A stretch of DNA of 64,000 nucleotides from Weeksellaceae bacterium (GTDB taxonomy: Bacteria > Bacteroidota > Bacteroidia > Flavobacteriales > Weeksellaceae): the NCBI GenBank assembly GCA_022013695.1, contig JAKLPS010000006.1:1-64000 (forward strand), given 5' to 3'. The position numbers and the translations under genes were made by a program. Within the stretch, counting starts at the first letter, position 1; each line of letters begins with the position of its first letter. The notes under the pieces are model-generated. The model did no database searches. It was given only the letters and a program-made list of their open reading frames with translations, and was not told where the DNA came from. Below, piece by piece: positions 1-64,000 of this stretch.

Positions 1-933
1 CAGTCAAAAGAAAAGAGCTTAATTTTTCCATCAATCAATGAAGAAATTGATATTCTGATTGCTACAGATTGTATCTCTGAAGGTCAAAACCTGCAAGATT
101 GCGATTATTTGATTAACTATGATATTCACTGGAATCCGGTTCGTATTATCCAGCGTTTTGGTAGGATTGATAGAATTGGCTCAAACAATGAAACCATAAC
201 CTTGGTCAACTTTTGGCCGGATATCACGTTGGATAATTACATAAATTTGAAACAAAGAGTTGAAGATAGGATGCTAATTTCAGATATGGCGGGTACTGCT
301 GATGATAATATTCTAAAAGAAAACCAAAAAGATTTGGAATACCGTAAAATTCAATTAAAAAAACTGCAAGATGAAGTAACAGACTTAGAAGATTTGCGCG
401 AAGGAATTGACATTACAGATTTAGGTCTTAATGATTTCAGAATAGATCTTTCTAATTACATAAAGGAATATGGAGAGATGGTGGATATTCCCGAAGGTAT
501 CCACGCTATTGTTGAATCTACAGAAACTTTGAAACCGGGAGTTATTTATGTTCTTAAAAACATCAATAAAAGCATTAATATTAATAAATTGAACAGATTA
601 CATCCTTTCTATTTAGTTTATATAAATAATGAAGGAAAACTTTTATTCAATCATATTGAATCAAAGAAAATCTTAGACGCTATTCGAATGTTGAGCAAAG
701 GTATCAAGGAGCCTATAACCTCATTATGTGAAGTTGTATATAGAGAAACGGAAGAATACCACAATATGTCTGTCTATTCAGAATTGCTCAAAAAATCTAT
801 CTCAACAATCCTAGATACTGAGGATGAAAAAGAAGTATTAAGTTTGTTCAAGTCAGGAGGAACCCACGTGATGAAAGAAAAGTTCAAGGGCATTGAAGAT
901 TTTAAACTGATCTCGTTTTTCATCGTAAAATAG
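1..933 (+). CDS. SNF2-like helicase, C-terminal part (5' end outside window)
   Basis: The reading frame is open from base 1, so the start lies upstream of the window. The first 60 residues carry the C-terminal RecA lobe of a superfamily 2 helicase: a motif V-like segment ([12 protein letters not shown]) and a clear motif VI ([10 protein letters not shown]), the arginine-finger block of SNF2/RapA-type ATPases. About 230 residues follow with coiled-coil-like charged segments and no motif I recognise. The next gene begins 6 bp downstream and encodes a DUF4391-type protein. From memory, this helicase/DUF4391 pairing recurs in restriction-like defence islands beside a Type III-like methyltransferase and Res subunit. 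Neither partner is present downstream, so the system is either complete to the left or a remnant. The helicase call is firm; the defence role is inference. Confidence 0.85.
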
Positions 934-939
934 AAATAG

Positions 940-1587
940 ATGTTTACTTTACCGCCATCTACCCTTGTAAAAAAGGTTATTCCTAAAAACGCTTTTGATT
1001 CTTATACGAATACAAAACAAAAGAAAATGTTTAGCGAAAAGGTGTTAAGAATTACCTGGACTAATAAACTGTCTTTGGATACGATTAATATTGCAGGGAT
1101 CGATGTAGAAGAAATACAGATATTTGAAATTGAATTAAAAGAAAAATTTGATGCAAAACATTTATTAGCAATAATTGACAAAGCAATACCCTACCATATC
1201 ATCTTTATTGTTAAATATGGCGACGAACATTACATTTCAACCTCTGCAAAACACATTCATCCTACAAATGAAGACAATGCGGTTATTGATTATACTTTTC
1301 TAAGTGATTGGACAGAAACGAAATTATCTTCGCTTGATATCGAACTGAAGAACAATTTGGATTGGGTATATAAAACTTTTTGTTCGCAATTTATTTCTTT
1401 CAAGGATAAGACCAAAAATCTTACAGAGTTCATTGAAAATCAGAAAAATATTGACAGCATAAAAAGAGAAATTGAAAAGATTAAAGCAGAAATTGCTAGT
1501 TCTAAGCAGTTTAATAAAAAAGTAGAATTGAATTTACAGCTCAAAACATTGGAAGATAAAATGTTAAACCTTGCCAGATATTTTTAG
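940..1587 (+). CDS. DUF4391 domain-containing protein
   Basis: The product is 215 aa with no signal peptide or membrane segment. The N-terminal two thirds (from about residue 6, LPPSTLVKKVIPKNAF) looks like DUF4391, a family of unknown function usually found next to a SNF2-like helicase in restriction-like loci. The last 45 residues (about 168-213) are a predicted coiled coil rich in K, E, I and L. The ATG lies 6 bp after the helicase stop, so the two are probably co-transcribed and co-translated. I see no catalytic motif. The family assignment is by resemblance from memory; biochemical function is unknown. Confidence 0.78.
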   Translation: MFTLPPSTLVKKVIPKNAFDSYTNTKQKKMFSEKVLRITWTNKLSLDTINIAGIDVEEIQIFEIELKEKFDAKHLLAIIDKAIPYHIIFIVKYGDEHYISTSAKHIHPTNEDNAVIDYTFLSDWTETKLSSLDIELKNNLDWVYKTFCSQFISFKDKTKNLTEFIENQKNIDSIKREIEKIKAEIASSKQFNKKVELNLQLKTLEDKMLNLARYF

Positions 1588-1648
1588 ATTATTCTGAACA
1601 CATTGACCACTTTCAATAAAAAATCATTTGGAAGAAGCAGGATATTAA

Positions 1649-1861
1649 ATGAGAAAAAAGAAAAGCACTGTTTACGTGCGGACAGACAAAAGAGAATTTA
1701 CATTCAACTCAACACTTGAAATCCTGAAAAAGCATTTTCCAAATCATTCAATAAAGATTGTAGAAAAGCCTTTGACAAAAGATACTAAGACACAAACAAA
1801 ACTTTATGGGGACAAGACAATGAAACCCGGTGAAGTTGATATTATAAAGTCAAGAAAATGA
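1649..1861 (+). CDS. small hypothetical protein at the island edge
   Basis: A 70-aa, strongly basic and lysine-rich protein with no recognisable domain. It follows the DUF4391 gene by 61 bp on the same strand. The composition is like its upstream neighbours (AT-rich, A-rich coding strand) and unlike the C-rich stretch starting immediately after its stop. It could be a genuine small subunit of the upstream locus or the truncated front of a longer gene cut where the C-rich segment begins. Coding status is moderate because there is no homology that I recognise. Confidence 0.45.
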   Translation: MRKKKSTVYVRTDKREFTFNSTLEILKKHFPNHSIKIVEKPLTKDTKTQTKLYGDKTMKPGEVDIIKSRK

Positions 1862-2291
1862 GCCCACTCACCAGCCACACACATTGCCAAGTCGCGCCAG
1901 CCGACCCGCAAGCACAAACTTGGCAAAGAATGTATCTGCACCACCGCACCACAAAAACGACCGACATACCACCAGACAAAGAAAAAACCAAACGTCCAAC
2001 CTCACAATCAATTAAGTTTCTTGAAACCCTCTTAAAATCCAAAAATGAGCCAATCGATTGCTCCAAAATTGCCATAGAAAAATTTTTAAAAATAAAAAAA
2101 CTAAATTTGTACTTAAACCAACCGCTATCTAAGAAACATTTAAAAATATATCTTAAAAATTGTTCTCAAATAAAAACGATAAGGACAACGAGCTGTCTTT
2201 TTGGAGAGGGCGTCAACAATAGAATATGCGGACAAAGAAGTTGTGCTATCAAAGCCGGGAACCCATTAGCACCTATTTTAAACTATTAAAA
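1862..2291. other. 430-bp gene-free stretch with C-rich, G-poor block
   Basis: No convincing gene on either strand. The first 130 bp are markedly C-rich and G-poor on the + strand (many CCA, CAC and ACC triplets), in sharp contrast to the AT-rich DNA on both sides. The block holds a 9-bp inverted repeat (1884-1892 / 1918-1926). The remainder is A-rich. One TAnnTTTG box (TAAATTTG, 2102-2109) could be a promoter for the NlpC/P60 gene but has no well-spaced TTG. Confidence 0.6.
1884..1926. repeat. 9-bp inverted repeat in C-rich block
   Basis: TTGCCAAGT at 1884-1892 pairs perfectly with ACTTGGCAA at 1918-1926 across a 25-nt loop. A shorter nested pair, GTCG (1891-1894) and CGAC (1902-1905), lies inside. 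There is no T-run after the stem, so it is not an ordinary terminator. It may be part of an interspersed element or a recombination-type folded site; this is inference. Confidence 0.5.
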
Positions 2292-3008
2292 ATGAACAAA
2301 GGCATTTGCAACGTTTCCATCGCACCGCTGCGGGCAGACTGCTCCGATAAAAGCGAAATCGTCACCCAGCTTCTCTATGGCGAATCTGCCGACATCATCG
2401 ATGTTTCGAATAACTGGACAAGAATCCGAACGCACTACGACAACTATGAAGCGTGGATGGATACCAAACAAATCACGCCGGCTTCCGATGACTATTTGGC
2501 CTCCCGAAAGATCAATCTGATCCAAGAACCTTTCGAATCGACGATGACGGAAAGCGGGCGGACGCTCCTATCAATGGGATCGGAAGTGACCTTCGAAACC
2601 AGCTCTCCCACCCGCGGGCAAAACCTCAGCGAAAGCATAGCCAACTGCGCAAAAGAGTTTTTGAACGTGCCTTACCTCTGGGGCGGCAAAAGTTTTTTCG
2701 GAATCGACTGCAGTGGATTTACTCAAATTATCTACAAAATTCACGGCATCAAAATCCCAAGAGATACCTATCAGCAAGCAGAACTGGGCAACGTGCTGAC
2801 TTTCATCGACGAAGCCAAACCGGGCGACTTGGCGTTTTTTGAAAATTCGGAAGGACGGATTATTCACGTTGGATTCATCCTGGCCGATCAAAAAATCATC
2901 CACGCACACGGAAAAGTACGAATCGACGGTCTGGATTCCACGGGCATTTTCAACAAAGATCAGAATAAACACACGCACAAACTGCGGTTTATCCGTTCCT
3001 ATTTTTAA
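2292..3008 (+). CDS. NlpC/P60 family (C40) peptidase
   Basis: A 238-aa cell-wall hydrolase predicted to cut peptide stems of peptidoglycan. Residues about 1-65 form an SH3b-like targeting domain; residues about 115-235 are the NlpC/P60 catalytic domain. The catalytic Cys is in IDCSGFTQ, the His in IIHVGFIL and the third polar residue in IIHAHG. The ATG at 2292 is preferred over an in-frame upstream ATG at 2226, whose extra 22 residues are poorly conserved-looking. No N-terminal signal peptide is visible, which is common for this flavobacterial dipeptidyl-peptidase VI-like group. It stands alone and converges with the TonB receptor gene. Confidence 0.9.
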   Translation: MNKGICNVSIAPLRADCSDKSEIVTQLLYGESADIIDVSNNWTRIRTHYDNYEAWMDTKQITPASDDYLASRKINLIQEPFESTMTESGRTLLSMGSEVTFETSSPTRGQNLSESIANCAKEFLNVPYLWGGKSFFGIDCSGFTQIIYKIHGIKIPRDTYQQAELGNVLTFIDEAKPGDLAFFENSEGRIIHVGFILADQKIIHAHGKVRIDGLDSTGIFNKDQNKHTHKLRFIRSYF

Positions 3009-3097
3009 CCAATCTTTCTTTTCTTCGCACATCCACACAGCAAAAAAACTCCCGAAAAAGGAAGTTCTATTCTTTTATTTTTGAAAAATTCGGCTTG

Positions 3098-5533
3098 CTA
3101 AAGTTTGAATTCTATTTTAACATTGAAGAATCTCCCCGTCAATCTTACCGGAACCGGATAATACAATTGCGGCGAAGAATTGACATCGCTGATCCATTGG
3201 TTCGCAATCGTATTATTAATGTTAAAGGCGTTGAAAATCTGAACTCCTAAGCTCAGTTCCTTAAATTTGCCCCAGAAATCGCCACTCGCCTTGTTGTCTT
3301 TTTGATCGATGAAAACCTTTGTCATACCGATATCCACCCTTTTGTAAGAAGGCAAAGTTTTCTGATAACGATAAGCCGCCAAATAATCCGGCAATCCGTT
3401 GGCATCAAACAAAACCGGCGTTCCCGACGGCAATCCGCTGGCAAACGTCAAAGTCAAATTGACCCTCATACTTGGGAATTTGGGCATATAATCCTGATAG
3501 AACATAGAAAAACGGAAGCGCTGATCCGTTGGTCTCGGGATGTAGCCCATCCCATCAATATTCTGATAGACTCTCGCATAACTGGCAGAAACCCACGAAT
3601 CGATTCCCGGAACAAACTGCCCAAACAAGCGGGCATCGATACCATAGGCGTAGCCCTCTGCGTTATTTTTCCCGGAATATCTTACCCGCACATTATCCAG
3701 ATAATACGGAATCAGCTTATCCATCTTTTTGTAATAAGCCTCGGTGGTCAGTTTGAAATTCCGTTCTTTGAATTTGAATTCATAATCGTTTGCAAGAATG
3801 ACCTGATAAGATCTTTGCGCTTTGATATCCGGGTTGAAAGCGCCTGTCAAATCTTTGATTTCTTTATAAAACGGCGCTTGGTAGTAAACCCCTCCGGCCA
3901 ATCTGAAAAGCATATCCATTTCCCAATCCGGTTTGATGGCAAACTGCGCTCTGGGACTGACCAAAGTTTCCTCGTTGAAGCTCCAGTTCTGAACTCTTGC
4001 ACCACCATTGATGAAAACCCGGTTGCTTCCCCAATAGAATTTTTTGGAAAACTGAGCATAAGCCGAAACCCGTGTGGGGTTGATATCGTTTTGGCCGGCA
4101 ATAGAATAATTCAGGTTGAGGGCCGAAGCATCCAGATTTCCCGGGATCACAAAATCTCTCGGATTGCTGTAGCCGATGGAATCGATAAACTGCCATTCAT
4201 TGGTAAAATCTTTGATGCTTTCTCTTTCATATTTCACGCCGACTTCGAAGTCTGTATTGACATCAGGAGAAAATCGGGCTCGGAACTGCGAACCGGCGAC
4301 CCTCACCAGCAAATCGTTTCTCGCGTGGTCTATCTGTCCGCCGGCATCGTAGCCCGCAACAGGATTTCCTTCCTCATCAAAAGCTTCCAAAATATAACCC
4401 GCCGCAAGGGTGTAATATTCTCTTTCCCTATTTTGGTAAGCAAAATTATCGAGTGAAAGATGCCATTTTTTGCTCGGCTTGAAGTTCACGCTCACCGTTC
4501 CCATCATATTCTTGTATTGGTCATCTTCCTGCCCATTGTAGAAAACCGTGAGTTTCAGCGGTTGGAAAAGACTTCCAAAGTCCACTTCCTTTTCTTTGGG
4601 AACCATCTCGTAATCATTTTTGGCATAATATCCCAGGAATGAGACGGACCATTTGTCGTTGAACTGATAATTGAGATAAGTCTGCACATCGCCGTAGCGT
4701 GGGTTAAAATCGGTATCTTCATTCAAAGTATTGAGAACCAGATTGGTATTGCGATAACGCCCGGAAATTAATCCTGTAAATTTTTTGTTTTTGGACGCAA
4801 ATCCACCTGTCAATCTTCCGCCGATTAGACTGGCCTCGCCGGAAAGCTCCATATTTTCCGGCTGGCGGTAATAGATATTGAGTGCAGACGACATTTTATC
4901 ACCGTATCGCGGCTCAAAACCACCGGCAGAAAAGTTGATCGTCGAAACCATATCGGGATTGATGATGCTCATCCCTTCCTGCAAAGAATTTCTGATTAAA
5001 AACGGTCGGTAGAGTTCGATATCATTGATATAAATCAGATTCTCGTCGTAGCTACCGCCTCTCACCATATATTGCGAACTCAGCTCTGCATTGGAGTTCA
5101 CAGACGGCAAACTTTTCAAAAGACCTTCTACGCCACCTGCTAATGAGGCTACTTCTTTGGCTTCCTTGGCAGATATTTCTACGGAAGTGATATCGTTGGT
5201 CTTAAATCTCGCCCTTTTCTGAAAAACAACTTCTTGGATCTCGTTCTCCTTGCCAGAGGGCAGAAAAAGCACATTCACATTCTGCGTTTTCGGCGTCGTT
5301 TTAATGACCTTTGAAAACCCTTTGAAGTTTTCTTTGGAGACCGTCAAGGTTTGCTCCGAATCAGCAATGGGGATTTTGACATAGCCGTTTTTGTCGGTTT
5401 GGTATGTTTGGTTGTTGTAAGCAACTTGGGCATCGGAAACTGCTTTGCCATCTTCGTCCAGAACTTTTAGATTGATTTGAGAAAAACCCAGCACGGGCAA
5501 TAAAAAAAGAATGAGGAGAATATAGTTTTTCAA
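3098..5533 (-). CDS. TonB-dependent receptor with carboxypeptidase-regulatory N-domain
   Basis: An outer-membrane active transporter of 811 aa. In order: a signal peptide (ILLILFLLPVLGFSQ), a carboxypeptidase-regulatory-like beta domain (from INLKVLDEDGKAVSDAQ), a plug domain (VEGLLKSLPSV, then YMVRGGSYDENLIYINDIEL), and a long beta barrel ending in FNVKIEFKL. No ATG exists in frame. Two TTG codons are possible, at 5596 and 5533. A -7 element (TATTTTTG on the minus strand, 5585-5592) lies between them, so a transcript from it could only use 5533, which is also directly before the signal peptide. No SusD-like gene is adjacent, so the substrate cannot be inferred. Convergent with the NlpC/P60 gene. 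Confidence 0.93.
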   Translation of the reverse strand: MKNYILLILFLLPVLGFSQINLKVLDEDGKAVSDAQVAYNNQTYQTDKNGYVKIPIADSEQTLTVSKENFKGFSKVIKTTPKTQNVNVLFLPSGKENEIQEVVFQKRARFKTNDITSVEISAKEAKEVASLAGGVEGLLKSLPSVNSNAELSSQYMVRGGSYDENLIYINDIELYRPFLIRNSLQEGMSIINPDMVSTINFSAGGFEPRYGDKMSSALNIYYRQPENMELSGEASLIGGRLTGGFASKNKKFTGLISGRYRNTNLVLNTLNEDTDFNPRYGDVQTYLNYQFNDKWSVSFLGYYAKNDYEMVPKEKEVDFGSLFQPLKLTVFYNGQEDDQYKNMMGTVSVNFKPSKKWHLSLDNFAYQNREREYYTLAAGYILEAFDEEGNPVAGYDAGGQIDHARNDLLVRVAGSQFRARFSPDVNTDFEVGVKYERESIKDFTNEWQFIDSIGYSNPRDFVIPGNLDASALNLNYSIAGQNDINPTRVSAYAQFSKKFYWGSNRVFINGGARVQNWSFNEETLVSPRAQFAIKPDWEMDMLFRLAGGVYYQAPFYKEIKDLTGAFNPDIKAQRSYQVILANDYEFKFKERNFKLTTEAYYKKMDKLIPYYLDNVRVRYSGKNNAEGYAYGIDARLFGQFVPGIDSWVSASYARVYQNIDGMGYIPRPTDQRFRFSMFYQDYMPKFPSMRVNLTLTFASGLPSGTPVLFDANGLPDYLAAYRYQKTLPSYKRVDIGMTKVFIDQKDNKASGDFWGKFKELSLGVQIFNAFNINNTIANQWISDVNSSPQLYYPVPVRLTGRFFNVKIEFKL

Positions 5534-5584
5534 AGTTGTAATTTTTTTCGATGGATATTTTTTGAAAATGAATCTTAATAAAGG

Positions 5585-5592
5585 CAAAAATA
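5585..5592 (-). promoter_or_regulatory. -7 promoter box for the TonB receptor
   Basis: TATTTTTG on the minus strand matches the Bacteroidetes sigma-A -7 consensus TAnnTTTG. It lies 52 nt upstream of the TTG at 5533, and it decides against the farther TTG at 5596. No TTG is visible at the expected -33 spacing. Confidence 0.5.
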
Positions 5593-5749
5593 ACAATTAA
5601 TCTAAAGAACGGAAGAATATTTGTATTTGTTGTACAAAAAACTGAAGGATTGCGCCAAACTTCTTTTTCCAAGGGAAAACATTGAATTTACAATTTTGAT
5701 TTTTACGGTATCAACCACAAAAATATCCGGAATTTCCGGACTTTATATT

Positions 5750-6559
5750 TTATAAGATTGCTTCTCGTATTCTCGTCAGTTTCCCCAGCAAAGCGTCCAG
5801 CAGATCCAGCTTCAGCATATTGGCGCCGTCGGATTTTGCACACGCCGGATCGGGATGCGTTTCTATGAACAAACCATCTGCGCCCACGGCAATTCCAGCT
5901 TTGGCAATGGTTTCTATCAATTCCGGCCGACCACCTGTGACGCCTGAGTTTTGATTGGGCTGCTGCAGGGAATGGGTGACATCCAAAATAACGGGCGCGT
6001 ATTGCCGCATCGTCGGGATTCCGCGGAAATCGACCACCAAATCGGTGTAACCAAAAGTGTTCCCGCGTTCGATGATAGCCGTCTTCTCGTTCCCAGAATC
6101 TTTGACTTTCTGAACGGCAAATTTCATTGCTTCCGGAGAGAGGAATTGGCCTTTTTTGAGGGTCACCGCCTTTCCTGTTTCGGCGGCCGCAATGAGAAGG
6201 TCGGTTTGCCTCACGAGAAACGCGGGGATTTGCAAGACGTCTACATATTCTGCCGCCAGCGCTGCGTGAGCGTTCTCGTGAATATCGGTGGTTGTTGGGA
6301 TATCGAAGGTCTCTCCTACTTTGCGGAGGATTTTCAGTGCTTTTTCATCGCCAATTCCGGTAAAAGAATCTACGCGGCTGCGGTTGGCTTTCCGGAAAGA
6401 CCCTTTAAAAATGTAGGGAATATTATATTTGTCCGAAAGTTTTACGATGTGTTCTGCGATTTGCAGCGCCATAGTCTCCTCCTCGATGGCGCAAGGCCCG
6501 GCAATGAGGAAGAAATTGGTGGAATCTTTGTGATGAATGTTATTTAGAAATTGTATCAT
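5750..6559 (-). CDS. kdsA: 3-deoxy-8-phosphooctulonate synthase
   Basis: A 269-aa cytoplasmic aldolase that condenses phosphoenolpyruvate with arabinose 5-phosphate to KDO 8-phosphate for lipopolysaccharide core. It is full length and colinear with the family: FLIAGPCAIEEE near the N-terminus, KGSFRKANRSR (substrate loop), the DIHE block, and the C-terminal GLFIETHPDPACAKSDG. Cys23 occupies the position held by Cys in Aquifex-type metal-dependent KdsA (Asn in the E. coli enzyme), so a divalent-metal enzyme is predicted. A -7 box (TACATTTG, minus strand, 6606-6613) lies upstream. It is a stand-alone gene with no other KDO genes next to it. Confidence 0.97.
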   Translation of the reverse strand: MIQFLNNIHHKDSTNFFLIAGPCAIEEETMALQIAEHIVKLSDKYNIPYIFKGSFRKANRSRVDSFTGIGDEKALKILRKVGETFDIPTTTDIHENAHAALAAEYVDVLQIPAFLVRQTDLLIAAAETGKAVTLKKGQFLSPEAMKFAVQKVKDSGNEKTAIIERGNTFGYTDLVVDFRGIPTMRQYAPVILDVTHSLQQPNQNSGVTGGRPELIETIAKAGIAVGADGLFIETHPDPACAKSDGANMLKLDLLDALLGKLTRIREAIL

Positions 6560-6627
6560 TTGTTGATTTTGAATTTTTGACGTTAAATTCTCTAAAAAAG
6601 GTCTGCAAATGTAAGATTTTTATAAGA

Positions 6628-6660
6628 AACCCTTTCAGGAGCAGAAACTTCGAAAGGGTT
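6628..6660. repeat. 9-bp inverted repeat upstream of kdsA
   Basis: AACCCTTTC (6628-6636) and GAAAGGGTT (6652-6660) form a perfect stem with a 15-nt loop. No T-run follows on either strand. It could end the minus-strand transcript of the small reading frame at 6745-6891 or be an element in the kdsA promoter region. Confidence 0.35.
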
Positions 6661-6744
6661 GTTATTAAAGTATTTCTTCACATTGGGAATCCTAATAGAT
6701 TCTTTCAATTCCAAATTGGGCAGATTTCAGGTATTTGATATGAA

Positions 6745-6891
6745 TCACTCGTGCATTTCTTTTTTAACCATTTCCTCATCGGCCACCTCATTATTTTGAG
6801 ATTCTTTTATTCTGGTTTCTAATTTTTTAATAAAATAGACGCACGATGACCGCATCAATTTCCTTTCATCGGGAAACTGATCAATATGCAT
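6745..6891 (-). CDS. possible 48-aa small protein
   Basis: An ATG-initiated frame in the otherwise empty 6560-6964 gap, beginning MHIDQFPDERKLMRSS and ending in acidic, lysine-rich sequence; an in-frame TGA stands just upstream of the ATG. The composition is protein-like (charged, few rare residues), but I recognise no family and see no good promoter. Could be a real small gene or chance. The rest of this gap holds only the kdsA promoter box and an inverted repeat. Confidence 0.3.
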   Translation of the reverse strand: MHIDQFPDERKLMRSSCVYFIKKLETRIKESQNNEVADEEMVKKEMHE

Positions 6892-6964
6892 TTTTAGTTT
6901 TTTTGATGGTCATTTTTTCTGAATTTGGTATGGCTAAAATAATGAAAATAAAATGAAAATAGAT

Positions 6965-7492
6965 TCAAATCTTTTTTATAATCTTTTCAAATGTATTCAT
7001 ATTCCGGCTGGTCATTTTATCTTTCAGGCTTTTTCTGCCAAGGATTTTCCCAAAAGCACTTTCCAAAGTCTGCCCTTGTGCGACCTGCCAATAGAAGATT
7101 TCATTGACCATTTTTCCTTGCTCGCCTTCTTCTTTTTTTGACTGTTCAAATTCTTGCACCAAAGTTTGTTCTACTTTTCCGTTACCAAGAAATACATAGT
7201 TGTGGAAATTTTCTTTTGCTGGAAAAGGATTACTCTTTACGATTTGATTGATTTCATTTTCGTTTTTGATGAAGAGAAAAGCGTCGTAACTGAAATGATC
7301 CGACAATGCTTTTTCTAATATTTTCTTTAAATCCGAAGCCGTTTTATCAGATTGAAACAGAATATTTCCGGAAGCCAAAACGGAAGTCACGTTCTTCATA
7401 CCCGCATCTGAAAAGACTTTGCAAACATCGGCCATTTTCATATTAGTTCCTTTGACGTTGACGCCGCGGAGGAATGCGCAATAGTTGGTCAT
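6965..7492 (-). CDS. DUF1697 domain-containing protein
   Basis: A 175-aa cytoplasmic protein matching DUF1697 along its whole length: the start MTNYCAFLRGVNVKGTN, the block VTSVLASGNILFQS, a NYVFLGNGKVE-like middle and the C-terminal LGRKSLKDKMTSRNMNTFEK. The family is widespread and uncharacterised. Its ATG is preceded, 2 bp away, by a degenerate 7-bp-period array (7495-7529), which is more unusual than the gene itself. It lies between GT117 and kdsA on the same strand, but the flanking gaps (251 and 405 bp) argue against an operon. Confidence 0.92.
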   Translation of the reverse strand: MTNYCAFLRGVNVKGTNMKMADVCKVFSDAGMKNVTSVLASGNILFQSDKTASDLKKILEKALSDHFSYDAFLFIKNENEINQIVKSNPFPAKENFHNYVFLGNGKVEQTLVQEFEQSKKEEGEQGKMVNEIFYWQVAQGQTLESAFGKILGRKSLKDKMTSRNMNTFEKIIKKI

Positions 7493-7494
7493 CG

Positions 7495-7529
7495 TTGATT
7501 ATCAATTGGTTAATAGTTGTTTGTTGTTA
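7495..7529. repeat. degenerate 7-bp tandem array upstream of DUF1697
   Basis: Read on the + strand the five units are TTGATTA, TCAATTG, GTTAATA, GTTGTTT, GTTGTTA. The last three share GTT at the same phase and the last two agree at 6 of 7 positions. The array ends 2 bp before the start codon at 7492 on the minus strand. It resembles the arrays in the nuo spacers in period and placement. Confidence 0.55.
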
Positions 7530-7599
7530 GCGAAACATATTCTTATTTTCTTGGAAATTTCTATTGATCGATTAGGGTTTAATCTTTGTTGGAAACCAT

Positions 7600-7690
7600 T
7601 AGCCCCGATTGCAGCGGCATCCTTTTTTGTCTTGGTCTGAGCGCAGGCGAAGACCAAAAAGATATAGCGGAAAGCGGGAAATAGCTCCTA
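7600..7690 (+). ncRNA. hairpin element resembling a widespread flavobacterial motif (Flavo-1-like?)
   Basis: A folded-looking 91-nt segment in the DUF1697/GT117 gap. An inner stem pairs TTGGTCT with AGACCAA around a GC-rich loop, extended by CTTTTT/AAAAAG. The outer arms hold conserved-looking blocks (GATTGCAGCGGCATCC and GATATAGCGGAAAGCGGG) that can pair in part (CCCG/CGGG). From memory, near-identical blocks occur between genes in many flavobacterial genomes; Rfam Flavo-1 is the candidate match, unverified. Strand and function are uncertain: it may be an RNA or a REP-like DNA repeat. Confidence 0.4.
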
Positions 7691-7708
7691 AAAATCTGGT
7701 TAAATACG

Positions 7709-7736
7709 AAAAACGCCCCGAACTGTCGAGACGCTT
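7709..7736 (-). terminator. rho-independent terminator of GT117 gene
   Basis: On the minus strand a 10-bp stem (7727-7736 with 7711-7720, including G-T pairs) is followed by five T. It begins 7 bp after the stop codon of the GT117 gene. Confidence 0.6.
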
Positions 7737-7743
7737 GATTGGT

Positions 7744-10700
7744 TTATTGTGTGACTTTCATTAGCTTTTTCGTGATTTGATCCATCTTTTCGGCTTCATA
7801 AGTGGTGTCGTAATCCCTCATAATATCGAAGAGATAGGAATAGAATGAGGTGACGTGCTGAACGTCATCGGCTTTGTTGTAGGCTTTTTCCTTGCCCATT
7901 TCCTGTAGATCTTTGATAAAGATGTCGAACCGTTTGTCTATGACATTCAGAGAGTTGACAAGATATTGGTAACCTTTTTCTTTCTGACCGATCTTGTTGT
8001 AAGCATCCGAAACGGCGCCTACGACGAGCGAATATTCCATCGGTTTGGTTTTCATCTGCCGCGCGGCATACGCTTGGAATTTTGGCGACAATCTGGTGTA
8101 ATAATCGTATTCTTCGAAGATTCCTTTTTTGAGATCTTCCGCCAGTTGCAGGCCTTTTTGTTCTTGTCCGGCCACGATGTAGGCATAAACGATAGAGCTC
8201 AGCGATCGGGGATCGTCGTATTTGGAAACCGGAATTTCGCGGTTGGCCAGATCCAAAATTTCGATGGCTTTGTTCCGCTCGCCTTTTGCAACCAATGCTT
8301 CTGCAGCGCGGCTTGCCGAGGACCGGTAGCTCACGATATTTTGTGTACAAGTCTCATCAAAATGGGTTTTCAGGTTTTTGAAATTGCCCCAACGGTAGTT
8401 TTTGACCACCTTGTAAAGTTCGTCTGCATTTACCATTCCGAGTTCGCCATCCGAGGATTCTTCCGTTTTGATAGGAACCAGTCGGTAGCTGAAACCGTCA
8501 AATTTCAGGTAATTGGAAAGGAAAAACAGGTTGCTGCCGTCGTAGATGCCGCCACTGGAGAAGTTGATCGGGCGTTTCCAATCAAAGTTGGCAAGAATAT
8601 CCATCATCAGCAGATTATTTTTGAACATACTGGATCCTTTGTAATCAATAAGGATTTGTTTCTCGGCATTTTGAGCTTCTGCTGGCGTGATTATTCCAGA
8701 TTTAATGGCATTATTGATATTAACGGGAAGGATAAATTTGGAAACCGGAAGGAAGTTGAATTTCTCGAAGCGCTCGTCTCCGAAGATCATTTTTATGATT
8801 TCGTCTTTCTCGGGCGACTTCATTTTCAGGAAGTTAACGGCTTCCTTCAAAGTCATAGAATCCTGCGTGAGATATTTTCGAAATGCCGCCATCTGGGTAT
8901 CCGGCACGCCCTGATCTTTCATATTGTCAAAGATATTGGTCCAGTCGTCTTTTGACATCATATACACCTGATCGTTGGAGCCTTCCCGGTAATCTTCGTG
9001 CGTGAAAGTTGATGGAACCGGCATCGAAGCGTAGGATCTTCGCTTCACCTGATCGATATTCCAAGGTGTCGACAGCAGGGTAAAATTCACCACTTTCACG
9101 TCTGGGCGGAACTCCTCAGTTTCCTGAATGGCCCAAACCGGATAGGTATCATTGTCGCCATAAACGAACATTATATCGTTTTTCGGAAGTGATTTTAAAC
9201 TGGAATAAGCGTAATCATAAGCCGCATATCGCTCGCTTCTGTCGTGGACATTGTAGTTTTGGAAGCCCATCATCAATGGAATTCCCAATAAAATAATGCC
9301 CGCAACAATCTGAGCAGCCTTACTTTTAACTTTTTTCTGAAGCATCCAATAGATGGAAGCGACTCCCAGACCTATCCAAATTGCAAATGCGTAGAAGGAA
9401 CCGACCATCGCATAATCTCGTTCGCGCGGTTCGAAGGGTTTCATTCCGGTATAAAAGACGATCATCACACTCGTTAAAATGAATAAGGACAAGATAGCGT
9501 AAAATCGCCCGAAATCTCTGTTCAATTGAAAGAAAAACCCTAGTAGCCCGAGGATTAAAGGCAACATAAAAAACTTCACAGTGCTTTCGTTCTGGAACTT
9601 GGCGGGCATCTCCGCCTGATCTCCCCAAAGATTATTATCGATGAACGGGATACCCGTGATGAAGTTTCCGTTGGTATTTTCCATATGACCTTCGACATCG
9701 TTCTGCCTTCCGGAAAAGTTCCAAAGCAGATATCTTACGAAGTAGAAATAATTCTGAAATGTGATAAAATAATCGAAATTCTGAGCCAAAGTCGGGCGCT
9801 GAACATTAATGAGGTCGTATTGTTTTGCTTTCAGATAATCCTCCATTTTGATGGTGCCATTTTCATATTTCTTGCGAAGCTCGTCGAAGAACTGTTTGGC
9901 TTCTGGACTTTCGGCAACCTGCTCATTCCCATAATTGAAGGTAAAATCTGGCGCGCCATACATTGAGATGTAATTGGGCATCACAGACTTGTCCTCGCTG
10001 AACATTCTTGGAAAAAGACTTACCTGCTCTGGACTGAAAACATAGTCGAACTTCTCTCCAACCAAGCGATAGCGGCCCGTCTGAGAATCTTTTTCATAGG
10101 TGTCGCCGGTTTTCTGTGTTTTGTAACTTCCGTCCTCGTTTTTTTGAATGCCATTTGCGTCCAGATAAGCGGTATAATTTTGTCCGTAGATCGTCGGCCA
10201 GTCGCCGTATTGCTCGCGGTTGTAATAATCCAGCATACCCAAGGCGTTGTCTGGATCATTGAGGTTCATCGGCGGGTTGGCATTCGCTCGGATCGGGATA
10301 ACCAGCCAGCAAGAGAATCCGATAATCATATAAACGACGGACAAGGCGATTGTCTGGTAAAGCGATTTTCCGGTTTTTCTAGTATAAGTAATTAATAAAT
10401 AGGACAGGACAATCAAAATAATAAAAGCGAACACGGTTCCCGAATGGAAAGGCATACCGAGACCATTGACGAAGAAGATTTCTGATTTTCCGAACAAGGT
10501 CATAATGACTGGGAAAATGATCTTGAAAACCATAATCAAAATCAGTAAAGTAACGGCATTGGCTATGAGGAAAGATTTCCAAGTGAACTTATAATTTCTT
10601 GTATAATAAATCAAACAAACGGCCGGCAAAGCCAACATGCACATCATATGCACACCTATCGAAAGCCCGATGACAAAGAATAAAAGGATAATCCAGCGTT

Positions 10701-11229
10701 CGTTGTCTTTTTCCAGATATTCGTTTTCCCATTTGGTAATGAGCCAGACGATCAGTGCGATGAACATCGTTGCCATGGCGTACACTTCGCCTTCCACCGC
10801 CGAAAACCAGAAAGAGTCCGAAAAGGTAAAACACAGCGCGCCGACAGCGCCTGCAAACAGAGTGGCAATCTCCTCCGCATTGGTAATATTTTCAAATTCT
10901 TTATTTAATAATCTTCTTACAAGATGCGTTATGGTCCAAAACAGGAACAAAATCGTCAATGCACTGAAAAGCGCCGACATCGCATTGATCACCAAGGAAT
11001 AATGCTGCCCGTCTCCAAACGCAAATAAGGCTACCACCGCGCCCACCAATTGGAACAATGCGGCTCCCGGCGCGTGCGTCACCTCCAGTTTGACGGCGGA
11101 GGAGATGTACTCCCCGCAATCCCAAAAGCTGAAATTTGGCTCTATCGTTGATAAATAAGTGAGGAATGCAATTGCAAAAACGACCCATCCCAAAAGGGTG
11201 TTCCACTGTTTAAAAGTCCAGTTCTTCAT
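7744..11229 (-). CDS. DUF2723 (GT117) family membrane protein
   Basis: An 1161-aa inner-membrane protein. The N-terminal half has about 12 hydrophobic segments, beginning FAIAFLTYLSTIEPNFSFWD, the DUF2723 signature: an acidic residue in the first periplasmic loop, as in protein O-mannosyltransferase-fold glycosyltransferases, followed by CGEYISSAVKLEVTHAPGA. A large soluble C-terminal half (after about residue 660) has YGDNDTYPVWAIQE and helical TPR-like repeats near the end (residues about 960-1110). The family is characteristic of Bacteroidetes and is assigned to GT117; the acceptor is not known to me, and protein O-glycosylation is a reasonable guess. Full length, no frameshift, own terminator. 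Confidence 0.93.
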   Translation of the reverse strand: MKNWTFKQWNTLLGWVVFAIAFLTYLSTIEPNFSFWDCGEYISSAVKLEVTHAPGAALFQLVGAVVALFAFGDGQHYSLVINAMSALFSALTILFLFWTITHLVRRLLNKEFENITNAEEIATLFAGAVGALCFTFSDSFWFSAVEGEVYAMATMFIALIVWLITKWENEYLEKDNERWIILLFFVIGLSIGVHMMCMLALPAVCLIYYTRNYKFTWKSFLIANAVTLLILIMVFKIIFPVIMTLFGKSEIFFVNGLGMPFHSGTVFAFIILIVLSYLLITYTRKTGKSLYQTIALSVVYMIIGFSCWLVIPIRANANPPMNLNDPDNALGMLDYYNREQYGDWPTIYGQNYTAYLDANGIQKNEDGSYKTQKTGDTYEKDSQTGRYRLVGEKFDYVFSPEQVSLFPRMFSEDKSVMPNYISMYGAPDFTFNYGNEQVAESPEAKQFFDELRKKYENGTIKMEDYLKAKQYDLINVQRPTLAQNFDYFITFQNYFYFVRYLLWNFSGRQNDVEGHMENTNGNFITGIPFIDNNLWGDQAEMPAKFQNESTVKFFMLPLILGLLGFFFQLNRDFGRFYAILSLFILTSVMIVFYTGMKPFEPRERDYAMVGSFYAFAIWIGLGVASIYWMLQKKVKSKAAQIVAGIILLGIPLMMGFQNYNVHDRSERYAAYDYAYSSLKSLPKNDIMFVYGDNDTYPVWAIQETEEFRPDVKVVNFTLLSTPWNIDQVKRRSYASMPVPSTFTHEDYREGSNDQVYMMSKDDWTNIFDNMKDQGVPDTQMAAFRKYLTQDSMTLKEAVNFLKMKSPEKDEIIKMIFGDERFEKFNFLPVSKFILPVNINNAIKSGIITPAEAQNAEKQILIDYKGSSMFKNNLLMMDILANFDWKRPINFSSGGIYDGSNLFFLSNYLKFDGFSYRLVPIKTEESSDGELGMVNADELYKVVKNYRWGNFKNLKTHFDETCTQNIVSYRSSASRAAEALVAKGERNKAIEILDLANREIPVSKYDDPRSLSSIVYAYIVAGQEQKGLQLAEDLKKGIFEEYDYYTRLSPKFQAYAARQMKTKPMEYSLVVGAVSDAYNKIGQKEKGYQYLVNSLNVIDKRFDIFIKDLQEMGKEKAYNKADDVQHVTSFYSYLFDIMRDYDTTYEAEKMDQITKKLMKVTQ

Positions 11230-11407
11230 ATGATGAAAAGAAATATCGGCGAAATTAGTATTTTTGATTTAGTTATTGCTGTTTTTAACAATATTTAAAC
11301 TTTGGAAAATAGATGTAAAATCCAGATTTTTTACTTTTTAGGATGCGATATATCAACGTAATGTAATATTAGTATATCAAAACTAAAAAACATTCCAAAT
11401 TTTTTTT

Positions 11408-11415
11408 TATTTTTG
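11408..11415 (+). promoter_or_regulatory. -7 promoter box for the cysteate-synthase-like gene
   Basis: TATTTTTG fits TAnnTTTG and is followed by C, as in the extended consensus. It lies 32 nt before the ATG at 11448. No TTG is seen at -33 spacing. The 218-bp gap between this gene and the divergent GT117 gene holds nothing else I recognise. Confidence 0.5.
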
Positions 11416-11447
11416 CAGACAGTTTTTGAGAGAAAAATGATTACAAT

Positions 11448-12485
11448 ATGACGAATGTATACGATAATATTCTTGGTTTGATTGGCAACACCCCGTTGGT
11501 CAAATTGAATCACGTTACCAAGGACATTCCCGCGACAGTATACGCTAAGTTGGAGTCTTATAATCCAGGCCATTCTACGAAAGACAGAATCGCCCTTCAT
11601 ATCATAGAAAATGCAGAAAAAAGAGGCCTCATCAATCCCGATTCTGTGATTGTGGAGACCACCTCTGGCAACACCGGATTTTCTATCGCGATGGTTTGCA
11701 TCGTAAAGGGTTACAAATGCATCTTAGCCGTAAGTGATAAAACGAAAGCCGAAAAAATTGCTTATTTAAAAGCCTTGGGCGCCACAGTTTACGTTTGTCC
11801 GGCGGCGGTTGCGGCAGAAGATCCAAGATCTTATTATGAAGTGGCAAAGAAAATCGCAAGAGAAACGCCCAATTCCGTGTACATCAATCAATATTTTAAT
11901 GAGCTCAATATTGATGCGCATTATAAAACCACTGGACCCGAACTTTGGACGCAAACTGACGGCAAAATCACCCACGTTTTCGCTTGCACAGGCACCGGAG
12001 GAACTCTCTCGGGAACGGCAAAATATTTGAAAGAAAAAAATCCCAATATCAAAATCATAGGCGTCGATGCAGAAGGATCTATCCTGAAAACTTACCACGA
12101 AACTGGCAGAATCAATAAAACAGAAATCCATCCTTATCAAATCGAAGGTCTTGGGAAAAACTTGATTCCTGGAGCCATTTTGTTCGATAAAATCGACGAA
12201 TATGTACGCGTGAACGACGAGCTTTCCGCTTACCGAACCCGAGAAATCGCACTGAAAGAAGCCATAATGGGCGGCTATACCACTGGCGCAGTGACGCAAG
12301 CCTTGATTCAATATGCCAATTCCCACGAGTTCCAAGAGGACGATCTGGTGGTGCTCATCTTTCCGGATCACGGCTCGCGTTACATTACCAAAGTGTACAG
12401 CGACCAGTGGATGGCAGAGCAAGGCTTCGTCAACAATTGTTTTCACAATTACAATGAAATCTTCAAAACAGAAATTATCAAATAA
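11448..12485 (+). CDS. PLP-dependent cysteine-synthase-family enzyme, probable cysteate synthase
   Basis: 345 aa, fold type II PLP enzyme. NTPLVKL at residues 14-20, the PLP lysine Lys45 in STKDR, the substrate loop TSGNTG (72-77) and the phosphate cup TGTGGT (181-186) are all intact. It is longer than CysK/CysM at the C-terminus. The next gene encodes a serine-palmitoyltransferase-like enzyme. In sulfonolipid-making Bacteroidetes a CysK homologue (reported as CapA) makes L-cysteate from O-phosphoserine and sulfite, and an SPT homologue acylates it. The neighbourhood fits that pathway better than ordinary cysteine synthesis, for which no cysE or other sulfur assimilation genes are nearby. The enzyme class is certain; substrate is inference. 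Confidence 0.88.
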   Translation: MTNVYDNILGLIGNTPLVKLNHVTKDIPATVYAKLESYNPGHSTKDRIALHIIENAEKRGLINPDSVIVETTSGNTGFSIAMVCIVKGYKCILAVSDKTKAEKIAYLKALGATVYVCPAAVAAEDPRSYYEVAKKIARETPNSVYINQYFNELNIDAHYKTTGPELWTQTDGKITHVFACTGTGGTLSGTAKYLKEKNPNIKIIGVDAEGSILKTYHETGRINKTEIHPYQIEGLGKNLIPGAILFDKIDEYVRVNDELSAYRTREIALKEAIMGGYTTGAVTQALIQYANSHEFQEDDLVVLIFPDHGSRYITKVYSDQWMAEQGFVNNCFHNYNEIFKTEIIK

Positions 12486-12498
12486 TAATTCATATCAG

Positions 12499-12528
12499 AA
12501 AACCTTTTGGACAGACAAAAGGTTTTTT
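12499..12528 (+). terminator. rho-independent terminator
   Basis: AAAACCTTTTG (12499-12509) and CAAAAGGTTTT (12516-12526) form a perfect 11-bp stem with a 6-nt loop, running into T residues. It lies 14 bp after the stop of the cysteate-synthase-like gene and before the SPT-like gene, so it may act as an attenuator within the pair or separate two transcripts. Confidence 0.75.
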
Positions 12529-12559
12529 CAGTAAAATCTAAAAAATATCAGTTAGAAAA

Positions 12560-13831
12560 ATGGACATTTTTGAAAGAATAAAACAGAATCCGGGTCCGCT
12601 GGGTCAATTTGCAGATTATGCCGAAGGCTATTACATTTTCCCACGATTGGAAGGTCCTATCGGTCCGCGAATGAAGTTCCAAGGGAAGGACGTGATCTTC
12701 TGGAGCGCCAACGATTATTTGGGACTTTGCAATCATCCGGAAGTTCTGGAAGCCGATGCAAAAGCCGCCGCAGAATACGGAATGTTCTATCCGATGGGCG
12801 CCAGAGCAATGTCGGGCGAGACCGATCAGCATTTGCAATTGGAAAAAGAATTGGCAGAATTTGTCCAGAAAGAATCAGCATATCTATTGAATTTTGGTTA
12901 TCAGGGAATGGTCTCTTGCATTGATGCATTGGTTTCCAGAAATGATGTAATCGTTTATGACGTCGATTCTCACGCCTGCATCGTGGACGGCGTGCGACTG
13001 CACTCCGGAAAACGGTTTACTTACAAACATAACGATATCGAAAGTCTTGAGAAAAACCTAAAAAGAGCCAAAAAAGTAGCGGAAGAAACCGGAGGCGGAA
13101 TCTTGGTAATTACCGAAGGTGTTTTCGGGATGCGAGGTCAGCAGGGAAAACTGAAAGAAATCATAGCGCTTAAAGAACAATACGGATTCAGAATTTTGGT
13201 GGACGATGCACACGGATTTGGAACGCTGGGCGCCACCGGTGCTGGTACTGGCGAGGAGCAAGGCGTTCAGGACAAGATTGATGTTTACTTTTCTACTTTC
13301 GCAAAATCGATGGCCGGTTTCGGGGCTTTTCTTGCGGGAAATAAAGAAATTATCCGTTATCTGAAATTCAACATGAGATCGCAGATCTTTGCCAAATCTT
13401 TGACTATGCCAATGGTAATCGGCGGTTTGAAGAGATTAGAACTTTTGAGATCGAGACCCGAAATCAAAGCGAAACTTTGGGAAAATGTCGAAAAACTACA
13501 AGGCGGACTTAAGAAAATTGGCTACAATTTGGGCGACACCAATACCTGCGTCACGCCTATTTTCATCCAAGGAAGTCCGGTTGAAGCCATGCTTTTGGCC
13601 CGAGATCTTCGCGAAAACTATGGCATTTTCACATCAGTCGTTTGCTATCCTGTAATTCCAAAAGGAATGATCTTGTTAAGATTAATTCCAACCGCTTCTC
13701 ACACAGATGCTGAGATCAATGAAACTTTAACCGCCTTCGACGCGATCTATAAAAAATTAGGAACAGGCTATTATAAAGAATTGGAAGCGCAGCAGATTAA
13801 AGAGCAGAATCTAGCTTTTAAACCGATTTAA
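12560..13831 (+). CDS. alpha-oxoamine synthase family enzyme, probable cysteate fatty-acyltransferase (SPT-like)
   Basis: 423 aa, fold type I PLP enzyme of the serine palmitoyltransferase / KBL / AONS family. The sequence shows SANDYLGLCNHPEV (49-62), a stacking His138 in DVDSHAC, VDDAHGFG (214-221) and the PLP lysine Lys249 in FAKSM. Its N-terminus (YYIFPRLEGPIGPRM) and length differ from 2-amino-3-ketobutyrate ligase (about 397 aa). With the upstream cysteate-synthase-like gene it would decarboxylate and acylate cysteate to 3-ketocapnine, the sulfonolipid backbone (reported as CapB or SulA). An alternative is KBL acting with the threonine dehydrogenase at 27291, but that gene is 13 kb away. 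No TAnnTTTG box is seen in the 74-bp gap. Confidence 0.87.
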   Translation: MDIFERIKQNPGPLGQFADYAEGYYIFPRLEGPIGPRMKFQGKDVIFWSANDYLGLCNHPEVLEADAKAAAEYGMFYPMGARAMSGETDQHLQLEKELAEFVQKESAYLLNFGYQGMVSCIDALVSRNDVIVYDVDSHACIVDGVRLHSGKRFTYKHNDIESLEKNLKRAKKVAEETGGGILVITEGVFGMRGQQGKLKEIIALKEQYGFRILVDDAHGFGTLGATGAGTGEEQGVQDKIDVYFSTFAKSMAGFGAFLAGNKEIIRYLKFNMRSQIFAKSLTMPMVIGGLKRLELLRSRPEIKAKLWENVEKLQGGLKKIGYNLGDTNTCVTPIFIQGSPVEAMLLARDLRENYGIFTSVVCYPVIPKGMILLRLIPTASHTDAEINETLTAFDAIYKKLGTGYYKELEAQQIKEQNLAFKPI

Positions 13832-13849
13832 CTGCCTCACTTAGAACAG

Positions 13850-13885
13850 AAAACCTGTCAGGATTACAAATCTGGCAGGTTTTTT
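13850..13885. terminator. terminator between convergent genes
   Basis: AAAACCTGTCAG (13850-13861) pairs with CTGGCAGGTTTT (13872-13883) with one G-T pair and a 10-nt loop, then T residues on the + strand. The A-rich left arm lets it serve the convergent minus-strand gene ending at 13896 as well. Confidence 0.75.
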
Positions 13886-13895
13886 AGTTGATTTC

Positions 13896-15584
13896 TTAAC
13901 TTAAAATCAAAATCAGAAGACTGGCCACAAAAATCCTGAAAATAGTAACCAAAGGATAGACCTGGGCATAAGTTTGAATAGGAATATCACTGTCCAAGTA
14001 GTTGGTACTAAATGATAATGCTGCCGGATCGGTATAACTTCCGCTCAAAATACCTGCCAGTTGGAGGTAATTGATTTTCATAAAGAAATGTCCCACGATG
14101 ACTGCAATAATCAACGGAATAAAAGCAATCGCAGAGCCATAAAGCAAGAAAATCCAGCCATTGAATTTTATAAAATTTCCATAAAAATTCTCTCCCGCGT
14201 GGATTCCTACTGCTGCGAAAAACAAGCAAATTCCCAAGTCTTTCATAAAATAAACCGCACCATTATTAATATATGAATGGATAAAAGAAATGCCACCATA
14301 GCGGGAAATCAAAAGCGCGACAATCAAGGGTCCCGCAGCAAAACCAAGCTTGATGGGAATCGGCAGGCTCGGGATCACGATCGGAATAGAGCCCACAATG
14401 ATGCCCAGCAGCAATCCTCCGAAAAGGGAAAGAAAATCCGGCTCTTCCAACTTTTTCTCCTGATTTCCGATTATTTTCTCCACTTCCGCAATGCCTTCTT
14501 CCGAACCAATAATCCGAAGTTTGTCCCCATAAAAAAGCTCCAATGTTGGGCGGGGAACGATCTCTTTCCCCGCGCGGAAAACTCGGGTCACTTTGATATC
14601 GTAGGTATTGTACAGATCCAGCTCAACAAGTTTTTTGTGGATAGCGGACGGTTTTGTTACAAACAGATTTTTGGTGCAAAGATCAGATTCAGATTCTATA
14701 AAAAGATCGGTGGATATCCTGCCCGTTTCTTGGATAAAATGATCAACGTCTTTCTCTGTACCAACAATCATCAAGACATCTTTTTCGCGTAGCAGTACAT
14801 CTAAAGTGGGCGAATGGACAGCCTCCGAACCGCTGTTTTTGAGACGCGACACCACGATATTTCCGCCCATTTCTTTCAGTGTCTGGTGAATTGATTTCCC
14901 AAAGAAGTCAGGATTTGTAATTCTTACTTTTTTATGTATTAATGATTCCTCCGTATTGATTTTCAACAGGCGAAATTTCCGCATTTCGGATTCTGTATCG
15001 ATTTTCAGAAGCACTTTGGACAAAATAATGCTGGCGATAATTGCGAAAACACCCATTGGATAAGCAATGGCATAACCCACTGCTGGGTCATTAAAATGTT
15101 TTCCAGGGAAGCGCTGCGTCAGTTCCTCAATGGTATTTTTGGCCGCTCCCAGACCTGGCGTATTGGTAACGGATCCGCTCATAATGCCCACCAGATTTTC
15201 TATGCTCAAAGTGGTCGTTTTTGAAAGAATAAAAGTAATAAGCCCGCCCATCAGAACCACCGAAATCGCCAAAAGATTGAATTTGATTCCTTCTTTTTTG
15301 AAGGAGGAAAAAAAGGAAGGTCCCACTTGCAATCCGATTCCGTACACAAAAAGAATAAGCCCAAAATCTCTGATGAAATCGAGGATATCCGCATTGATTC
15401 TGTAGCCATAATGTCCCAAAATTAATCCGGTAAACATCACGGCGGAGACACCGAAAGTAATCTTCCCGAGCTTGAGTCTTCCAAAGAAGATTCCTGCGCC
15501 AATGACCAACATAATGGTCACAAGAGACTGTACCAAGCTGGGATTTTCCGCAGGAGAAAGCAATTTTATAAGCCAATCGAACAT
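13896..15584 (-). CDS. YidE/AspT-type putative antiporter with two RCK-C domains
   Basis: A 562-aa inner-membrane protein. About five hydrophobic segments (residues 10-190) are followed by two TrkA-C/RCK-C-like cytoplasmic domains (about 205-370, each with a GD-LRIIGS or EKDVLMIVG pattern) and a second set of about six membrane segments. Both membrane halves carry the family repeat with GSVTNTPGLGAA in the first and GSYTDPAALSF in the second. This is the aspartate:alanine exchanger (AspT/YidE/YbjL) family; the substrate is unknown. ATG at 15584 is chosen over an upstream TTG at 15611 because the family starts close to the first membrane segment. Stand-alone gene. Confidence 0.92.
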   Translation of the reverse strand: MFDWLIKLLSPAENPSLVQSLVTIMLVIGAGIFFGRLKLGKITFGVSAVMFTGLILGHYGYRINADILDFIRDFGLILFVYGIGLQVGPSFFSSFKKEGIKFNLLAISVVLMGGLITFILSKTTTLSIENLVGIMSGSVTNTPGLGAAKNTIEELTQRFPGKHFNDPAVGYAIAYPMGVFAIIASIILSKVLLKIDTESEMRKFRLLKINTEESLIHKKVRITNPDFFGKSIHQTLKEMGGNIVVSRLKNSGSEAVHSPTLDVLLREKDVLMIVGTEKDVDHFIQETGRISTDLFIESESDLCTKNLFVTKPSAIHKKLVELDLYNTYDIKVTRVFRAGKEIVPRPTLELFYGDKLRIIGSEEGIAEVEKIIGNQEKKLEEPDFLSLFGGLLLGIIVGSIPIVIPSLPIPIKLGFAAGPLIVALLISRYGGISFIHSYINNGAVYFMKDLGICLFFAAVGIHAGENFYGNFIKFNGWIFLLYGSAIAFIPLIIAVIVGHFFMKINYLQLAGILSGSYTDPAALSFSTNYLDSDIPIQTYAQVYPLVTIFRIFVASLLILILS

Positions 15585-15793
15585 TGCATTGAGTTTTGAA
15601 TTGAACCACAAAGTTACTGTAATTCAAGGCGTCATTTCAGAAATAATATATTGAAAGAAATCAGTATTGCGGCATTTTCTAATAAAATAATGAGCCGGGC
15701 GTGGAATACAGAGGCTAAAAAAAGAAAATTTTGTGCAGGAATTGGTCGAAGATAAGAAATAATTGATTTTAATGATAATTGTCCGTGGATAAT

Positions 15794-15801
15794 TATCTTT
15801 G
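15794..15801 (+). promoter_or_regulatory. -7 promoter box for tag
   Basis: TATCTTTG followed by C matches TAnnTTTG and lies 27 nt before the tag ATG. No TTG at the usual spacing. Confidence 0.5.
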
Positions 15802-15828
15802 CTTTCTTGAACTTAATATCAAAACTAT

Positions 15829-16380
15829 ATGTCCTATTGCGCCACAATCGAAACCATGCAGCCCGAAGAAAGAAAAGCATTGCACCAAAATTACCACGAT
15901 AATCATTACGGTTTTCCGATTCATACTGACGATGACCTTTTCGGAAGATTGATTATGGAAATCAACCAAGCCGGACTCAGCTGGGAAACCATTCTGAAAA
16001 AAGAAAATGCTTTCCGAAAAGCTTACAGCAACTTCAGCATCGAAAAAATTGCGAATTACACAGAAAAAGACAGAGAAAGATTGCTTTCTGACGCAGGAAT
16101 TATCCGAAATAAATTGAAAATAAATGCTGCGATAGAAAATGCTAAAACCATCCTGGAACTGAAAAAAGAATTTGGCTCTTTCGAAAAATGGCTGGAGCAT
16201 CATCATCCCAAAAAGAAAGAAGAATGGGTAAAACTCTTCAAAAAAACTTTTAAATTCACGGGTGGCGAAATCGTTGGCGAATTTCTGATGAGCATCGGCT
16301 ATCTCAAGGGAGCCCACTCGGAAAGTTGCAGGATTACCGAAAAAATATTATTGACGAATCCGAAGTGGAAACAGGAATAA
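15829..16380 (+). CDS. tag: DNA-3-methyladenine glycosylase I
   Basis: A 183-aa base-excision repair enzyme that removes 3-methyladenine from alkylated DNA. The sequence has Cys4, YHDNHYG (His23, equivalent to His17 of E. coli Tag), QAGLSWETILKK with the substrate-contacting Glu, and the C-terminal HSESC (His-x3-Cys). These supply the four ligands of the Tag zinc snap. The length is typical. It stands alone, divergent from the YidE-like transporter, with its own -7 box. Confidence 0.95.
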   Translation: MSYCATIETMQPEERKALHQNYHDNHYGFPIHTDDDLFGRLIMEINQAGLSWETILKKENAFRKAYSNFSIEKIANYTEKDRERLLSDAGIIRNKLKINAAIENAKTILELKKEFGSFEKWLEHHHPKKKEEWVKLFKKTFKFTGGEIVGEFLMSIGYLKGAHSESCRITEKILLTNPKWKQE

Positions 16381-16511
16381 ACCAGAAAGCATCATAAAAA
16401 TCAACATAAAAGATTTTGGAAATCAAAAGTTTTGCCTATGCGAACTTTGGCTGCTGATATTATTCAAATAGCAAGAGAATTAAGTGTTTTTTGAATAATC
16501 TTTTGTGCCTT

Positions 16512-16540
16512 TTGTGGTTAAAAAAATAGCCTTAAATTTG
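16512..16540 (+). promoter_or_regulatory. promoter of the pyrEF fusion
   Basis: TTG (16512-16514), an 18-nt spacer, then TAAATTTG (16533-16540): a full Bacteroidetes sigma-A promoter. The expected start of transcription is about 15 nt before the ATG. The 180-bp gap holds nothing else. Confidence 0.65.
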
Positions 16541-16560
16541 TTGAAATCTTAGAAAAGCTG

Positions 16561-17919
16561 ATGGAAAGCAAAAAAGAATTCTTCCTAGAGTGCTACAAAC
16601 TCGGGATCATCAAGTTTGGCCGTTTCACGCTGAAAAGCGGCATCGAAAGTCCGTTTTACGTAGATCTTCGGCCGCTCGCTTCTGACCCAAAAATCCTGAA
16701 AAAACTCGCCAATTATCTTTTGGAAATGCTTCCATTGGACAATTTTGATATTATTTGTGGCGTTCCTTACGCGGCGCTTCCAATGGCGACGGCGATGTCT
16801 TTGGAAAGCTATATTCCGCTGATTATCAAAAGAAAAGAAGCCAAATCCTACGGTACCAAGAAACTCATCGAAGGGATTTTTGCCAAGGGGCAAAACTGTC
16901 TTTTGGTGGAAGATGTGATTACCTCCGGAAAATCTTTGATCGAAACGATTGATGAAGTTGAAAATGAAGGCATCATAGTCTCGGATATCGTGGTGGTGCT
17001 GGATCGCCAGCAAGGCGGAAGAGAGAAATTGGAGGCCAAAGGTTACAAGGTTCATTCGCTTTTCAAAATTTCGGAAGTGGTGAAAATTCTGAGGGAAATG
17101 CATTACATCGATGAAGACGAAGTCGCCAGAATCCGAGATTTTGTAAATGGAAATCAGGTGGTTTTTGCGGAGAAAAAACGCTTGTCTTACGAAGAAAAAT
17201 TGGAGATTGCAGAACATTCCTTTGCCAGGAAAATATTAGAAATCGCTATTGAAAAAAGATCAAATCTCATCGCTTCCGCTGATTTTGTCAACACCAAAGA
17301 ACTGCTTGCATTCGCCGATATCGTTGGCCCGCACATCGTTGCGCTGAAAACCCACGTCGATATTCTGAATGATTTTGATGTGGACGAAACCATTTTACCA
17401 TTAAAAAACTTAGCCCAAAAACACAACTTCCTTTTGATGGAAGATCGGAAATTTGCGGACATCGGGAATACGCAGGCTTTGCAATTTTCTTACGGGACTT
17501 TTGAGATTTCCAACTGGGCAGATCTCGTGACATCTCACGTGATTGGCGGCAGCAAAAGTTTGGATTGCTTCGTGAATGCCGGCGTAGTCGCCATCTTGGG
17601 AATGTCATCGGAAGGTGCTTTGACGGATTCTCACTACCGAGAGGAAGCACTAAAAGTGATCGAAAACCATCCGAACGTCATCGGTTGCGTGGCTCAAAAC
17701 GAGATTTCGGATCAGCTGCTGCTCTTCACGCCGGGCGTCCATCTGGGAGAAAAGGGCGACGACAAAGGGCAGCAATACCATTCTCCGGAGCACGTCATCC
17801 GGAATTACGGAACAGATTTTATCATCGTGGGTCGGGGAATTTATAAATCCGATGATCCGGAACTGGAAGCGCTGCGTTACAAAACCCAAGGCTGGAAAGC
17901 GTATCTGAGTTGTTTGTAA
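16561..17919 (+). CDS. bifunctional orotate phosphoribosyltransferase / OMP decarboxylase (UMP synthase)
   Basis: A 452-aa fusion doing the last two steps of UMP synthesis. Residues about 1-205 are OPRT, with the PRPP loop LLVEDVITSGKS (114-125). Residues about 210-452 are OMP decarboxylase with ALKTHVDIL (261-269), the catalytic array Asp295-Lys297-Asp300 in MEDRKFADIGNT, TPGV and IVGRGIY. The domain order and these motifs match the eukaryotic UMPS/Ura3 type rather than the usual bacterial PyrF, whose core reads differently around the catalytic lysine. No other pyr gene is nearby. Both active sites look intact. Confidence 0.95.
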   Translation: MESKKEFFLECYKLGIIKFGRFTLKSGIESPFYVDLRPLASDPKILKKLANYLLEMLPLDNFDIICGVPYAALPMATAMSLESYIPLIIKRKEAKSYGTKKLIEGIFAKGQNCLLVEDVITSGKSLIETIDEVENEGIIVSDIVVVLDRQQGGREKLEAKGYKVHSLFKISEVVKILREMHYIDEDEVARIRDFVNGNQVVFAEKKRLSYEEKLEIAEHSFARKILEIAIEKRSNLIASADFVNTKELLAFADIVGPHIVALKTHVDILNDFDVDETILPLKNLAQKHNFLLMEDRKFADIGNTQALQFSYGTFEISNWADLVTSHVIGGSKSLDCFVNAGVVAILGMSSEGALTDSHYREEALKVIENHPNVIGCVAQNEISDQLLLFTPGVHLGEKGDDKGQQYHSPEHVIRNYGTDFIIVGRGIYKSDDPELEALRYKTQGWKAYLSCL

Positions 17920-18090
17920 ATAAAGGAATTAAGCGAATAGAACTTTAACAGTTTTGAAATCGGAGCAAGTTCTCAAATTACAAAAAAATAACTGCAAATC
18001 CGTTTCGCAGTGAAATTGGAAGTTCAATTTTATACTTAAAATTTCAAAACACCGTTTCATCAGAATAAATTGTAGTTTAGACTGTACCCG

Positions 18091-20907
18091 ATGAAGCGTT
18101 TTTATTGTGTCTTGGTGTCGTTTTCTTTTAATTTCTGGGCTATGGCGCAGCAAGACAGCATTCGTCTGAATGTCAAATTGAATGATGACCACCAATCGAT
18201 CTCTGTGGAGCAGACTTTGGTCTATCACAATCCTCATCAGAAAGCGATCCATCAAATCAAGCTTCTGAATTGGGTGGCCGCCTACCGGAAAAGAAAAACG
18301 CCACTGCTGAAAAGAAAAATAGAAGACCGGAAAAGCGATCTTTACTTTGCAAAAGCTGATCAATTGGGAGATTTGCAAAGCCTGCAGTATTCCTACAACA
18401 ACAGTTTTTCCGAAATTCTAAACACCGATCAGGAGAATATTTTCATCCCGCTTACCGAGCCGCTGCAGCCCGACCAAAAAATCCGCATCCATCTCAAATA
18501 TCAAATCAAGCTGCCCGATGCACGTTTCACAGGCTACGGGATTGACGCCAATCACCTGCTTTTGAAATATTTTTTCCTGATCCCGGAAACCTATGAAGAC
18601 GAAGCGCAAACCAATTCTTACTTTCGCGATACAGAAGAAACCGCCAACGCAGGATCCTTCTGGAAAGTGACTTTCGACGTTCCCGAAATCTGGAAAATCT
18701 ATTCTAATCTGTCTCAAAATAATGAGCTGGAGTTTGAAGGCGAATCTCTCAATGATCCCGAATTTCTGATTTCGAGAATCACCTATCCAGAGTTTGCCTT
18801 AAAAATTGATGATCAAAGTATAAAAGTCCAGTTGGGCTATCAAATTACTGAATATCAGAAGCAAATATTAGCAGCGGTGCTAACCAATCAGTTAAAATTT
18901 ATCAAAGCGCGAACAGGAAAACTGCCCAATAAGCTTTTCATATCCGAAAAATTCTTGAAGAAAGAAGCGTTTATTGGCATCGATGATCTCAAATTCTTGA
19001 AGTTCAAATTTCAACTGTTTACAGACTACGAAAAGACGGATCTGGATTATTTCAGCGTCATTTCCAAAAAAGTGGTGGACGAATTTTTCATCACCAATAA
19101 AACCCAAGACCATTGGCTGAAAAACGGGCTGAAAGCTTATCTCGAAATTCAATATCTCAAAAAATACTATCCCGAACACAGATTGCTGGGAAATCTCCCC
19201 GACAATGCGGAATTCTTCGGCCTCAAGCCTTTGAAAATCTTTCACGCCTCCAAGCTGAAGCTGTCGGAACGCTATGGTTTGGCGTATCATTATATTTATA
19301 CCCAAAATCTAGATCAGAAGATAACAACGCCGTTTGATCAATTGAGCAACTTCAATACGACGGCCATCAGCCAGTTCGAAACCGGAAGTCTTCTCGATTA
19401 CCTCTCGGAATACCAAGGAACACCTTCTTTTGAACTTTTTTTGAAACGATATTTTTCTGAAAATTACAGACAAAAAATCTCGGGAGTGCATTTCCTAAAG
19501 AGTCTGGAAATCTTCACGCAAGGCAAGTCGGCGTTTTTGAAGCAGATGATGGCAGAGAAACACAGAATCAATTTTGATCTCAAAAATTACCATTTACAAA
19601 ACGACCATTATCTCCTTAATATTCAAAAAAACACTTCGAAAATCATTCCTTTAAAAATAGAGACGGAACAAAAATCGGGAGACAAAACCACGTTCTGGAA
19701 AGCGGAAAACGAGACGAAAAAAGACACCTTTTCTGTGCCTTCTTTGCAAGTTGATAAGATTGTATTGAATGATGATTATATCTTCCCAGAGACCAATTTT
19801 AGAGACAATTATCTTTATACGAACGGTATTTTTTCTAATATGAAGAAGATCAGATTCAAACTTATCAAAGATATTCAAAACCCGGAGTACAACGAGATTT
19901 TCGTGGCGCCAAGGATTAATTTCAATGCTTATGACCAGATTCTCTTTGGCGTCAACTTCAAGAATCAGGGGATTTTCGATCAGAAATTTGATTATTCGGC
20001 AACGCCTTATTACAGTTCAGGAACGGGAAAACTCACTGGCTCCGCTGCCGTGGGCTACTCTATTATGCCGCCCGACAGTTTCTTCCGAAGGTGGAGTTTC
20101 GGCGTATCGGGCTCCTATTTTCATTATGATAATGATTTGGCCTACAAGCGTTTGGGTGGTTTTACTTCGTTGAGTTTTAATAAAAATCCCCGCAGTGCCG
20201 TCGGCAGAAGTCTTTATTTTTCTTACAATTATTACGAGCGCGAACTCACGCCAGCGATGCTTGCCGCTAATCTGTACGCCAAATATAACCTTTGGAGTTT
20301 GGGCTATTCTTATGCCGACAACCAGCTTATTCACGAGCAATACATCAGCACCAACGTGCAGTGGATGGAAGATTTCCAGAAGATCTCTACAGAAGCCTAT
20401 TTCCGCTGGGAGTTTGCAAAGAACAAAAAAATCAGTTTCCGCTGGTTCGCCGGCTATTTTGTGAAGAATGAGACGAAAAATAGTCTTTTCAATTACGGAA
20501 TCTCGCGGGTTTCCAACTACTCATTTTCTTATGGATTGTTGGGCCAAAGTGCCACATCCGGGATTCTCGCGCAGCAATTTGTCTTGGCAGAAGGCGGTTT
20601 CAAATCGTTTTTTAACACGTCGGTCAATCATTTTATCACGAGTCTTAATGTGGATTCTCATCTGTGGCGCTGGTTCAATCTTTATGCTGATGCCGGGATT
20701 TATAAAAACAGGCGCAGAGCAGAACAATTCATTTGGGATACGGGCATCAAAGTGAAAGTGATTCCGGATTTTCTCGAAATTTATTTTCCTGTAGCTTCCA
20801 CGCTGGGTTTCGAGCCGTCGTTCAAGGATTATGGGTACAGAATCCGATACACTTTGGTTCTGAATCTTGGGGCGCTCGTAAATAATTTGAGGCGCGGTGT
20901 TTTTTAG
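18091..20907 (+). CDS. M1-aminopeptidase-like protein lacking the zinc motif, with C-terminal barrel-like domain
   Basis: 938 aa with a signal peptide (MKRFYCVLVSFSFNFWAMAQ). Residues about 20-560 resemble gluzincin (M1) aminopeptidases: a beta-rich N-domain, then a helical domain with HWLKNGLKAYLE (341-352), equivalent to the conserved W-x-DEGLA-x-Y-E helix. The preceding helix, where HExxH should be, reads VISKKVVDEF (323-332), so the zinc ligands and catalytic Glu are absent. Residues about 615-938 are aromatic/glycine-rich alternating strands ending LVLNLGALVNNLRRGVF, like an outer-membrane barrel. A surface or periplasmic scaffold is more likely than an active peptidase. The 171-bp gap upstream holds no obvious promoter. 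Confidence 0.75.
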   Translation: MKRFYCVLVSFSFNFWAMAQQDSIRLNVKLNDDHQSISVEQTLVYHNPHQKAIHQIKLLNWVAAYRKRKTPLLKRKIEDRKSDLYFAKADQLGDLQSLQYSYNNSFSEILNTDQENIFIPLTEPLQPDQKIRIHLKYQIKLPDARFTGYGIDANHLLLKYFFLIPETYEDEAQTNSYFRDTEETANAGSFWKVTFDVPEIWKIYSNLSQNNELEFEGESLNDPEFLISRITYPEFALKIDDQSIKVQLGYQITEYQKQILAAVLTNQLKFIKARTGKLPNKLFISEKFLKKEAFIGIDDLKFLKFKFQLFTDYEKTDLDYFSVISKKVVDEFFITNKTQDHWLKNGLKAYLEIQYLKKYYPEHRLLGNLPDNAEFFGLKPLKIFHASKLKLSERYGLAYHYIYTQNLDQKITTPFDQLSNFNTTAISQFETGSLLDYLSEYQGTPSFELFLKRYFSENYRQKISGVHFLKSLEIFTQGKSAFLKQMMAEKHRINFDLKNYHLQNDHYLLNIQKNTSKIIPLKIETEQKSGDKTTFWKAENETKKDTFSVPSLQVDKIVLNDDYIFPETNFRDNYLYTNGIFSNMKKIRFKLIKDIQNPEYNEIFVAPRINFNAYDQILFGVNFKNQGIFDQKFDYSATPYYSSGTGKLTGSAAVGYSIMPPDSFFRRWSFGVSGSYFHYDNDLAYKRLGGFTSLSFNKNPRSAVGRSLYFSYNYYERELTPAMLAANLYAKYNLWSLGYSYADNQLIHEQYISTNVQWMEDFQKISTEAYFRWEFAKNKKISFRWFAGYFVKNETKNSLFNYGISRVSNYSFSYGLLGQSATSGILAQQFVLAEGGFKSFFNTSVNHFITSLNVDSHLWRWFNLYADAGIYKNRRRAEQFIWDTGIKVKVIPDFLEIYFPVASTLGFEPSFKDYGYRIRYTLVLNLGALVNNLRRGVF

Positions 20908-20932
20908 AAATTATTTCAATTTCCAAATAGAA

Positions 20933-20959
20933 AAAGGCTCCCCGAATTGGGAAGCCTTT
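20933..20959. terminator. bidirectional terminator between convergent genes
   Basis: AAAGGCTCCC (20933 on) pairs with GGGAAGCCTTT (20949-20959) with one bulged base and a 5-nt loop; A-rich before and T-rich after, between two convergent stops. Confidence 0.6.
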
Positions 20960-20984
20960 CTAAGTTTTAAGAAAAAACTTTAGA

Positions 20985-21842
20985 TTAGTTTTTGATTACT
21001 TTTCTGCTGATTTTGTTGGCGCCGCTGTCAACCGTTACGATGTAAGCACCTTTAAGCAGAGACTGGGTATTGACAGAACCTCCGTTTTCCACCCTGTTGG
21101 AAGAGATTAATTTACCATCAAGCGAATAGATATTCACAGTAGATTTTACCGGAAGTTTGAAGGTAATTTGGTCTTTCACAATGGTGTTGAACTGAACGGC
21201 TTTCTCGAAACTTGCCACATCAGAAACAGCTAAACTTGCTTTGTTTTCTGGAGTCGGTGCTAGTTTAGCAAAATCAGTTGCATTATTATTAGTATCACCT
21301 GCAGTTCTTGTAGCCGAACTACCAGCATCTAGTGCGGGAGCAGCACCTCCACCTTCGTATTGATTAGCAGTTCCGTAACCAACAAAATCAATCACATTTG
21401 ATGCTGTTGCAGAAGCAACCTGAGTAGAATTAGTTGCTAAAACAATTTTTCCATTGGAAGCTGACATATTAAACCCGCCTTGGTAAACCGTTCCTGTAGT
21501 TGTGCTTGCATTAGACGTCGCTTGGAAATCTGCAGTTGGTAAAGCAGCTCCAGCTGAATTAGGAGAACTAGGAACCATCTCAACTAAGAATTTTTGACCT
21601 GGATCAAGTGTAACCGTAGGCAAAGAAATAAAAGAGTTGAAAGTACCTGTAGCAGAAGCATATTGTAAAGTAGCTCCTGTAAGGGTTGCAGATGAACTGC
21701 CTAAGTTCTTTAATTCTACAAAATCATTGATATATACAGCTGTAGCACCACCGCCACCTCCATACACTTCGCTGATTACGATTTGTGCATTTGCAATCGA
21801 AGCAACAGACACAATACTTAAAATTGTAAAGATTTTTTTCAT
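20985..21842 (-). CDS. lamin-tail-domain protein with T9SS type A sorting domain
   Basis: A 285-aa secreted protein. A signal peptide (MKKIFTILSIVSVASIANA) is followed by a lamin-tail-like beta domain (IVISEVYGGGG, FVELKNLGSS, VIDFVGYG; residues about 20-190). A linker leads to the C-terminal sorting domain for type IX secretion (about 205-285: VNIYSLDGKLISSNRVE, LLKGAYIVTVDS, ending KVIKN). It is therefore exported across the outer membrane and either anchored or released. Ser, Thr, Ala and Gly rich. It lies downstream of another T9SS cargo gene on the same strand, separated by a terminator and its own -7 box. Confidence 0.9.
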   Translation of the reverse strand: MKKIFTILSIVSVASIANAQIVISEVYGGGGGATAVYINDFVELKNLGSSSATLTGATLQYASATGTFNSFISLPTVTLDPGQKFLVEMVPSSPNSAGAALPTADFQATSNASTTTGTVYQGGFNMSASNGKIVLATNSTQVASATASNVIDFVGYGTANQYEGGGAAPALDAGSSATRTAGDTNNNATDFAKLAPTPENKASLAVSDVASFEKAVQFNTIVKDQITFKLPVKSTVNIYSLDGKLISSNRVENGGSVNTQSLLKGAYIVTVDSGANKISRKVIKN

Positions 21843-21869
21843 TGTATTAAAATTTAAAATTGATTGTTA

Positions 21870-21877
21870 CAAAAATA
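21870..21877 (-). promoter_or_regulatory. -7 promoter box for the lamin-tail gene
   Basis: TATTTTTG on the minus strand, 27 nt upstream of the ATG at 21842, just after the terminator of the preceding gene. Confidence 0.45.
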
Positions 21878-21882
21878 AGGAA

Positions 21883-21917
21883 AAAAAAATGCCTTAGCTT
21901 TCTAAAAGCATTTTTTT
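21883..21917 (-). terminator. terminator between the two T9SS cargo genes
   Basis: A stem pairs an A7TGC block with GCAT7, with an inner TTAG/CTAA pair; the A-run on the + strand gives a T-run for the minus-strand transcript ending at 21929. Confidence 0.65.
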
Positions 21918-21928
21918 AACCGTTGTTA

Positions 21929-22711
21929 TTATTTTTTGATGATTTTTTGAGAAACTGCCTGTCCTTTTACAAGTCCGGTTACGATGTAGTTCCCTTTTGG
22001 CAAAGCAGAAACATCCAATCTTGAATTTTCCGACACCTCTGCTGTTTTCACCATTTGTCCGGCGGCGTTGTAAATGGATACATTTGCTGCTGCTCCGAAG
22101 ATGATTTCATTGGCAACAACTGTATTTTTCACCAAGTTGGCTTTTGTTTTTGAAGGATCTAGAACTGATAAGGTAGAAGTTGTAATTACCATAACATTAT
22201 CAATAAAAGCTCTTGTTGGTGAGGTTGTTTTGATGGTGATGGTAGAATTGGCGGTGCCTCCGGTAAAATTAAAAGTCAAAGGTGTTGTTGCGGTCAAGCT
22301 CGATGGTTGAGCTGGAATATCTAAGGTTTGCGCGGTTAATCCTGTCACTTCAACAGTAATTTTACCTGCAGCAGTTCCTCCTGTTTGGATCCATCCCTTT
22401 GCATCTAAAGTAACTTTAAAATTACCACCGTCTGTGGATAAGTCTAATGTTCCTGTTGTCATAGATCCTGCAACAGAACTGCTTCCAAACTTTGCCATTC
22501 CACCTGCTGCATAAACCTTTGTTCCGGTTGGAAAAGTTGAAACATTAGAACCGTCTGTGTAAACATCTGTTGCACTTGGTGCTGCCAATCCACTAGAGGC
22601 TGTATTGCCTCCCGCAGAGTAACTTGCAAAATCTTCTGACAATAATGTTGTCTGTGCATTCACCGTTGCTGTCAAAGCAATTGCTGCGATTAAAGAATAG
22701 AATTTTTTCAT
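21929..22711 (-). CDS. secreted protein with T9SS type A sorting domain
   Basis: 260 aa with a signal peptide (MKKFYSLIAAIALTATVNA). A Thr/Ser/Gly-rich beta domain (about 20-170) shows a jelly-roll-like pattern as in choice-of-anchor or cleaved-adhesin modules (LLSEDFASYSAGGNT, then FIDNVMVIT). A T9SS sorting domain follows (about 185-260: VSIYNAAGQMVKTAEVSE, LPKGNYIVTGLVKGQ, ending KIIKK). The ligand is unknown. It has a full promoter (22762-22790) and a terminator, so it is a separate transcript from the lamin-tail gene although the two are neighbours with the same secretion route. Confidence 0.9.
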   Translation of the reverse strand: MKKFYSLIAAIALTATVNAQTTLLSEDFASYSAGGNTASSGLAAPSATDVYTDGSNVSTFPTGTKVYAAGGMAKFGSSSVAGSMTTGTLDLSTDGGNFKVTLDAKGWIQTGGTAAGKITVEVTGLTAQTLDIPAQPSSLTATTPLTFNFTGGTANSTITIKTTSPTRAFIDNVMVITTSTLSVLDPSKTKANLVKNTVVANEIIFGAAANVSIYNAAGQMVKTAEVSENSRLDVSALPKGNYIVTGLVKGQAVSQKIIKK

Positions 22712-22761
22712 ACTAAAAATTTAAAAATTTGTTGTTGTTGATTTGTTATGTTAATCTGTCG

Positions 22762-22790
22762 CAAATATAAAATTTAATCCTGAATTACAA
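22762..22790 (-). promoter_or_regulatory. promoter of the T9SS cargo gene
   Basis: On the minus strand: TTG (22788-22790), an 18-nt spacer, TATATTTG (22762-22769). Gives a leader of about 45 nt to the ATG at 22711. Confidence 0.65.
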
Positions 22791-22850
22791 TTTTAGAACT
22801 GCCTTTCCCGTTTTAAATTATTGTTAATTCGTTCCAAAGCCGATTATAAG

Positions 22851-22858
22851 TACATTTG
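22851..22858 (+). promoter_or_regulatory. -7 promoter box that decides the start of the next gene
   Basis: TACATTTG followed by C. It lies inside the extended reading frame that begins with TTG at 22821 and 16 nt before the GTG at 22875, so the GTG is the first usable start on this transcript. Confidence 0.5.
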
Positions 22859-22874
22859 CTATCATATCAAAAGG

Positions 22875-25800
22875 GTGACCAACGTAACCAAAATTTTTCT
22901 GCCGATACTGTTTTTTTTTGCATTAAATCCCGCTAATGCACAGATTTTCAGCTGGAAAAACCCAAACATTCCCCAAGATTCCCTCAAAACAGACAGCATC
23001 CTCGCTTCCAAAATCGACCGCGACTTTTTCACCAAAGACACGCTCGACTTCATCAAAAAGCAAAATAAAATCATTTACGACGAAGAAGTGCTCGTGAAAA
23101 ACGACAAAAAAAGAATCCTCGGCGAGCTCAATTCCAAAGGCTCCATCATCCGAGGCATTACCTTTGGCAACAATCAGGGATCCTCGGTTCAAAGCTCGAT
23201 GGATATGCAGATCTCGGGCAAACTGAGCCCGGATGTTTCGATCTTGGCTTCCATTTCGGATCACAATCTTCCGGTGCAGGCGGATGGCTATACACAAACT
23301 CTTCAGGAGTTCGACAAAATCTACCTTCAGCTGAATATTAAACAAAATACCATCATCAGAGCCGGCCATTTGGATTTGAATGACGATACCACGTATTTCG
23401 GGCGTTACCAAAGAAGAAGTATGGGACTGCAATTTCTCACCAATTGGGAAAAAAACGGCAACAAAACATCACTGGATGTTTCGGGCGGCGTTGCCAGAAG
23501 TGAGTTTTTCCGGATGCGTTTTCAGGGGATCGAAGGAAACCAAGGACCCTACCGGCTGACGGGCAAGAACGGCGAACTTTTCATCACCATCATCTCGGGT
23601 TCGGAGCAGGTGTTCATCGATGGCATCTTGATGAAGCGCGGCGAAAATCAGGATTATATCATCAATTACAACACCGGGGAAATCACCTTCACCAGTTTTC
23701 GACCGATTTACAAGCAGAATTTCATCAACGTTTCTTATAATTACACCAACCGCAATTACACGCGATTTCTCATCACGGGAAGTATCAAGCAACAGCGGGA
23801 AAGGCTGAAAATGGGACTGAGCTGGTTTATGGAAAATGACAACAAAAACGCGCCTCTTTCCCTCAACCTTAGCAAAGAAGATGAACAGCAACTCGCCAAT
23901 GCCGGCAACGATCCGAGCCTCATGTACTCGCCATCGGGCGTAGAAACGGAATATGATGTCAACAAAATCTTGTACAAAAAAGTTTTCTCGGGCAGCTCTT
24001 TTTATTACGAATTTTCGACAGACCAGACGCAGACGCTTTATCAGGTTTCCTTCACCTATTTTGGGACGGGAAAAGGCGATTATCAGTTGCAGCAATCTAC
24101 CAACAACGGGCGTGTTTTCCAATACGTCGGGGCCGGTTTGGGCGATTATCTCGCGGTGAGGAAATTGCCGGCTCCGGAAAAATCGCAGGTTTATAGCGCC
24201 AATGCAGAATACGCGCTGAACGACGGCGTCATCGGCACCGATGTATCCTTGAGTAATTATGATATCAATGCCTTTTCGTCTAAAGATAATGACCAAAACA
24301 TCGGTTATGCGGCCAGAATCTATGCCAACAAAACCTTCAAATCCGACGGCTGGGCGGGGACGCCAATGGTGGAATATCAAGTCATTCAGAAGAATTTTCA
24401 TATCTTGGATCGGATCAATAATGTCGATTTCTGGCGGGATTTCAACTTGACAAATGAGTTCAGCCAGATTACGCAGAACCGTTTTATTTTTTCTTTTCTA
24501 AATGATTTTAACAAAACTTCCAAAATCAATTACAAATTAAATTATCTCGAAGAAAAAGACACTTACAAAGGCATTAAAAACGACATCGATGCCGTCTGGA
24601 AAATCGGGAAATTCAACAATCTGGCGGCCGTCTCCTACCTCGACACGAAATCGACCGACCTCAACACAAATTTCTTGCGCGGCGCCGTTTCTACCGAATT
24701 GATGGGCAAAAAAGGAAGCTGGATGCTTGGCGGATCTATGGAACAGAATGAGAAAAAATACAATGCTACTGACAATCTGGATCTTACGAGCTACCGCTGG
24801 AAGGAGTTCTTCCTTCAGAAAAAAATAGCGGATTCTGCCAGAACCCAATTGCTGACGAAAGTCTATTTCCGAAGCAACGACTCGGTGCAAGACAACCGTC
24901 TGCAGAAGGTGAACGATATCTTCGGAATAATGGCAGAAAGTCAGATCATCAAAACGGAAAAAACCCAATTATCTGCTCTGGCGCATTACCGAAAATTCTT
25001 TTATGAAAATGAAACGCTGGCCAATGGTCAGAACCAGGATTTTGTGGTGGGAAATATTCTGTACAACCAGCAACTGTTCCGAAACGGTATGCGGCTTCAG
25101 TTTTTCTACGAGCTGGGCAATGGGCAGGAAGCGCAACGGGAATTTCAGTACATCAAAGTGACGGATGGGCAAGGCGTTTACAAATGGACCGATTACAACA
25201 ATGACGGCGTGCAACAATTGGACGAGTTTGAGGCAGCAGAATATGCAGATTTGGCTCAGTACATCAGGGTTTATACGAACAGCGTCAACTATTTGGCATC
25301 AAATAAGAATAAACTGCAGCTCGCCTTATTCGTCAATCCCTCATTGATTATCAGTTCGAAAAACGAATTTCTGAAACGCTGGAACTTCAATCTGTCCTTG
25401 CTTTCTCAGAATTCTTATCTCAAAAATGATCAGGTCTTGGTTTGGAATCCATTCAAAAAAGAAAGCGATCAGCTGCTGCGGACGCACAATATTTTGGCTT
25501 CCGCTATTTTTAATTCCAACGACAAATCGGGGTGGAACGGCAGCTATCGCTACACCGACAATGATAACTTGGTGAATGCCAACTTCAGCAACGAAGCGCA
25601 CAGCCAGAAATCGCACTTCCTGAATATCGGCTATTCCTTCACCAAAGCTTTCCGAACCGATTGGGAAAATTCTTTTCAAAACGTCACCAACAGTTCGCAG
25701 GTTTACGAATCCCGAAACTACGAGTTGCAAAATTGGGAAACCAAGCCGAAAGCCACGTATAAACTGACGCAAACTTTGCAAACAGAGCTTTATGGAGCGC

Positions 25801-26117
25801 TTCGGCAGAAGAAAAGAACCGATGGTCTGGAGCTTTTGAAAACCTACGAAATCTCTGGAACCTTGCAGTGGGAGAAGGTAAAAACCTCCATCCGCGCCAA
25901 TTTTTCGTTCATCAATAATGATTTTACAGGAAATAATTTCAGCATCGTGGGCAATCAAATGTTGGAAGGCTTGAAGGTGGGAAAAAATCAGGTTTGGTCG
26001 CTGTTTATTCAGCAATCGATCAATTCTTTTATCCAACTGAATGTGAATTATGAAGGGCGAAACTCCGGCGACCGCACGATTCATATTGGAAGTATGCAGA
26101 TAAGGGCAAGTTTTTGA
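22875..26117 (+). CDS. large outer-membrane barrel-like protein of unknown function
   Basis: 1080 aa from the GTG start. A signal peptide (KIFLPILFFFALNPANA) is followed by about 80 charged residues, then RGITFGNNQGSSVQSSMDMQ and a very long series of alternating aromatic/polar strands to the C-terminal aromatic (MQIRASF). It looks like a large beta barrel with long loops. A similar arrangement recurs in Bacteroidetes proteins of unknown function; a SprA-like or surface-channel role is only a guess. It is not a TonB receptor, because no plug or TonB box is visible. A farther TTG at 22821 is rejected because a -7 box lies downstream of it. Stand-alone gene, divergent from the T9SS cargo gene. 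Confidence 0.82.
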   Translation: MTNVTKIFLPILFFFALNPANAQIFSWKNPNIPQDSLKTDSILASKIDRDFFTKDTLDFIKKQNKIIYDEEVLVKNDKKRILGELNSKGSIIRGITFGNNQGSSVQSSMDMQISGKLSPDVSILASISDHNLPVQADGYTQTLQEFDKIYLQLNIKQNTIIRAGHLDLNDDTTYFGRYQRRSMGLQFLTNWEKNGNKTSLDVSGGVARSEFFRMRFQGIEGNQGPYRLTGKNGELFITIISGSEQVFIDGILMKRGENQDYIINYNTGEITFTSFRPIYKQNFINVSYNYTNRNYTRFLITGSIKQQRERLKMGLSWFMENDNKNAPLSLNLSKEDEQQLANAGNDPSLMYSPSGVETEYDVNKILYKKVFSGSSFYYEFSTDQTQTLYQVSFTYFGTGKGDYQLQQSTNNGRVFQYVGAGLGDYLAVRKLPAPEKSQVYSANAEYALNDGVIGTDVSLSNYDINAFSSKDNDQNIGYAARIYANKTFKSDGWAGTPMVEYQVIQKNFHILDRINNVDFWRDFNLTNEFSQITQNRFIFSFLNDFNKTSKINYKLNYLEEKDTYKGIKNDIDAVWKIGKFNNLAAVSYLDTKSTDLNTNFLRGAVSTELMGKKGSWMLGGSMEQNEKKYNATDNLDLTSYRWKEFFLQKKIADSARTQLLTKVYFRSNDSVQDNRLQKVNDIFGIMAESQIIKTEKTQLSALAHYRKFFYENETLANGQNQDFVVGNILYNQQLFRNGMRLQFFYELGNGQEAQREFQYIKVTDGQGVYKWTDYNNDGVQQLDEFEAAEYADLAQYIRVYTNSVNYLASNKNKLQLALFVNPSLIISSKNEFLKRWNFNLSLLSQNSYLKNDQVLVWNPFKKESDQLLRTHNILASAIFNSNDKSGWNGSYRYTDNDNLVNANFSNEAHSQKSHFLNIGYSFTKAFRTDWENSFQNVTNSSQVYESRNYELQNWETKPKATYKLTQTLQTELYGALRQKKRTDGLELLKTYEISGTLQWEKVKTSIRANFSFINNDFTGNNFSIVGNQMLEGLKVGKNQVWSLFIQQSINSFIQLNVNYEGRNSGDRTIHIGSMQIRASF

Positions 26118-26279
26118 GTTGAAGACTTGCCGTATTGGCTTTACAGGAAATCTATTTCAAAATATTTTTGCCCATTTTTTATTGGTTTCAAAAATAAAAC
26201 GGATTTGATCCTGTGCCAGCTTATGACCTTCGATCTGGTTGGAATTATGAGATGTTGAGTCGCAAAAATCCTTCCAATT

Positions 26280-27107
26280 TCAAACCTCATTCCTGCTCCA
26301 CTCGCTCCAACTTCCGACATAAAGATTGGGGATTTCCAAGCCTGCATAATCCAATGCTAAAAGAGAATGACAGGCGGTAACGCCACTTCCGCAATGGAAA
26401 ATGATTTTCTCAGAATTCTTGTTTTGGAAAAATTCAGTATATTTTTCTTTGAGTATTTCAGGCGATTTGAACAGTCCATTTTCATCCAGATTATCAGAAA
26501 AAGGAACATTTTCAGCATTTCTAATATGTCCTGCGACCAAATCGATTGGCTCCGTAAGTCCCTGATAACGTTGTAATTCGCGCACGTCAACAATTAAAAA
26601 CTCGGGATTTTTGGTTGCACTTTTCACTTCATCAAGTCCCACTTGTGGCAACTGCCAATCTTTAAATTCCGAAATATAATTGGTTTTGGGATAAGTATCG
26701 TCGCCATCGACTATTGGATAATTTTGATTTTCAGCATATTGCAAGCCTCCGTCCAAGACGCGAACATTTCGATGACCCACCGCTTTCAGCATCCACCAAA
26801 ATCGGGCTGCAGCATTGGAACCGTTTTTATCATCGCAAATCACCACTTGAGAATCCTTGTCAATTCCTAATTTCCCCAATGTTTTTATGAATTTCGGATA
26901 GTTCGGAAGCGGATGTCTGCCTCCATTTTTAGGCTCATCAATTTCTGCTAATTCTGTATTCAAATCAACAAAAACCGCATTGTTCAAATGCTGCTTTTCG
27001 TATTCTTCTTTTGCATTTTGGCCCGTTCGTACATCAAAAATTCTGAGATCAGAATGATTGGAAATTAGAAAAAGCTCGTCAACGCTGATAATTGAATTTG
27101 TTTTCAT
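26280..27107 (-). CDS. 3-mercaptopyruvate-type sulfurtransferase (tandem rhodanese)
   Basis: 275 aa, two rhodanese domains: an inactive N-terminal one (about 5-145, RIFDVRTGQNAKEEYEKQHL) and a catalytic C-terminal one (about 160-275) with the active-site loop HCGSGVTACHS. The CGSGVT loop points to mercaptopyruvate sulfurtransferase rather than thiosulfate sulfurtransferase, which has a basic residue there. Cytoplasmic; sulfur transfer from 3-mercaptopyruvate. The frame continues open for 40 codons after the TGA at 26280-26282 with protein-like composition. No partner gene nearby. Confidence 0.92.
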   Translation of the reverse strand: MKTNSIISVDELFLISNHSDLRIFDVRTGQNAKEEYEKQHLNNAVFVDLNTELAEIDEPKNGGRHPLPNYPKFIKTLGKLGIDKDSQVVICDDKNGSNAAARFWWMLKAVGHRNVRVLDGGLQYAENQNYPIVDGDDTYPKTNYISEFKDWQLPQVGLDEVKSATKNPEFLIVDVRELQRYQGLTEPIDLVAGHIRNAENVPFSDNLDENGLFKSPEILKEKYTEFFQNKNSEKIIFHCGSGVTACHSLLALDYAGLEIPNLYVGSWSEWSRNEV

Positions 27108-27262
27108 GAAATGGAGCCGATCTTTAAATTGGAATCAAAATTGCAAAGATTTGGAAGCTAAAATTAGTAAAAATCCACTATTAAATTTGAAAAACGCAAT
27201 ACAAAGAAAGTGAACTATTTTCTAATGGTGAACTTGACCACTTTTTACAATTTTAAAATTAA

Positions 27263-27280
27263 TTAGATTTGCAAATCTAA
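27263..27280 (+). promoter_or_regulatory. 18-bp perfect palindrome over the -7 box of the threonine dehydrogenase gene
   Basis: TTAGATTTGCAAATCTAA is a perfect palindrome at 27263-27280 and contains TAGATTTG (27264-27271), a TAnnTTTG -7 element. The ATG follows 10 nt later at 27291. A dimeric regulator bound here would block the promoter. No regulator gene is adjacent. Confidence 0.5.
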
Positions 27281-27290
27281 AAGAGTAGAA

Positions 27291-28268
27291 ATGGAGGCAT
27301 CACAAGAAAAAATTCTAATCACAGGCGCCCTTGGACAGATAGGCACCGAATTAACAATCAGATTATCAGAACTTTACGGACAGCAAAACGTTATCGCATC
27401 TGGCCTTGACAAATGGAAAGAAGGAATCACGGCGGCGGGATACTATGAAAGATTGGATGTAACTAATTTTCAGGCCGTTACGGAAGTTATAAAAGAACAC
27501 CACATCACGACGGTTTATCATTTGGCATCTCTTCTTTCGGGAACCTCGGAAAAACAGCCTCTTTTCGCTTGGAAACTCAATTTGGAACCTTTGATTCACC
27601 TTTGCGAATTAGCAAAAGAAGGTTTAATAAAAAAAATCTTCTGGCCCAGTTCGATTGCCGTTTTCGGCAAAGGAATTCCAAAAGAAAATGTGGGTCAAGA
27701 AGTGGTTTTGAATCCAACAACCGTCTATGGAATCTCGAAAATGGCGGGCGAAAAATGGTGCGAATACTACTTTGAAAAATATGGCGTGGACATCAGAAGC
27801 ATTCGCTATCCCGGGCTTATTTCTTGGAAAGCGCCAGCCGGCGGAGGAACGACCGACTACGCTGTTGAAATCTTTTACGAGGCGGTCGAAAATGGCAAAT
27901 ATACCAGCTTTATTCAAGAAGACACGGCGATGCCCATGCTCTATATGGACGATGCCATCGAGGCAACCATCAAGCTGATGACTGCCCCGAAGAACCAAGT
28001 GAAAATCCGTTATTCCTACAACCTTGGCGGGATGAGTTTTACACCGAAAGAATTGGCTCAGGAAATTAAGAAAACCATCCCGGAATTTGAGATAAAATAC
28101 GAGCCTGATTTCCGCCAGGCCATTGCAGATTCTTGGCCGGCAAGCATCGATGATTCTGCAGCAAAACAAGACTGGGGATTGGATTATCAATTCGACATTT
28201 CATCGATGTCAATTGATATGATCAATAACTTGAAAGCCAAATTAGGGAAGTTATCAGATCTTAATTAA
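27291..28268 (+). CDS. L-threonine 3-dehydrogenase, SDR type (NAD-dependent epimerase-like)
   Basis: 325 aa, extended short-chain dehydrogenase. Rossmann glycine motif GALGQIGTEL, catalytic Ser in WPSSIAVFG, and YGISK (Tyr-x3-Lys). The core (KMAGEKWCEYYFEKYGVD, SIRYPGLISWK, GGGTTDYAVEIFYEA) matches the GalE-like threonine dehydrogenases, which oxidise threonine to 2-amino-3-ketobutyrate with NAD. A KBL partner is not adjacent; the SPT-like enzyme at 12560 is a weak candidate. A ketoreductase role in sulfonolipid synthesis is possible but less likely. A palindrome overlaps its promoter. Confidence 0.85.
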   Translation: MEASQEKILITGALGQIGTELTIRLSELYGQQNVIASGLDKWKEGITAAGYYERLDVTNFQAVTEVIKEHHITTVYHLASLLSGTSEKQPLFAWKLNLEPLIHLCELAKEGLIKKIFWPSSIAVFGKGIPKENVGQEVVLNPTTVYGISKMAGEKWCEYYFEKYGVDIRSIRYPGLISWKAPAGGGTTDYAVEIFYEAVENGKYTSFIQEDTAMPMLYMDDAIEATIKLMTAPKNQVKIRYSYNLGGMSFTPKELAQEIKKTIPEFEIKYEPDFRQAIADSWPASIDDSAAKQDWGLDYQFDISSMSIDMINNLKAKLGKLSDLN

Positions 28269-28339
28269 TTGTTGAAGTTAAATATATTTTAACATTTGAT
28301 TTTTAATGATTTAACCAATTCATATAAATTACAGTTTAA

Positions 28340-29092
28340 GTGATATTATTAAGTTTTAACCTTTCCCTTGTGGACAAAGAGCGAGAAAATAGTGAAAAGT
28401 TTTCGGCATCTGAATTGATATCATCTATCGAAAAAAAGACCGACATAATTTCGCAATTGCTCGAGTTGCACGGCTATCAAGCCACATTTTTCATTGAAAT
28501 CTCACTAGCCATTCCACTACAAAAATTGCTAAAAAGCTTGTCACTCTCGGGTCACGAAATAGCGCTTTACAATGTCAATTCTGATGCTGAATCAGTTGCA
28601 AAATGCAAGCAAGATTTGGAACCGATATTAGGCAAACCGATCCGGGGATTGCGGCAGAAAATGCAGCGTTTTCCAAGTTCTCAAATCAAAGATTTAGACT
28701 TTACATACGTGTCCAATATCGAGCATTCCAAGATTAATTTCCTTTGGAGAAAGCTGACCGAAAAAACGGAAATCTACACCGAAAATGAGTTGACTATTGT
28801 TCCAGAAAGTCAGTCGCCTTATTCCCAACTTCCGTTCAATGATTATGTGCTGCAGGTGTCGCCGATGAAGTATTATGAAAGTATGCTTTTGGAAAGTTTG
28901 AAGTCGAGCGAATATGTAATGATTTACGCCAACGTTTGGCAATTCTTCCCCAGAGAGGAGCTGCCATTTATTTTACCTTTTTACAAAAAGATAAATGTCG
29001 GGCGGACCTTCGAAGACCGGATAGAAAATCTCTTTCAGTTTCTGGATGATCACGAAATTGCTGTTTCGAGGATGAAGGATTTTTTGTTTTAG
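28340..29092 (+). CDS. degenerate polysaccharide-deacetylase-like protein
   Basis: 250 aa from a GTG start, no signal peptide. The fold markers of NodB deacetylases are present: ATFFIEISLA (normally ATFF) and SLSGHEIALYN (normally GHE-I-x-x-H). The metal-binding residues are missing: the first motif reads LSFNLSLVDKE without the Asp-Asp pair, and the second His of His-x3-His is Asn. It is therefore probably a non-catalytic member. It follows the threonine dehydrogenase gene by 71 bp on the same strand. That gap holds a short GTTAAA/TTTAAC inverted repeat and a weak -7-like box, so co-transcription is possible but not shown. Confidence 0.68.
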   Translation: MILLSFNLSLVDKERENSEKFSASELISSIEKKTDIISQLLELHGYQATFFIEISLAIPLQKLLKSLSLSGHEIALYNVNSDAESVAKCKQDLEPILGKPIRGLRQKMQRFPSSQIKDLDFTYVSNIEHSKINFLWRKLTEKTEIYTENELTIVPESQSPYSQLPFNDYVLQVSPMKYYESMLLESLKSSEYVMIYANVWQFFPREELPFILPFYKKINVGRTFEDRIENLFQFLDDHEIAVSRMKDFLF

Positions 29093-29151
29093 ATTGTATA
29101 CAAAATATATAAGTCTGTAAATCAATGTCTTAATATTGTCACTAAGTTTTT

Positions 29152-30357
29152 TTAACTGAGTTCAAAAACAGTAATCTCTGGCAATACTCCTACTCTACCA
29201 GGATAACCTATAACGCCGAAACCGCGATTGACATAGAGATATTTCCCTTCGCTTTCATAAAGATCGGCCCATTTTGGATATTTGTACTTCACGGGTGACC
29301 ATCTAAAGTTTTTGAGATCGATGCCGAACTGCATCCCGTGGGTGTGCCCAGAGAGGGTTAGCTGGATGTTACTTGGGTGGGATTTAACAACCGCATCAAA
29401 ATGGGAAGGATCGTGTGACATCAAAATTTTTGCAGCGTTGGGTGGCACATTTTGGCTCGCTTTATCGAGGTCGCCATATTGTGGAAAAGGCGGAAGGCCC
29501 CAATTTTCGACCCCAAGAATATACAATTTCTCTCCATTTTTCTCGATAATTCGGTGTTCATTTCTCAGCATTTCGAAGCCCGATTTTTTCTCATATTCAA
29601 TGAGTTGAGGAATATTTTTAGCTTTTTCTTCTTTACTTTTAAAATCCCCATAATCGCCGTAATCGTGATTGCCAAGAATTGCAAATTTGCCGTCTTTACT
29701 TTTGATCTGAGCAAAAAGATCAATAAAAGGAAGGAACTCGTCCGCATAATTATTCACCATATCGCCTGTAAAAAGTATCAGATCCGCATTTTGCTTATTG
29801 ACTAGATCGATGGCGTGCTGCAGGTGCTGTGGGTTTTGGAAACTTCCGCTATGTACATCCGAAATCTGAACGATTTTGTAGCCCTTGAAACTCTCAGGCA
29901 GATTTTTCAATTTGAGCCTTACAATTCGGGCTCTATGACGGTGTTTCCCAAAAGTAATTCCGTCTAAAACCACCGCAGCTAGCAAACCAGCAGATCCAAG
30001 ACCAATCAGGCTAACAAATTTTCGTCTGGAAGGATAGGAGTGATGATCTGTCGCCACATAATTGTAACCGAAGTTCAGCAGTCTAAAAATATCCTCAAGC
30101 AATAAAAAAACTGCCACCAAAATCTTGGGCAGAACAAAGATCAAAAAAACAGAAAAAACGAATTGAAGCCTTTGATAGTCGTGAGAAGCCCGGTTGAACG
30201 TGAAAACTGAATAAATTAGCAATCCGTAGATCAGAAGTGTGGGAACCCAATAAATAAATTTCGCATTTTGATGGGAATAAACTGTTTTGAATGCTTGGTA
30301 AACATACACTTCCAGCACTAGAAAAATGCCGAGAAACATTAAAATATTTTTTTGCAT
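29152..30357 (-). CDS. membrane-anchored calcineurin-like metallophosphoesterase
   Basis: 401 aa. Three to four N-terminal membrane helices (residues about 5-100), a further hydrophobic segment (about 118-133), then a metallophosphoesterase domain (about 150-400). Metal-binding blocks are in order: QISDVHSG, FTGDMVNN, LGNHDYGD and LSGHTHGMQ. It resembles the YkuE/YaeI group, some of which hydrolyse lipid-linked diphosphates, but the substrate here is unknown. It lies upstream of nothing obvious; the KAS III gene ends 71 bp before its start on the same strand. Confidence 0.9.
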   Translation of the reverse strand: MQKNILMFLGIFLVLEVYVYQAFKTVYSHQNAKFIYWVPTLLIYGLLIYSVFTFNRASHDYQRLQFVFSVFLIFVLPKILVAVFLLLEDIFRLLNFGYNYVATDHHSYPSRRKFVSLIGLGSAGLLAAVVLDGITFGKHRHRARIVRLKLKNLPESFKGYKIVQISDVHSGSFQNPQHLQHAIDLVNKQNADLILFTGDMVNNYADEFLPFIDLFAQIKSKDGKFAILGNHDYGDYGDFKSKEEKAKNIPQLIEYEKKSGFEMLRNEHRIIEKNGEKLYILGVENWGLPPFPQYGDLDKASQNVPPNAAKILMSHDPSHFDAVVKSHPSNIQLTLSGHTHGMQFGIDLKNFRWSPVKYKYPKWADLYESEGKYLYVNRGFGVIGYPGRVGVLPEITVFELS

Positions 30358-30377
30358 ATAATCAATTAAAACACGAA

Positions 30378-30397
30378 AGGAATAAAAAATTATTCCT
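30378..30397 (-). terminator. hairpin after the KAS III gene
   Basis: AGGAATAA (30378-30385) and TTATTCCT (30390-30397) form a perfect 8-bp stem with an A4 loop. It is placed between the KAS III stop and the metallophosphoesterase start. No strong T-run follows. Confidence 0.35.
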
Positions 30398-30428
30398 CTC
30401 GATCTTTATAAACGTTTCAATTTCGATT

Positions 30429-31511
30429 TTACTTTATTTTTTCTTCTGGGAATTTGTAGATCACACAATTGATGTTCATCCCAGCGCCAACCGAAGTGAA
30501 AATAATATGCGAGCTGGGCGTGAATGCCTGACCTTCGAGTTTCCCCTTCCGAATCAAATCAAATAAAGTCGGAACGGTGGCCACAGATGAATTTCCCAAC
30601 GCCTGAATCGTCATTGGGGAAATGGCGTGATCGTAGTCTTTTTGTCCGTATAATTTGAAAAGCCTTCCAATCATCGCGTAGTCCATTTTTGCGTTGGCCT
30701 GATGGATGAGGATCTTACTGATATCAGAGATGTGAAGATCTGCTTTTTCGATGGTCGCTTTTATCGCATCTGGAACGTTCTTGAGAGCGTATTCGTAGAT
30801 CTTTCGGCCTCTCATTCTGATGTACATTTTGCTTTGATCCGCCTCCAGATTCAAAGACGGTGCATTTTCCAGATAGCAGAGTTCTTCGCCGTTATCGCAG
30901 AGAGTTTTGTCGGCAATAAGTCCTATGGACATATCATCTGTTGCTTGAACTACCACTGCGCCGGCGCCATCTGCAAAGATCATTTTGTTCCTGTCATAAG
31001 GATCCGTAACTCTACTCAAAGTTTCTCCGCCCACTACCAAAATGGTTTTGGCTTTATGGGCTTTTATCAATGTATCGGCAAGAATCAGAGATTCGACCCA
31101 GCCAGGACATCCGAAAATCATATCGTAGTTCACACAATCTCTTCTTTGGATTTTCAGTTTTCCTTTGAGTCTAGCGGACAGAGATGGCATAAAATTGGGA
31201 ATTCCGCTGGCATCTACCTCACCAAAATTGGTGGCGTAGATGATATAATCGAGCTCTTCTTTGTCAATGCCAGCATCTTCAATAGCCTCCAGAGAGGCAC
31301 GAAGACCAAGATCGGAGTTAAATTCTTCGGGATTCAAATATCTCCTGGTCTGTATTTCCGTAATATCTACAAATTTGGTAATAATCTCTTCTGAAGGCTT
31401 CTGGATCAGGACATTATTATCATCATAGAAAACAGAATCTTTGAAATGGGAACCTTCTATGATATTTTCTGGGATGCAACTTCCCGAGCCAATGATGAGT
31501 GTATTAGGCAT
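30429..31511 (-). CDS. 3-oxoacyl-ACP synthase III family protein
   Basis: A 360-aa thiolase-fold condensing enzyme. The active Cys135 is in IFGCPGWVE, the His in LIHQANAKMD and the Asn in LGNSSVATVP: the Cys-His-Asn triad is intact. It differs from the second KAS III in this window (53507) in the active-site surroundings (CPGW rather than CSGF) and in length, so it is a paralogue with its own substrate, such as a branched or unusual starter. A -7 box (TAATTTTG, minus strand, 31535-31542) precedes the ATG. No other fatty-acid gene is adjacent. Confidence 0.9.
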   Translation of the reverse strand: MPNTLIIGSGSCIPENIIEGSHFKDSVFYDDNNVLIQKPSEEIITKFVDITEIQTRRYLNPEEFNSDLGLRASLEAIEDAGIDKEELDYIIYATNFGEVDASGIPNFMPSLSARLKGKLKIQRRDCVNYDMIFGCPGWVESLILADTLIKAHKAKTILVVGGETLSRVTDPYDRNKMIFADGAGAVVVQATDDMSIGLIADKTLCDNGEELCYLENAPSLNLEADQSKMYIRMRGRKIYEYALKNVPDAIKATIEKADLHISDISKILIHQANAKMDYAMIGRLFKLYGQKDYDHAISPMTIQALGNSSVATVPTLFDLIRKGKLEGQAFTPSSHIIFTSVGAGMNINCVIYKFPEEKIK

Positions 31512-31658
31512 TGATATTCATAAATTTTAATAGGCAAAATTACGTAAAAATTAATTGTTGGGATTTTAATTCGCTAATATTTTGAGAAAGCGGATTCCAG
31601 TAATCAGTGCAACGCGTCTTACGTTGTTTCTTTGCCCTAAATTGAAATAATACCGCTA

Positions 31659-32672
31659 TTATTTAGAAAGTGCGATAATCCATTGAAATGTTTTATCATT
31701 TGCAGCAGCTGCCATTTTTGTTGGAAAGTAATTGAAGGCGTGCGGGCTTTCTGGATACAGCGCAAGGTAGGTTTTGTTGCCGGCCAATCGCCATCTTGCC
31801 TCCATAAAATAAGTATCATCTATCAGCGGATCCAAAGTTCCTACGGTGAAAAATGCAGGAGGTAGATTTTTAAGATCTGCATATAAAGGAGAATATTGCG
31901 GATTTTGAAGTTGCTCTGTAGTCCATCCGTGAAAGACGAGTTCCCAAGTATCCTTCACATATTTTTTGCTAATGATAAGGGTATTATCTGTCGCCATTCT
32001 TGTGGAGGGCGTGAGCGACAAATCATAACAACCATAGTTGAGATTGACCCCTTTTACTTTATCAATGGCGTGCAGCGTATCCCTAATGTAGAGCGCAGTT
32101 ACAGCGCTTAGATGCGCACCTGCAGAAGCGCCTGAAATGAATAATTTATCGGTACCGAATTCTGTCTTTGCATTATCTATTAGCCATTTTGCAGCTGCCT
32201 TACAATCCTCAACACATGCAGGAAAGGGATTTTCTGGCGCCAAACGATAATCCACACTCACGACTGCCACCTTGCAGGTTCTTGCCATCTGATCATTCAT
32301 GGCATCATCGACTGTGGCACTGCCCAAAGACCATCCGCCACCGTGAATGTCCAGAACTACAGCCCGAATGGTATCTGGTCTGAAAATTCTTAAAGCAAGA
32401 TTTCCCGCAGGTCCTTTTATATTTTTGACAGTGGGTTGCAATTTAGGTTTTTGTATAGCAGCTGATACCATCGCTTTGCGCCGTGCGGCTAAGCCTTCTT
32501 TGGTCAAGACCGATCCTTCCTGTGGCAGATTTGCTAGGTATTGATTAACACCTTTTGCCTGTGGCAAGTAGGCAGAGTAGTCTTCGTTTGCATTTGTTTG
32601 CTGCGCAAATGCACGGTTTGAGAATATCGAAAATGATAGGATAATACTTGTAATAACCAGTTTCTTTGTCAT
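31659..32672 (-). CDS. HSL-type alpha/beta hydrolase, secreted
   Basis: 337 aa. A signal peptide (LVITSIILSFSIFSNRAFAQ) places it in the periplasm or outside. The hormone-sensitive-lipase family markers are present: the oxyanion motif HGGGW, the nucleophile elbow GASAGAH, the acid in GTLDPLIDD and the base in ESPHAFN. Carboxylesterase or lipase activity on short acyl esters is likely; the substrate is unknown. The 147-bp gap downstream is empty apart from the KAS III promoter box. Confidence 0.9.
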   Translation of the reverse strand: MTKKLVITSIILSFSIFSNRAFAQQTNANEDYSAYLPQAKGVNQYLANLPQEGSVLTKEGLAARRKAMVSAAIQKPKLQPTVKNIKGPAGNLALRIFRPDTIRAVVLDIHGGGWSLGSATVDDAMNDQMARTCKVAVVSVDYRLAPENPFPACVEDCKAAAKWLIDNAKTEFGTDKLFISGASAGAHLSAVTALYIRDTLHAIDKVKGVNLNYGCYDLSLTPSTRMATDNTLIISKKYVKDTWELVFHGWTTEQLQNPQYSPLYADLKNLPPAFFTVGTLDPLIDDTYFMEARWRLAGNKTYLALYPESPHAFNYFPTKMAAAANDKTFQWIIALSK

Positions 32673-32812
32673 TTTAATAGTTTTTAAAAAAGTTTAAAGA
32701 TAATTATGTAAAGCCTTAAAGATAAAAAATAATTTTACTTATTGTGCCAATCTTTGAAATAATTTCTTGTTTACTTTCTTTTTCTTCATCGCTACTGTAT
32801 AAATTTCCAAAT

Positions 32813-32843
32813 TTGAAATATTAGGCCGTAATCCCTACTTTTG
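32813..32843 (+). promoter_or_regulatory. promoter of the YigZ gene, with almost no leader
   Basis: TTG (32813-32815), a 20-nt spacer, TACTTTTG (32836-32843). Only 4 nt separate the box from the ATG at 32848, so the transcript would start at or next to the A of the ATG. Confidence 0.6.
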
Positions 32844-32847
32844 AAGA

Positions 32848-33444
32848 ATGTTTGACTTCCAAACCATCGAGCAAGAAACAGAAAATATTATTCTAAAAGA
32901 AAAAGGAAGCCGTTTCATTGGTTTTGCGTACGGAGTTATGTCCGAAGCTGAAATCAAATATAAGCTTCATCAGCTCCGTAAAATTCATCCGAAAGCAACG
33001 CATCATTGTTATGCCTTTCGATTGGGAATCAACGGGGAAAATTACCGCACGAATGACGACGGCGAACCTTCCGGAAGCGCAGGCCTGCCAATCTACAACC
33101 AATTGCTCGCGCATCAAATCACAAATGTGCTGCTGGTGGTAATCCGATATTATGGTGGAACCAAGCTGGGTGTCGGCGGATTGGTCAAGGCGTATAAAGA
33201 AACTGCAAAAAATACGCTGGAAAATTCGAAGATCATTACAAAGGAATTAGAGTCCAAAATTGTGCTTAGATTCAAATTCTCTCAGCAGAATCTGATTTTT
33301 ACGGTGCTCAATAAGTATGAGGCAAAAATCACCTCCTTCCATGCGAACGACATTTGCACCATCGAGGCCGACTTCAAAACCTCGAAAAAAGAAAGCATCG
33401 CAGACGAATTGTCCGAGATGCTTCTGGAATTTAATATTTCATAA
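32848..33444 (+). CDS. YigZ/IMPACT family protein
   Basis: 198 aa. The N-terminal UPF0029 (Impact) domain has ILKEKGSRFIGFA, HCYAFRLG, DDGEPSGSAGLPI and VIRYYGGTKLGVGGLV. A smaller ferredoxin-like C-domain (about 135-198) follows. The family is conserved across life and thought to act near translation (the eukaryotic relative IMPACT inhibits GCN2); its bacterial role is unclear. The start agrees with the family. Converges with the YugP gene, 3 bp between stops. Confidence 0.95.
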   Translation: MFDFQTIEQETENIILKEKGSRFIGFAYGVMSEAEIKYKLHQLRKIHPKATHHCYAFRLGINGENYRTNDDGEPSGSAGLPIYNQLLAHQITNVLLVVIRYYGGTKLGVGGLVKAYKETAKNTLENSKIITKELESKIVLRFKFSQQNLIFTVLNKYEAKITSFHANDICTIEADFKTSKKESIADELSEMLLEFNIS

Positions 33445-33447
33445 TTT

Positions 33448-34155
33448 CTACCTTCGATTGCCTAATAGCAATGAGGCAAAATAAAGGAGTTGAGCGAGTG
33501 ATCCCAAAGCTGCCACAACGTATGTTCTTGCGGCCCATTTCAAAGAATCTTCGGCACCTGCATATTCTTCCCGAGAAACGGTCCCGGTGGTCTCCAGCCA
33601 TTTCAAAGCGCGGTTACTGGCATCGTACTCCACTGGTAATGTGATAAAGGCAAATAAAGTGGTCACCGCGAAGAGAAGGACGCCAATGGCCAACACAGTA
33701 GTATTTCCATTTGGATTATCGATGCTTCTTGTTGCGGCCATTATGACGATCCCTGCAAGCAAAACGAACTGTAAAAGATTGGAACTGATATTCACAATTG
33801 GAACCATTTTGGATCTCAATTGTAACATTGCATAACCCACAGCGTGCTGCACAGCGTGACCGCACTCGTGAGCGGCAACAGCCGCTGCCGCCGCATTTCT
33901 TTGCATATAAACGCCTTCCGAAAGATTGACTGTTTTGGTTTCAGGATTATAATGATCCGTCAATTGTCCTGGAACAGAAACGACTTGAACATCTGTAATT
34001 CCGTTGTCCCGCAGCATCTTTTCGGCGATCTCTTTACCAGAAAGTCCATTACTCAGTTGCACTTTGGAATAATGTTCGAATTTGGATTTGAGTCTGGAAG
34101 AAACAATCCAGCTCAGCAACATAGAAACTCCGATAATTAAATAATAAACGCTCAT
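33448..34155 (-). CDS. YugP-type zinc metallopeptidase, membrane-bound
   Basis: 235 aa. An N-terminal membrane helix, then the zinc motif in AAHECGHAVQHA (HExxH), a longer family pattern (NLSEGVYMQRNAAAAAVAAH), two central helices (about 125-180) and a C-terminal helix. It matches the neutral zinc metallopeptidase family (DUF2227/YugP), whose substrate is unknown. A -7 box (TATTTTTG, minus strand, 34173-34180) lies just upstream, divergent from the GNAT gene promoter. Confidence 0.92.
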   Translation of the reverse strand: MSVYYLIIGVSMLLSWIVSSRLKSKFEHYSKVQLSNGLSGKEIAEKMLRDNGITDVQVVSVPGQLTDHYNPETKTVNLSEGVYMQRNAAAAAVAAHECGHAVQHAVGYAMLQLRSKMVPIVNISSNLLQFVLLAGIVIMAATRSIDNPNGNTTVLAIGVLLFAVTTLFAFITLPVEYDASNRALKWLETTGTVSREEYAGAEDSLKWAARTYVVAALGSLAQLLYFASLLLGNRR

Positions 34156-34216
34156 TTTAGTTTGAATTTACACAAAAATAAATTACGTCTCTGGAAGTAA
34201 AAAGTATGCCAAAGCA

Positions 34217-34246
34217 TTGCTGTTTTTTCCTTAAAAACTATCTTTG
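34217..34246 (+). promoter_or_regulatory. promoter of the GNAT-like gene
   Basis: TTG (34217-34219), a 19-nt spacer, TATCTTTG (34239-34246), then C; 20 nt before the ATG. Confidence 0.65.
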
Positions 34247-34266
34247 CTTTCTCGATCAACAAGAAT

Positions 34267-35397
34267 ATGGCAAATATCAATATAAAGCAAGTAATTACTG
34301 AAAAAGAGCAGATGGATTTCCTCAAATTTCCGATGGAACTCTATAAAAATGATCCCAATTACGTCCCACCCTTAATCGAAGAAGAACGCAATATCTGGAA
34401 AAAAAAGGAGAATCCGGCGCTGAGCTATTCTGAAGCAAAGCAGTTTCTGGCTTATAAAAACGGTAAAATTGTCGGGAGAATTGCTGTGTTAATTAATAGA
34501 AAAGAGGAAAAGGAACTGGGCATCGGCAAAGTTAGATTTGGCTGGCTGGATTTTGTTGATGATGCCGAAGTGTCGCAAGCGTTGATGAATGAAGCGATAA
34601 AATTTGCACAAGAAAACCAAATGCGGAAAATCGAAGGGCCAATGGGCTTTACGAATCTAGACAAAGCAGGAATGCTGACTTTCGGTTTTGACAAATTGGC
34701 AACGATGATCGGGCTTTATAATTATGACTACTACCCAAAACATCTGGAAAATCTCGGCTTCGTAAAGGAAAAAGAATGGGTAGAATTTGAGTTGCAGTTT
34801 CCAGAAATTTTGCCCGAAAAAGTTGAAAAATTCAGTTCTTTGATCGCTCAGAAATACAAGCTTCGCACTTTGAAATTCCGCCATAAAAAAGAAATCTTGC
34901 CGTACGTAGAGTCGATGTTCAAATTATTAGATGAGACGTACAAACATCTCTCGACTTACACCCCCCTCTCTGCCGAACAGATCAAAACTTACAAAGAAAA
35001 ATATTTTGGATTTATCGCCAAAGATTACATCACTTGTGTCGCGGATGAGAATAATGACTTAGTCGCATTTGCCATTACGATGCCTTCCTATTCGGCGGCC
35101 TTGCAAAAATCCAAGGGAAAGCTTTTCCCATTTGGTTGGTGGTATTTTTTGCAGGCGGGCAAGAGGAACGACCGTGCTAATTTTTATTTAATCGGCATCC
35201 ATCCGGACTATCAGAGACGCGGTGTGACATCGATGATTTTCAAAGCGATCCAAGAAAATTTGAAAACAAAAGGAATCAAATATCTGGAGACCAATCCCGA
35301 GCTGGAAGAAAATAAGAGTGTGCAATTGCTGTGGCAGGAGTACCATCCTGTAAATCACAAAAGGCGACGAACTTACTCATTAGAAATCAAAAAATAG
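34267..35397 (+). CDS. GNAT-superfamily acyltransferase-like protein
   Basis: 376 aa, cytoplasmic. An N-terminal part (about 1-180) with KIVGRIAVLINR and GFTNLDKAGMLTFGF, and a C-terminal GNAT domain (about 200-376) with the acetyl-CoA loop IGIHPDYQRRGVTSMIF, point to a double-GNAT protein. The family is common in Bacteroidetes and has no known acceptor. The small membrane protein gene downstream is 71 bp away on the same strand. Confidence 0.85.
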   Translation: MANINIKQVITEKEQMDFLKFPMELYKNDPNYVPPLIEEERNIWKKKENPALSYSEAKQFLAYKNGKIVGRIAVLINRKEEKELGIGKVRFGWLDFVDDAEVSQALMNEAIKFAQENQMRKIEGPMGFTNLDKAGMLTFGFDKLATMIGLYNYDYYPKHLENLGFVKEKEWVEFELQFPEILPEKVEKFSSLIAQKYKLRTLKFRHKKEILPYVESMFKLLDETYKHLSTYTPLSAEQIKTYKEKYFGFIAKDYITCVADENNDLVAFAITMPSYSAALQKSKGKLFPFGWWYFLQAGKRNDRANFYLIGIHPDYQRRGVTSMIFKAIQENLKTKGIKYLETNPELEENKSVQLLWQEYHPVNHKRRRTYSLEIKK

Positions 35398-35468
35398 GCG
35401 ATAAATTAAGCACCCGTTTAACAAAAATCAGTTCATCAATAAGAAATAAAAATCAAAAAAAATTCATT

Positions 35469-35648
35469 TTGAAAAAGCAACTTTATCTCTATGCTGGCCT
35501 GATCATTTTGTTCATAGCCTATAATTTTTACAAGCCCATCAAAGACGAGAGAATCGATGCTGCGGTCAACATCTTGTTTGCCAGTGCGTTATTTCTCTAC
35601 ATTGCCTATATCGCATATCTTGTGCTCAAGAAGATGGGTAAAAAATAG
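35469..35648 (+). CDS. small two-helix membrane protein
   Basis: 59 aa from a TTG start: KKQLYLYAGLIILFIAYNFY is one hydrophobic helix and NILFASALFLYIAYIAYLVL a second, with lysines at both ends. No ATG is available in frame before the first helix. It follows the GNAT-like gene and precedes the nuo promoter. Unknown function; conserved-looking topology makes it probably real. Confidence 0.65.
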   Translation: MKKQLYLYAGLIILFIAYNFYKPIKDERIDAAVNILFASALFLYIAYIAYLVLKKMGKK

Positions 35649-35745
35649 ACTCCGAATACTATTTATAACTATTCTAAATTCATAAAAATACTTTTCCCTT
35701 CTTTACATAAACCTGATAATTTATCTATATTAAATCTTTATTTAG

Positions 35746-35753
35746 TAATTTTG
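35746..35753 (+). promoter_or_regulatory. -7 promoter box of the nuo operon
   Basis: TAATTTTG then C, 20 nt before the nuoA ATG. No TTG at -33. It is the only promoter-like site I see before the 14-kb operon, though internal promoters in the longer spacers cannot be excluded. Confidence 0.55.
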
Positions 35754-35773
35754 CATAGTTAATTTAGACCTTT

Positions 35774-36145
35774 ATGAATTTACCCGAAAATTATATTCCG
35801 ATACTTATTCAGGCTGCCGTTGGTCTCGGATTTGTTGCAATTTCTTTGTTGGGCGCTCATTTTTTGGGACCTCAACAGAAAAAAGGGAATTCAGTCAAGA
35901 ACTCGAGTTGGGAATGTGGTATTCCGGTAGAAGGCAACGCCAGAACACCATTTTCTATTCGCTACTTCTTGACGGCAGTTTTGTTTGTGCTATTCGATAT
36001 AGAGATCGTATTTTTCTATCCTTATGCCGTCAACTTCAGAGAATATGGGATCGAGGGTTTCCTTGCCGTTCTTACATTTGTGGCCATTTTCTTTGTTGCT
36101 TTTTTCTATGTTTGGAAAAGAGGTGCTTTGGATTGGGACAAGTAA
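35774..36145 (+). CDS. nuoA: NADH-quinone oxidoreductase subunit A
   Basis: A 123-aa membrane subunit of complex I with three helices. Family marks: SSWECGIPVEGNARTPFSIRYF (the loop with the conserved Cys that lines the quinone cavity), FDIEIVFFYPYA and the last helix ending FYVWKRGALDWDK. First gene of nuoA-N. Length and topology are typical. Confidence 0.97.
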   Translation: MNLPENYIPILIQAAVGLGFVAISLLGAHFLGPQQKKGNSVKNSSWECGIPVEGNARTPFSIRYFLTAVLFVLFDIEIVFFYPYAVNFREYGIEGFLAVLTFVAIFFVAFFYVWKRGALDWDK

Positions 36146-36225
36146 AGGATTTTTAAATTATAATTTTGGACGGTTTTACGACCCATTCAAAATCAAGTCA
36201 ATTTTTTAATCAAAAATCAAAAAAA

Positions 36226-36786
36226 ATGTCAGACAATAAACCAATAATAAAAACAGACGCGCCTGCTCCTCCAGGATTTGAAGGCGAAGGCTTTTTCGCA
36301 ACGCAATTGAGCAGCGTCATTGGGATGGCAAGAAAATATTCCCTTTGGCCATTGCCCTTTGCAACCTCTTGCTGCGGTATCGAATTTATGGCAACATTGA
36401 ATCCCACTTTCGATGCTTCAAGATTTGGAATGGAAAGAAACTCATTCTCCCCAAGACAGGCCGATATGCTGATGGTGTGCGGCACGATTGCCAAGAAATT
36501 GGCTCCCGTCTTGAAAGAAGTTTATACCCAGATGGCCGAGCCCAAATGGGTGGTTGCTGTCGGTGCTTGCGCCTCTAGCGGTGGTATTTTTGATACTTAC
36601 TCTGTTCTGCAAGGAATCGATAAAATTATTCCGGTTGACGTTTACGTTCCTGGATGTCCGCCCAGACCAGAACAAATCATTGAAGGCGTTATGCAGGTGC
36701 AGGCTTTAGCAGAAAGCGAAAGTGTAAGAAGAAGAGACATGCCGGAATATCAACATTTGCTGGACTCCTACAACATTAGCAACTAA
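36226..36786 (+). CDS. nuoB: NADH-quinone oxidoreductase subunit B
   Basis: 186-residue-class subunit (186 codons before the stop) carrying iron-sulfur cluster N2, the last electron carrier before quinone. Cluster ligands are the tandem Cys in [10 protein letters not shown], the Cys in VGACASSGG and the Cys in [12 protein letters not shown] at 36226 is chosen; an upstream in-frame ATG at 36166 adds 20 residues foreign to the family. 80 bp after nuoA. Confidence 0.97.
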
Positions 36787-36792
36787 GGCAAG

Positions 36793-37287
36793 ATGACGAA
36801 CGAATTTGTATTAGAAGCAATCACAAGAGAATTTCCTGGCGCTGTTATTTCTAGTTCAGAACCTTACGGAATGCTGACTTTGGAGATCAAAAAAGAGGAA
36901 CTCAAGAAGCTTATTCATTACCTGAAAGATTCATCTTTGGAAATTAATTTTTTGACGGACATCTGCGGAATTCACTATCCTGAGACGCCAGAGCAAGAAA
37001 TCGGCGTGATCTATCATTTGCACAATATGATGACCAATTTCAGAATCCGCCTCAAAATTTTTATGAAGAGAGAAGATATCGAAGTCGATTCTCTCACGGA
37101 CTTATACGCAGGTGCCAATTGGATGGAAAGAGAAACTTTTGATTTCTACGGCATCCAATTCACCGGGCATCCCGACCTTAGAGCCATCCTTAATATGGAA
37201 GACTTAGGTTACCACCCGATGCTGAAGGAATATCGGCTGGAGGACGGCACAAGAACGGATAAGAACGACAGCATGTTCGGAAGATAG
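36793..37287 (+). CDS. nuoC: NADH-quinone oxidoreductase subunit C
   Basis: A 164-aa peripheral-arm subunit (30-kDa subunit family) with the signature ERETFDFYGIQFTGHPDLR. It is separate from nuoD, not fused as in E. coli. Starts 6 bp after nuoB. The spacer to nuoD holds a 7-bp-period array. Confidence 0.96.
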   Translation: MTNEFVLEAITREFPGAVISSSEPYGMLTLEIKKEELKKLIHYLKDSSLEINFLTDICGIHYPETPEQEIGVIYHLHNMMTNFRIRLKIFMKREDIEVDSLTDLYAGANWMERETFDFYGIQFTGHPDLRAILNMEDLGYHPMLKEYRLEDGTRTDKNDSMFGR

Positions 37288-37298
37288 ATTATAATAAA

Positions 37299-37354
37299 TG
37301 ATAACTGATGACAAATAAATGAATATCAATCATCAGCAATCAATTATCAATTGT
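37299..37354 (+). repeat. degenerate 7-bp tandem array, nuoC/nuoD spacer
   Basis: Eight phased heptamers: TGATAAC, TGATGAC, AAATAAA, TGAATAT, CAATCAT, CAGCAAT, CAATTAT, CAATTGT. The first two and last two pairs match at 6 of 7; the last four share CA at the start and T at the end. Ends 6 bp before the nuoD ATG. Confidence 0.6.
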
Positions 37355-37360
37355 AAAAAT

Positions 37361-38584
37361 ATGAAAGATAACTCATTATCTAATATCATTAACCAGCACG
37401 AAAGCAATGAACAGATCGACGGGCAATTGTACACCCTCAATCTTGGTCCTACACACCCCGCTACCCACGGGATTTTCCAAAATGTGTTGACGATGGACGG
37501 CGAAAGAATCTTGCACGCGGAACAAACAGTGGGCTATATTCACCGAGCCTTTGAAAAAATCTCCGAAAGAAGAAATTTTGCTCAAATCACTACACTGACC
37601 GACAGGATGAATTACTGTTCCTCGCCCATCAACAATCTGGGTTGGCATATGACCGTAGAAAAATTGATCGGAGTCAAAGTTCCAAAACGTGTCGATTACA
37701 TGCGGGTAATTATGATGGAACTGGCAAGAATAGCCGACCACCTGATTTGCAACGGGGTCACCGGAATGGATACCGGCGCCATTACGGGATTAACTTATAT
37801 GTTCATAGAAAGAGAACGCATCTATAATTTATATGAGGAAATATGCGGGGCTAGGATGACGACCAATATGGGAAGAATCGGCGGATTTGAAAGAGACTTC
37901 AGTCCTAAGTTCCACGAATTGATTCAGGATTTCTTGAAAACTTTCCCAGACAGATTTGCAGAGTTCGGTCAACTATTAGAAAGAAACCGCATCTTTATGG
38001 ACAGAACCATCGGTGCTGGCGCAATTTCCGCAGAACGCGCCTTGAGCTACAGTTTTACAGGTCCCAACCTTCGTGCAGCAGGCGTAGATTATGATGTAAG
38101 AGTAGCACAACCCTATTCATCTTACGAGGATTTCGATTTTATCATTCCTGTAGGAACAGCCGGCGATACCTACGATCGTTTCATGGTTCGTCAGCAAGAA
38201 GTTTGGGAATCAATAAAAATCATTAAGCAAGCTTATGAAAACCTTCCAGAGGGACCATTTCATGCAGATGTGCCAGACTTTTATCTTCCAGAGAAAGCCG
38301 ATGTGTACAACAAAATGGAAGCTTTGATCTACCACTTCAAAATCGTAATGGGAGAAACAGATGTGCCAAAGGGTGAAGTTTACCACGCTGTAGAAGGTGG
38401 TAACGGAGAATTAGGATTTTACTTGGTGAGCGATGGCGGAAGAACGCCGTACAGATTACACTTCAGAAGACCCTGTTTCATTTATTATCAAGCGTATCCG
38501 GAGATGATCACCGGCGCCGTAATATCCGATGCAATTGTGACAATGTCTAGTATAAACATTATTGCCGGGGAGTTAGACGCATAA
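37361..38584 (+). CDS. nuoD: NADH-quinone oxidoreductase subunit D
   Basis: A 407-aa 49-kDa-type subunit that forms the quinone pocket with NuoB. Marks: NLGPTHPATHGIFQNVLTMD, GYIHRAFEK, the DRMNY block, and the C-terminal YRLHFRRPCF near cluster N2. ATG at 37361 is chosen; an in-frame ATG at 37319 would translate the repeat array (NHQQSIINCK), which is not family sequence. Confidence 0.97.
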   Translation: MKDNSLSNIINQHESNEQIDGQLYTLNLGPTHPATHGIFQNVLTMDGERILHAEQTVGYIHRAFEKISERRNFAQITTLTDRMNYCSSPINNLGWHMTVEKLIGVKVPKRVDYMRVIMMELARIADHLICNGVTGMDTGAITGLTYMFIERERIYNLYEEICGARMTTNMGRIGGFERDFSPKFHELIQDFLKTFPDRFAEFGQLLERNRIFMDRTIGAGAISAERALSYSFTGPNLRAAGVDYDVRVAQPYSSYEDFDFIIPVGTAGDTYDRFMVRQQEVWESIKIIKQAYENLPEGPFHADVPDFYLPEKADVYNKMEALIYHFKIVMGETDVPKGEVYHAVEGGNGELGFYLVSDGGRTPYRLHFRRPCFIYYQAYPEMITGAVISDAIVTMSSINIIAGELDA

Positions 38585-38631
38585 AATTGTAAGAAGTATC
38601 ATTGTAAAAGATATAAAGATTAAAAATAGAA

Positions 38632-38666
38632 GTACACTGTACATTGTACATTTTACATTTTACAAC
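38632..38666 (+). repeat. 7-bp tandem array, nuoD/nuoE spacer
   Basis: Five phased heptamers: GTACACT, GTACATT, GTACATT, TTACATT, TTACAAC. Successive matches are 6, 7, 6 and 5 of 7. It ends 8 bp before the nuoE ATG. This is the most regular of the arrays. Confidence 0.75.
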
Positions 38667-38674
38667 AAAATAAA

Positions 38675-39184
38675 ATGAGCGAAACAATTGCTTTTAAACC
38701 TGAAAGTTTAGCGCAGGTTCATAAAATAATAGCGAGATACCCGGAAAGCAGACAAAAATCTGCATTGATTCCCGTCTTGCATCTAGCACAGAAAGAATTT
38801 GATGGTTGGCTGGCTGTTCCAGTAATGGACTATGTGGCTGAATTATTGAGCATCACGCCGATCGAAGTATATGAGGTGGCAACTTTCTATTCGATGTTCA
38901 ACATGAAACCGGTTGGGAAATATGTTTTAGAAGTCTGCAGAACAGGTCCTTGTATGCTGAACGGAAGTGATCATATTCTCGACCACATCAGAACAAAATT
39001 AAATATCAAAGACGGCGAAACTTCTGCAGACGGACTTTTTACTTTGAAGCCAGCAGAATGTCTGGGTGCTTGTGGCTATGCGCCGATGATGCAGCTAGGC
39101 AAGTTCTTCCACGAACATCTGACCACACAAAAAGTAGATGAGATTATTGACCTTTGCAGACAAGGTGCGATTGATTTAGATTAA
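38675..39184 (+). CDS. nuoE: NADH-quinone oxidoreductase subunit E
   Basis: A 169-aa thioredoxin-like 2Fe-2S protein (24-kDa subunit) of the NADH-dehydrogenase module, carrying cluster N1a. Ligands: Cys in VCRTGPCMLNGS (two Cys) and two in AECLGACGYAP. Typical length; between nuoD and nuoF. Confidence 0.97.
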   Translation: MSETIAFKPESLAQVHKIIARYPESRQKSALIPVLHLAQKEFDGWLAVPVMDYVAELLSITPIEVYEVATFYSMFNMKPVGKYVLEVCRTGPCMLNGSDHILDHIRTKLNIKDGETSADGLFTLKPAECLGACGYAPMMQLGKFFHEHLTTQKVDEIIDLCRQGAIDLD

Positions 39185-39268
39185 GAACCAATTAGAAAAT
39201 AATTAAGCAAAAGCTATGACACAAAGCTCGTCTAAGTGCAAAGCCTATTGCTACAAGCTTATAAAACA

Positions 39269-40621
39269 ATGAGTAAAAAACTTTTACTTAAAAACGCACA
39301 TATAGAAGGCATACGCTACTTCGAGACCTACCGAAAAAACGGTGGTTACGAAGTAGCCGAAAAAGCGTTCAAAATGAAACCCGAGGAAATCCTGGAAGAA
39401 GTCAAAGCCTCTGGACTGAGAGGAAGAGGAGGCGCAGGCTTCCCAACCGGATTGAAATGGAGCTTCCTAGCGAAACCAGAAGGCGTACCGAGGCACTTGG
39501 TCGTGAATGCCGATGAGTCCGAGCCCGGCACTTTCAAAGACCGCTACCTGATGGAATTCCTACCTCATTTATTGATTGAAGGAATGTTGATTTCCTCTTA
39601 TGTTTTGGGTTCCAACGTTTCTTATATCTACATCCGAGGAGAATATTCTTGGATTCCAGACATTTTGGAAGAAGCAATTGAGGAAGCCAAAGCCGCCGGA
39701 TTTCTTGGTAAAAATATCTTAGGATCTGGTTTCGATTGCGAAATCTATATTCACAGAGGTGCGGGCGCTTATATCTGTGGCGAGGAAACAGCCTTATTAG
39801 AATCGCTCGAAGGAAAACGAGGAAACCCAAGATTGAAACCACCTTTCCCCGCTGTAAAAGGACTTTGGGAACGCCCCACCGTGGTAAACAACGTAGAATC
39901 CATCGCGGCCATAGTTCCGATTATTGATATCTCGGGCGCCGAATATGCCAAAATCGGCGTAGGAAAATCAACTGGAACAAAATTAATTTCCGCCTGCGGA
40001 AACATCAACAAACCAGGAGTTTATGAAATTGATATGACCATCACCGTCGAAGAATTTATATATTCTGAGGAATATTGTGGTGGAATCCCCAACGGTAAAA
40101 AACTGAAAGCGTGCATTCCCGGAGGAAGCTCTGTCCCAATTGTCCCAGCCAATTTATTACTAAGAACAATCAATGGCGAACCCCGATATATGAATTATGA
40201 ATCCCTTGCTGATGGCGGTTTTGCGACCGGAACGATGATGGGTTCTGGCGGTTTCATCGTTTTAGATGAAGATCAATGCGTGGTGAATCATACGATGACC
40301 ATCGCAAGATTCTATAACCACGAAAGTTGCGGACAGTGCACGCCTTGCCGAGAAGGAACCGGCTGGATGTACAAAATATTAAAAAAAATAGAAAAAGGAG
40401 AAGGCAAAATGGAAGACATCGATTTGCTTTGGGACATCCAAAGAAAAATCGAAGGTAATACGATTTGTCCTCTGGGAGATGCTGCTGCATGGCCAGTTGC
40501 TGCTGCCATCCGACATTTCAGAGATGAGTTTGAATGGCACATCAACAATCCAGAACTCAGCCAAACCCAAAATTACGGACTTGCCCATTATGCAGATCCA
40601 ATACCGGCCGTTGCCAAATAA
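39269..40621 (+). CDS. nuoF: NADH-quinone oxidoreductase subunit F
   Basis: A 450-aa 51-kDa-type subunit that binds NADH, FMN and cluster N3. NADH/FMN site: GLRGRGGAGFPTGLKWSF; FMN loop VNADESEPGTFKDR; cluster ligands in ESCGQCTPCREGTGW and the distal Cys in NTICPLGDAAAW. The ATG at 39269 fits the family; an earlier non-ATG start adds 11 unrelated residues. The 84-bp spacer before it has no clear 7-bp array. Confidence 0.97.
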   Translation: MSKKLLLKNAHIEGIRYFETYRKNGGYEVAEKAFKMKPEEILEEVKASGLRGRGGAGFPTGLKWSFLAKPEGVPRHLVVNADESEPGTFKDRYLMEFLPHLLIEGMLISSYVLGSNVSYIYIRGEYSWIPDILEEAIEEAKAAGFLGKNILGSGFDCEIYIHRGAGAYICGEETALLESLEGKRGNPRLKPPFPAVKGLWERPTVVNNVESIAAIVPIIDISGAEYAKIGVGKSTGTKLISACGNINKPGVYEIDMTITVEEFIYSEEYCGGIPNGKKLKACIPGGSSVPIVPANLLLRTINGEPRYMNYESLADGGFATGTMMGSGGFIVLDEDQCVVNHTMTIARFYNHESCGQCTPCREGTGWMYKILKKIEKGEGKMEDIDLLWDIQRKIEGNTICPLGDAAAWPVAAAIRHFRDEFEWHINNPELSQTQNYGLAHYADPIPAVAK

Positions 40622-40629
40622 GAAAAAGA

Positions 40630-41451
40630 ATGAAGAAGTTTTTGTTGCTTTTATTAGCAATTACAAGTTTACAAAGTGTGAAAGCACAGAGCGAAGCGTT
40701 CAAAAAAGGATCCGTCATGATTTTTTGGGGATGGAACAGAGCTTGGTATTCCAATTCCGACATCCATTTATATGGTCAGGATTATAATTTTACACTGCAT
40801 AATGTCTCAGCTCACGACAGGCCCACGCCCATCAGCGAGTTTGATCATTACATCAATCCTACCAAAATATCGATCCCGCAGGTCAATTATAATGTGACCT
40901 ATTTTATCGAGGACAACTTGGGAATTACTTTCGGGGTAGATCACATGAAATATGTCATGGATCAAAGCCAGACAGTGGATATCACTGGACACATTGATAA
41001 TCCGCAATATGCAGCAATGGTTCATAACGGTAAAATTGACCTTACTAATGGAGAATTTTTGAAATTTGAGCACACCAATGGGTTGAATTACCTTAATTTG
41101 GGTTTGCAAAAATACAATCAGTTGCTGAACAGAAAGAATTTTGATATCTTTTGGGGTGCAGGCGTTGGCGCAGGGGTTCTGGTTCCGAAAACGGATGCAA
41201 CTCTAATGGGAAAAGCTGAAAGTGATCATTTCCATTTGGCAGGCTTTGGACTGGATGCCAGAACAAGCGTCAATCTGCTCTTGTGGAATCATTTTGTAGC
41301 TAAGGCAGAATTCAAATATGCGTATATCAATCTGCCAAGCGTGCGAACAACGCAAGAAAATGTAAAAGTGGACAAAGCCATTCAGGATTTCAACGCTTGC
41401 GAGTTGGTTTTTGGTGTGGGATATACTTTTAATACAAAGAAAATTAAATAA
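40630..41451 (+). CDS. outer-membrane barrel-like protein inserted in the nuo operon
   Basis: 273 aa with a signal peptide (MKKFLLLLLAITSLQSVKA) and a series of alternating strands (FWGWNRAWYSNSDIH, NVTYFIEDNLGITFGVDH, FVAKAEFKYAYINLP, ELVFGVGYTF) typical of a 10-14-strand outer-membrane barrel. It starts 8 bp after the nuoF stop and ends 23 bp before nuoG, so it is co-transcribed with complex I genes, although its product would be in the other membrane. It has no similarity to any complex I subunit that I know. Function unknown. Confidence 0.85.
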   Translation: MKKFLLLLLAITSLQSVKAQSEAFKKGSVMIFWGWNRAWYSNSDIHLYGQDYNFTLHNVSAHDRPTPISEFDHYINPTKISIPQVNYNVTYFIEDNLGITFGVDHMKYVMDQSQTVDITGHIDNPQYAAMVHNGKIDLTNGEFLKFEHTNGLNYLNLGLQKYNQLLNRKNFDIFWGAGVGAGVLVPKTDATLMGKAESDHFHLAGFGLDARTSVNLLLWNHFVAKAEFKYAYINLPSVRTTQENVKVDKAIQDFNACELVFGVGYTFNTKKIK

Positions 41452-41474
41452 AAGCATTTGCTTAAAATATAATT

Positions 41475-42503
41475 ATGAGCGAAGAGGTCAAAAAATTTAA
41501 AGTTACCATAGACGGACAGACAACGGAAGTTTTGCCTGGCACTTCTATCTTGGAAGCGGCAAGACAGATCGGAGGCAAATCTGTGCCGCCAGCGATGTGC
41601 TATTATAGCAAACTGGAAACCAGCGGAGGAAGATGCAGAACGTGCCTGGTAGAAGTATCCAAAGGTTCCGAAGCCGATCCGAGACCCATGCCAAAGTTAG
41701 TCGCAAGTTGCAGAACAGGCGTGATGGACGGGATGGAAGTAAAAAACCTATCATCAGAGAAAGCCCAAGAAGGCCGAAAAGCAGTTACCGAATTTCTATT
41801 GCTAAATCATCCTTTGGATTGCCCAATTTGCGATCAAGCGGGAGAATGCCACCTGCAGGATCTGGGTTACGAGCACGGAAATCTCGAAACAAGAACGGAG
41901 TTTGAGAGACGAACTTTTGATGCCGACGACATCGGTCCATATATTAAACTGAACATGAATCGTTGCATTCTTTGCGCAAGATGCGTGTTGGCAGCCAATC
42001 AATTGACGGAAAAAAGAGAGCACGGAATCCTCTTCAGAGGGGATCACGCCGAGATTTCTACAATGCTGAACAAAGCCTTGGATAATGATTTCATCGGAAA
42101 CGTGATCGACGTTTGCCCCGTGGGCGCATTGACTGACAGAACAGCCCGATTCGCCAGCCGAGTTTGGTTTACAAAACCTTACAACGCCACATGTTCTTGT
42201 ACCAAATGCAGCGGGAAAGCGGTAGTTTGGATGAAGGGTGAAGAAGTAGTGAGAGTAACGGCAAGAAAAAATCAATACGACGAAGTAGAAGATTGGATTT
42301 GTAATGAATGCCGCTTTGAGAAAAAAGACACCAAACTATGGAACATCGAAGGCCCAAGACATATTGACAGACATTCGGTAATTTCTCTGAATCATTATGA
42401 GAAAAACACAGACAGCTACAACGTTTTGGACAATCCTGATGCCAAAGAAATTGGTATTGCAGACGAAAAAGAAATTGAAAAATTAGATAATGAGATCATT
42501 TGA
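41475..42503 (+). CDS. nuoG: NADH-quinone oxidoreductase subunit G, short form
   Basis: 342 aa. It has the 2Fe-2S ferredoxin domain (CYYSKLETSGGRCRTC), the His/Cys cluster (HPLDCPICDQAGECHLQDLGY) split here for reading as HPLDCPICDQAGEC then HLQDLGYEHG, and 4Fe-4S ligands in NRCILCARC and DVCPVGAL. It then ends about 60 residues after a further Cys block (CSCTKCSG, WICNECRF) and lacks the long molybdopterin-oxidoreductase-like domain of the 900-aa E. coli NuoG. The short form is usual in flavobacteria, so it is not a pseudogene. Confidence 0.95.
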   Translation: MSEEVKKFKVTIDGQTTEVLPGTSILEAARQIGGKSVPPAMCYYSKLETSGGRCRTCLVEVSKGSEADPRPMPKLVASCRTGVMDGMEVKNLSSEKAQEGRKAVTEFLLLNHPLDCPICDQAGECHLQDLGYEHGNLETRTEFERRTFDADDIGPYIKLNMNRCILCARCVLAANQLTEKREHGILFRGDHAEISTMLNKALDNDFIGNVIDVCPVGALTDRTARFASRVWFTKPYNATCSCTKCSGKAVVWMKGEEVVRVTARKNQYDEVEDWICNECRFEKKDTKLWNIEGPRHIDRHSVISLNHYEKNTDSYNVLDNPDAKEIGIADEKEIEKLDNEII

Positions 42504-42542
42504 TGCGGAGAACTTCTCAAAATCAAACTCAAAAAAATAGAT

Positions 42543-43607
42543 ATGGAATTACTGACTTTTAAAATCATCTTGGTGGTTGTTTTATTCCTTCTGGCTCTTA
42601 CTGTCGCTGCCTATTCCACGTGGGCAGAGAGAAAAGTGGCTGCGGTAATGCAGGACAGAATTGGCCCGAACAGATCCGGACCTTTCGGATTGTTGCAACC
42701 TTTGGCAGATGGCGGCAAATTTTTCTTCAAAGAGGATTTTACCCCGGCCAATGCAGAAAAATTTCTTTTTATAGTGGGACCCTCTTTGGTAATGTTTATT
42801 TCATTAATCACCGGAGCCGTCATTCCGTGGGGCAAAACATTGAATTTTGGTGGCGTTTCCTACGATCTTCAGGTGGCTAATATCGATGTTGGCGTTCTGT
42901 TTATCATCGGAATGGCTTCTATCGGCGTTTACGGCATTATGATCGGAGGCTGGGCATCCAACAATAAATACTCGCTCATCGGCGCAATCCGCGCGTCATC
43001 GCAGATGATTTCTTACGAATTAGCAATGGGACTGGCGCTGCTTTCTATCATTATGATGACGGGAAGTCTGGATCTGAAAGTTATTTCCGAAACACAAGGA
43101 ACGGGCAAACTATGGGGATTGATACCTGCAATTTCTGGCATCAACTGGAATATTCTTTATCAGCCATTAGCTTTTTTAATATTTTTTATTGCCGCATTGG
43201 CAGAGACCAACCGCAGCCCATTCGACCTGCCGGAATGCGAATCAGAACTTGTCACTGGCTATTCTACCGAATATTCTTCTATGAAATTGGGAATGTATAT
43301 GTTTGGAGAATATGTCAATGTCTTCATTTCCAATGCCTTTATGGTCGTCCTGTTTTTCGGAGGATACAACTATCCTGGAATCGACTGGGTGACGCACCAT
43401 TGGGGAGAAAACGCTGCCGGAACATTAAGCATTCTCGCATTTTTATTAAAAACAATCATCGGAATTTTGATCTTTATGTGGATCCGGTGGACACTTCCGA
43501 GATTCAGATATGACCAATTGATGCACCTCGGATGGAAAACCTTGATTCCGCTGGCACTCATCAATTTGGTGGTGACTGGGGCCGTAATATTGGCACTTGG
43601 AAATTAA
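42543..43607 (+). CDS. nuoH: NADH-quinone oxidoreductase subunit H
   Basis: A 354-aa membrane subunit with eight helices that joins the peripheral arm to the proton-pumping arm. Marks: YSTWAERKVAAVMQDRIGPN, LLQPLADGGKFFFKEDF, AETNRSPFDLPECESELV (the conserved acidic loop) and FMWIRWTLPRFRYDQLM. Full length. Confidence 0.97.
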   Translation: MELLTFKIILVVVLFLLALTVAAYSTWAERKVAAVMQDRIGPNRSGPFGLLQPLADGGKFFFKEDFTPANAEKFLFIVGPSLVMFISLITGAVIPWGKTLNFGGVSYDLQVANIDVGVLFIIGMASIGVYGIMIGGWASNNKYSLIGAIRASSQMISYELAMGLALLSIIMMTGSLDLKVISETQGTGKLWGLIPAISGINWNILYQPLAFLIFFIAALAETNRSPFDLPECESELVTGYSTEYSSMKLGMYMFGEYVNVFISNAFMVVLFFGGYNYPGIDWVTHHWGENAAGTLSILAFLLKTIIGILIFMWIRWTLPRFRYDQLMHLGWKTLIPLALINLVVTGAVILALGN

Positions 43608-43652
43608 AATTGAATAATAATATAAGGATATAAGACAAGAACGGTCGACGAT

Positions 43653-43680
43653 CTCATGTCTCACATCTAACATCTATAAT
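43653..43680 (+). repeat. 7-bp tandem array, nuoH/nuoI spacer
   Basis: Four phased heptamers: CTCATGT, CTCACAT, CTAACAT, CTATAAT (successive matches 5, 6 and 5 of 7), possibly preceded in phase by CGACGAT. Ends 3 bp before the nuoI ATG. Confidence 0.7.
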
Positions 43681-43683
43681 CAA

Positions 43684-44241
43684 ATGAAACTTACGAACAG
43701 ATCAAAAGTTGTTTCGAACAAAGAAATGACCTTGGGCGAAAAGATCTATCTGCCTGCGATTTTCAAAGGGATGGGCATCACCTTCAAGCACGCTGTACGA
43801 ACGGTGATGAAAGGCGCACCCGCCGTATATTCTTATCCCGAGGTTCAAAAACCACGAGCTAAAGTATGGCGCGGCTTGCACGTCCTGAAACGTGACGAAG
43901 AAGGCAGAGAAAGATGTACGGCCTGTGGACTTTGCGCTGTGGCTTGTCCTGCAGAAGCAATCACAATGACAGCTGGCGAAAGGAAAAAAGAGGAGAAAGA
44001 TCTTTACCGAGAAGAGAAATATGCCGAGATCTACGAAATCAATATGCTGCGATGCATTTTTTGCGGAATGTGTGAGGAAGCCTGTCCCAAGTCGGCGATT
44101 TATCTTACAGATCGGCTCGTAGATGTGGAACAGAACAGAAACTCCTTCATCTACGGCAAAGACAAATTGGTAGAGAAAATCGATGCACGGATCGATATCA
44201 CCGACAGGCAGTCGGAGAAACAAAAAAAAGCTGTAAAATAA
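43684..44241 (+). CDS. nuoI: NADH-quinone oxidoreductase subunit I
   Basis: 185 aa. Two 4Fe-4S ferredoxin motifs, CTACGLCAVACPAEA and CIFCGMCEEACPKSA, carry clusters N6a and N6b. A charged C-terminal tail follows. Its stop overlaps the nuoJ start (TAATG), so the two are translationally coupled. Confidence 0.97.
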   Translation: MKLTNRSKVVSNKEMTLGEKIYLPAIFKGMGITFKHAVRTVMKGAPAVYSYPEVQKPRAKVWRGLHVLKRDEEGRERCTACGLCAVACPAEAITMTAGERKKEEKDLYREEKYAEIYEINMLRCIFCGMCEEACPKSAIYLTDRLVDVEQNRNSFIYGKDKLVEKIDARIDITDRQSEKQKKAVK

Positions 44242-44738
44242 TGGATCAGATTTTATTTTTTATCGTTGCGTTTTTGGCCATTGCAAGTGCAGTTTACTTC
44301 GTTTTTGCCAGGAATCCTTTGCATGCAATCCTTTCCCTCATCGTCACGATGTTCTCCATTGCGGGAATGTACATTCTGCTCAACGCACAGTTTCTAGGAA
44401 TCGTTCAGATTATCGTTTATACCGGTGCCATTATGGTTTTGTTCCTTTACATTTTGATGATGCTGAACCTTAATAAAGAAGACGAAAGCAAGAAGCAAAA
44501 CCTTCCGAAATTCATCGGGATTATCTCAGTTTGTATTTTGTTTGTTGGGATGTTGGGCGCTTACAAAGGACTTAGTGGAAAAACAGTGGCTGCAGGAAAC
44601 ATCGATTATTCTGTTGGTCTGACGAAAAATCTTGGACGATTATTGTTTAACGAATATGTATTGCCATTTGAATTGGCTTCCGTCCTTATTTTGGCAGGAA
44701 TCGTGGGCGCTGTCCTTATTGGTAAAAAAGATTTATAA
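44241..44738 (+). CDS. nuoJ: NADH-quinone oxidoreductase subunit J
   Basis: A 165-aa membrane subunit with five helices. Marks: ARNPLHAILSLI, VQIIVYTGAIMVLFLYILMM (the pi-bulge helix, conserved Tyr and Gly). One base overlap with nuoI; nuoK begins 4 bp after its stop. Confidence 0.96.
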   Translation: MDQILFFIVAFLAIASAVYFVFARNPLHAILSLIVTMFSIAGMYILLNAQFLGIVQIIVYTGAIMVLFLYILMMLNLNKEDESKKQNLPKFIGIISVCILFVGMLGAYKGLSGKTVAAGNIDYSVGLTKNLGRLLFNEYVLPFELASVLILAGIVGAVLIGKKDL

Positions 44739-44742
44739 GATT

Positions 44743-45075
44743 ATGGGAGGAGACGTAAATACATTTATACAACAGGTTCCTTTGGAATATTTCATCATTC
44801 TGAGCACCGTTTTGTTCTGCCTGGGTGTTTTGGGCGTTTTGCTTCGCAAAAATGCCATCGTGATATTAGGATGTGTAGAGTTGATGCTTAATTCGGTCAA
44901 TCTTCTTTTGGCCGCATTTTCTGCTTACAAAGGTGATGGCAACGGGCAGCTTTTGGTCTTTTTCATTATGGTAGTTGCCGCCGCAGAAGTAGCAGTCGGA
45001 TTGGCTATTATCGCAATGATGTACAGAAATACCAAATCTGTGGACGTGAGTATTTTTAATAAATTAAGAGGATAA
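44743..45075 (+). CDS. nuoK: NADH-quinone oxidoreductase subunit K
   Basis: A 110-aa membrane subunit with three helices and two conserved membrane glutamates (CVELMLNSVNL and AAAEVAVGLAI) in the proton path. ATG at 44743 gives the family length; a longer frame starting at 44632 runs inside nuoJ and is not real. Confidence 0.97.
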   Translation: MGGDVNTFIQQVPLEYFIILSTVLFCLGVLGVLLRKNAIVILGCVELMLNSVNLLLAAFSAYKGDGNGQLLVFFIMVVAAAEVAVGLAIIAMMYRNTKSVDVSIFNKLRG

Positions 45076-45084
45076 TAAAAAGGA

Positions 45085-46998
45085 ATGGAAAATTTAGTTT
45101 ACGCGATTGTACTTCTACCTTTAGTTGGCTTCATTATCAGCGGACTTTTTGGAAAAAAACTTCCTAAGATGCTGGTGGGCAGCTTGGCAACATTGGTAGT
45201 TTTCGCATCGTTTGTTATCACGACCACGATATTTTTAAATTTTAATGAAGACAGTGCGCCTGTTATCATCAAAGCTTTTGAATGGTTCACAGTGAATGGC
45301 ATTCAGGTTAATGTCGGCTTTCAGATCGATCAGTTATCATTAATGATGGTGATGATCGTCACCGGCGTCGGATCGCTCATTCATCTCTATTCTATCGGCT
45401 ATATGAGCCACGACAAAGGATTTTACAAATTCTTCTCCTACCTCAATCTCTTCATTTTTTCGATGTTGATTTTGGTTTTAGGAAGCAATTATCTCATTTT
45501 ATTTATCGGTTGGGAAGGCGTCGGACTTTGTTCTTATTTGTTAATCGGATTTTGGTACACCAACGAAGATTACGGAAAAGCCGCAAGAAAAGCTTTTATT
45601 ATGAACCGCATCGGCGATCTTGGCCTATTGATCGGTATTTTCGCCATTGCAGCGCACGTCAACGCAGTAGATTATCTTTCTGTCAAGGAAAATGCTTCAA
45701 TTTTTGAATTAGACGGAACACCTGTTATTTTTATTACCGCCAGTTTGTTGATTGGAGCAACGGGCAAATCTGCTCAAGTACCCCTCTATACTTGGTTACC
45801 AGACGCGATGGCAGGCCCCACGCCGGTTTCTGCTTTGATCCACGCCGCTACGATGGTTACTGCCGGTGTCTATCTCGTGGTACGATCCAATTTCTTATTC
45901 GTTCTGGCGCCAACGGTACAGGACGGAATTCTCTTTATTGGATTTCTAACCGCTGCATTGGCGGGCTTCTACGCACTTCGTCAAAACGATATCAAAAAAG
46001 TACTGGCCTACTCCACAGTTTCTCAACTTGGATTTATGTTCATTGCTTTAGGATTGGGTGCTTACTCAACCGCGATGTTCCATGTGATGACGCACGCTTT
46101 CTTCAAAGCTTTGCTTTTCTTGGGCGCCGGTTCGGTGATCCATGCGATGAGCAACGAGCAGGATATGCGTTTTATGGGCGGTCTGAAAAAATATATCCCG
46201 ATTACCCACATCACTTTCTTGATCGGGACCTTGGCCATCTCAGGATTTCCATTGTTTTCAGGGATGATTTCCAAAGACGAAATTCTAGTCGCGGCTTATG
46301 CCAAAAGTCCCATTTATTGGGTGATGCTTTTCGTTTTAGCGGCTATTACTGCAACTTATATGTTCCGGCTCTACTATCTGACTTTCCACGGCGAGTTCCG
46401 GGGGAGCGAAGATCAGAAAAAGCATCTGCACGAGAGCCCTGCAAATATGACTATCCCGTTAATTGTTTTGGCCGTCCTTTCTGTAGTCGGAGGTTTTATT
46501 AATCTTCCACACTATATCGATCACGGGCATTATGCCAGATTAATGCAATGGCTGAAACCCGTTCTGACCGATGAAAGTTTCAAACAGATGGAAAATACGC
46601 TTTCTAGCGTCAGTTTCAATACAGAAATGATACTTGCCGCTGCCACCGTTTTGATGTTCTTCGCCGTCTGGATTTTTGTCCGAAATACCTACGTGAAAAA
46701 GCGGAAAAGAGCACTTCCCGAAGAGCAATATACGGGCTGGGAAAAACTATCGGCTAGAAAATTATTCGTAGATGAAATCTATAACGCCTGCATCGTGAAG
46801 CCTTTCGAAGAAGCTGGCAAGGCTGCGTTGATGTTCGATAAGGCCGTTCTGGATCCTATTGTTAATTTTATCGGATTGGGCGCCCAAGATTCTGGCAAAG
46901 CAGCAAAACGACTGCAAAACGGGAATGTAGAAAATTACGTGCTGATTATGTCATTGGCTGTAGGTATTGTACTGATTGTTAACTTTTTTTTGAAATAA
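45085..46998 (+). CDS. nuoL: NADH-quinone oxidoreductase subunit L
   Basis: A 637-aa antiporter-like proton-pumping subunit with about 15 helices and the long lateral helix at the end. Marks: GWEGVGLCSYLLIGFWY, WLPDAMAGPTPVSALIHAATMV, HAFFKALLFLGAGSVIH. Key charged residues (the Glu in GWEG, Lys in ATGKSAQ, Lys in FFKALLF) are present. Confidence 0.97.
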   Translation: MENLVYAIVLLPLVGFIISGLFGKKLPKMLVGSLATLVVFASFVITTTIFLNFNEDSAPVIIKAFEWFTVNGIQVNVGFQIDQLSLMMVMIVTGVGSLIHLYSIGYMSHDKGFYKFFSYLNLFIFSMLILVLGSNYLILFIGWEGVGLCSYLLIGFWYTNEDYGKAARKAFIMNRIGDLGLLIGIFAIAAHVNAVDYLSVKENASIFELDGTPVIFITASLLIGATGKSAQVPLYTWLPDAMAGPTPVSALIHAATMVTAGVYLVVRSNFLFVLAPTVQDGILFIGFLTAALAGFYALRQNDIKKVLAYSTVSQLGFMFIALGLGAYSTAMFHVMTHAFFKALLFLGAGSVIHAMSNEQDMRFMGGLKKYIPITHITFLIGTLAISGFPLFSGMISKDEILVAAYAKSPIYWVMLFVLAAITATYMFRLYYLTFHGEFRGSEDQKKHLHESPANMTIPLIVLAVLSVVGGFINLPHYIDHGHYARLMQWLKPVLTDESFKQMENTLSSVSFNTEMILAAATVLMFFAVWIFVRNTYVKKRKRALPEEQYTGWEKLSARKLFVDEIYNACIVKPFEEAGKAALMFDKAVLDPIVNFIGLGAQDSGKAAKRLQNGNVENYVLIMSLAVGIVLIVNFFLK

Positions 46999-47006
46999 AA
47001 TAAATA

Positions 47007-48500
47007 ATGTCTTATTTACTATTAACATTATTACTATTACCTCTCGTAGGTTCAGTTTTGCTCTTTTTCTGGAACAATGCTTCCGGCAAACATGTTGCTT
47101 TGGTTTTTGCAATCGCGGAAATGATCTTAGCGTTATATATGCTGGGGAATTTCGATTTTCTTCCAACAGTCGATTCTGTGCTGCAATATGAGATTAATGA
47201 ACCCTGGTCCAATTATATTAAAAGTAAAATTCATTTTGGAATCGATGGGATGAGCATGCTAATGGTGCTGCTGACCAATATTTTGGTTCCCCTGATTGTT
47301 TTGTCATCTTACAACGAAACCAAAGCCTATCCCGCTTCTTTCTACGCCCTTATTTTATTGATGCAATTCGGATTGTTGGGCGTTTTCACGTCCTTAGACG
47401 GCTTGTTGTTCTACATTTTCTGGGAAGTTACTTTGATCCCAATCTGGCTGATTGCCGGAATCTGGGGACAGGAAGATAAAAGAATCAAATTCACAACAAA
47501 ATTCTTCGTTTACACATTCGTTAGTTCCCTTTTTATGCTCATCGGACTGATTTATGTTTATAATCAATCCGCTTCTTTTGCATTGACAGATCTCTATAAC
47601 GCCGACCTCAATATCAATCAGCAGACGGTAATTTTCTGGTTCATTTTCTTTGCATTTGCCGTCAAACTACCGATTTTCCCGTTCCACACTTGGCAACCCG
47701 ACACTTATACTTACGCGCCTACACAAGGCTCGATGCTACTGTCTGGTATTATGCTGAAAATGGCCGTTTATGGCGTATTAAGATATTTGTTACCAATCAC
47801 GCCGTTAGCAATTGGCGGGATTTCCGGCGAAATTGTCATCATCCTTGCCGTCATCGGCGTTATTTATGGCGCATTGATCGCTATGATTTCCACTGACAGC
47901 AAGCGGCTGATAGCCTTCTCATCGCTTTCGCACGTGGGACTGATTGTCGCTGGGATTTTTTCCAGTGCAGTTGTCACGATGCGAACAGGATTGACCTTCG
48001 AAGGCGGACAAGGTGCGATGATTCAGAGTTTTGCTCACGGTATCAACGTCGTAGGATTGTTCTACTGCGCCGATATTCTTTATAAAAGATTCAAAACAAG
48101 AGACATCAGAAAAATGGGCGGCTTAGCAAAAGTGGCACCTAAATTTGCCGTTTTATTTATGATTATTCTGCTGGGCGCCACCGCAGTGCCATTGACAAAT
48201 GGCTTTATTGGAGAATTCATCTTGCTGAAGTCGGTTTATGATTATAATTTGATAATGGCTGTAATGGCTGGTTTGACGATCATCCTCGGCGCTGCCTATA
48301 TGCTTCGATTTTACGGAAAAACAATGTTCGGGCAGGGCGACGATGCAGTTCTGGCAACTACGAAAGACATCAGCAGTGTTGAGTTTACGGTATTGGCCAG
48401 TTTATCTGTTTTTGTAATTGTTTTGGGCGTTTATCCACAACCTGTTATAGAAATGGTGACGAGTTCCGTGAGCTTCATTTATTCCTCTATGATCAATTAA
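47007..48500 (+). CDS. nuoM: NADH-quinone oxidoreductase subunit M
   Basis: A 497-aa antiporter-like subunit, about 14 helices. Marks: FYIFWEVTLIPIWLI, FAVKLPIFPFHTWQPDTY, SSLSHVGLIVAGI, FGFIGEF-like TNGFIGEFILL. Starts 8 bp after nuoL. The conserved Glu (FWEV) and Lys (AVKLP) are intact. Confidence 0.97.
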   Translation: MSYLLLTLLLLPLVGSVLLFFWNNASGKHVALVFAIAEMILALYMLGNFDFLPTVDSVLQYEINEPWSNYIKSKIHFGIDGMSMLMVLLTNILVPLIVLSSYNETKAYPASFYALILLMQFGLLGVFTSLDGLLFYIFWEVTLIPIWLIAGIWGQEDKRIKFTTKFFVYTFVSSLFMLIGLIYVYNQSASFALTDLYNADLNINQQTVIFWFIFFAFAVKLPIFPFHTWQPDTYTYAPTQGSMLLSGIMLKMAVYGVLRYLLPITPLAIGGISGEIVIILAVIGVIYGALIAMISTDSKRLIAFSSLSHVGLIVAGIFSSAVVTMRTGLTFEGGQGAMIQSFAHGINVVGLFYCADILYKRFKTRDIRKMGGLAKVAPKFAVLFMIILLGATAVPLTNGFIGEFILLKSVYDYNLIMAVMAGLTIILGAAYMLRFYGKTMFGQGDDAVLATTKDISSVEFTVLASLSVFVIVLGVYPQPVIEMVTSSVSFIYSSMIN

Positions 48501-48540
48501 TCGACGGGCTTTTAAATAAATTAAGAAAATCTAAATTATA

Positions 48541-48575
48541 GGCTTCAGACTTCCCACCTCGGGCTTCTGATTTCT
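48541..48575 (+). repeat. degenerate 7-bp tandem array, nuoM/nuoN spacer
   Basis: Five phased heptamers: GGCTTCA, GACTTCC, CACCTCG, GGCTTCT, GATTTCT, consensus RRCTTCN. GC-rich in an AT-rich spacer. Ends 17 bp before the nuoN ATG. Confidence 0.65.
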
Positions 48576-48592
48576 AAGAAACAAATAAAGAA

Positions 48593-49975
48593 ATGGGTGT
48601 TTTAATAGTTTTATTCCTTACGGCAGTTCTTGCATTATTTTCAGGCGTTTTCGAGAAGGGAAAGTACGCCAGATATATTGGCATCGCGGGATTGATTATC
48701 GGTTTATATGTCAGCTTTCTTCCCGAATGCGAATTTTTTGCACAATACAGATCGATGTATGAGTATGGAAGCAATGCGGCGCTCTTCACCAAGATCTCGG
48801 TGCTGGTGACTTTGCTCTTGTTCTTTTTGGGCGGCTTCGCATTCAGCAACCATAGGAGCCACCAGTCGGAACTCTACACCTTGATGCTGTTCGCGCTGTG
48901 CGGAGGAATCGTCTTATTTGGCTTCCAAAATCTTGTGACCTTGTTCTTAGGAATAGAAATTCTCTCCATTCCACTGTACGTAATGGCCGGAGCCAATAAA
49001 ACCGATCTTCGTTCTACGGAAGCCTCTATGAAATACTTTTTGATGGGTGCCTTTGCCACAGGCTTCCTTTTGTTTGGGGTCGCGTTGGTTTATGGCAGCT
49101 CAGGCAGTTTTGATCTTTACACCATCCACGATTTCGCCATCAATAATCCCAAAAATTTGATGTTGATAATGGGCGCTATTTTGATGCTTTGTGCTTTGGC
49201 GTTTAAAGTTTCTTTAGCACCTTTTCACATGTGGAGCCCCGATGTTTACCAAGGTTCACCCTCTCTCATAACAGCCTTTATGGCGTCGGTGGTCAAGGTT
49301 TCGGGATTTTTTGCGCTATTCAAATTGATGACCATTGCTTTCGGCGGACTTGCCGGCGACTGGCTCAATATCTTGGGAGTCTTCATTATCATCACTTTGC
49401 TCTTGGCCAACGTGATGGGGCTGGTTCAGACCAATGCGAAAAGAATGCTCGCGTACTCGTCCGTTTCGCACGCGGGCTATATCGCTTTGATATTTTTCGG
49501 AATCAATAATTTGTCCACTTACATTTTAGGATACTATTTGTTTGCCTATTCGTTAGCCACGGTGGGCGTTTTCATCAGTTTGCTGTGGGTAGAGAAGGTG
49601 AAAAAAGAAACCTCTTTTGCAGCATTTAATGGTCTTGGAAAGAGAGAACCATTTTTGGCCGTCGTTTCCACAGTTTCTATGTTATCGATGGCTGGTATTC
49701 CTTTGACGGCCGGTTTCATCGGGAAATTAGGCATCTTCAATCAGGCGATTGGCGGCCATTACGAGTTTTTGGTGTTGATTGCCATCTTGGGTTCAGCGCT
49801 CAGCATTGCATACTATTTGAGATTGATTATCGCAATGTTTTTCTACAAAGAAGACAACTTCCAAAATACCGAAAGAGCCACTGCCACGTACAATATCATT
49901 TCTGTCCTCATCGTCTTGGCATTGGTTTCGATGGGCATTGTGCCGGATCTTTTTGCGAAACTTTTCGGACTTTAA
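48593..49975 (+). CDS. nuoN: NADH-quinone oxidoreductase subunit N
   Basis: A 460-aa antiporter-like subunit, about 13 helices. Marks: LFLGIEILSIPLYVM, ALAFKVSLAPFHMWSPDVYQG, RMLAYSSVSHAGYIAL. Last gene of the operon, followed by a strong terminator. Confidence 0.97.
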   Translation: MGVLIVLFLTAVLALFSGVFEKGKYARYIGIAGLIIGLYVSFLPECEFFAQYRSMYEYGSNAALFTKISVLVTLLLFFLGGFAFSNHRSHQSELYTLMLFALCGGIVLFGFQNLVTLFLGIEILSIPLYVMAGANKTDLRSTEASMKYFLMGAFATGFLLFGVALVYGSSGSFDLYTIHDFAINNPKNLMLIMGAILMLCALAFKVSLAPFHMWSPDVYQGSPSLITAFMASVVKVSGFFALFKLMTIAFGGLAGDWLNILGVFIIITLLLANVMGLVQTNAKRMLAYSSVSHAGYIALIFFGINNLSTYILGYYLFAYSLATVGVFISLLWVEKVKKETSFAAFNGLGKREPFLAVVSTVSMLSMAGIPLTAGFIGKLGIFNQAIGGHYEFLVLIAILGSALSIAYYLRLIIAMFFYKEDNFQNTERATATYNIISVLIVLALVSMGIVPDLFAKLFGL

Positions 49976-49999
49976 GGAATTGATATTACAAAAACTATC

Positions 50000-50030
50000 A
50001 AGCTCCGGGTTTTTGACTCGGAGCTTTTTT
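50000..50030 (+). terminator. terminator of the nuo operon
   Basis: AAGCTCCG (50000-50007) and CGGAGCTT (50019-50026) form a perfect stem with an 11-nt loop, followed by T residues to 50030; 24 bp after the nuoN stop. Confidence 0.8.
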
Positions 50031-50186
50031 GATGACAATTTTTCTGCAGATTATGACGTAATGCCTATTTTTCTAAACTCTAAAGCCAAATAAATTAACT
50101 TAAAATTCAACTTCTAACCAACACATAAATTTTTCCCCTTTCAATTCCATCAAAAATCCCTATTTTTATTGCCAAATATTTTACCA

Positions 50187-52040
50187 ATGAAGCGATTATT
50201 ATTATTTTTCTGCTTGATTACCGTAACTTTCGGGGTTTCGCAGACCAATGCCGTTCAAGATAACTACACCAAAAAAGAGGTCTATATCCCAATGCGAGAC
50301 GGCACCAAACTGTTTACCATCATCTATACTCCAAAGGATATTTCGAAAACCAATAAATATCCCATCATCCTGAACAGAACCTGCTACAGCATTGCACCGT
50401 ACGGCGAAACGAATTTCCAAAAAAGACTGAACCCCAACAAATTCATTGAAAAAGAAAAATACATCTTCGTCTTCCAAGACGTGCGTGGCAGATATATGAG
50501 CGAAGGCACTTTCACTAATATGACACCGCAAGTGGATCACAAAACCAAAAAAGATGTCGATGAAAGTACAGATACGTACGACACCGTGGATTGGCTGGTG
50601 AAAAATATAACATTCAACAACGGAAAAGTAGGGCAATACGGAACTTCATATCCCGGATTTTACACCGCAGTCGGCACTTTGTCCACTCATCCTGCTTTGG
50701 TGGCTTCATCGCCGCAAGCCCCAATTTCTGACTTTTGGTATGATGATTTCCACCACAATGGCGCTTTTTTGATGAGCTATTTCAAAACTTTTCCGGTCTT
50801 TGGCGTTGCTAAAACTAAGCCCGAAAAAAAAGCTTGGTTCGCCGACAAAATGATAAAAACCGCTTCAGAAGACGGCTATCTTTTTTATAAAAATATGGGA
50901 ACTTTGAAAGACGGTGTCGATCAATATTACAAAGACAATTTCTTTATGCAGGAAGTAGTAAATCACCCCAATTACGACGACTACTGGCAAAAAAGAAACC
51001 TCATTCCGCATCTTAAAAACATCAATCAAGCCGTGATGACGGTTGGCGGTTGGTTTGATGCTGAGGATCTGAGAGGTCCTTTGGAAATCTATAAAACCAT
51101 CGAAAAGACTAGTCCGAAATCGAAAAACACGATTGTAATGGGGCCATTTTCTCACGGCGGCTGGAACTACGACTCTGGAAAGCATTATCACAACGATATC
51201 TACTTCGGAGACAGCATTGCCACATTTTATCAGAAAAATATAGAGCAACCGTTCTTTCATCATTATTTGAAAGAAGATTCCAAAATCGCTGCTAAACTGC
51301 CGGAAGCCTATATGTTCGATACCGGAAAAAAGGAATGGGCAACTTTCGAAAATTGGCCTCCAAAACAAGCTCAAAAACAAACTTTCTATCTCAACAGTTC
51401 GGGAACGCTAGCTGCAACGCGGGACAATCCAAAAACTTTTTCGGTTTATATTTCCGATCCTGCAAAGCCTGTTCTTAGCAGCGAAAATTACAGAGATATG
51501 AACGGCTTTACACCGAGAAATTATATGAGTGAAGATCAGCGTTTTGCAAGCTACAGAACCGATGTTGCCACCTTCACCACCGAGGTTTTGGAAAATGATT
51601 TGACTTTGGCTGGAGAGATTTTAACCAAATTGATGGTCACTTCTTCCTCCACCGATGCAGATTTCATCGTGAAATTAATCGATGTCTATCCCGCCGATGA
51701 AAAATCAAATCCCGACAAACCGAACGTGGTCTTTGCCAATTATCACCAAATGGTACGGAGCGAAATAATGCCCGCGAGATTCCGCAATAGTTTTGAAAAA
51801 CCAGAACCTCTCATTCCCAACAAAAATACATTGGTGAACGTGAAATTGCAAGACGTTTTCCACACTTTTAAAAAGGGACACAAAATCCAAATTCAGGTGC
51901 AGAGCACTTGGTTTCCACTGATGGCAATCAATCCTCAGAAATTCCTCGAAAATCCTTACTTAGCCACAAAAGATGATTATGAAAAAGCAGACATCAAAAT
52001 CTCTAGTGGAAGCACGATAGAATTTGAAGTTTTGAAGTAA
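50187..52040 (+). CDS. CocE/NonD family hydrolase (X-Pro dipeptidyl-peptidase-like), secreted
   Basis: 617 aa with a signal peptide (KRLLLFFCLITVTFGVSQ). The N-terminal alpha/beta hydrolase (VYIPMRDGTKLFTIIYTPKD, VFQDVRGRYMSEG, nucleophile Ser in GQYGTSYPGF) is followed by a helical cap and a C-terminal jelly-roll domain (about 400-617), as in cocaine esterase and cephalosporin/glutaryl acylases. The base His is in GPFSHGGWNY. Predicted to cut acyl-ester or amide bonds outside the cytoplasm; the substrate is unknown. ATG at 50187 places the signal peptide at the N-terminus. Confidence 0.92.
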   Translation: MKRLLLFFCLITVTFGVSQTNAVQDNYTKKEVYIPMRDGTKLFTIIYTPKDISKTNKYPIILNRTCYSIAPYGETNFQKRLNPNKFIEKEKYIFVFQDVRGRYMSEGTFTNMTPQVDHKTKKDVDESTDTYDTVDWLVKNITFNNGKVGQYGTSYPGFYTAVGTLSTHPALVASSPQAPISDFWYDDFHHNGAFLMSYFKTFPVFGVAKTKPEKKAWFADKMIKTASEDGYLFYKNMGTLKDGVDQYYKDNFFMQEVVNHPNYDDYWQKRNLIPHLKNINQAVMTVGGWFDAEDLRGPLEIYKTIEKTSPKSKNTIVMGPFSHGGWNYDSGKHYHNDIYFGDSIATFYQKNIEQPFFHHYLKEDSKIAAKLPEAYMFDTGKKEWATFENWPPKQAQKQTFYLNSSGTLAATRDNPKTFSVYISDPAKPVLSSENYRDMNGFTPRNYMSEDQRFASYRTDVATFTTEVLENDLTLAGEILTKLMVTSSSTDADFIVKLIDVYPADEKSNPDKPNVVFANYHQMVRSEIMPARFRNSFEKPEPLIPNKNTLVNVKLQDVFHTFKKGHKIQIQVQSTWFPLMAINPQKFLENPYLATKDDYEKADIKISSGSTIEFEVLK

Positions 52041-52044
52041 AAAC

Positions 52045-52074
52045 AAAAAGCACAAACCTAGGTTTGTGCTTTTT
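52045..52074. terminator. 30-bp perfect palindromic terminator
   Basis: A perfect palindrome centred between 52059 and 52060 (arms AAAAAGCACAAACCT and its complement) gives stem plus T-run on both strands. It serves the CocE gene ending at 52040 and the minus-strand remnant ending at 52077. Confidence 0.75.
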
Positions 52075-52076
52075 AA

Positions 52077-52298
52077 TTATAAAGATTTGATGATCTCAGA
52101 GGCAATCTTGTAAGATTTCTGCTTGGCTTCGAAATCATAGATATTTCCGGAAACTATGATTTCATCGGGTTTGTAATCTTTTGCAAACCTCGTCAATTTT
52201 TCCGTCAAAGTTTCTCGGTCTCCCACGAAAGTTTTGGCCGTCACAAAGAAGTTCTCCACATTGTAGAACATCAACAGTTCAGCATTCGGTGTTACCAA
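52077..52298 (-). pseudogene. C-terminal remnant of an LLM-class flavin-dependent oxidoreductase
   Basis: An open frame of 73 codons from a TTG at 52298 (ATG at 52271). Its last 50 residues (FVGDRETLTEKLTRFAKDY, KPDEIIVSGNIYDFEAKQKS) look like the extreme C-terminus of luciferase-like monooxygenases, which is the part after the flavin-binding barrel. The other 270 or so residues expected are absent; the corA coding sequence occupies that position and overlaps the frame by 7 bp. A deletion joining corA to the end of an LLM gene would explain this. It could instead be a free-standing small gene, less likely. Confidence 0.5.
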
Positions 52299-53194
52299 CG
52301 TTTTCTCTTCATATAAATAAAAGTCACGACAACGATGGTCAACATCAATCCGATGGTGAAAAAATAGCCGTTCTTGTGATGCAGCTCGGGCATATTATCG
52401 AAGTTCATTCCATAAACTCCGGCTATAAAAGTGATCGGTAGAAAATACACGGAATAGATTGCCAAAAGCTTCATCACCTGATTGGCTTTCTGATCCGATA
52501 AGGCCAGAAACATCGAGATAAGGTTGGTCGTTTGTGCATTCAGATGGTCGAAGTCTGCAATCACGTCTTTTTGCTTGTCGATAAGATCCATCACCTGCAC
52601 CTCTTCCAGATCCAAAGTTTTGAATTTTGAGATCCATTCTCCCGAGATGTTCAGGATTCTGGTATTGAGCCCAGATTTGCGTTTCAATTTGTACAATCGG
52701 CGGATTTGCACAGAGTTGTTGGTGTTTTTCAGGAAGATTTCATTCTCGATCACGTCGATCAATTCCATCAACTGTTTACTTTGATCGTCGAAGCTTTTTA
52801 TTATTTTGAGTGCCAGCCGCAAAGCCAGTTCATCTCTTGTGATCTTATTGATGTCTTCCTTGCCCAGTTCTGCCGATATTTCCTGGACGCTTTTGCTGTT
52901 GGTTCTGTGTGTTGTGATGATGAAGTTGGGGAGCAGGAAAATGCCCAGTTTGCTGCTGATATCGCTCATGCTGTTTAATGATGTCCTTTCCAGATCGTTA
53001 GATTCCCGTGTCAAGAAGAATTTGACATCGCCAACTTCCTCATATTTGGGAAGGTGATTCGGATCTATGGTATCTTCCAAAAGCAGGTAATTGATTTGAT
53101 AGTTTTGATGCAGCAGCTTCAGATCTTCCTCATTCGGCGTCGTTACATCCACCCATTCCCACTTTTTGGACTTGTATTTTTTTTCTATTGGCAT
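52292..53194 (-). CDS. corA: CorA family magnesium/cobalt transporter
   Basis: A 300-aa inner-membrane channel. A long cytoplasmic N-domain and stalk helix (to about residue 235) lead to two C-terminal membrane helices. The selectivity signature GMN is in AGVYGMNFDNMPE, and the protein ends in a basic tail (MKRKRW). Length is typical. A -7 box (TAGTTTTG on the minus strand, 53199-53206) ends 4 nt before the ATG, so the mRNA may be leaderless. Confidence 0.94.
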   Translation of the reverse strand: MPIEKKYKSKKWEWVDVTTPNEEDLKLLHQNYQINYLLLEDTIDPNHLPKYEEVGDVKFFLTRESNDLERTSLNSMSDISSKLGIFLLPNFIITTHRTNSKSVQEISAELGKEDINKITRDELALRLALKIIKSFDDQSKQLMELIDVIENEIFLKNTNNSVQIRRLYKLKRKSGLNTRILNISGEWISKFKTLDLEEVQVMDLIDKQKDVIADFDHLNAQTTNLISMFLALSDQKANQVMKLLAIYSVYFLPITFIAGVYGMNFDNMPELHHKNGYFFTIGLMLTIVVVTFIYMKRKRW

Positions 53195-53506
53195 ACAGCA
53201 AAACTAAATAAAATTACGATTAGTTGGAAAAAATGGTTAATTCAATTTTATAGAACGCATAGAATAAGGGCGTTTTGAATCAGAAGATTTCCCCTTTTTT
53301 TATTACGGTTTAAGCCATTTTAGAAGGTTTTTGAACAAATTAAGCTTAATAATATTTATGTTTCAGTTTCTGCAAAAATCCGCTCTTTTTTAATGTAAAT
53401 CGCTTTCAATCAATTTAATAATCATCGTTTGTACTCAAAATATTAAAATAAATGCGCCGTATTAGATAAAATAATTATTTTTGTCTTCTACCTTAATTTG
53501 TAATAA
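53195..53506. other. 312-bp divergent promoter region, corA / KAS III
   Basis: No gene seen. It holds the corA -7 box (53199-53206, minus) and a -7 box for the KAS III gene (TATTTTTG, 53476-53483, plus). The middle 250 bp are AT-rich without a clear repeat or hairpin. Confidence 0.6.
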
Positions 53507-54529
53507 ATGATCAAAAGTGTAATCGCAGGCGTGGGTCATTACGTCCCAGAAAATATAGTTACCAACGACGACCTTTCTCAACGGATGAACACCACCGACG
53601 AATGGATTACCGAAAGAACCGGAATCAAGGAAAGGAGACACCGCAAAAACCGATTAGATTCCGAAGAGACCACTTCTTTCTACGGTTTCAAAGCCTCAGA
53701 AATAGCTTTGAAAAGTTCCAATCTTACCGCCAAAGACATCGATTATATCGTTTTCGCCACCTTGTCGCCAGATTATTTTTTTCCCGGCTGTGGCGTGCAG
53801 CTGCAGGAGCTCTTGGGTTGCGACACGATTGGCGCGCTGGATGTTCGTAATCAATGCTCGGGTTTCATTTACGCAGTGAGCGTTGCCGATGCGTTTATAA
53901 AATCCGGAATGTACAAAAATGTTTTGGTGGTAGGCGCAGAGATTCATTCTTTTGGACTGGATTTTTCCGATGCCGGCCGCGGCGTTTCCGTCATCTTTGG
54001 AGATGGCGCTGGAGCGATTGTTTTATCATCCAGCGAGGCCAGCGGTTCCCGAGGCATTTTGTCTGTCAATATGCATTCGGAAGGCAAATATGCGGAAGAG
54101 TTGGTCGTGAAATTTCCGGGAAGCAAATCGGGCTGGAGCGATAATCTGCTGTCGAATCCTGATTTGATTACTGCGGAAGACATCTATCCGGTGATGAATG
54201 GGAATTTCGTTTTCAAGCACGCCGTCACCCGTTTCCCAGAAACCATTCTGGAAGCTTTGCAGAAAGCCGGAAAAACCATTGAGGATTTGGATTTGCTCAT
54301 TCCGCATCAAGCCAATCTTAGAATATCGCAATATGTACAGCAACTGCTTCATCTGCCGGACGAAAAAATCTTTATGAACATTCAGAAATATGGCAATACC
54401 ACAGCAGCATCTATACCGATTGCACTGAGCGAGGCCATTTTGGAAGGCCGGATGAAGCCCGGTGACCTGGTCTGTCTGTCAGCTTTTGGCAGTGGATTCA
54501 CTTGGGGAAGCGTTTTGTTCGAATATTAA
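53507..54529 (+). CDS. 3-oxoacyl-ACP synthase III (FabH-like)
   Basis: A 340-aa condensing enzyme that starts fatty-acid chains from an acyl-CoA and malonyl-ACP. The triad is Cys117 in RNQCSGFIYA, His in IPHQANLRIS and Asn in YGNTTAASIP; the protein ends FGSGFTWGSVLFEY. Closer to classical FabH than the paralogue at 30429 (CSGF motif), but longer than E. coli FabH by about 20 residues. Monocistronic, with its own -7 box; repeats follow directly. Confidence 0.92.
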   Translation: MIKSVIAGVGHYVPENIVTNDDLSQRMNTTDEWITERTGIKERRHRKNRLDSEETTSFYGFKASEIALKSSNLTAKDIDYIVFATLSPDYFFPGCGVQLQELLGCDTIGALDVRNQCSGFIYAVSVADAFIKSGMYKNVLVVGAEIHSFGLDFSDAGRGVSVIFGDGAGAIVLSSSEASGSRGILSVNMHSEGKYAEELVVKFPGSKSGWSDNLLSNPDLITAEDIYPVMNGNFVFKHAVTRFPETILEALQKAGKTIEDLDLLIPHQANLRISQYVQQLLHLPDEKIFMNIQKYGNTTAASIPIALSEAILEGRMKPGDLVCLSAFGSGFTWGSVLFEY

Positions 54530-54545
54530 TTTGGTTTGTCCTTTG

Positions 54546-54624
54546 AAGTCCCTCTCCTTTGGAGAGGGATTTAGGGTGAGGAAGAAAAGTCCCTCTCCTT
54601 CGGAGAGGGATTTAGGGTGAGGAA
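54546..54624 (+). repeat. two direct copies of a CCCTCTCC...GGAGAGGG hairpin repeat
   Basis: Two copies with a 41-bp period (from 54546 and from 54587). Each holds CCCTCTCC, a 3-nt loop, GGAGAGGG and a tail ATTTAGGGTGAGGAA. The copies differ by one base in the loop (TTT/TTC). Further related copies lie at 55721-55779, on the far side of ohrR-ohr. From memory this is a common interspersed repeat in flavobacteria. Confidence 0.8.
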
Positions 54625-54653
54625 AAGCGCAACCAACTAAGGCTCATTTTCCG

Positions 54654-55082
54654 TCATAGATTTATTTTCTGAACAACTTTTTCGGACAAAGTTTTTAATT
54701 GCTGCATTTCGTCCAAATTGATATGCATCGCTTTCGCAAGATCTGATGGAATATTGACAGCTTTTGACTTTAGCTTTTTTCCTTTTTCTGTCAAGTAGAT
54801 ATTCACGATGCGTTCATCATCCTCGCTGCGCTTTCGCACCAGAAATTCTTTGGATTCTAATCTTTTTAGCAATGGCGTCAGCGTTCCATTATCCAGCTGC
54901 AAAATTTTTCCAACTTGGCTGACGGTCTGTTCGTCCTTTTCCCAGAGCGCCATCATTGTGATGTACTGGGGATAGGTCAATCCAATATCTTTCAGAATTG
55001 GCCGGTAGCATTGCATGATCTCGCGGTGCAAAACATAGACCGAGAAACATAGTTGTTTATCAAGTTTTAATAAATCTTCCAT
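54654..55082 (-). CDS. MarR family regulator, OhrR type
   Basis: A 142-aa winged-helix repressor. LKLDKQLCFSVYVLHREI has the N-terminal reactive Cys of OhrR (LCF-x-Y), which is oxidised by organic peroxides to release DNA. DNA-binding wing: QLDNGTLTPLLKRLESKEFLVRKRS. ATG at 55082 is preferred to a TTG at 55109. It lies 83 bp downstream of ohr on the same strand, its probable target, and ends next to the repeats at 54546-54624. Confidence 0.92.
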   Translation of the reverse strand: MEDLLKLDKQLCFSVYVLHREIMQCYRPILKDIGLTYPQYITMMALWEKDEQTVSQVGKILQLDNGTLTPLLKRLESKEFLVRKRSEDDERIVNIYLTEKGKKLKSKAVNIPSDLAKAMHINLDEMQQLKTLSEKVVQKINL

Positions 55083-55165
55083 GCCAAATTTTTTAATTTT
55101 AATTCCCAAAAATCAAAGTTAAGAGAATTTTAAATTTGCTGCCAATTAGCTACTTTGACAAAAAA

Positions 55166-55588
55166 TTAGTCTTTGCTCACCGTAAGTTTCACTTCTATAT
55201 TTCCCCTTGTAGCATTGGAATAAGGGCAAACTTCGTGTGCTTTTTCAATTAATTCCTGTGCCTGCTCGATACTGACGCCCGGAATGTTGGCATGCAACTC
55301 CGCTTCCAGACCGAAGCCGCCATTCTCTAATTGACCGATGCCTATTTTAGCAGTTACAGATGTTTCACCGGTCTCGATTTTGCTTTGCTTGATGATCATA
55401 TTCAAAGCACTGTCAAAACAAGCGGCGTACCCTGCCGCGAATAACATTTCCGGGTTTGCGAAGTCGTTATTAGCGCCTCCTAGGTTCTTGGGCATTCGGA
55501 CATCCAGATCTAGAACTCCATTGTCACTTTTTACGTGTCCGTTTCTTCCTCCTTGGGCGGTTGCGCCGATGCTGTACAATGTTTTCAT
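55166..55588 (-). CDS. ohr: organic hydroperoxide resistance protein
   Basis: A 140-aa thiol peroxidase of the Ohr/OsmC fold, reducing fatty-acid and other organic hydroperoxides. The peroxidatic Cys is in AAGYAACFDSAL, the resolving Cys in HEVCPYSNATRGN, and the catalytic Arg falls in the GGRNGHV region. ATG at 55588 gives the family length; a longer frame from 55690 would cross the promoter and operator. Operon-like with ohrR downstream. Confidence 0.95.
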   Translation of the reverse strand: MKTLYSIGATAQGGRNGHVKSDNGVLDLDVRMPKNLGGANNDFANPEMLFAAGYAACFDSALNMIIKQSKIETGETSVTAKIGIGQLENGGFGLEAELHANIPGVSIEQAQELIEKAHEVCPYSNATRGNIEVKLTVSKD

Positions 55589-55625
55589 TTTTAAGATAAT
55601 TTTAATTGTTAATATTTTTCTTTTG

Positions 55626-55663
55626 CAAATATATATTGTCATATTATATCGTGCACAATATAA
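55626..55663 (-). promoter_or_regulatory. ohr promoter with overlapping OhrR-type operator
   Basis: On the minus strand, TTG (55656-55658), a 22-nt spacer and TATATTTG (55626-55633). A 20-bp palindrome TTATATCGTGCACAATATAA (55644-55663), with one mismatched pair, covers the TTG and half the spacer. Such AT-rich palindromes are typical MarR-family sites. OhrR binding here would exclude RNA polymerase. Confidence 0.7.
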
Positions 55664-55720
55664 ATTTACTTTTAAAACTATATCAATCATAGAAACAACC
55701 TATCAATACTTTAATGTAAT

Positions 55721-55779
55721 AAGTCCCTCTCCCTGGGATAGGGATTTATGGTGAGGAAGAAAGGGATTTTGGGTGAGGA
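55721..55779 (+). repeat. third and partial fourth copy of the CCCTCTCC repeat
   Basis: A diverged copy (AAGTCCCTCTCCCTGGGATAGGG from 55721, here split: AAGTCCCTCTCC then CTGGGATAGGG) with tail ATTTATGGTGAGGAA, then a tail-only copy GGGATTTTGGGTGAGGA ending at 55779. The stop codon of the DUF1501 gene begins at the next base. Same orientation as the pair at 54546. Confidence 0.7.
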
Positions 55780-56976
55780 TCACACAAAATCGTAATAACC
55801 ATTAGTCTTTCCAAGTATCTTCTTATCGTCTGTGTTCAGCCATCTTTTCAGAACAGTGGCATAGACTTTCCGGAAATCTTCGGTGTACTTCAGGTCTCCG
55901 TCGTTCAGATTTTGAAGGTCTGGTAGCGCATTTAATAGGCCTTTCTTTTTCAGCCCGCCGCTGATGAAAAACATTTGATTGGCCGTTCCGTGATCGGTTC
56001 CATTACTCGCATTTTGGGCGACACGCCGGCCAAATTCGGAAAAAGTCATAATCATCACATCTTTGAATTTTCCGTTGTCTTTCATATCTTTTACAAAGAC
56101 TTGCACGGCCTCATCAATGCTGGTAAAAAGCTGATTTTGTCTTTGATTCTGATTATTGTGCGTATCAAAACTTCCGACGGACAGGTAATAGACTTGCGTA
56201 TTGATATCCGATTTGATTAGCGATGCCACAGTTTTGAAGTCCTTGCCAATTTGCGTATCAGGATATATTTTATCCGTTGTTTTTGCCTTGCTTTCTTGGA
56301 AGATGTATTCAGAATTGTTCAGCGTGCTGCCCAAAGTGTCGTACAGGTAACTAGCCAAGTCGTGCTCGTGATCGGTATTCTCTGCCGCCAGTTTCTTGTA
56401 GAGCGTTTCCTGGCTGTTTTCGAAGAGTTTCTTGGGGTCTTTCAGCGCGATGGCTTTATTATTTTCACCCTTCATCGCGAGGCTGAGAAGGTCGTCCAGT
56501 TCTATCGCCTGTGTCGGATTTTTGCAGTCGTGGCAGGCTTCGTCCAGATATCTCCCCAGCCAGCCGGAATTTAGGAACTCATTGCTGTCGCTGGCAGATT
56601 GCCAAATATCCATACTGCGAAAGTGGGATTTGTTGGGTTCTGGATAGCCCACATTGTTCAGCACGGCCAGTTCGCCATTCTCGTACAATTCTTTGAAATA
56701 TCGGAGCGCCGGATTGATTCCGGCTTCGTCAGTCAGCAAAAGAGCCTTGTCCTCTTTGATTGATATTTGATTTCTGGAGCTGTAGTAGATATCATTTTTG
56801 ATGGGGATAATTGTATTAAGACCGTCATTACCGCCAGACAACTGAAGAATGATGAGGGTTTTTCCATTCATTTCGAGCGCTTCTGGAAGGGTAAGGGCAC
56901 TTAGAAAATTGGGAAACAGGAAGGAGGCAGCAGCAAGACTGCTGGTTCTTATAAAGGTTTTTCTGTTGATAATCAT
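55780..56976 (-). CDS. DUF1501 family protein
   Basis: 398 aa. An N-terminal export signal (INRKTFIRTSSLAAASFLFP) has a single Arg-Lys in place of the twin arginines usual for this family. The sulfatase/alkaline-phosphatase-like DUF1501 core has LIILQLSGGNDGLNTIIP, SFDTHNNQ, VMIMTFSEFGRRVAQNASNGTDHGT in two parts (VMIMTFSEFGRRV, then NGTDHGTA), with conserved metal-type Asp/His. Twelve bp after the DUF1800 gene; the two families almost always travel together and are thought to form a secreted pair of unknown function. Confidence 0.92.
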   Translation of the reverse strand: MIINRKTFIRTSSLAAASFLFPNFLSALTLPEALEMNGKTLIILQLSGGNDGLNTIIPIKNDIYYSSRNQISIKEDKALLLTDEAGINPALRYFKELYENGELAVLNNVGYPEPNKSHFRSMDIWQSASDSNEFLNSGWLGRYLDEACHDCKNPTQAIELDDLLSLAMKGENNKAIALKDPKKLFENSQETLYKKLAAENTDHEHDLASYLYDTLGSTLNNSEYIFQESKAKTTDKIYPDTQIGKDFKTVASLIKSDINTQVYYLSVGSFDTHNNQNQRQNQLFTSIDEAVQVFVKDMKDNGKFKDVMIMTFSEFGRRVAQNASNGTDHGTANQMFFISGGLKKKGLLNALPDLQNLNDGDLKYTEDFRKVYATVLKRWLNTDDKKILGKTNGYYDFV

Positions 56977-56988
56977 AACCGTTATTTT

Positions 56989-58356
56989 TTAACAAAGTTG
57001 ATATTCGGGAGTGGACATAATACTGATCATCAGATGCTGTCTGCTCTTGTCGGCATTGAAGTCCGTGATCGTTTTTCTAAATTTTTCCGTGGGGTTTGGT
57101 AGTAATAGAGCAAACAGATCGTCATCCAAAATAGTCGAAATGCTGTCCCAGTGAATCGCAATCCGGTTCTGTTTTTTGTTCACGACAAATTTATTTTCTG
57201 TTTTGCCCATATTCACGTCGTCATTGGGTTTAGGCTCTACATCTAGGGTTTTGTAACCGGCCATTACAGATGGTATTTTCATTCTCAAAAGCAAGGTAGA
57301 ACTGTCTATCCAATCGATTCCCGACGGCCATCCAGCAACATTCGGCGGTTGCAAAAGTTGCTGCCCCAGAAGTCTTTCTATATAATAAAGACCTCTTCCA
57401 TCTCTGGTGTCCATTGGCAGAATTCTGCGGATTCCGACAATCAGATCTATAGGAGATTTTACTTTGGCTCCGATATTATTTTCAGAGTAGAACCAGGTAG
57501 AAAGGAATATCTCATCCATCAAAGTCATCAGATTATAATCGGAGACATAGAATTTTTGACTCAGATCATTGATGATTTTCTGATCGGGCGTTTCATTCAC
57601 AAAATATTTGTAAATTTTGGCGGTGATGAAGTGCGCACATTCTGGTTGTTCAAGAATGATGTTGATGATGTCTGTTCCGCTGAAATTGCCTTTTTTCCCA
57701 AGAAATTCTTTCTCTCCAAAATCGTGCTGTCTTAGATTTTCGCGGAATGTTCCGTCCGCATCGTAGCTCCAGCCTGTGAAAGCTCTTGCAGATTCTTTGA
57801 TGTCTTTTTCTGTGTAGAGATTTCCTCTTCCCAAGGTGAAAAGCTCCATCAATTCTCTCGCAAAGTTTTCGTTGGCTTTGGCTTTTTTGTTCTGTTGATT
57901 ATTAAGAAAATTCAGCATTGCAGGTGATCTGGAAACTTCAAAGAGCAAATCGCGGAAACTTCCTATGGCATTTTTTCTGAAAATATTGATAATCTCCAGA
58001 TTGAAGATCGACTGCTGAATTCGGGTGGCAAAATGCCCGTGCCAGAACAGCGCCATTTTTTCCTGAAGTTGATGCGGGCTGCTGATCATCAGATCCTGCC
58101 ACGCTTTCGCAATAGCGACATTGTGATTCCTATTGAACTGGTTGAGCGCTTTTCTGTCTTCCGCTTTGGCCATTTCCAGATATTGCTGAGACGATATTTT
58201 ATAGGCCTCGATTTCAATGGGCTGATAATTGGAGGTGTCTTTGAGCAGCTTATATAGCTTTTTCTGACCCATTTTTTTGATTTGATCAACATCGTTATGA
58301 TGAAGTCCGAACGCCGCTCTGGAAACCAGATGTTTATTGTTGGGGAAATTGTTCAT
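56989..58356 (-). CDS. DUF1800 family protein
   Basis: 455 aa from the ATG at 58356 (a GTG at 58413 adds 19 unlike residues). Family marks: HLVSRAAFGLHHNDVDQI near the start, MALFWHGHFATRIQ, NENFARELMELFTLG and GWPSGIDWI. No obvious signal peptide, although its DUF1501 partner has one. First gene of the pair, read from the divergent region at 58.4 kb. Confidence 0.9.
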   Translation of the reverse strand: MNNFPNNKHLVSRAAFGLHHNDVDQIKKMGQKKLYKLLKDTSNYQPIEIEAYKISSQQYLEMAKAEDRKALNQFNRNHNVAIAKAWQDLMISSPHQLQEKMALFWHGHFATRIQQSIFNLEIINIFRKNAIGSFRDLLFEVSRSPAMLNFLNNQQNKKAKANENFARELMELFTLGRGNLYTEKDIKESARAFTGWSYDADGTFRENLRQHDFGEKEFLGKKGNFSGTDIINIILEQPECAHFITAKIYKYFVNETPDQKIINDLSQKFYVSDYNLMTLMDEIFLSTWFYSENNIGAKVKSPIDLIVGIRRILPMDTRDGRGLYYIERLLGQQLLQPPNVAGWPSGIDWIDSSTLLLRMKIPSVMAGYKTLDVEPKPNDDVNMGKTENKFVVNKKQNRIAIHWDSISTILDDDLFALLLPNPTEKFRKTITDFNADKSRQHLMISIMSTPEYQLC

Positions 58357-58423
58357 AGTCTGCGATTTATATCTTTGACTTGGGAAATGGGATTTGGTTA
58401 AATCAAAAATCACGAAAACTTTT

Positions 58424-58447
58424 AAATATTAACGAAGGTTAATATTT
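58424..58447. promoter_or_regulatory. 10-bp inverted repeat in divergent region
   Basis: AAATATTAAC (58424-58433) and GTTAATATTT (58438-58447) are perfect arms with a 4-nt centre. It lies 1 bp before the ATG of a mini-ORF on the + strand and 68 bp before the DUF1800 ATG on the minus strand. It looks like a dimeric-regulator site or a 5' RNA hairpin. Confidence 0.5.
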
Positions 58448-58448
58448 T

Positions 58449-58505
58449 ATGAAAAAAACAACTAAAATTAAAATATCAAAAATTAATTTTCACAAGGAGA
58501 ATTAA
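58449..58505 (+). CDS. possible 18-aa leader peptide
   Basis: ATG to TAA, 18 codons, sequence MKKTTKIKISKINFHKEN. It begins directly after the inverted repeat at 58424-58447 and is followed 21 bp later by an intrinsic terminator (58527-58574). Lys/Ile-rich; a start like MKKxxKIxI recalls flavobacterial RiPP-type or leader peptides. It may be a leader, a toxin-like peptide, the truncated front of a longer gene, or chance. Confidence 0.3.
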   Translation: MKKTTKIKISKINFHKEN

Positions 58506-58526
58506 ATAAGCAGTCAAAGATGACGC

Positions 58527-58574
58527 TGCACCCAAAGTCTTTTCTAAAAACTATTGGGTGCAATCTTTTTTTTT
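58527..58574 (+). terminator. strong terminator with no upstream gene
   Basis: TGCACCCAA (58527-58535) and TTGGGTGCA (58554-58562) form a perfect 9-bp stem, followed by about ten T. The only + strand feature before it is the mini-ORF at 58449, so a short RNA of about 120-130 nt would end here. It also lies 70 bp before the hydrolase gene at 58646. Confidence 0.75.
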
Positions 58575-58645
58575 ATTTTCAAATTTCGAAAATATTAAGG
58601 AAATTTGTAAATCCTGCCGAACAGGAATTCAAAAAATCTAAGTTC

Positions 58646-59287
58646 ATGAGATTATACACCGTCAGTGGCCTTGGCGCAGACGAAAAAGTACTGGAGAAGC
58701 TCACTTTTAATCCGGGAGTCGAGGTGGTTCACATTCCCTGGCTCATTCCCCATCTGGATGAAGAATTTTCCGACTATGTTGCCAGAATGTCCTCATTTGT
58801 AGACGATTATGAGGCATTTTACTTGCTCGGCTATTCCTTTGGAGGTATCATCGTTCAGGAAATCCACAAAATCAAACCGGCAAAAAAAGTAGTGATTCTC
58901 GGCAGCATTCGATCCGACGCAGAAAAATCAAAGCTCATCAGAGCGGGAGAAAAAACCAATGCCCTCAAGTACATTCCGCTTCGGTTTTTCAGCGATAGCG
59001 GTACCGTTTTTTATGCTTTCTTCAGAAAATTAATAGACCCAAAAAATCCAAAATTGCTACAATATTTCCGCGTCCGAGATCCTTACTATCTCAAATGGTC
59101 GATGGACAAAGTCGCGCACTGGAAATCCGAGGAAATGCCTGGCATAGTGCAGATTATGGCTGATAAAGACATCATCTTTCCGTTGAAAAATTCCAAACCC
59201 AACTTCGTCATCAAAAATGCCACCCATCTTTTCCCCGCTACCAAACCGAAGGAAGTTTCCGAGATTTTGAAAACAATTTTTATATAA
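58646..59287 (+). CDS. alpha/beta-fold hydrolase
   Basis: 213 aa, cytoplasmic. VSGLGADEKVLEKL, then the nucleophile elbow LLGYSFGGIIVQE (Ser), an Asp in QIMADKDIIFPL and the base His in NATHLFPATK. A small esterase or thioesterase-like protein without an identified substrate. ATG at 58646 is chosen; a frame extending back to 58520 would read through the terminator hairpin. Confidence 0.82.
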   Translation: MRLYTVSGLGADEKVLEKLTFNPGVEVVHIPWLIPHLDEEFSDYVARMSSFVDDYEAFYLLGYSFGGIIVQEIHKIKPAKKVVILGSIRSDAEKSKLIRAGEKTNALKYIPLRFFSDSGTVFYAFFRKLIDPKNPKLLQYFRVRDPYYLKWSMDKVAHWKSEEMPGIVQIMADKDIIFPLKNSKPNFVIKNATHLFPATKPKEVSEILKTIFI

Positions 59288-59435
59288 ATTTGATGTTATT
59301 TTTGGCCAGATATTTTGATTTTTCACTTTTCGCTGAATCAAAAAAAATTGCTAAGATGTTCCGGTTAAAATTTCATTTAATATTGGAACCGGAGTCGCTA
59401 AAATCAAGTACTTTTACTGCAATTAATTTCTCTTA

Positions 59436-60854
59436 ATGGAATCAATCAGCGTTTTCGATATTATCAAGATCGGTATCGGTCCGTCATCTTCCCACACGAT
59501 GGGGCCTTGGAACGCCTCGGAAATGTTCTTAGATTTGGTAAAACGAAATAATCAGTTGTCCGAAATCAAAGCGATTTTTGTAGAATTCTTTGGTTCGCTG
59601 GCAAAAACTGGCGTCGGTCACGGAACCGATATTGCAGCAATGTTAGGCCTCAGCGGAGAAAACTTTCGTACCATAGATACTGATCTCATCAACGAAAAGA
59701 TTAAAAAAATTAAATCTGAACAAAAGATTCATTTAGGCGGAGAAATTTGGTTGCCGTTCATTTACGGGCATCATTTGATTCTCAACAAAGAAAAATCTTT
59801 GGATTTCCATCCAAATGGGATGATCTTCAAAGTGATGTTTGAAAATGGAGAAACCCTCAGTCAGGATTATTATTCCGTTGGTGGCGGATTTGTCGCAACG
59901 AGAGAAGATAATTCGATGGAGGATCGATGTGTGCGGACGCTCTATCCTTGCCATCACGGCAGCGACATTCTTAAATATAGCGAGCAACTCAAACTGAATA
60001 GAATCTCAGACCTAGTATTCATAAACGAAGAATCTTGGCGCCCCAAGGCAGAAACCCACGGAAAAGCGCTGGAGATTTGGGACAACATCAAAGATTGCCT
60101 TTACAAAAGCATCAACAAAAAAGGTGTTCTGCCCGGCGGTCTCCACGTCACGAGACGCGCTTCGGAAATGAATGAAAGACTGCTCGGTACTCAGATCTAT
60201 AAAAACAAGAACGAGTGGTTTGAGATGGTAAAAAACGACCCGAAAACTTTCAGTTCTGTTACCAAATGGGTTTCCTGTTTTGCGCTGGCCGTCAATGAAG
60301 AAAATGCGTCTTTTGGACGAATTATCACAGCACCAACAAACGGAGCAAGCGGCGTAATCCCAGCAGTTTTGATGTATGCGCAAGTTTTTACAGAATTTAA
60401 TTCAGTAGAAGATATTGTCAGATTCCTGCTCGTTGCTGGCGAAATAGGAACATTGTTCAAAAAAAATGCGACGATTTCCGCAGCAATGGGCGGTTGCCAG
60501 GCAGAAGTGGGCGTGTCCTCCGCAATGGCCGCTGCCGGACTTACCGAGATTTCCGGCGGAACGCCTGCTCAGGTTTTGATGGCCGCAGAAATTGCGATGG
60601 AACATCACCTCGGTTTGACTTGCGACCCGATCGGCGGTCTTGTCCAGATCCCTTGCATAGAGCGCAATTCTATGGGTGCGATGAAGGCGATAACCGCTTC
60701 TTCTTTGGCTTTGGATGGCGATCCTGCGAAAGCAAAAGTGTCATTGGACAGTGTTATTAAATCGATGTGGGAAACGGCACTGGATATGAATTCCAAATAC
60801 AAAGAAACCTCCGAGGGCGGGCTGGCTATTGCGGTAAATGTGGCGGAATGCTAA
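59436..60854 (+). CDS. sdaA: L-serine ammonia-lyase (single-chain, iron-sulfur)
   Basis: A 472-aa enzyme that deaminates L-serine to pyruvate. The beta domain (1-160: FDIIKIGIGPSSSHTMGPW, GHGTDIAAMLGL) and alpha domain are fused, as in E. coli SdaA. Three Cys that bind the 4Fe-4S cluster are in MGGCQAEVG, LTCDPIGG and QIPCIERN. Full length. The 148-bp gap upstream has a TCCGGTT/AACCGGA inverted repeat (59359-59392) of unknown role. Confidence 0.96.
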   Translation: MESISVFDIIKIGIGPSSSHTMGPWNASEMFLDLVKRNNQLSEIKAIFVEFFGSLAKTGVGHGTDIAAMLGLSGENFRTIDTDLINEKIKKIKSEQKIHLGGEIWLPFIYGHHLILNKEKSLDFHPNGMIFKVMFENGETLSQDYYSVGGGFVATREDNSMEDRCVRTLYPCHHGSDILKYSEQLKLNRISDLVFINEESWRPKAETHGKALEIWDNIKDCLYKSINKKGVLPGGLHVTRRASEMNERLLGTQIYKNKNEWFEMVKNDPKTFSSVTKWVSCFALAVNEENASFGRIITAPTNGASGVIPAVLMYAQVFTEFNSVEDIVRFLLVAGEIGTLFKKNATISAAMGGCQAEVGVSSAMAAAGLTEISGGTPAQVLMAAEIAMEHHLGLTCDPIGGLVQIPCIERNSMGAMKAITASSLALDGDPAKAKVSLDSVIKSMWETALDMNSKYKETSEGGLAIAVNVAEC

Positions 60855-60935
60855 GTTCTTAACCTTCGGTCTTCGGCATTTAACGGCCAATATTAAATTA
60901 TCCTTAATAATTAATTCCTTAAAAATACAGTCCGT

Positions 60936-60964
60936 TTGTTATCAAAAATAAAATCGTATCTTTG
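60936..60964 (+). promoter_or_regulatory. promoter of the DEAD-box helicase gene
   Basis: TTG (60936-60938), an 18-nt spacer, TATCTTTG (60957-60964), then C; 26 nt before the ATG. One of the best matches to the Bacteroidetes consensus in the window. Confidence 0.7.
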
Positions 60965-60990
60965 CACCAATTATTAGACGATCTTTTTAA

Positions 60991-62718
60991 ATGAATTTAT
61001 TTACGGAATCCAACCTTAGCGCTGAAGTTCTTCAGGCGGTTGGCGACCTCGGCTTCGTAGAGCCGACAGAAATCCAAAAACTGACTATTCCTTTTATCTC
61101 TACAGATACTCGCGATCTTATCGCACTTGCGGCAACAGGAACAGGCAAAACAGCGGCATTTTCGCTTCCGATTTTGGATATGATAGACGACAATAGTCGT
61201 AAAATCCAATTTTTGGTCCTTTGCCCCACTAGAGAACTTTGCCTCCAGATTACCAAAGACATCAAAAACTATACAAAATACCTGAAAAACATCAAAACGG
61301 TAGCCGTTTATGGTGGTAGCAGTATTACGGACCAGATTAAATCTCTCAGAGAAAAACCACAAATCATCGTGGGAACTCCGGGGCGGGTGATCGATATGAT
61401 CAACCGGAAAGCCTTAGACTTTTCCGAAGTACAATGGTTGGTATTAGACGAGGCGGACGAAATGCTTTCTATGGGTTTCAAAGATGATTTGGAAACCATA
61501 TTGAGAGAAACGCCCGATACAAAACAGACCTTTCTATTCTCTGCCACAATGAGCAAAGAAGTAGAACGCATCTCGAAAAATTATCTCACCACGCCTCATA
61601 GGATCACGATCGGTTCTGTAAACGAGGTGAAGAAAAACATCTTGCACGAATTTTATATCGTAGGATACAGACAAAAAAAGGAAGCCCTAAGACGACTGAT
61701 AGATGCCAACCCAAACCAGTATTCTATCATCTTCTGCAGAACAAGAATGGAAACTCAGGAGGTTGCAGACTTCTTGATGCAAAATGGCTACGCGGCAGAT
61801 GCGCTGCACGGCGATCTTTCTCAGGCTCAAAGAGATACAGTAATGAAGAAATTCAGGCTAAAAAACATCGATATTTTGGTAGCGACAGACGTTGCAGCAA
61901 GAGGATTGGATGTTGATTCTCTCACGCACGTGATCCATTTCTCTTTACCAGATGATCCCGAAGTTTTCGTTCACAGAAGCGGAAGAACAGGGCGCGCCGG
62001 CAAAAACGGAATCTCGATGACGCTGGCAAAACCAGAGGAAAGCAGAAAAATGAAACAAATCAAGGCGGAAACCAAAATCGAAATCGTCGAGAAAAAAATC
62101 CCTACAGGAAAGGAAATTATCAAAGCCCAAGTGGCTGGCGTTTTCGAAAAATTATTGACAGAGCACGTGGATGTGATCGATTTTGACGAAAGCCTGATCC
62201 CCGATCTTTCTGCCTTTACCAAAGAGCAATTGGTAAGCCAGTTGTTGCAATTTCAGCTGAAAGAAATGGCCACTTATTATCAAAATAGCAATGATCTTGC
62301 AGATCAGAAATTTGGTGCAAGCCGGGACGACAAATTTGGCCGACGAGACCGGGACTCCGGAGACCGAGATAGTAGAGGATCCAGAGAGGGCGGCTCTTTC
62401 CGAGACAGAGATAGCAGAGCAGACCGCGGCGGAGACAGAAGCGGTGGCAGAGACCGCAAGCCAAAACGCAGCAACGAGGATATGGTACGGTTCTTCTTCA
62501 ATCTTGGGAAAAGAGATCAGTTGAAGAAAGTTGATATGTTGGAAATCATCAACAAAGCGACTTCCAAATCTAAGAAAAGAGCGGATATCGGCGAGATCGA
62601 AATCTTAGACAAATTCAGTTTTTTCGAGATCGAAAAGTCTTACAAAAATGAGGTGATAGACGGATTGACCAGTATGAAGTTTCGGGGAAAAGAAATGAGA
62701 GCAGAAGTTGCCAATTAA
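60991..62718 (+). CDS. DEAD-box ATP-dependent RNA helicase
   Basis: 575 aa. Q motif (GFVEPTEIQ), Walker A ATGTGKTAAF, VLDEADEM (DEAD), SATMS, and motif VI HRSGRTGRAGKNG in a full two-lobe core (about 1-370). After a helical linker there is an Arg/Asp/Gly/Ser-rich tract (about 440-490: RDRDSGDRDSRGS and similar), then a DbpA-like RNA-binding domain (about 495-575: RFFFNLGKRDQLKKVD, IDGLTSMKFRGKEM). Likely acts in ribosome assembly or cold-shock RNA remodelling (DeaD/DbpA type). Confidence 0.95.
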   Translation: MNLFTESNLSAEVLQAVGDLGFVEPTEIQKLTIPFISTDTRDLIALAATGTGKTAAFSLPILDMIDDNSRKIQFLVLCPTRELCLQITKDIKNYTKYLKNIKTVAVYGGSSITDQIKSLREKPQIIVGTPGRVIDMINRKALDFSEVQWLVLDEADEMLSMGFKDDLETILRETPDTKQTFLFSATMSKEVERISKNYLTTPHRITIGSVNEVKKNILHEFYIVGYRQKKEALRRLIDANPNQYSIIFCRTRMETQEVADFLMQNGYAADALHGDLSQAQRDTVMKKFRLKNIDILVATDVAARGLDVDSLTHVIHFSLPDDPEVFVHRSGRTGRAGKNGISMTLAKPEESRKMKQIKAETKIEIVEKKIPTGKEIIKAQVAGVFEKLLTEHVDVIDFDESLIPDLSAFTKEQLVSQLLQFQLKEMATYYQNSNDLADQKFGASRDDKFGRRDRDSGDRDSRGSREGGSFRDRDSRADRGGDRSGGRDRKPKRSNEDMVRFFFNLGKRDQLKKVDMLEIINKATSKSKKRADIGEIEILDKFSFFEIEKSYKNEVIDGLTSMKFRGKEMRAEVAN

Positions 62719-62755
62719 TCACCGAACTGAGGAAAAACACCAAAATATTACACGT

Positions 62756-62781
62756 AAAAACCTGCTAATCAGCAGGTTTTT
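62756..62781 (+). terminator. terminator of the helicase gene
   Basis: AAAAACCTGCT (62756-62766) and AGCAGGTTTTT (62771-62781): perfect 11-bp stem, 4-nt loop, ending in T residues. Confidence 0.8.
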
Positions 62782-62820
62782 GTGGTTTTTAATCTTAATG
62801 AAAAATTAATATAAAAGTTT

Positions 62821-62849
62821 TTGCGTGAGGTTTTTTTGTGTCATATTTG
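62821..62849 (+). promoter_or_regulatory. promoter of the DUF47/PiT genes
   Basis: TTG (62821-62823), an 18-nt spacer, CATATTTG (62842-62849; one mismatch to TAnnTTTG), then C; 19 nt before the ATG. Confidence 0.5.
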
Positions 62850-62868
62850 CAGAAATTAAAGCAAAATA

Positions 62869-63507
62869 ATGGGAATAGGCAATATTTTCAGAGCATTTCA
62901 GCCAAAAGATAAAATCTTTTTCGATCTGTTTCTGCGTGTAGCAGACCACTTGGTCGAGATGTCCAAAACATTTCACGACGGCTTGCTTGAGTTTGATATC
63001 AATGATGAAACCTTGCTGAATCAAATGAGTGATTACGAACACAAGCTGGACGATCTGACCCACGAGATATTTGTACAATTGGGAGAAAACTTCATCACCC
63101 CATTTGACAGAGAAGATATCAATTATCTCGCCTCCGGATTAGACGATATTGCTGATTATATCTACGCCTCCGCAAAATATATTTACCTTTACAAAAGCCC
63201 CGAAAACAAATATTACTCCGAGTTTTCTCTGCTGATTCACAAATGCTGTATCGAAATCAAAAAAGCATTGGAAAATCTGAAAGATTTCAAAAATCCAAAC
63301 GAAGTTCGAGAATCTTGCATCAAGATTAATTCTTATGAGAATATTGCGGATGATGTCCTCAGCCAAGCTATCGAAAAATTGTTTGAAACCAATGAGGCCG
63401 TTTTGATTATCAAGCAGAAATCTATTTTGGATTATTTGGAAATCGTGACCGACAAAGCTGAAGATGTTGCCAATACGCTTGAGAGCATAGTGATCAAATA
63501 CGCTTAA
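62869..63507 (+). CDS. DUF47 (PhoU-like) family protein
   Basis: A 212-aa all-helical cytoplasmic protein with the PhoU-like repeat: EYEHKLDDLTHEIFVQL-type helix (here YEHKLDDLTHEIFVQLGENF), ITPFDREDINYLASGLDDI, and DKAEDVANTLESIVIKYA at the end. DUF47 proteins are almost always beside PiT phosphate transporters and are thought to control them. The PiT gene begins 24 bp downstream, which supports this role. Confidence 0.95.
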   Translation: MGIGNIFRAFQPKDKIFFDLFLRVADHLVEMSKTFHDGLLEFDINDETLLNQMSDYEHKLDDLTHEIFVQLGENFITPFDREDINYLASGLDDIADYIYASAKYIYLYKSPENKYYSEFSLLIHKCCIEIKKALENLKDFKNPNEVRESCIKINSYENIADDVLSQAIEKLFETNEAVLIIKQKSILDYLEIVTDKAEDVANTLESIVIKYA

Positions 63508-63531
63508 AAGGCAGCACCTAAAAATAAACGA

Positions 63532-64000
63532 ATGGAATTTCCGATTCTACTAATTGTCATCATCGCTCTGGCGCTCATCTTTGACTATATCAATGGATTT
63601 CACGATGCGGCCAACTCCATCGCAACGATCGTTTCTACAAAAGTACTCACGCCGTTCCAGGCCGTTCTTTGGGCCGCATTTTGGAATTTTGCAGCGTTTT
63701 TCATCGCGGCTTATGTGGTGGGCGAATTCAAAATCGGAAATACGATTGCCAAAACGGTAGACGAAAATTTCATTACCTTAGAAGTCATCTTTTCCGGACT
63801 TATCGCCGCCATCGCCTGGAATCTTTTGACTTGGTGGTTCGGTATTCCGTCCTCATCCTCCCACACTTTGATCGGCGGCTTTATCGGCGCAGCATTGATG
63901 CACGCTTTGTTGGGAGACTATCATTTGCTGGCCGTTGCACATCCGGAATATTCTTTTTTCGAAAATATTTATATGGCGTTTAAACAGCTTTTCACGCAGA
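63532..64000 (+). CDS. inorganic phosphate transporter, PiT family (3' end outside window)
   Basis: The first 156 codons of a PiT/PHO4 transporter. The family signature is in YINGFHDAANSIATIVSTKV (helix 1-2 region), and the repeat half signature in FGIPSSSSHTLIGGFIGAAL. Low-affinity phosphate:cation symport. Co-transcribed with DUF47 upstream. The frame is open to the end of the window. Confidence 0.93.
   Translation, partial: MEFPILLIVIIALALIFDYINGFHDAANSIATIVSTKVLTPFQAVLWAAFWNFAAFFIAAYVVGEFKIGNTIAKTVDENFITLEVIFSGLIAAIAWNLLTWWFGIPSSSSHTLIGGFIGAALMHALLGDYHLLAVAHPEYSFFENIYMAFKQLFTQ

Follow-up and report, generated by a model that had tools for sequence, protein, structure and literature searches.

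In a 64-kb stretch of DNA (hereafter the window) from a Weeksellaceae genome of the Epilithonimonas group (2.6 Mb, 33 contigs), we found two adjoining genes that very probably form a sulfonolipid (capnine) biosynthesis pair, a reading to which we assign a probability of about 0.93. The first gene, capA (11448-12485, forward strand), encodes P0001, a predicted cysteate synthase of PLP fold type II with 345 aa, which would convert phosphoserine and sulfite to cysteate. The second, capB, also termed sulA or cfat (12560-13831, forward strand), encodes P0002, a predicted cysteate C-acyltransferase of the PLP-dependent alpha-oxoamine synthase type with 423 aa, which would join cysteate to an acyl thioester to give 3-ketocapnine. 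The stop codon of capA and the start of capB are separated by 74 nt. A preliminary description had proposed adjoining cysteate-synthase-like and SPT-like genes as a sulfonolipid locus of the capnine type; both open reading frames lie on the forward strand and carry the Pfam domains PALP and Aminotran_1_2, and the proposal is supported by trees that place P0001 with CapA1 (99/99) and P0002 with SulA and the solved structure 28eh (100/99). The identity of the genes rests on phylogeny, active-site residues, a conserved neighbourhood and co-occurrence.

Among the matches listed, the closest named relative is Chryseobacterium sp. SC28 (97% identity for P0001 and 99% for P0002), and Epilithonimonas species, of the family Weeksellaceae, show 89-94% identity to P0001. 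The literature searched for Epilithonimonas with sulfonolipid contained no lipid report for the genus, and no assay was found there for the window's species. That sulfonolipids bear on gliding and host signalling is taken from the literature and not from the window's genome. Products of the pathway affect mouse macrophages and choanoflagellates, according to the available part of PMC11211663. On the reverse strand of the window, 13896-15611 encodes an Asp-Al_Ex permease with a TrkA_C domain, convergent with capB.

The best solved match of P0001 is 9k2p (436 bits), titled "The crystal structure of CapA1 from Capnocytophaga ochracea", and the second is a cystathionine beta-synthase (CBS) at 267 bits. 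In a tree of 56 rows chosen from a larger locus set, P0001 and CapA1 share a clade of 46 rows (99/99), while the CBS-like paralogue of the same genome, six other CBS-level rows, and CysK and CysM of E. coli, whose very long branches were flagged, fall outside. A row that adjoins a capB (L203, 55% identity) stands at the base of the CapA clade with weak support (84/33). This placement argues against P0001 being a cysteine synthase or CBS, with P0002 as the only sulfonolipid enzyme of the pair, a reading that we regard as improbable. Its closeness to CapA1 (56% identity) nevertheless appears only moderately above that to the CBS-like paralogue (49%), which would suit such a reading, and the structure comparison, used for entry titles and fold alone, does not separate the subfamilies (Z 37.7 for CapA versus 34.5 for CBS).

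The profile models bear on the same question. P0001 scores 548 bits with the CapA model, 374 with CBS and 264 with CysK, an order that speaks for CapA; on TIGR01136 (CysK/CysM) it reaches 287.6 bits, below the cut-off of 344. On NF053679, the NCBIfam equivalog for CapA, its 548 bits also stay below the cut-off of 600, a point in favour of the cysteine synthase or CBS reading, and the assignment to CapA is therefore made by phylogeny and not by the model. Below its cut-off, NF053679 rings in 14 of 14 control genomes, and it gives the CBS-like paralogue 431 bits. Among nine other CapAs scored, five pass (604-661 bits), namely C. ochracea CapA1 (631), three Flavobacteriaceae and a row of the Ap0902 type, while the four that fail (545-579), Chryseobacterium aquifrigidense included, all belong to the window's family. 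Because these window-family CapAs miss the cut-off while others pass, the cut-off seems to exclude the Chryseobacterium group, which is where the cysteate synthase was examined (C. gleum, in the available part of PMC11211663). The curated NCBI cut-off for CapA misses most of the same-family enzymes scored (four of five others, in addition to that of the window), and this shared low score counts against the cysteine synthase or CBS reading. That capA adjoins capB in 127 of the 143 family genomes with both genes, among the matches listed, likewise speaks against it, and by the models and the tree together we rejected both identities for P0001.

One further point on the side of that rival concerns cysteine supply. 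A genome-wide profile search found no protein of the window's genome above the TIGR01136 cut-off, and with only one other close fold-II relative present the genome might lack a cysteine synthase. Because of this result, CapA may have a side role in cysteine synthesis. Besides P0001, the genome encodes just one close enzyme of the CysK/CBS type, at G000:C18:32432-33403 (L083), and a cysteine synthase is not obvious. The preliminary description had also given P0001 an extended C-terminus, and relative to the CysK models the extension is real. Residues 315-328 align with CapA1, and the CBS-like paralogue of the same genome ends in a similar stretch; the last residues, 332-345, have pLDDT values below 50 and are variable in the alignment.

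For P0002, the best solved matches are 28eh (662 bits), named "Cysteate-C-fatty acyltransferase", and 7u7h (552 bits), which by its title is SulA of Alistipes finegoldii, followed at a distance by serine palmitoyltransferase (SPT, 234 bits) and 2-amino-3-ketobutyrate CoA ligase (KBL, 216 bits). The identities are 68% to 28eh and 59% to SulA, as compared to 33% each to SPT and E. coli Kbl. A maximum-likelihood tree was built from 53 rows chosen from a larger locus set. Fifty of them, P0002, SulA and 28eh included, form one clade (100/99) that excludes SPT and both KBLs; long branches were flagged for SPT and for the KBL of the window's own genome. Clustering with KBL, which the preliminary description had named as the outcome that would overturn its reading, was thus looked for in this tree, and P0002 was found with the cysteate acyltransferases.

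The active site points the same way. The available part of the SulA paper (PMC9304779) discusses Asn53, His140, Lys251, Lys281 and Arg376, of which Lys281 is proposed to distinguish SulA from SPT. P0002 has the same five residues at N51, H138, K249, K279 and R374, in a numbering that follows from a constant offset of 2, inferred from the alignment with SulA and the residue numbers in that part of the paper; none of the five varies across 24 family rows. At the position of Lys281, SPT has alanine and P0002 lysine. None of the neighbouring models reaches its cut-off with P0002: TIGR01822 (KBL) gives 254 bits against 493, NF047600 (serine palmitoyltransferase) 290.6 against 640, and glycine C-acetyltransferase, the best-scoring NCBIfam model, 294 against 460. 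The other alpha-oxoamine synthase found in the genome, on contig C18, passes the KBL model with 669 bits (cut-off 493). The structure comparison gives Z 45.7 for CapB and 43.2 for KBL and SPT, and the fold does not separate them. That P0002 could be a KBL, BioF or SPT, and the locus one for threonine, biotin or sphingolipids, deserves hardly any credence: the common fold, the 33% identity to KBL and SPT and the glycine C-acetyltransferase model on top would allow it, but the far higher identities to 28eh and SulA, the clade, the lysine in place of the alanine of SPT and the distinct true KBL in the genome stand against it, and all three identities were rejected by the models and trees.

The pair is conserved well beyond the window. 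We found CapB in 147 of 148 family genomes, the exception being G013 (80% complete), and, among the matches listed, CapA-grade matches (at least 64% identity) in 144 of 148. For this count the best CapA-grade place per genome was taken, and CBS-level rows (at most 53%) and three second CapB copies were left out. The genomes without a CapA-grade row are G005, G079 and G088 (76-81% complete) and G098. In G098 (99% complete), capA extends over two reading frames beside capB (L215:3904-4984), as a result of either a frameshift or a sequencing error. Both genes occur in 143 family genomes; by match coordinates, 127 of these have them on one strand and 20-204 nt apart, seven have about 0.9-1.0 kb between them with one SDR gene inside, and nine have them apart, pairs on different contigs included. 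Because 127 of 143 same-family genomes have the pair 20-204 nt apart, the adjacency of capA and capB is beyond chance. The pathway can be placed in nearly all sampled genomes of one bacterial family.

In a second set, the 80 best matches to CapA among named loci, CapB follows downstream in 62, in 61 of them after a gap of 57-242 nt and in the other after an SDR; 11 of the 18 without CapB downstream are titled Flavobacterium. Chryseobacterium flavum (L105, L148) and C. tagetis (L102, L106) have two CapA loci each, the second without capB in the surrounding sequence retrieved. In a sample of 118 genomes from the phylum, CapB is present in 42 and a CapA-grade match (at least 55%) in 14, all 14 of which also have CapB by a hand count, and none of the 76 genomes without CapB has a CapA-grade match. 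The other 28 of the 42 have CBS-level matches only; 14 of them belong to the class of the window, and the other 14 to a single family outside it, f21, in which the identity of CapB is 52-56%. CapB therefore occurs without a CapA of the window's type. A different source of cysteate has been described for CapB in Alistipes and Odoribacter, which use an archaeal-type cysteate synthase according to the available part of PMC10191378. A second CapB-like gene (61% identity, 409-412 aa) is present, in a similar setting, in three of the 21 genomes from the window's genus (L212:8252-9490, L213:8401-9639 and L214:8441-9670), and no CapA-like ORF start was seen among the ORFs listed around these copies.

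Between the two genes of the window lies a terminator-like hairpin predicted by folding (12497-12528, forward strand), with a 13-pair stem and a T-rich 3' arm. The fold of 12483-12559 has an energy of -15 kcal/mol (z -3.9), and none of 200 shuffles was as stable. Of 62 related gaps, that of the window and those of 61 named loci, 22 contain a hairpin by a strict definition (perfect stem followed by a T tail), as compared to 0.01 expected from shuffles; the species are themselves related, which means that the 22 hairpins are not independent. The consensus terminator scan does not list the hairpin at 12497-12528. Because of the hairpin between them, capA and capB may not be one transcript; the pair would be a conserved neighbourhood, possibly of two transcripts, or of one with an attenuator. 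Downstream of capB, the consensus scan marks a terminator-like site with a 15-pair stem and a T run (13848-13885, forward strand), which is weak alone, two such sites being present in the region and 3.2 expected. Upstream of capA, a motif match suggests a tentative promoter at 11408-11415 (forward strand), TATTTTTG, an instance of TANNTTTG, which we take to be the Bacteroidota -7-like promoter motif. The 35 nt upstream of this match contain no TTG. We also sought TANNTTTG upstream of capB in the window and did not find it there, and in a raw count by hand it occurs in 22 of the 62 capA-capB gaps.

From the above we infer a route to the lipid, in its substrates and products, its ketoreductase and its operation in this strain. 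In the first step, as in the rest of its family, CapA would make L-cysteate from O-phosphoserine and sulfite. In the second, a well-supported proposal in view of the residues and the clade, CapB would join a fatty acyl thioester, probably acyl-ACP, to cysteate in a condensation that releases CO2 and gives 3-ketocapnine. The ion of 3-ketocapnine is given as m/z 362.2 in PMC9304779 and, for positive mode, as 364.25 in PMC11211663. In the third, an unlinked KdsR-like SDR (G000:C32:8626-9417) would most likely reduce 3-ketocapnine to capnine, as the exclusion pattern and the model described below suggest, and in the fourth an N-acyltransferase would complete the sulfonolipid.

The evidence on the third step comes from seven genomes, belonging to two genera, in which an SDR gene separates capA from capB (three loci were read, and the seven were recognized by coordinates). 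Genus g18 includes "Flavobacteriaceae bacterium Ap0902" (L155, the same sequence as L066). The intervening SDR, P0003 (281 residues, read from the second codon), would correspond to CapC. The window's genome lacks a close copy of it; the best match there, at 31%, is the 264-aa SDR at G000:C32:8626-9417 (L084:1486-2280). The best NCBIfam model of the latter is 3-ketodihydrosphingosine reductase KdsR (228 bits, below the cut-off of 400), and its gene lies directly 3' of an ORF that, by eye, resembles aroA. Of the 148 family genomes, 140 carry this KdsR-like SDR (E 1e-60 or better); the eight without it are G031 (56% complete) and the seven with the intervening SDR, in which a laxer threshold yielded nothing better than the intervening SDR itself (32-35%). 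Across the 148 genomes, the candidate ketoreductase is thus an unlinked KdsR-like SDR in 140 and lies between capA and capB in seven; no genome has both and one has neither. This pattern covers two genera and represents one or two events, not 147 independent ones. We lean slightly towards the view that the family swapped its 3-ketocapnine reductase, with most lineages, including that of the window, using the unlinked KdsR-like SDR, two genera using the SDR between capA and capB, and none keeping both. Such mutually exclusive reductases present a testable choice for the third step. The pattern is in keeping with C. gleum, where three of 12 reductases tested were active, according to the available part of PMC11211663, which also mentions a CapC of Ornithobacterium; if the proposed swap is true, one physiological reductase would be singled out from those three. 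We predict that KCR1 of C. gleum is the orthologue of the KdsR-like SDR.

The locus is an orthologous copy of a pathway already described, and will be no surprise to a specialist. The capnine pathway of CapA, CapB and CapC reportedly goes back to Liu et al. in 2022. The window holds orthologues of CapA and CapB in the same order of steps. Seven family genomes have capA, an SDR and capB together, as in the CapA-CapB-CapC pathway given in the available parts of PMC10191378 and PMC11211663, whereas in the window no SDR lies between the two genes and the candidate ketoreductase is unlinked. SulA of A. finegoldii (PDB 7u7h) shares with P0002 its clade and the five active-site residues set out in the available part of PMC9304779, at 59% identity, whereas Alistipes, unlike the window, has an archaeal-type cysteate synthase in place of CapA (PMC10191378, in the part available). 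CapA1 of C. ochracea shares a clade with P0001 at 56% identity, but stands on a different branch of it, with the Flavobacteriaceae, and unlike P0001 exceeds the CapA cut-off. Earlier work on Cys and CFAT of C. gleum is said to be that of Hou et al. in 2022. These two enzymes were examined in C. gleum DSM 16776, where the reductases are not adjacent to cfat1 and Cys1, as in the window, according to the available part of PMC11211663. C. gleum belongs to the Chryseobacterium group, in which C. aquifrigidense (L112) has the two orthologues side by side, at 85-86% identity to those of the window.
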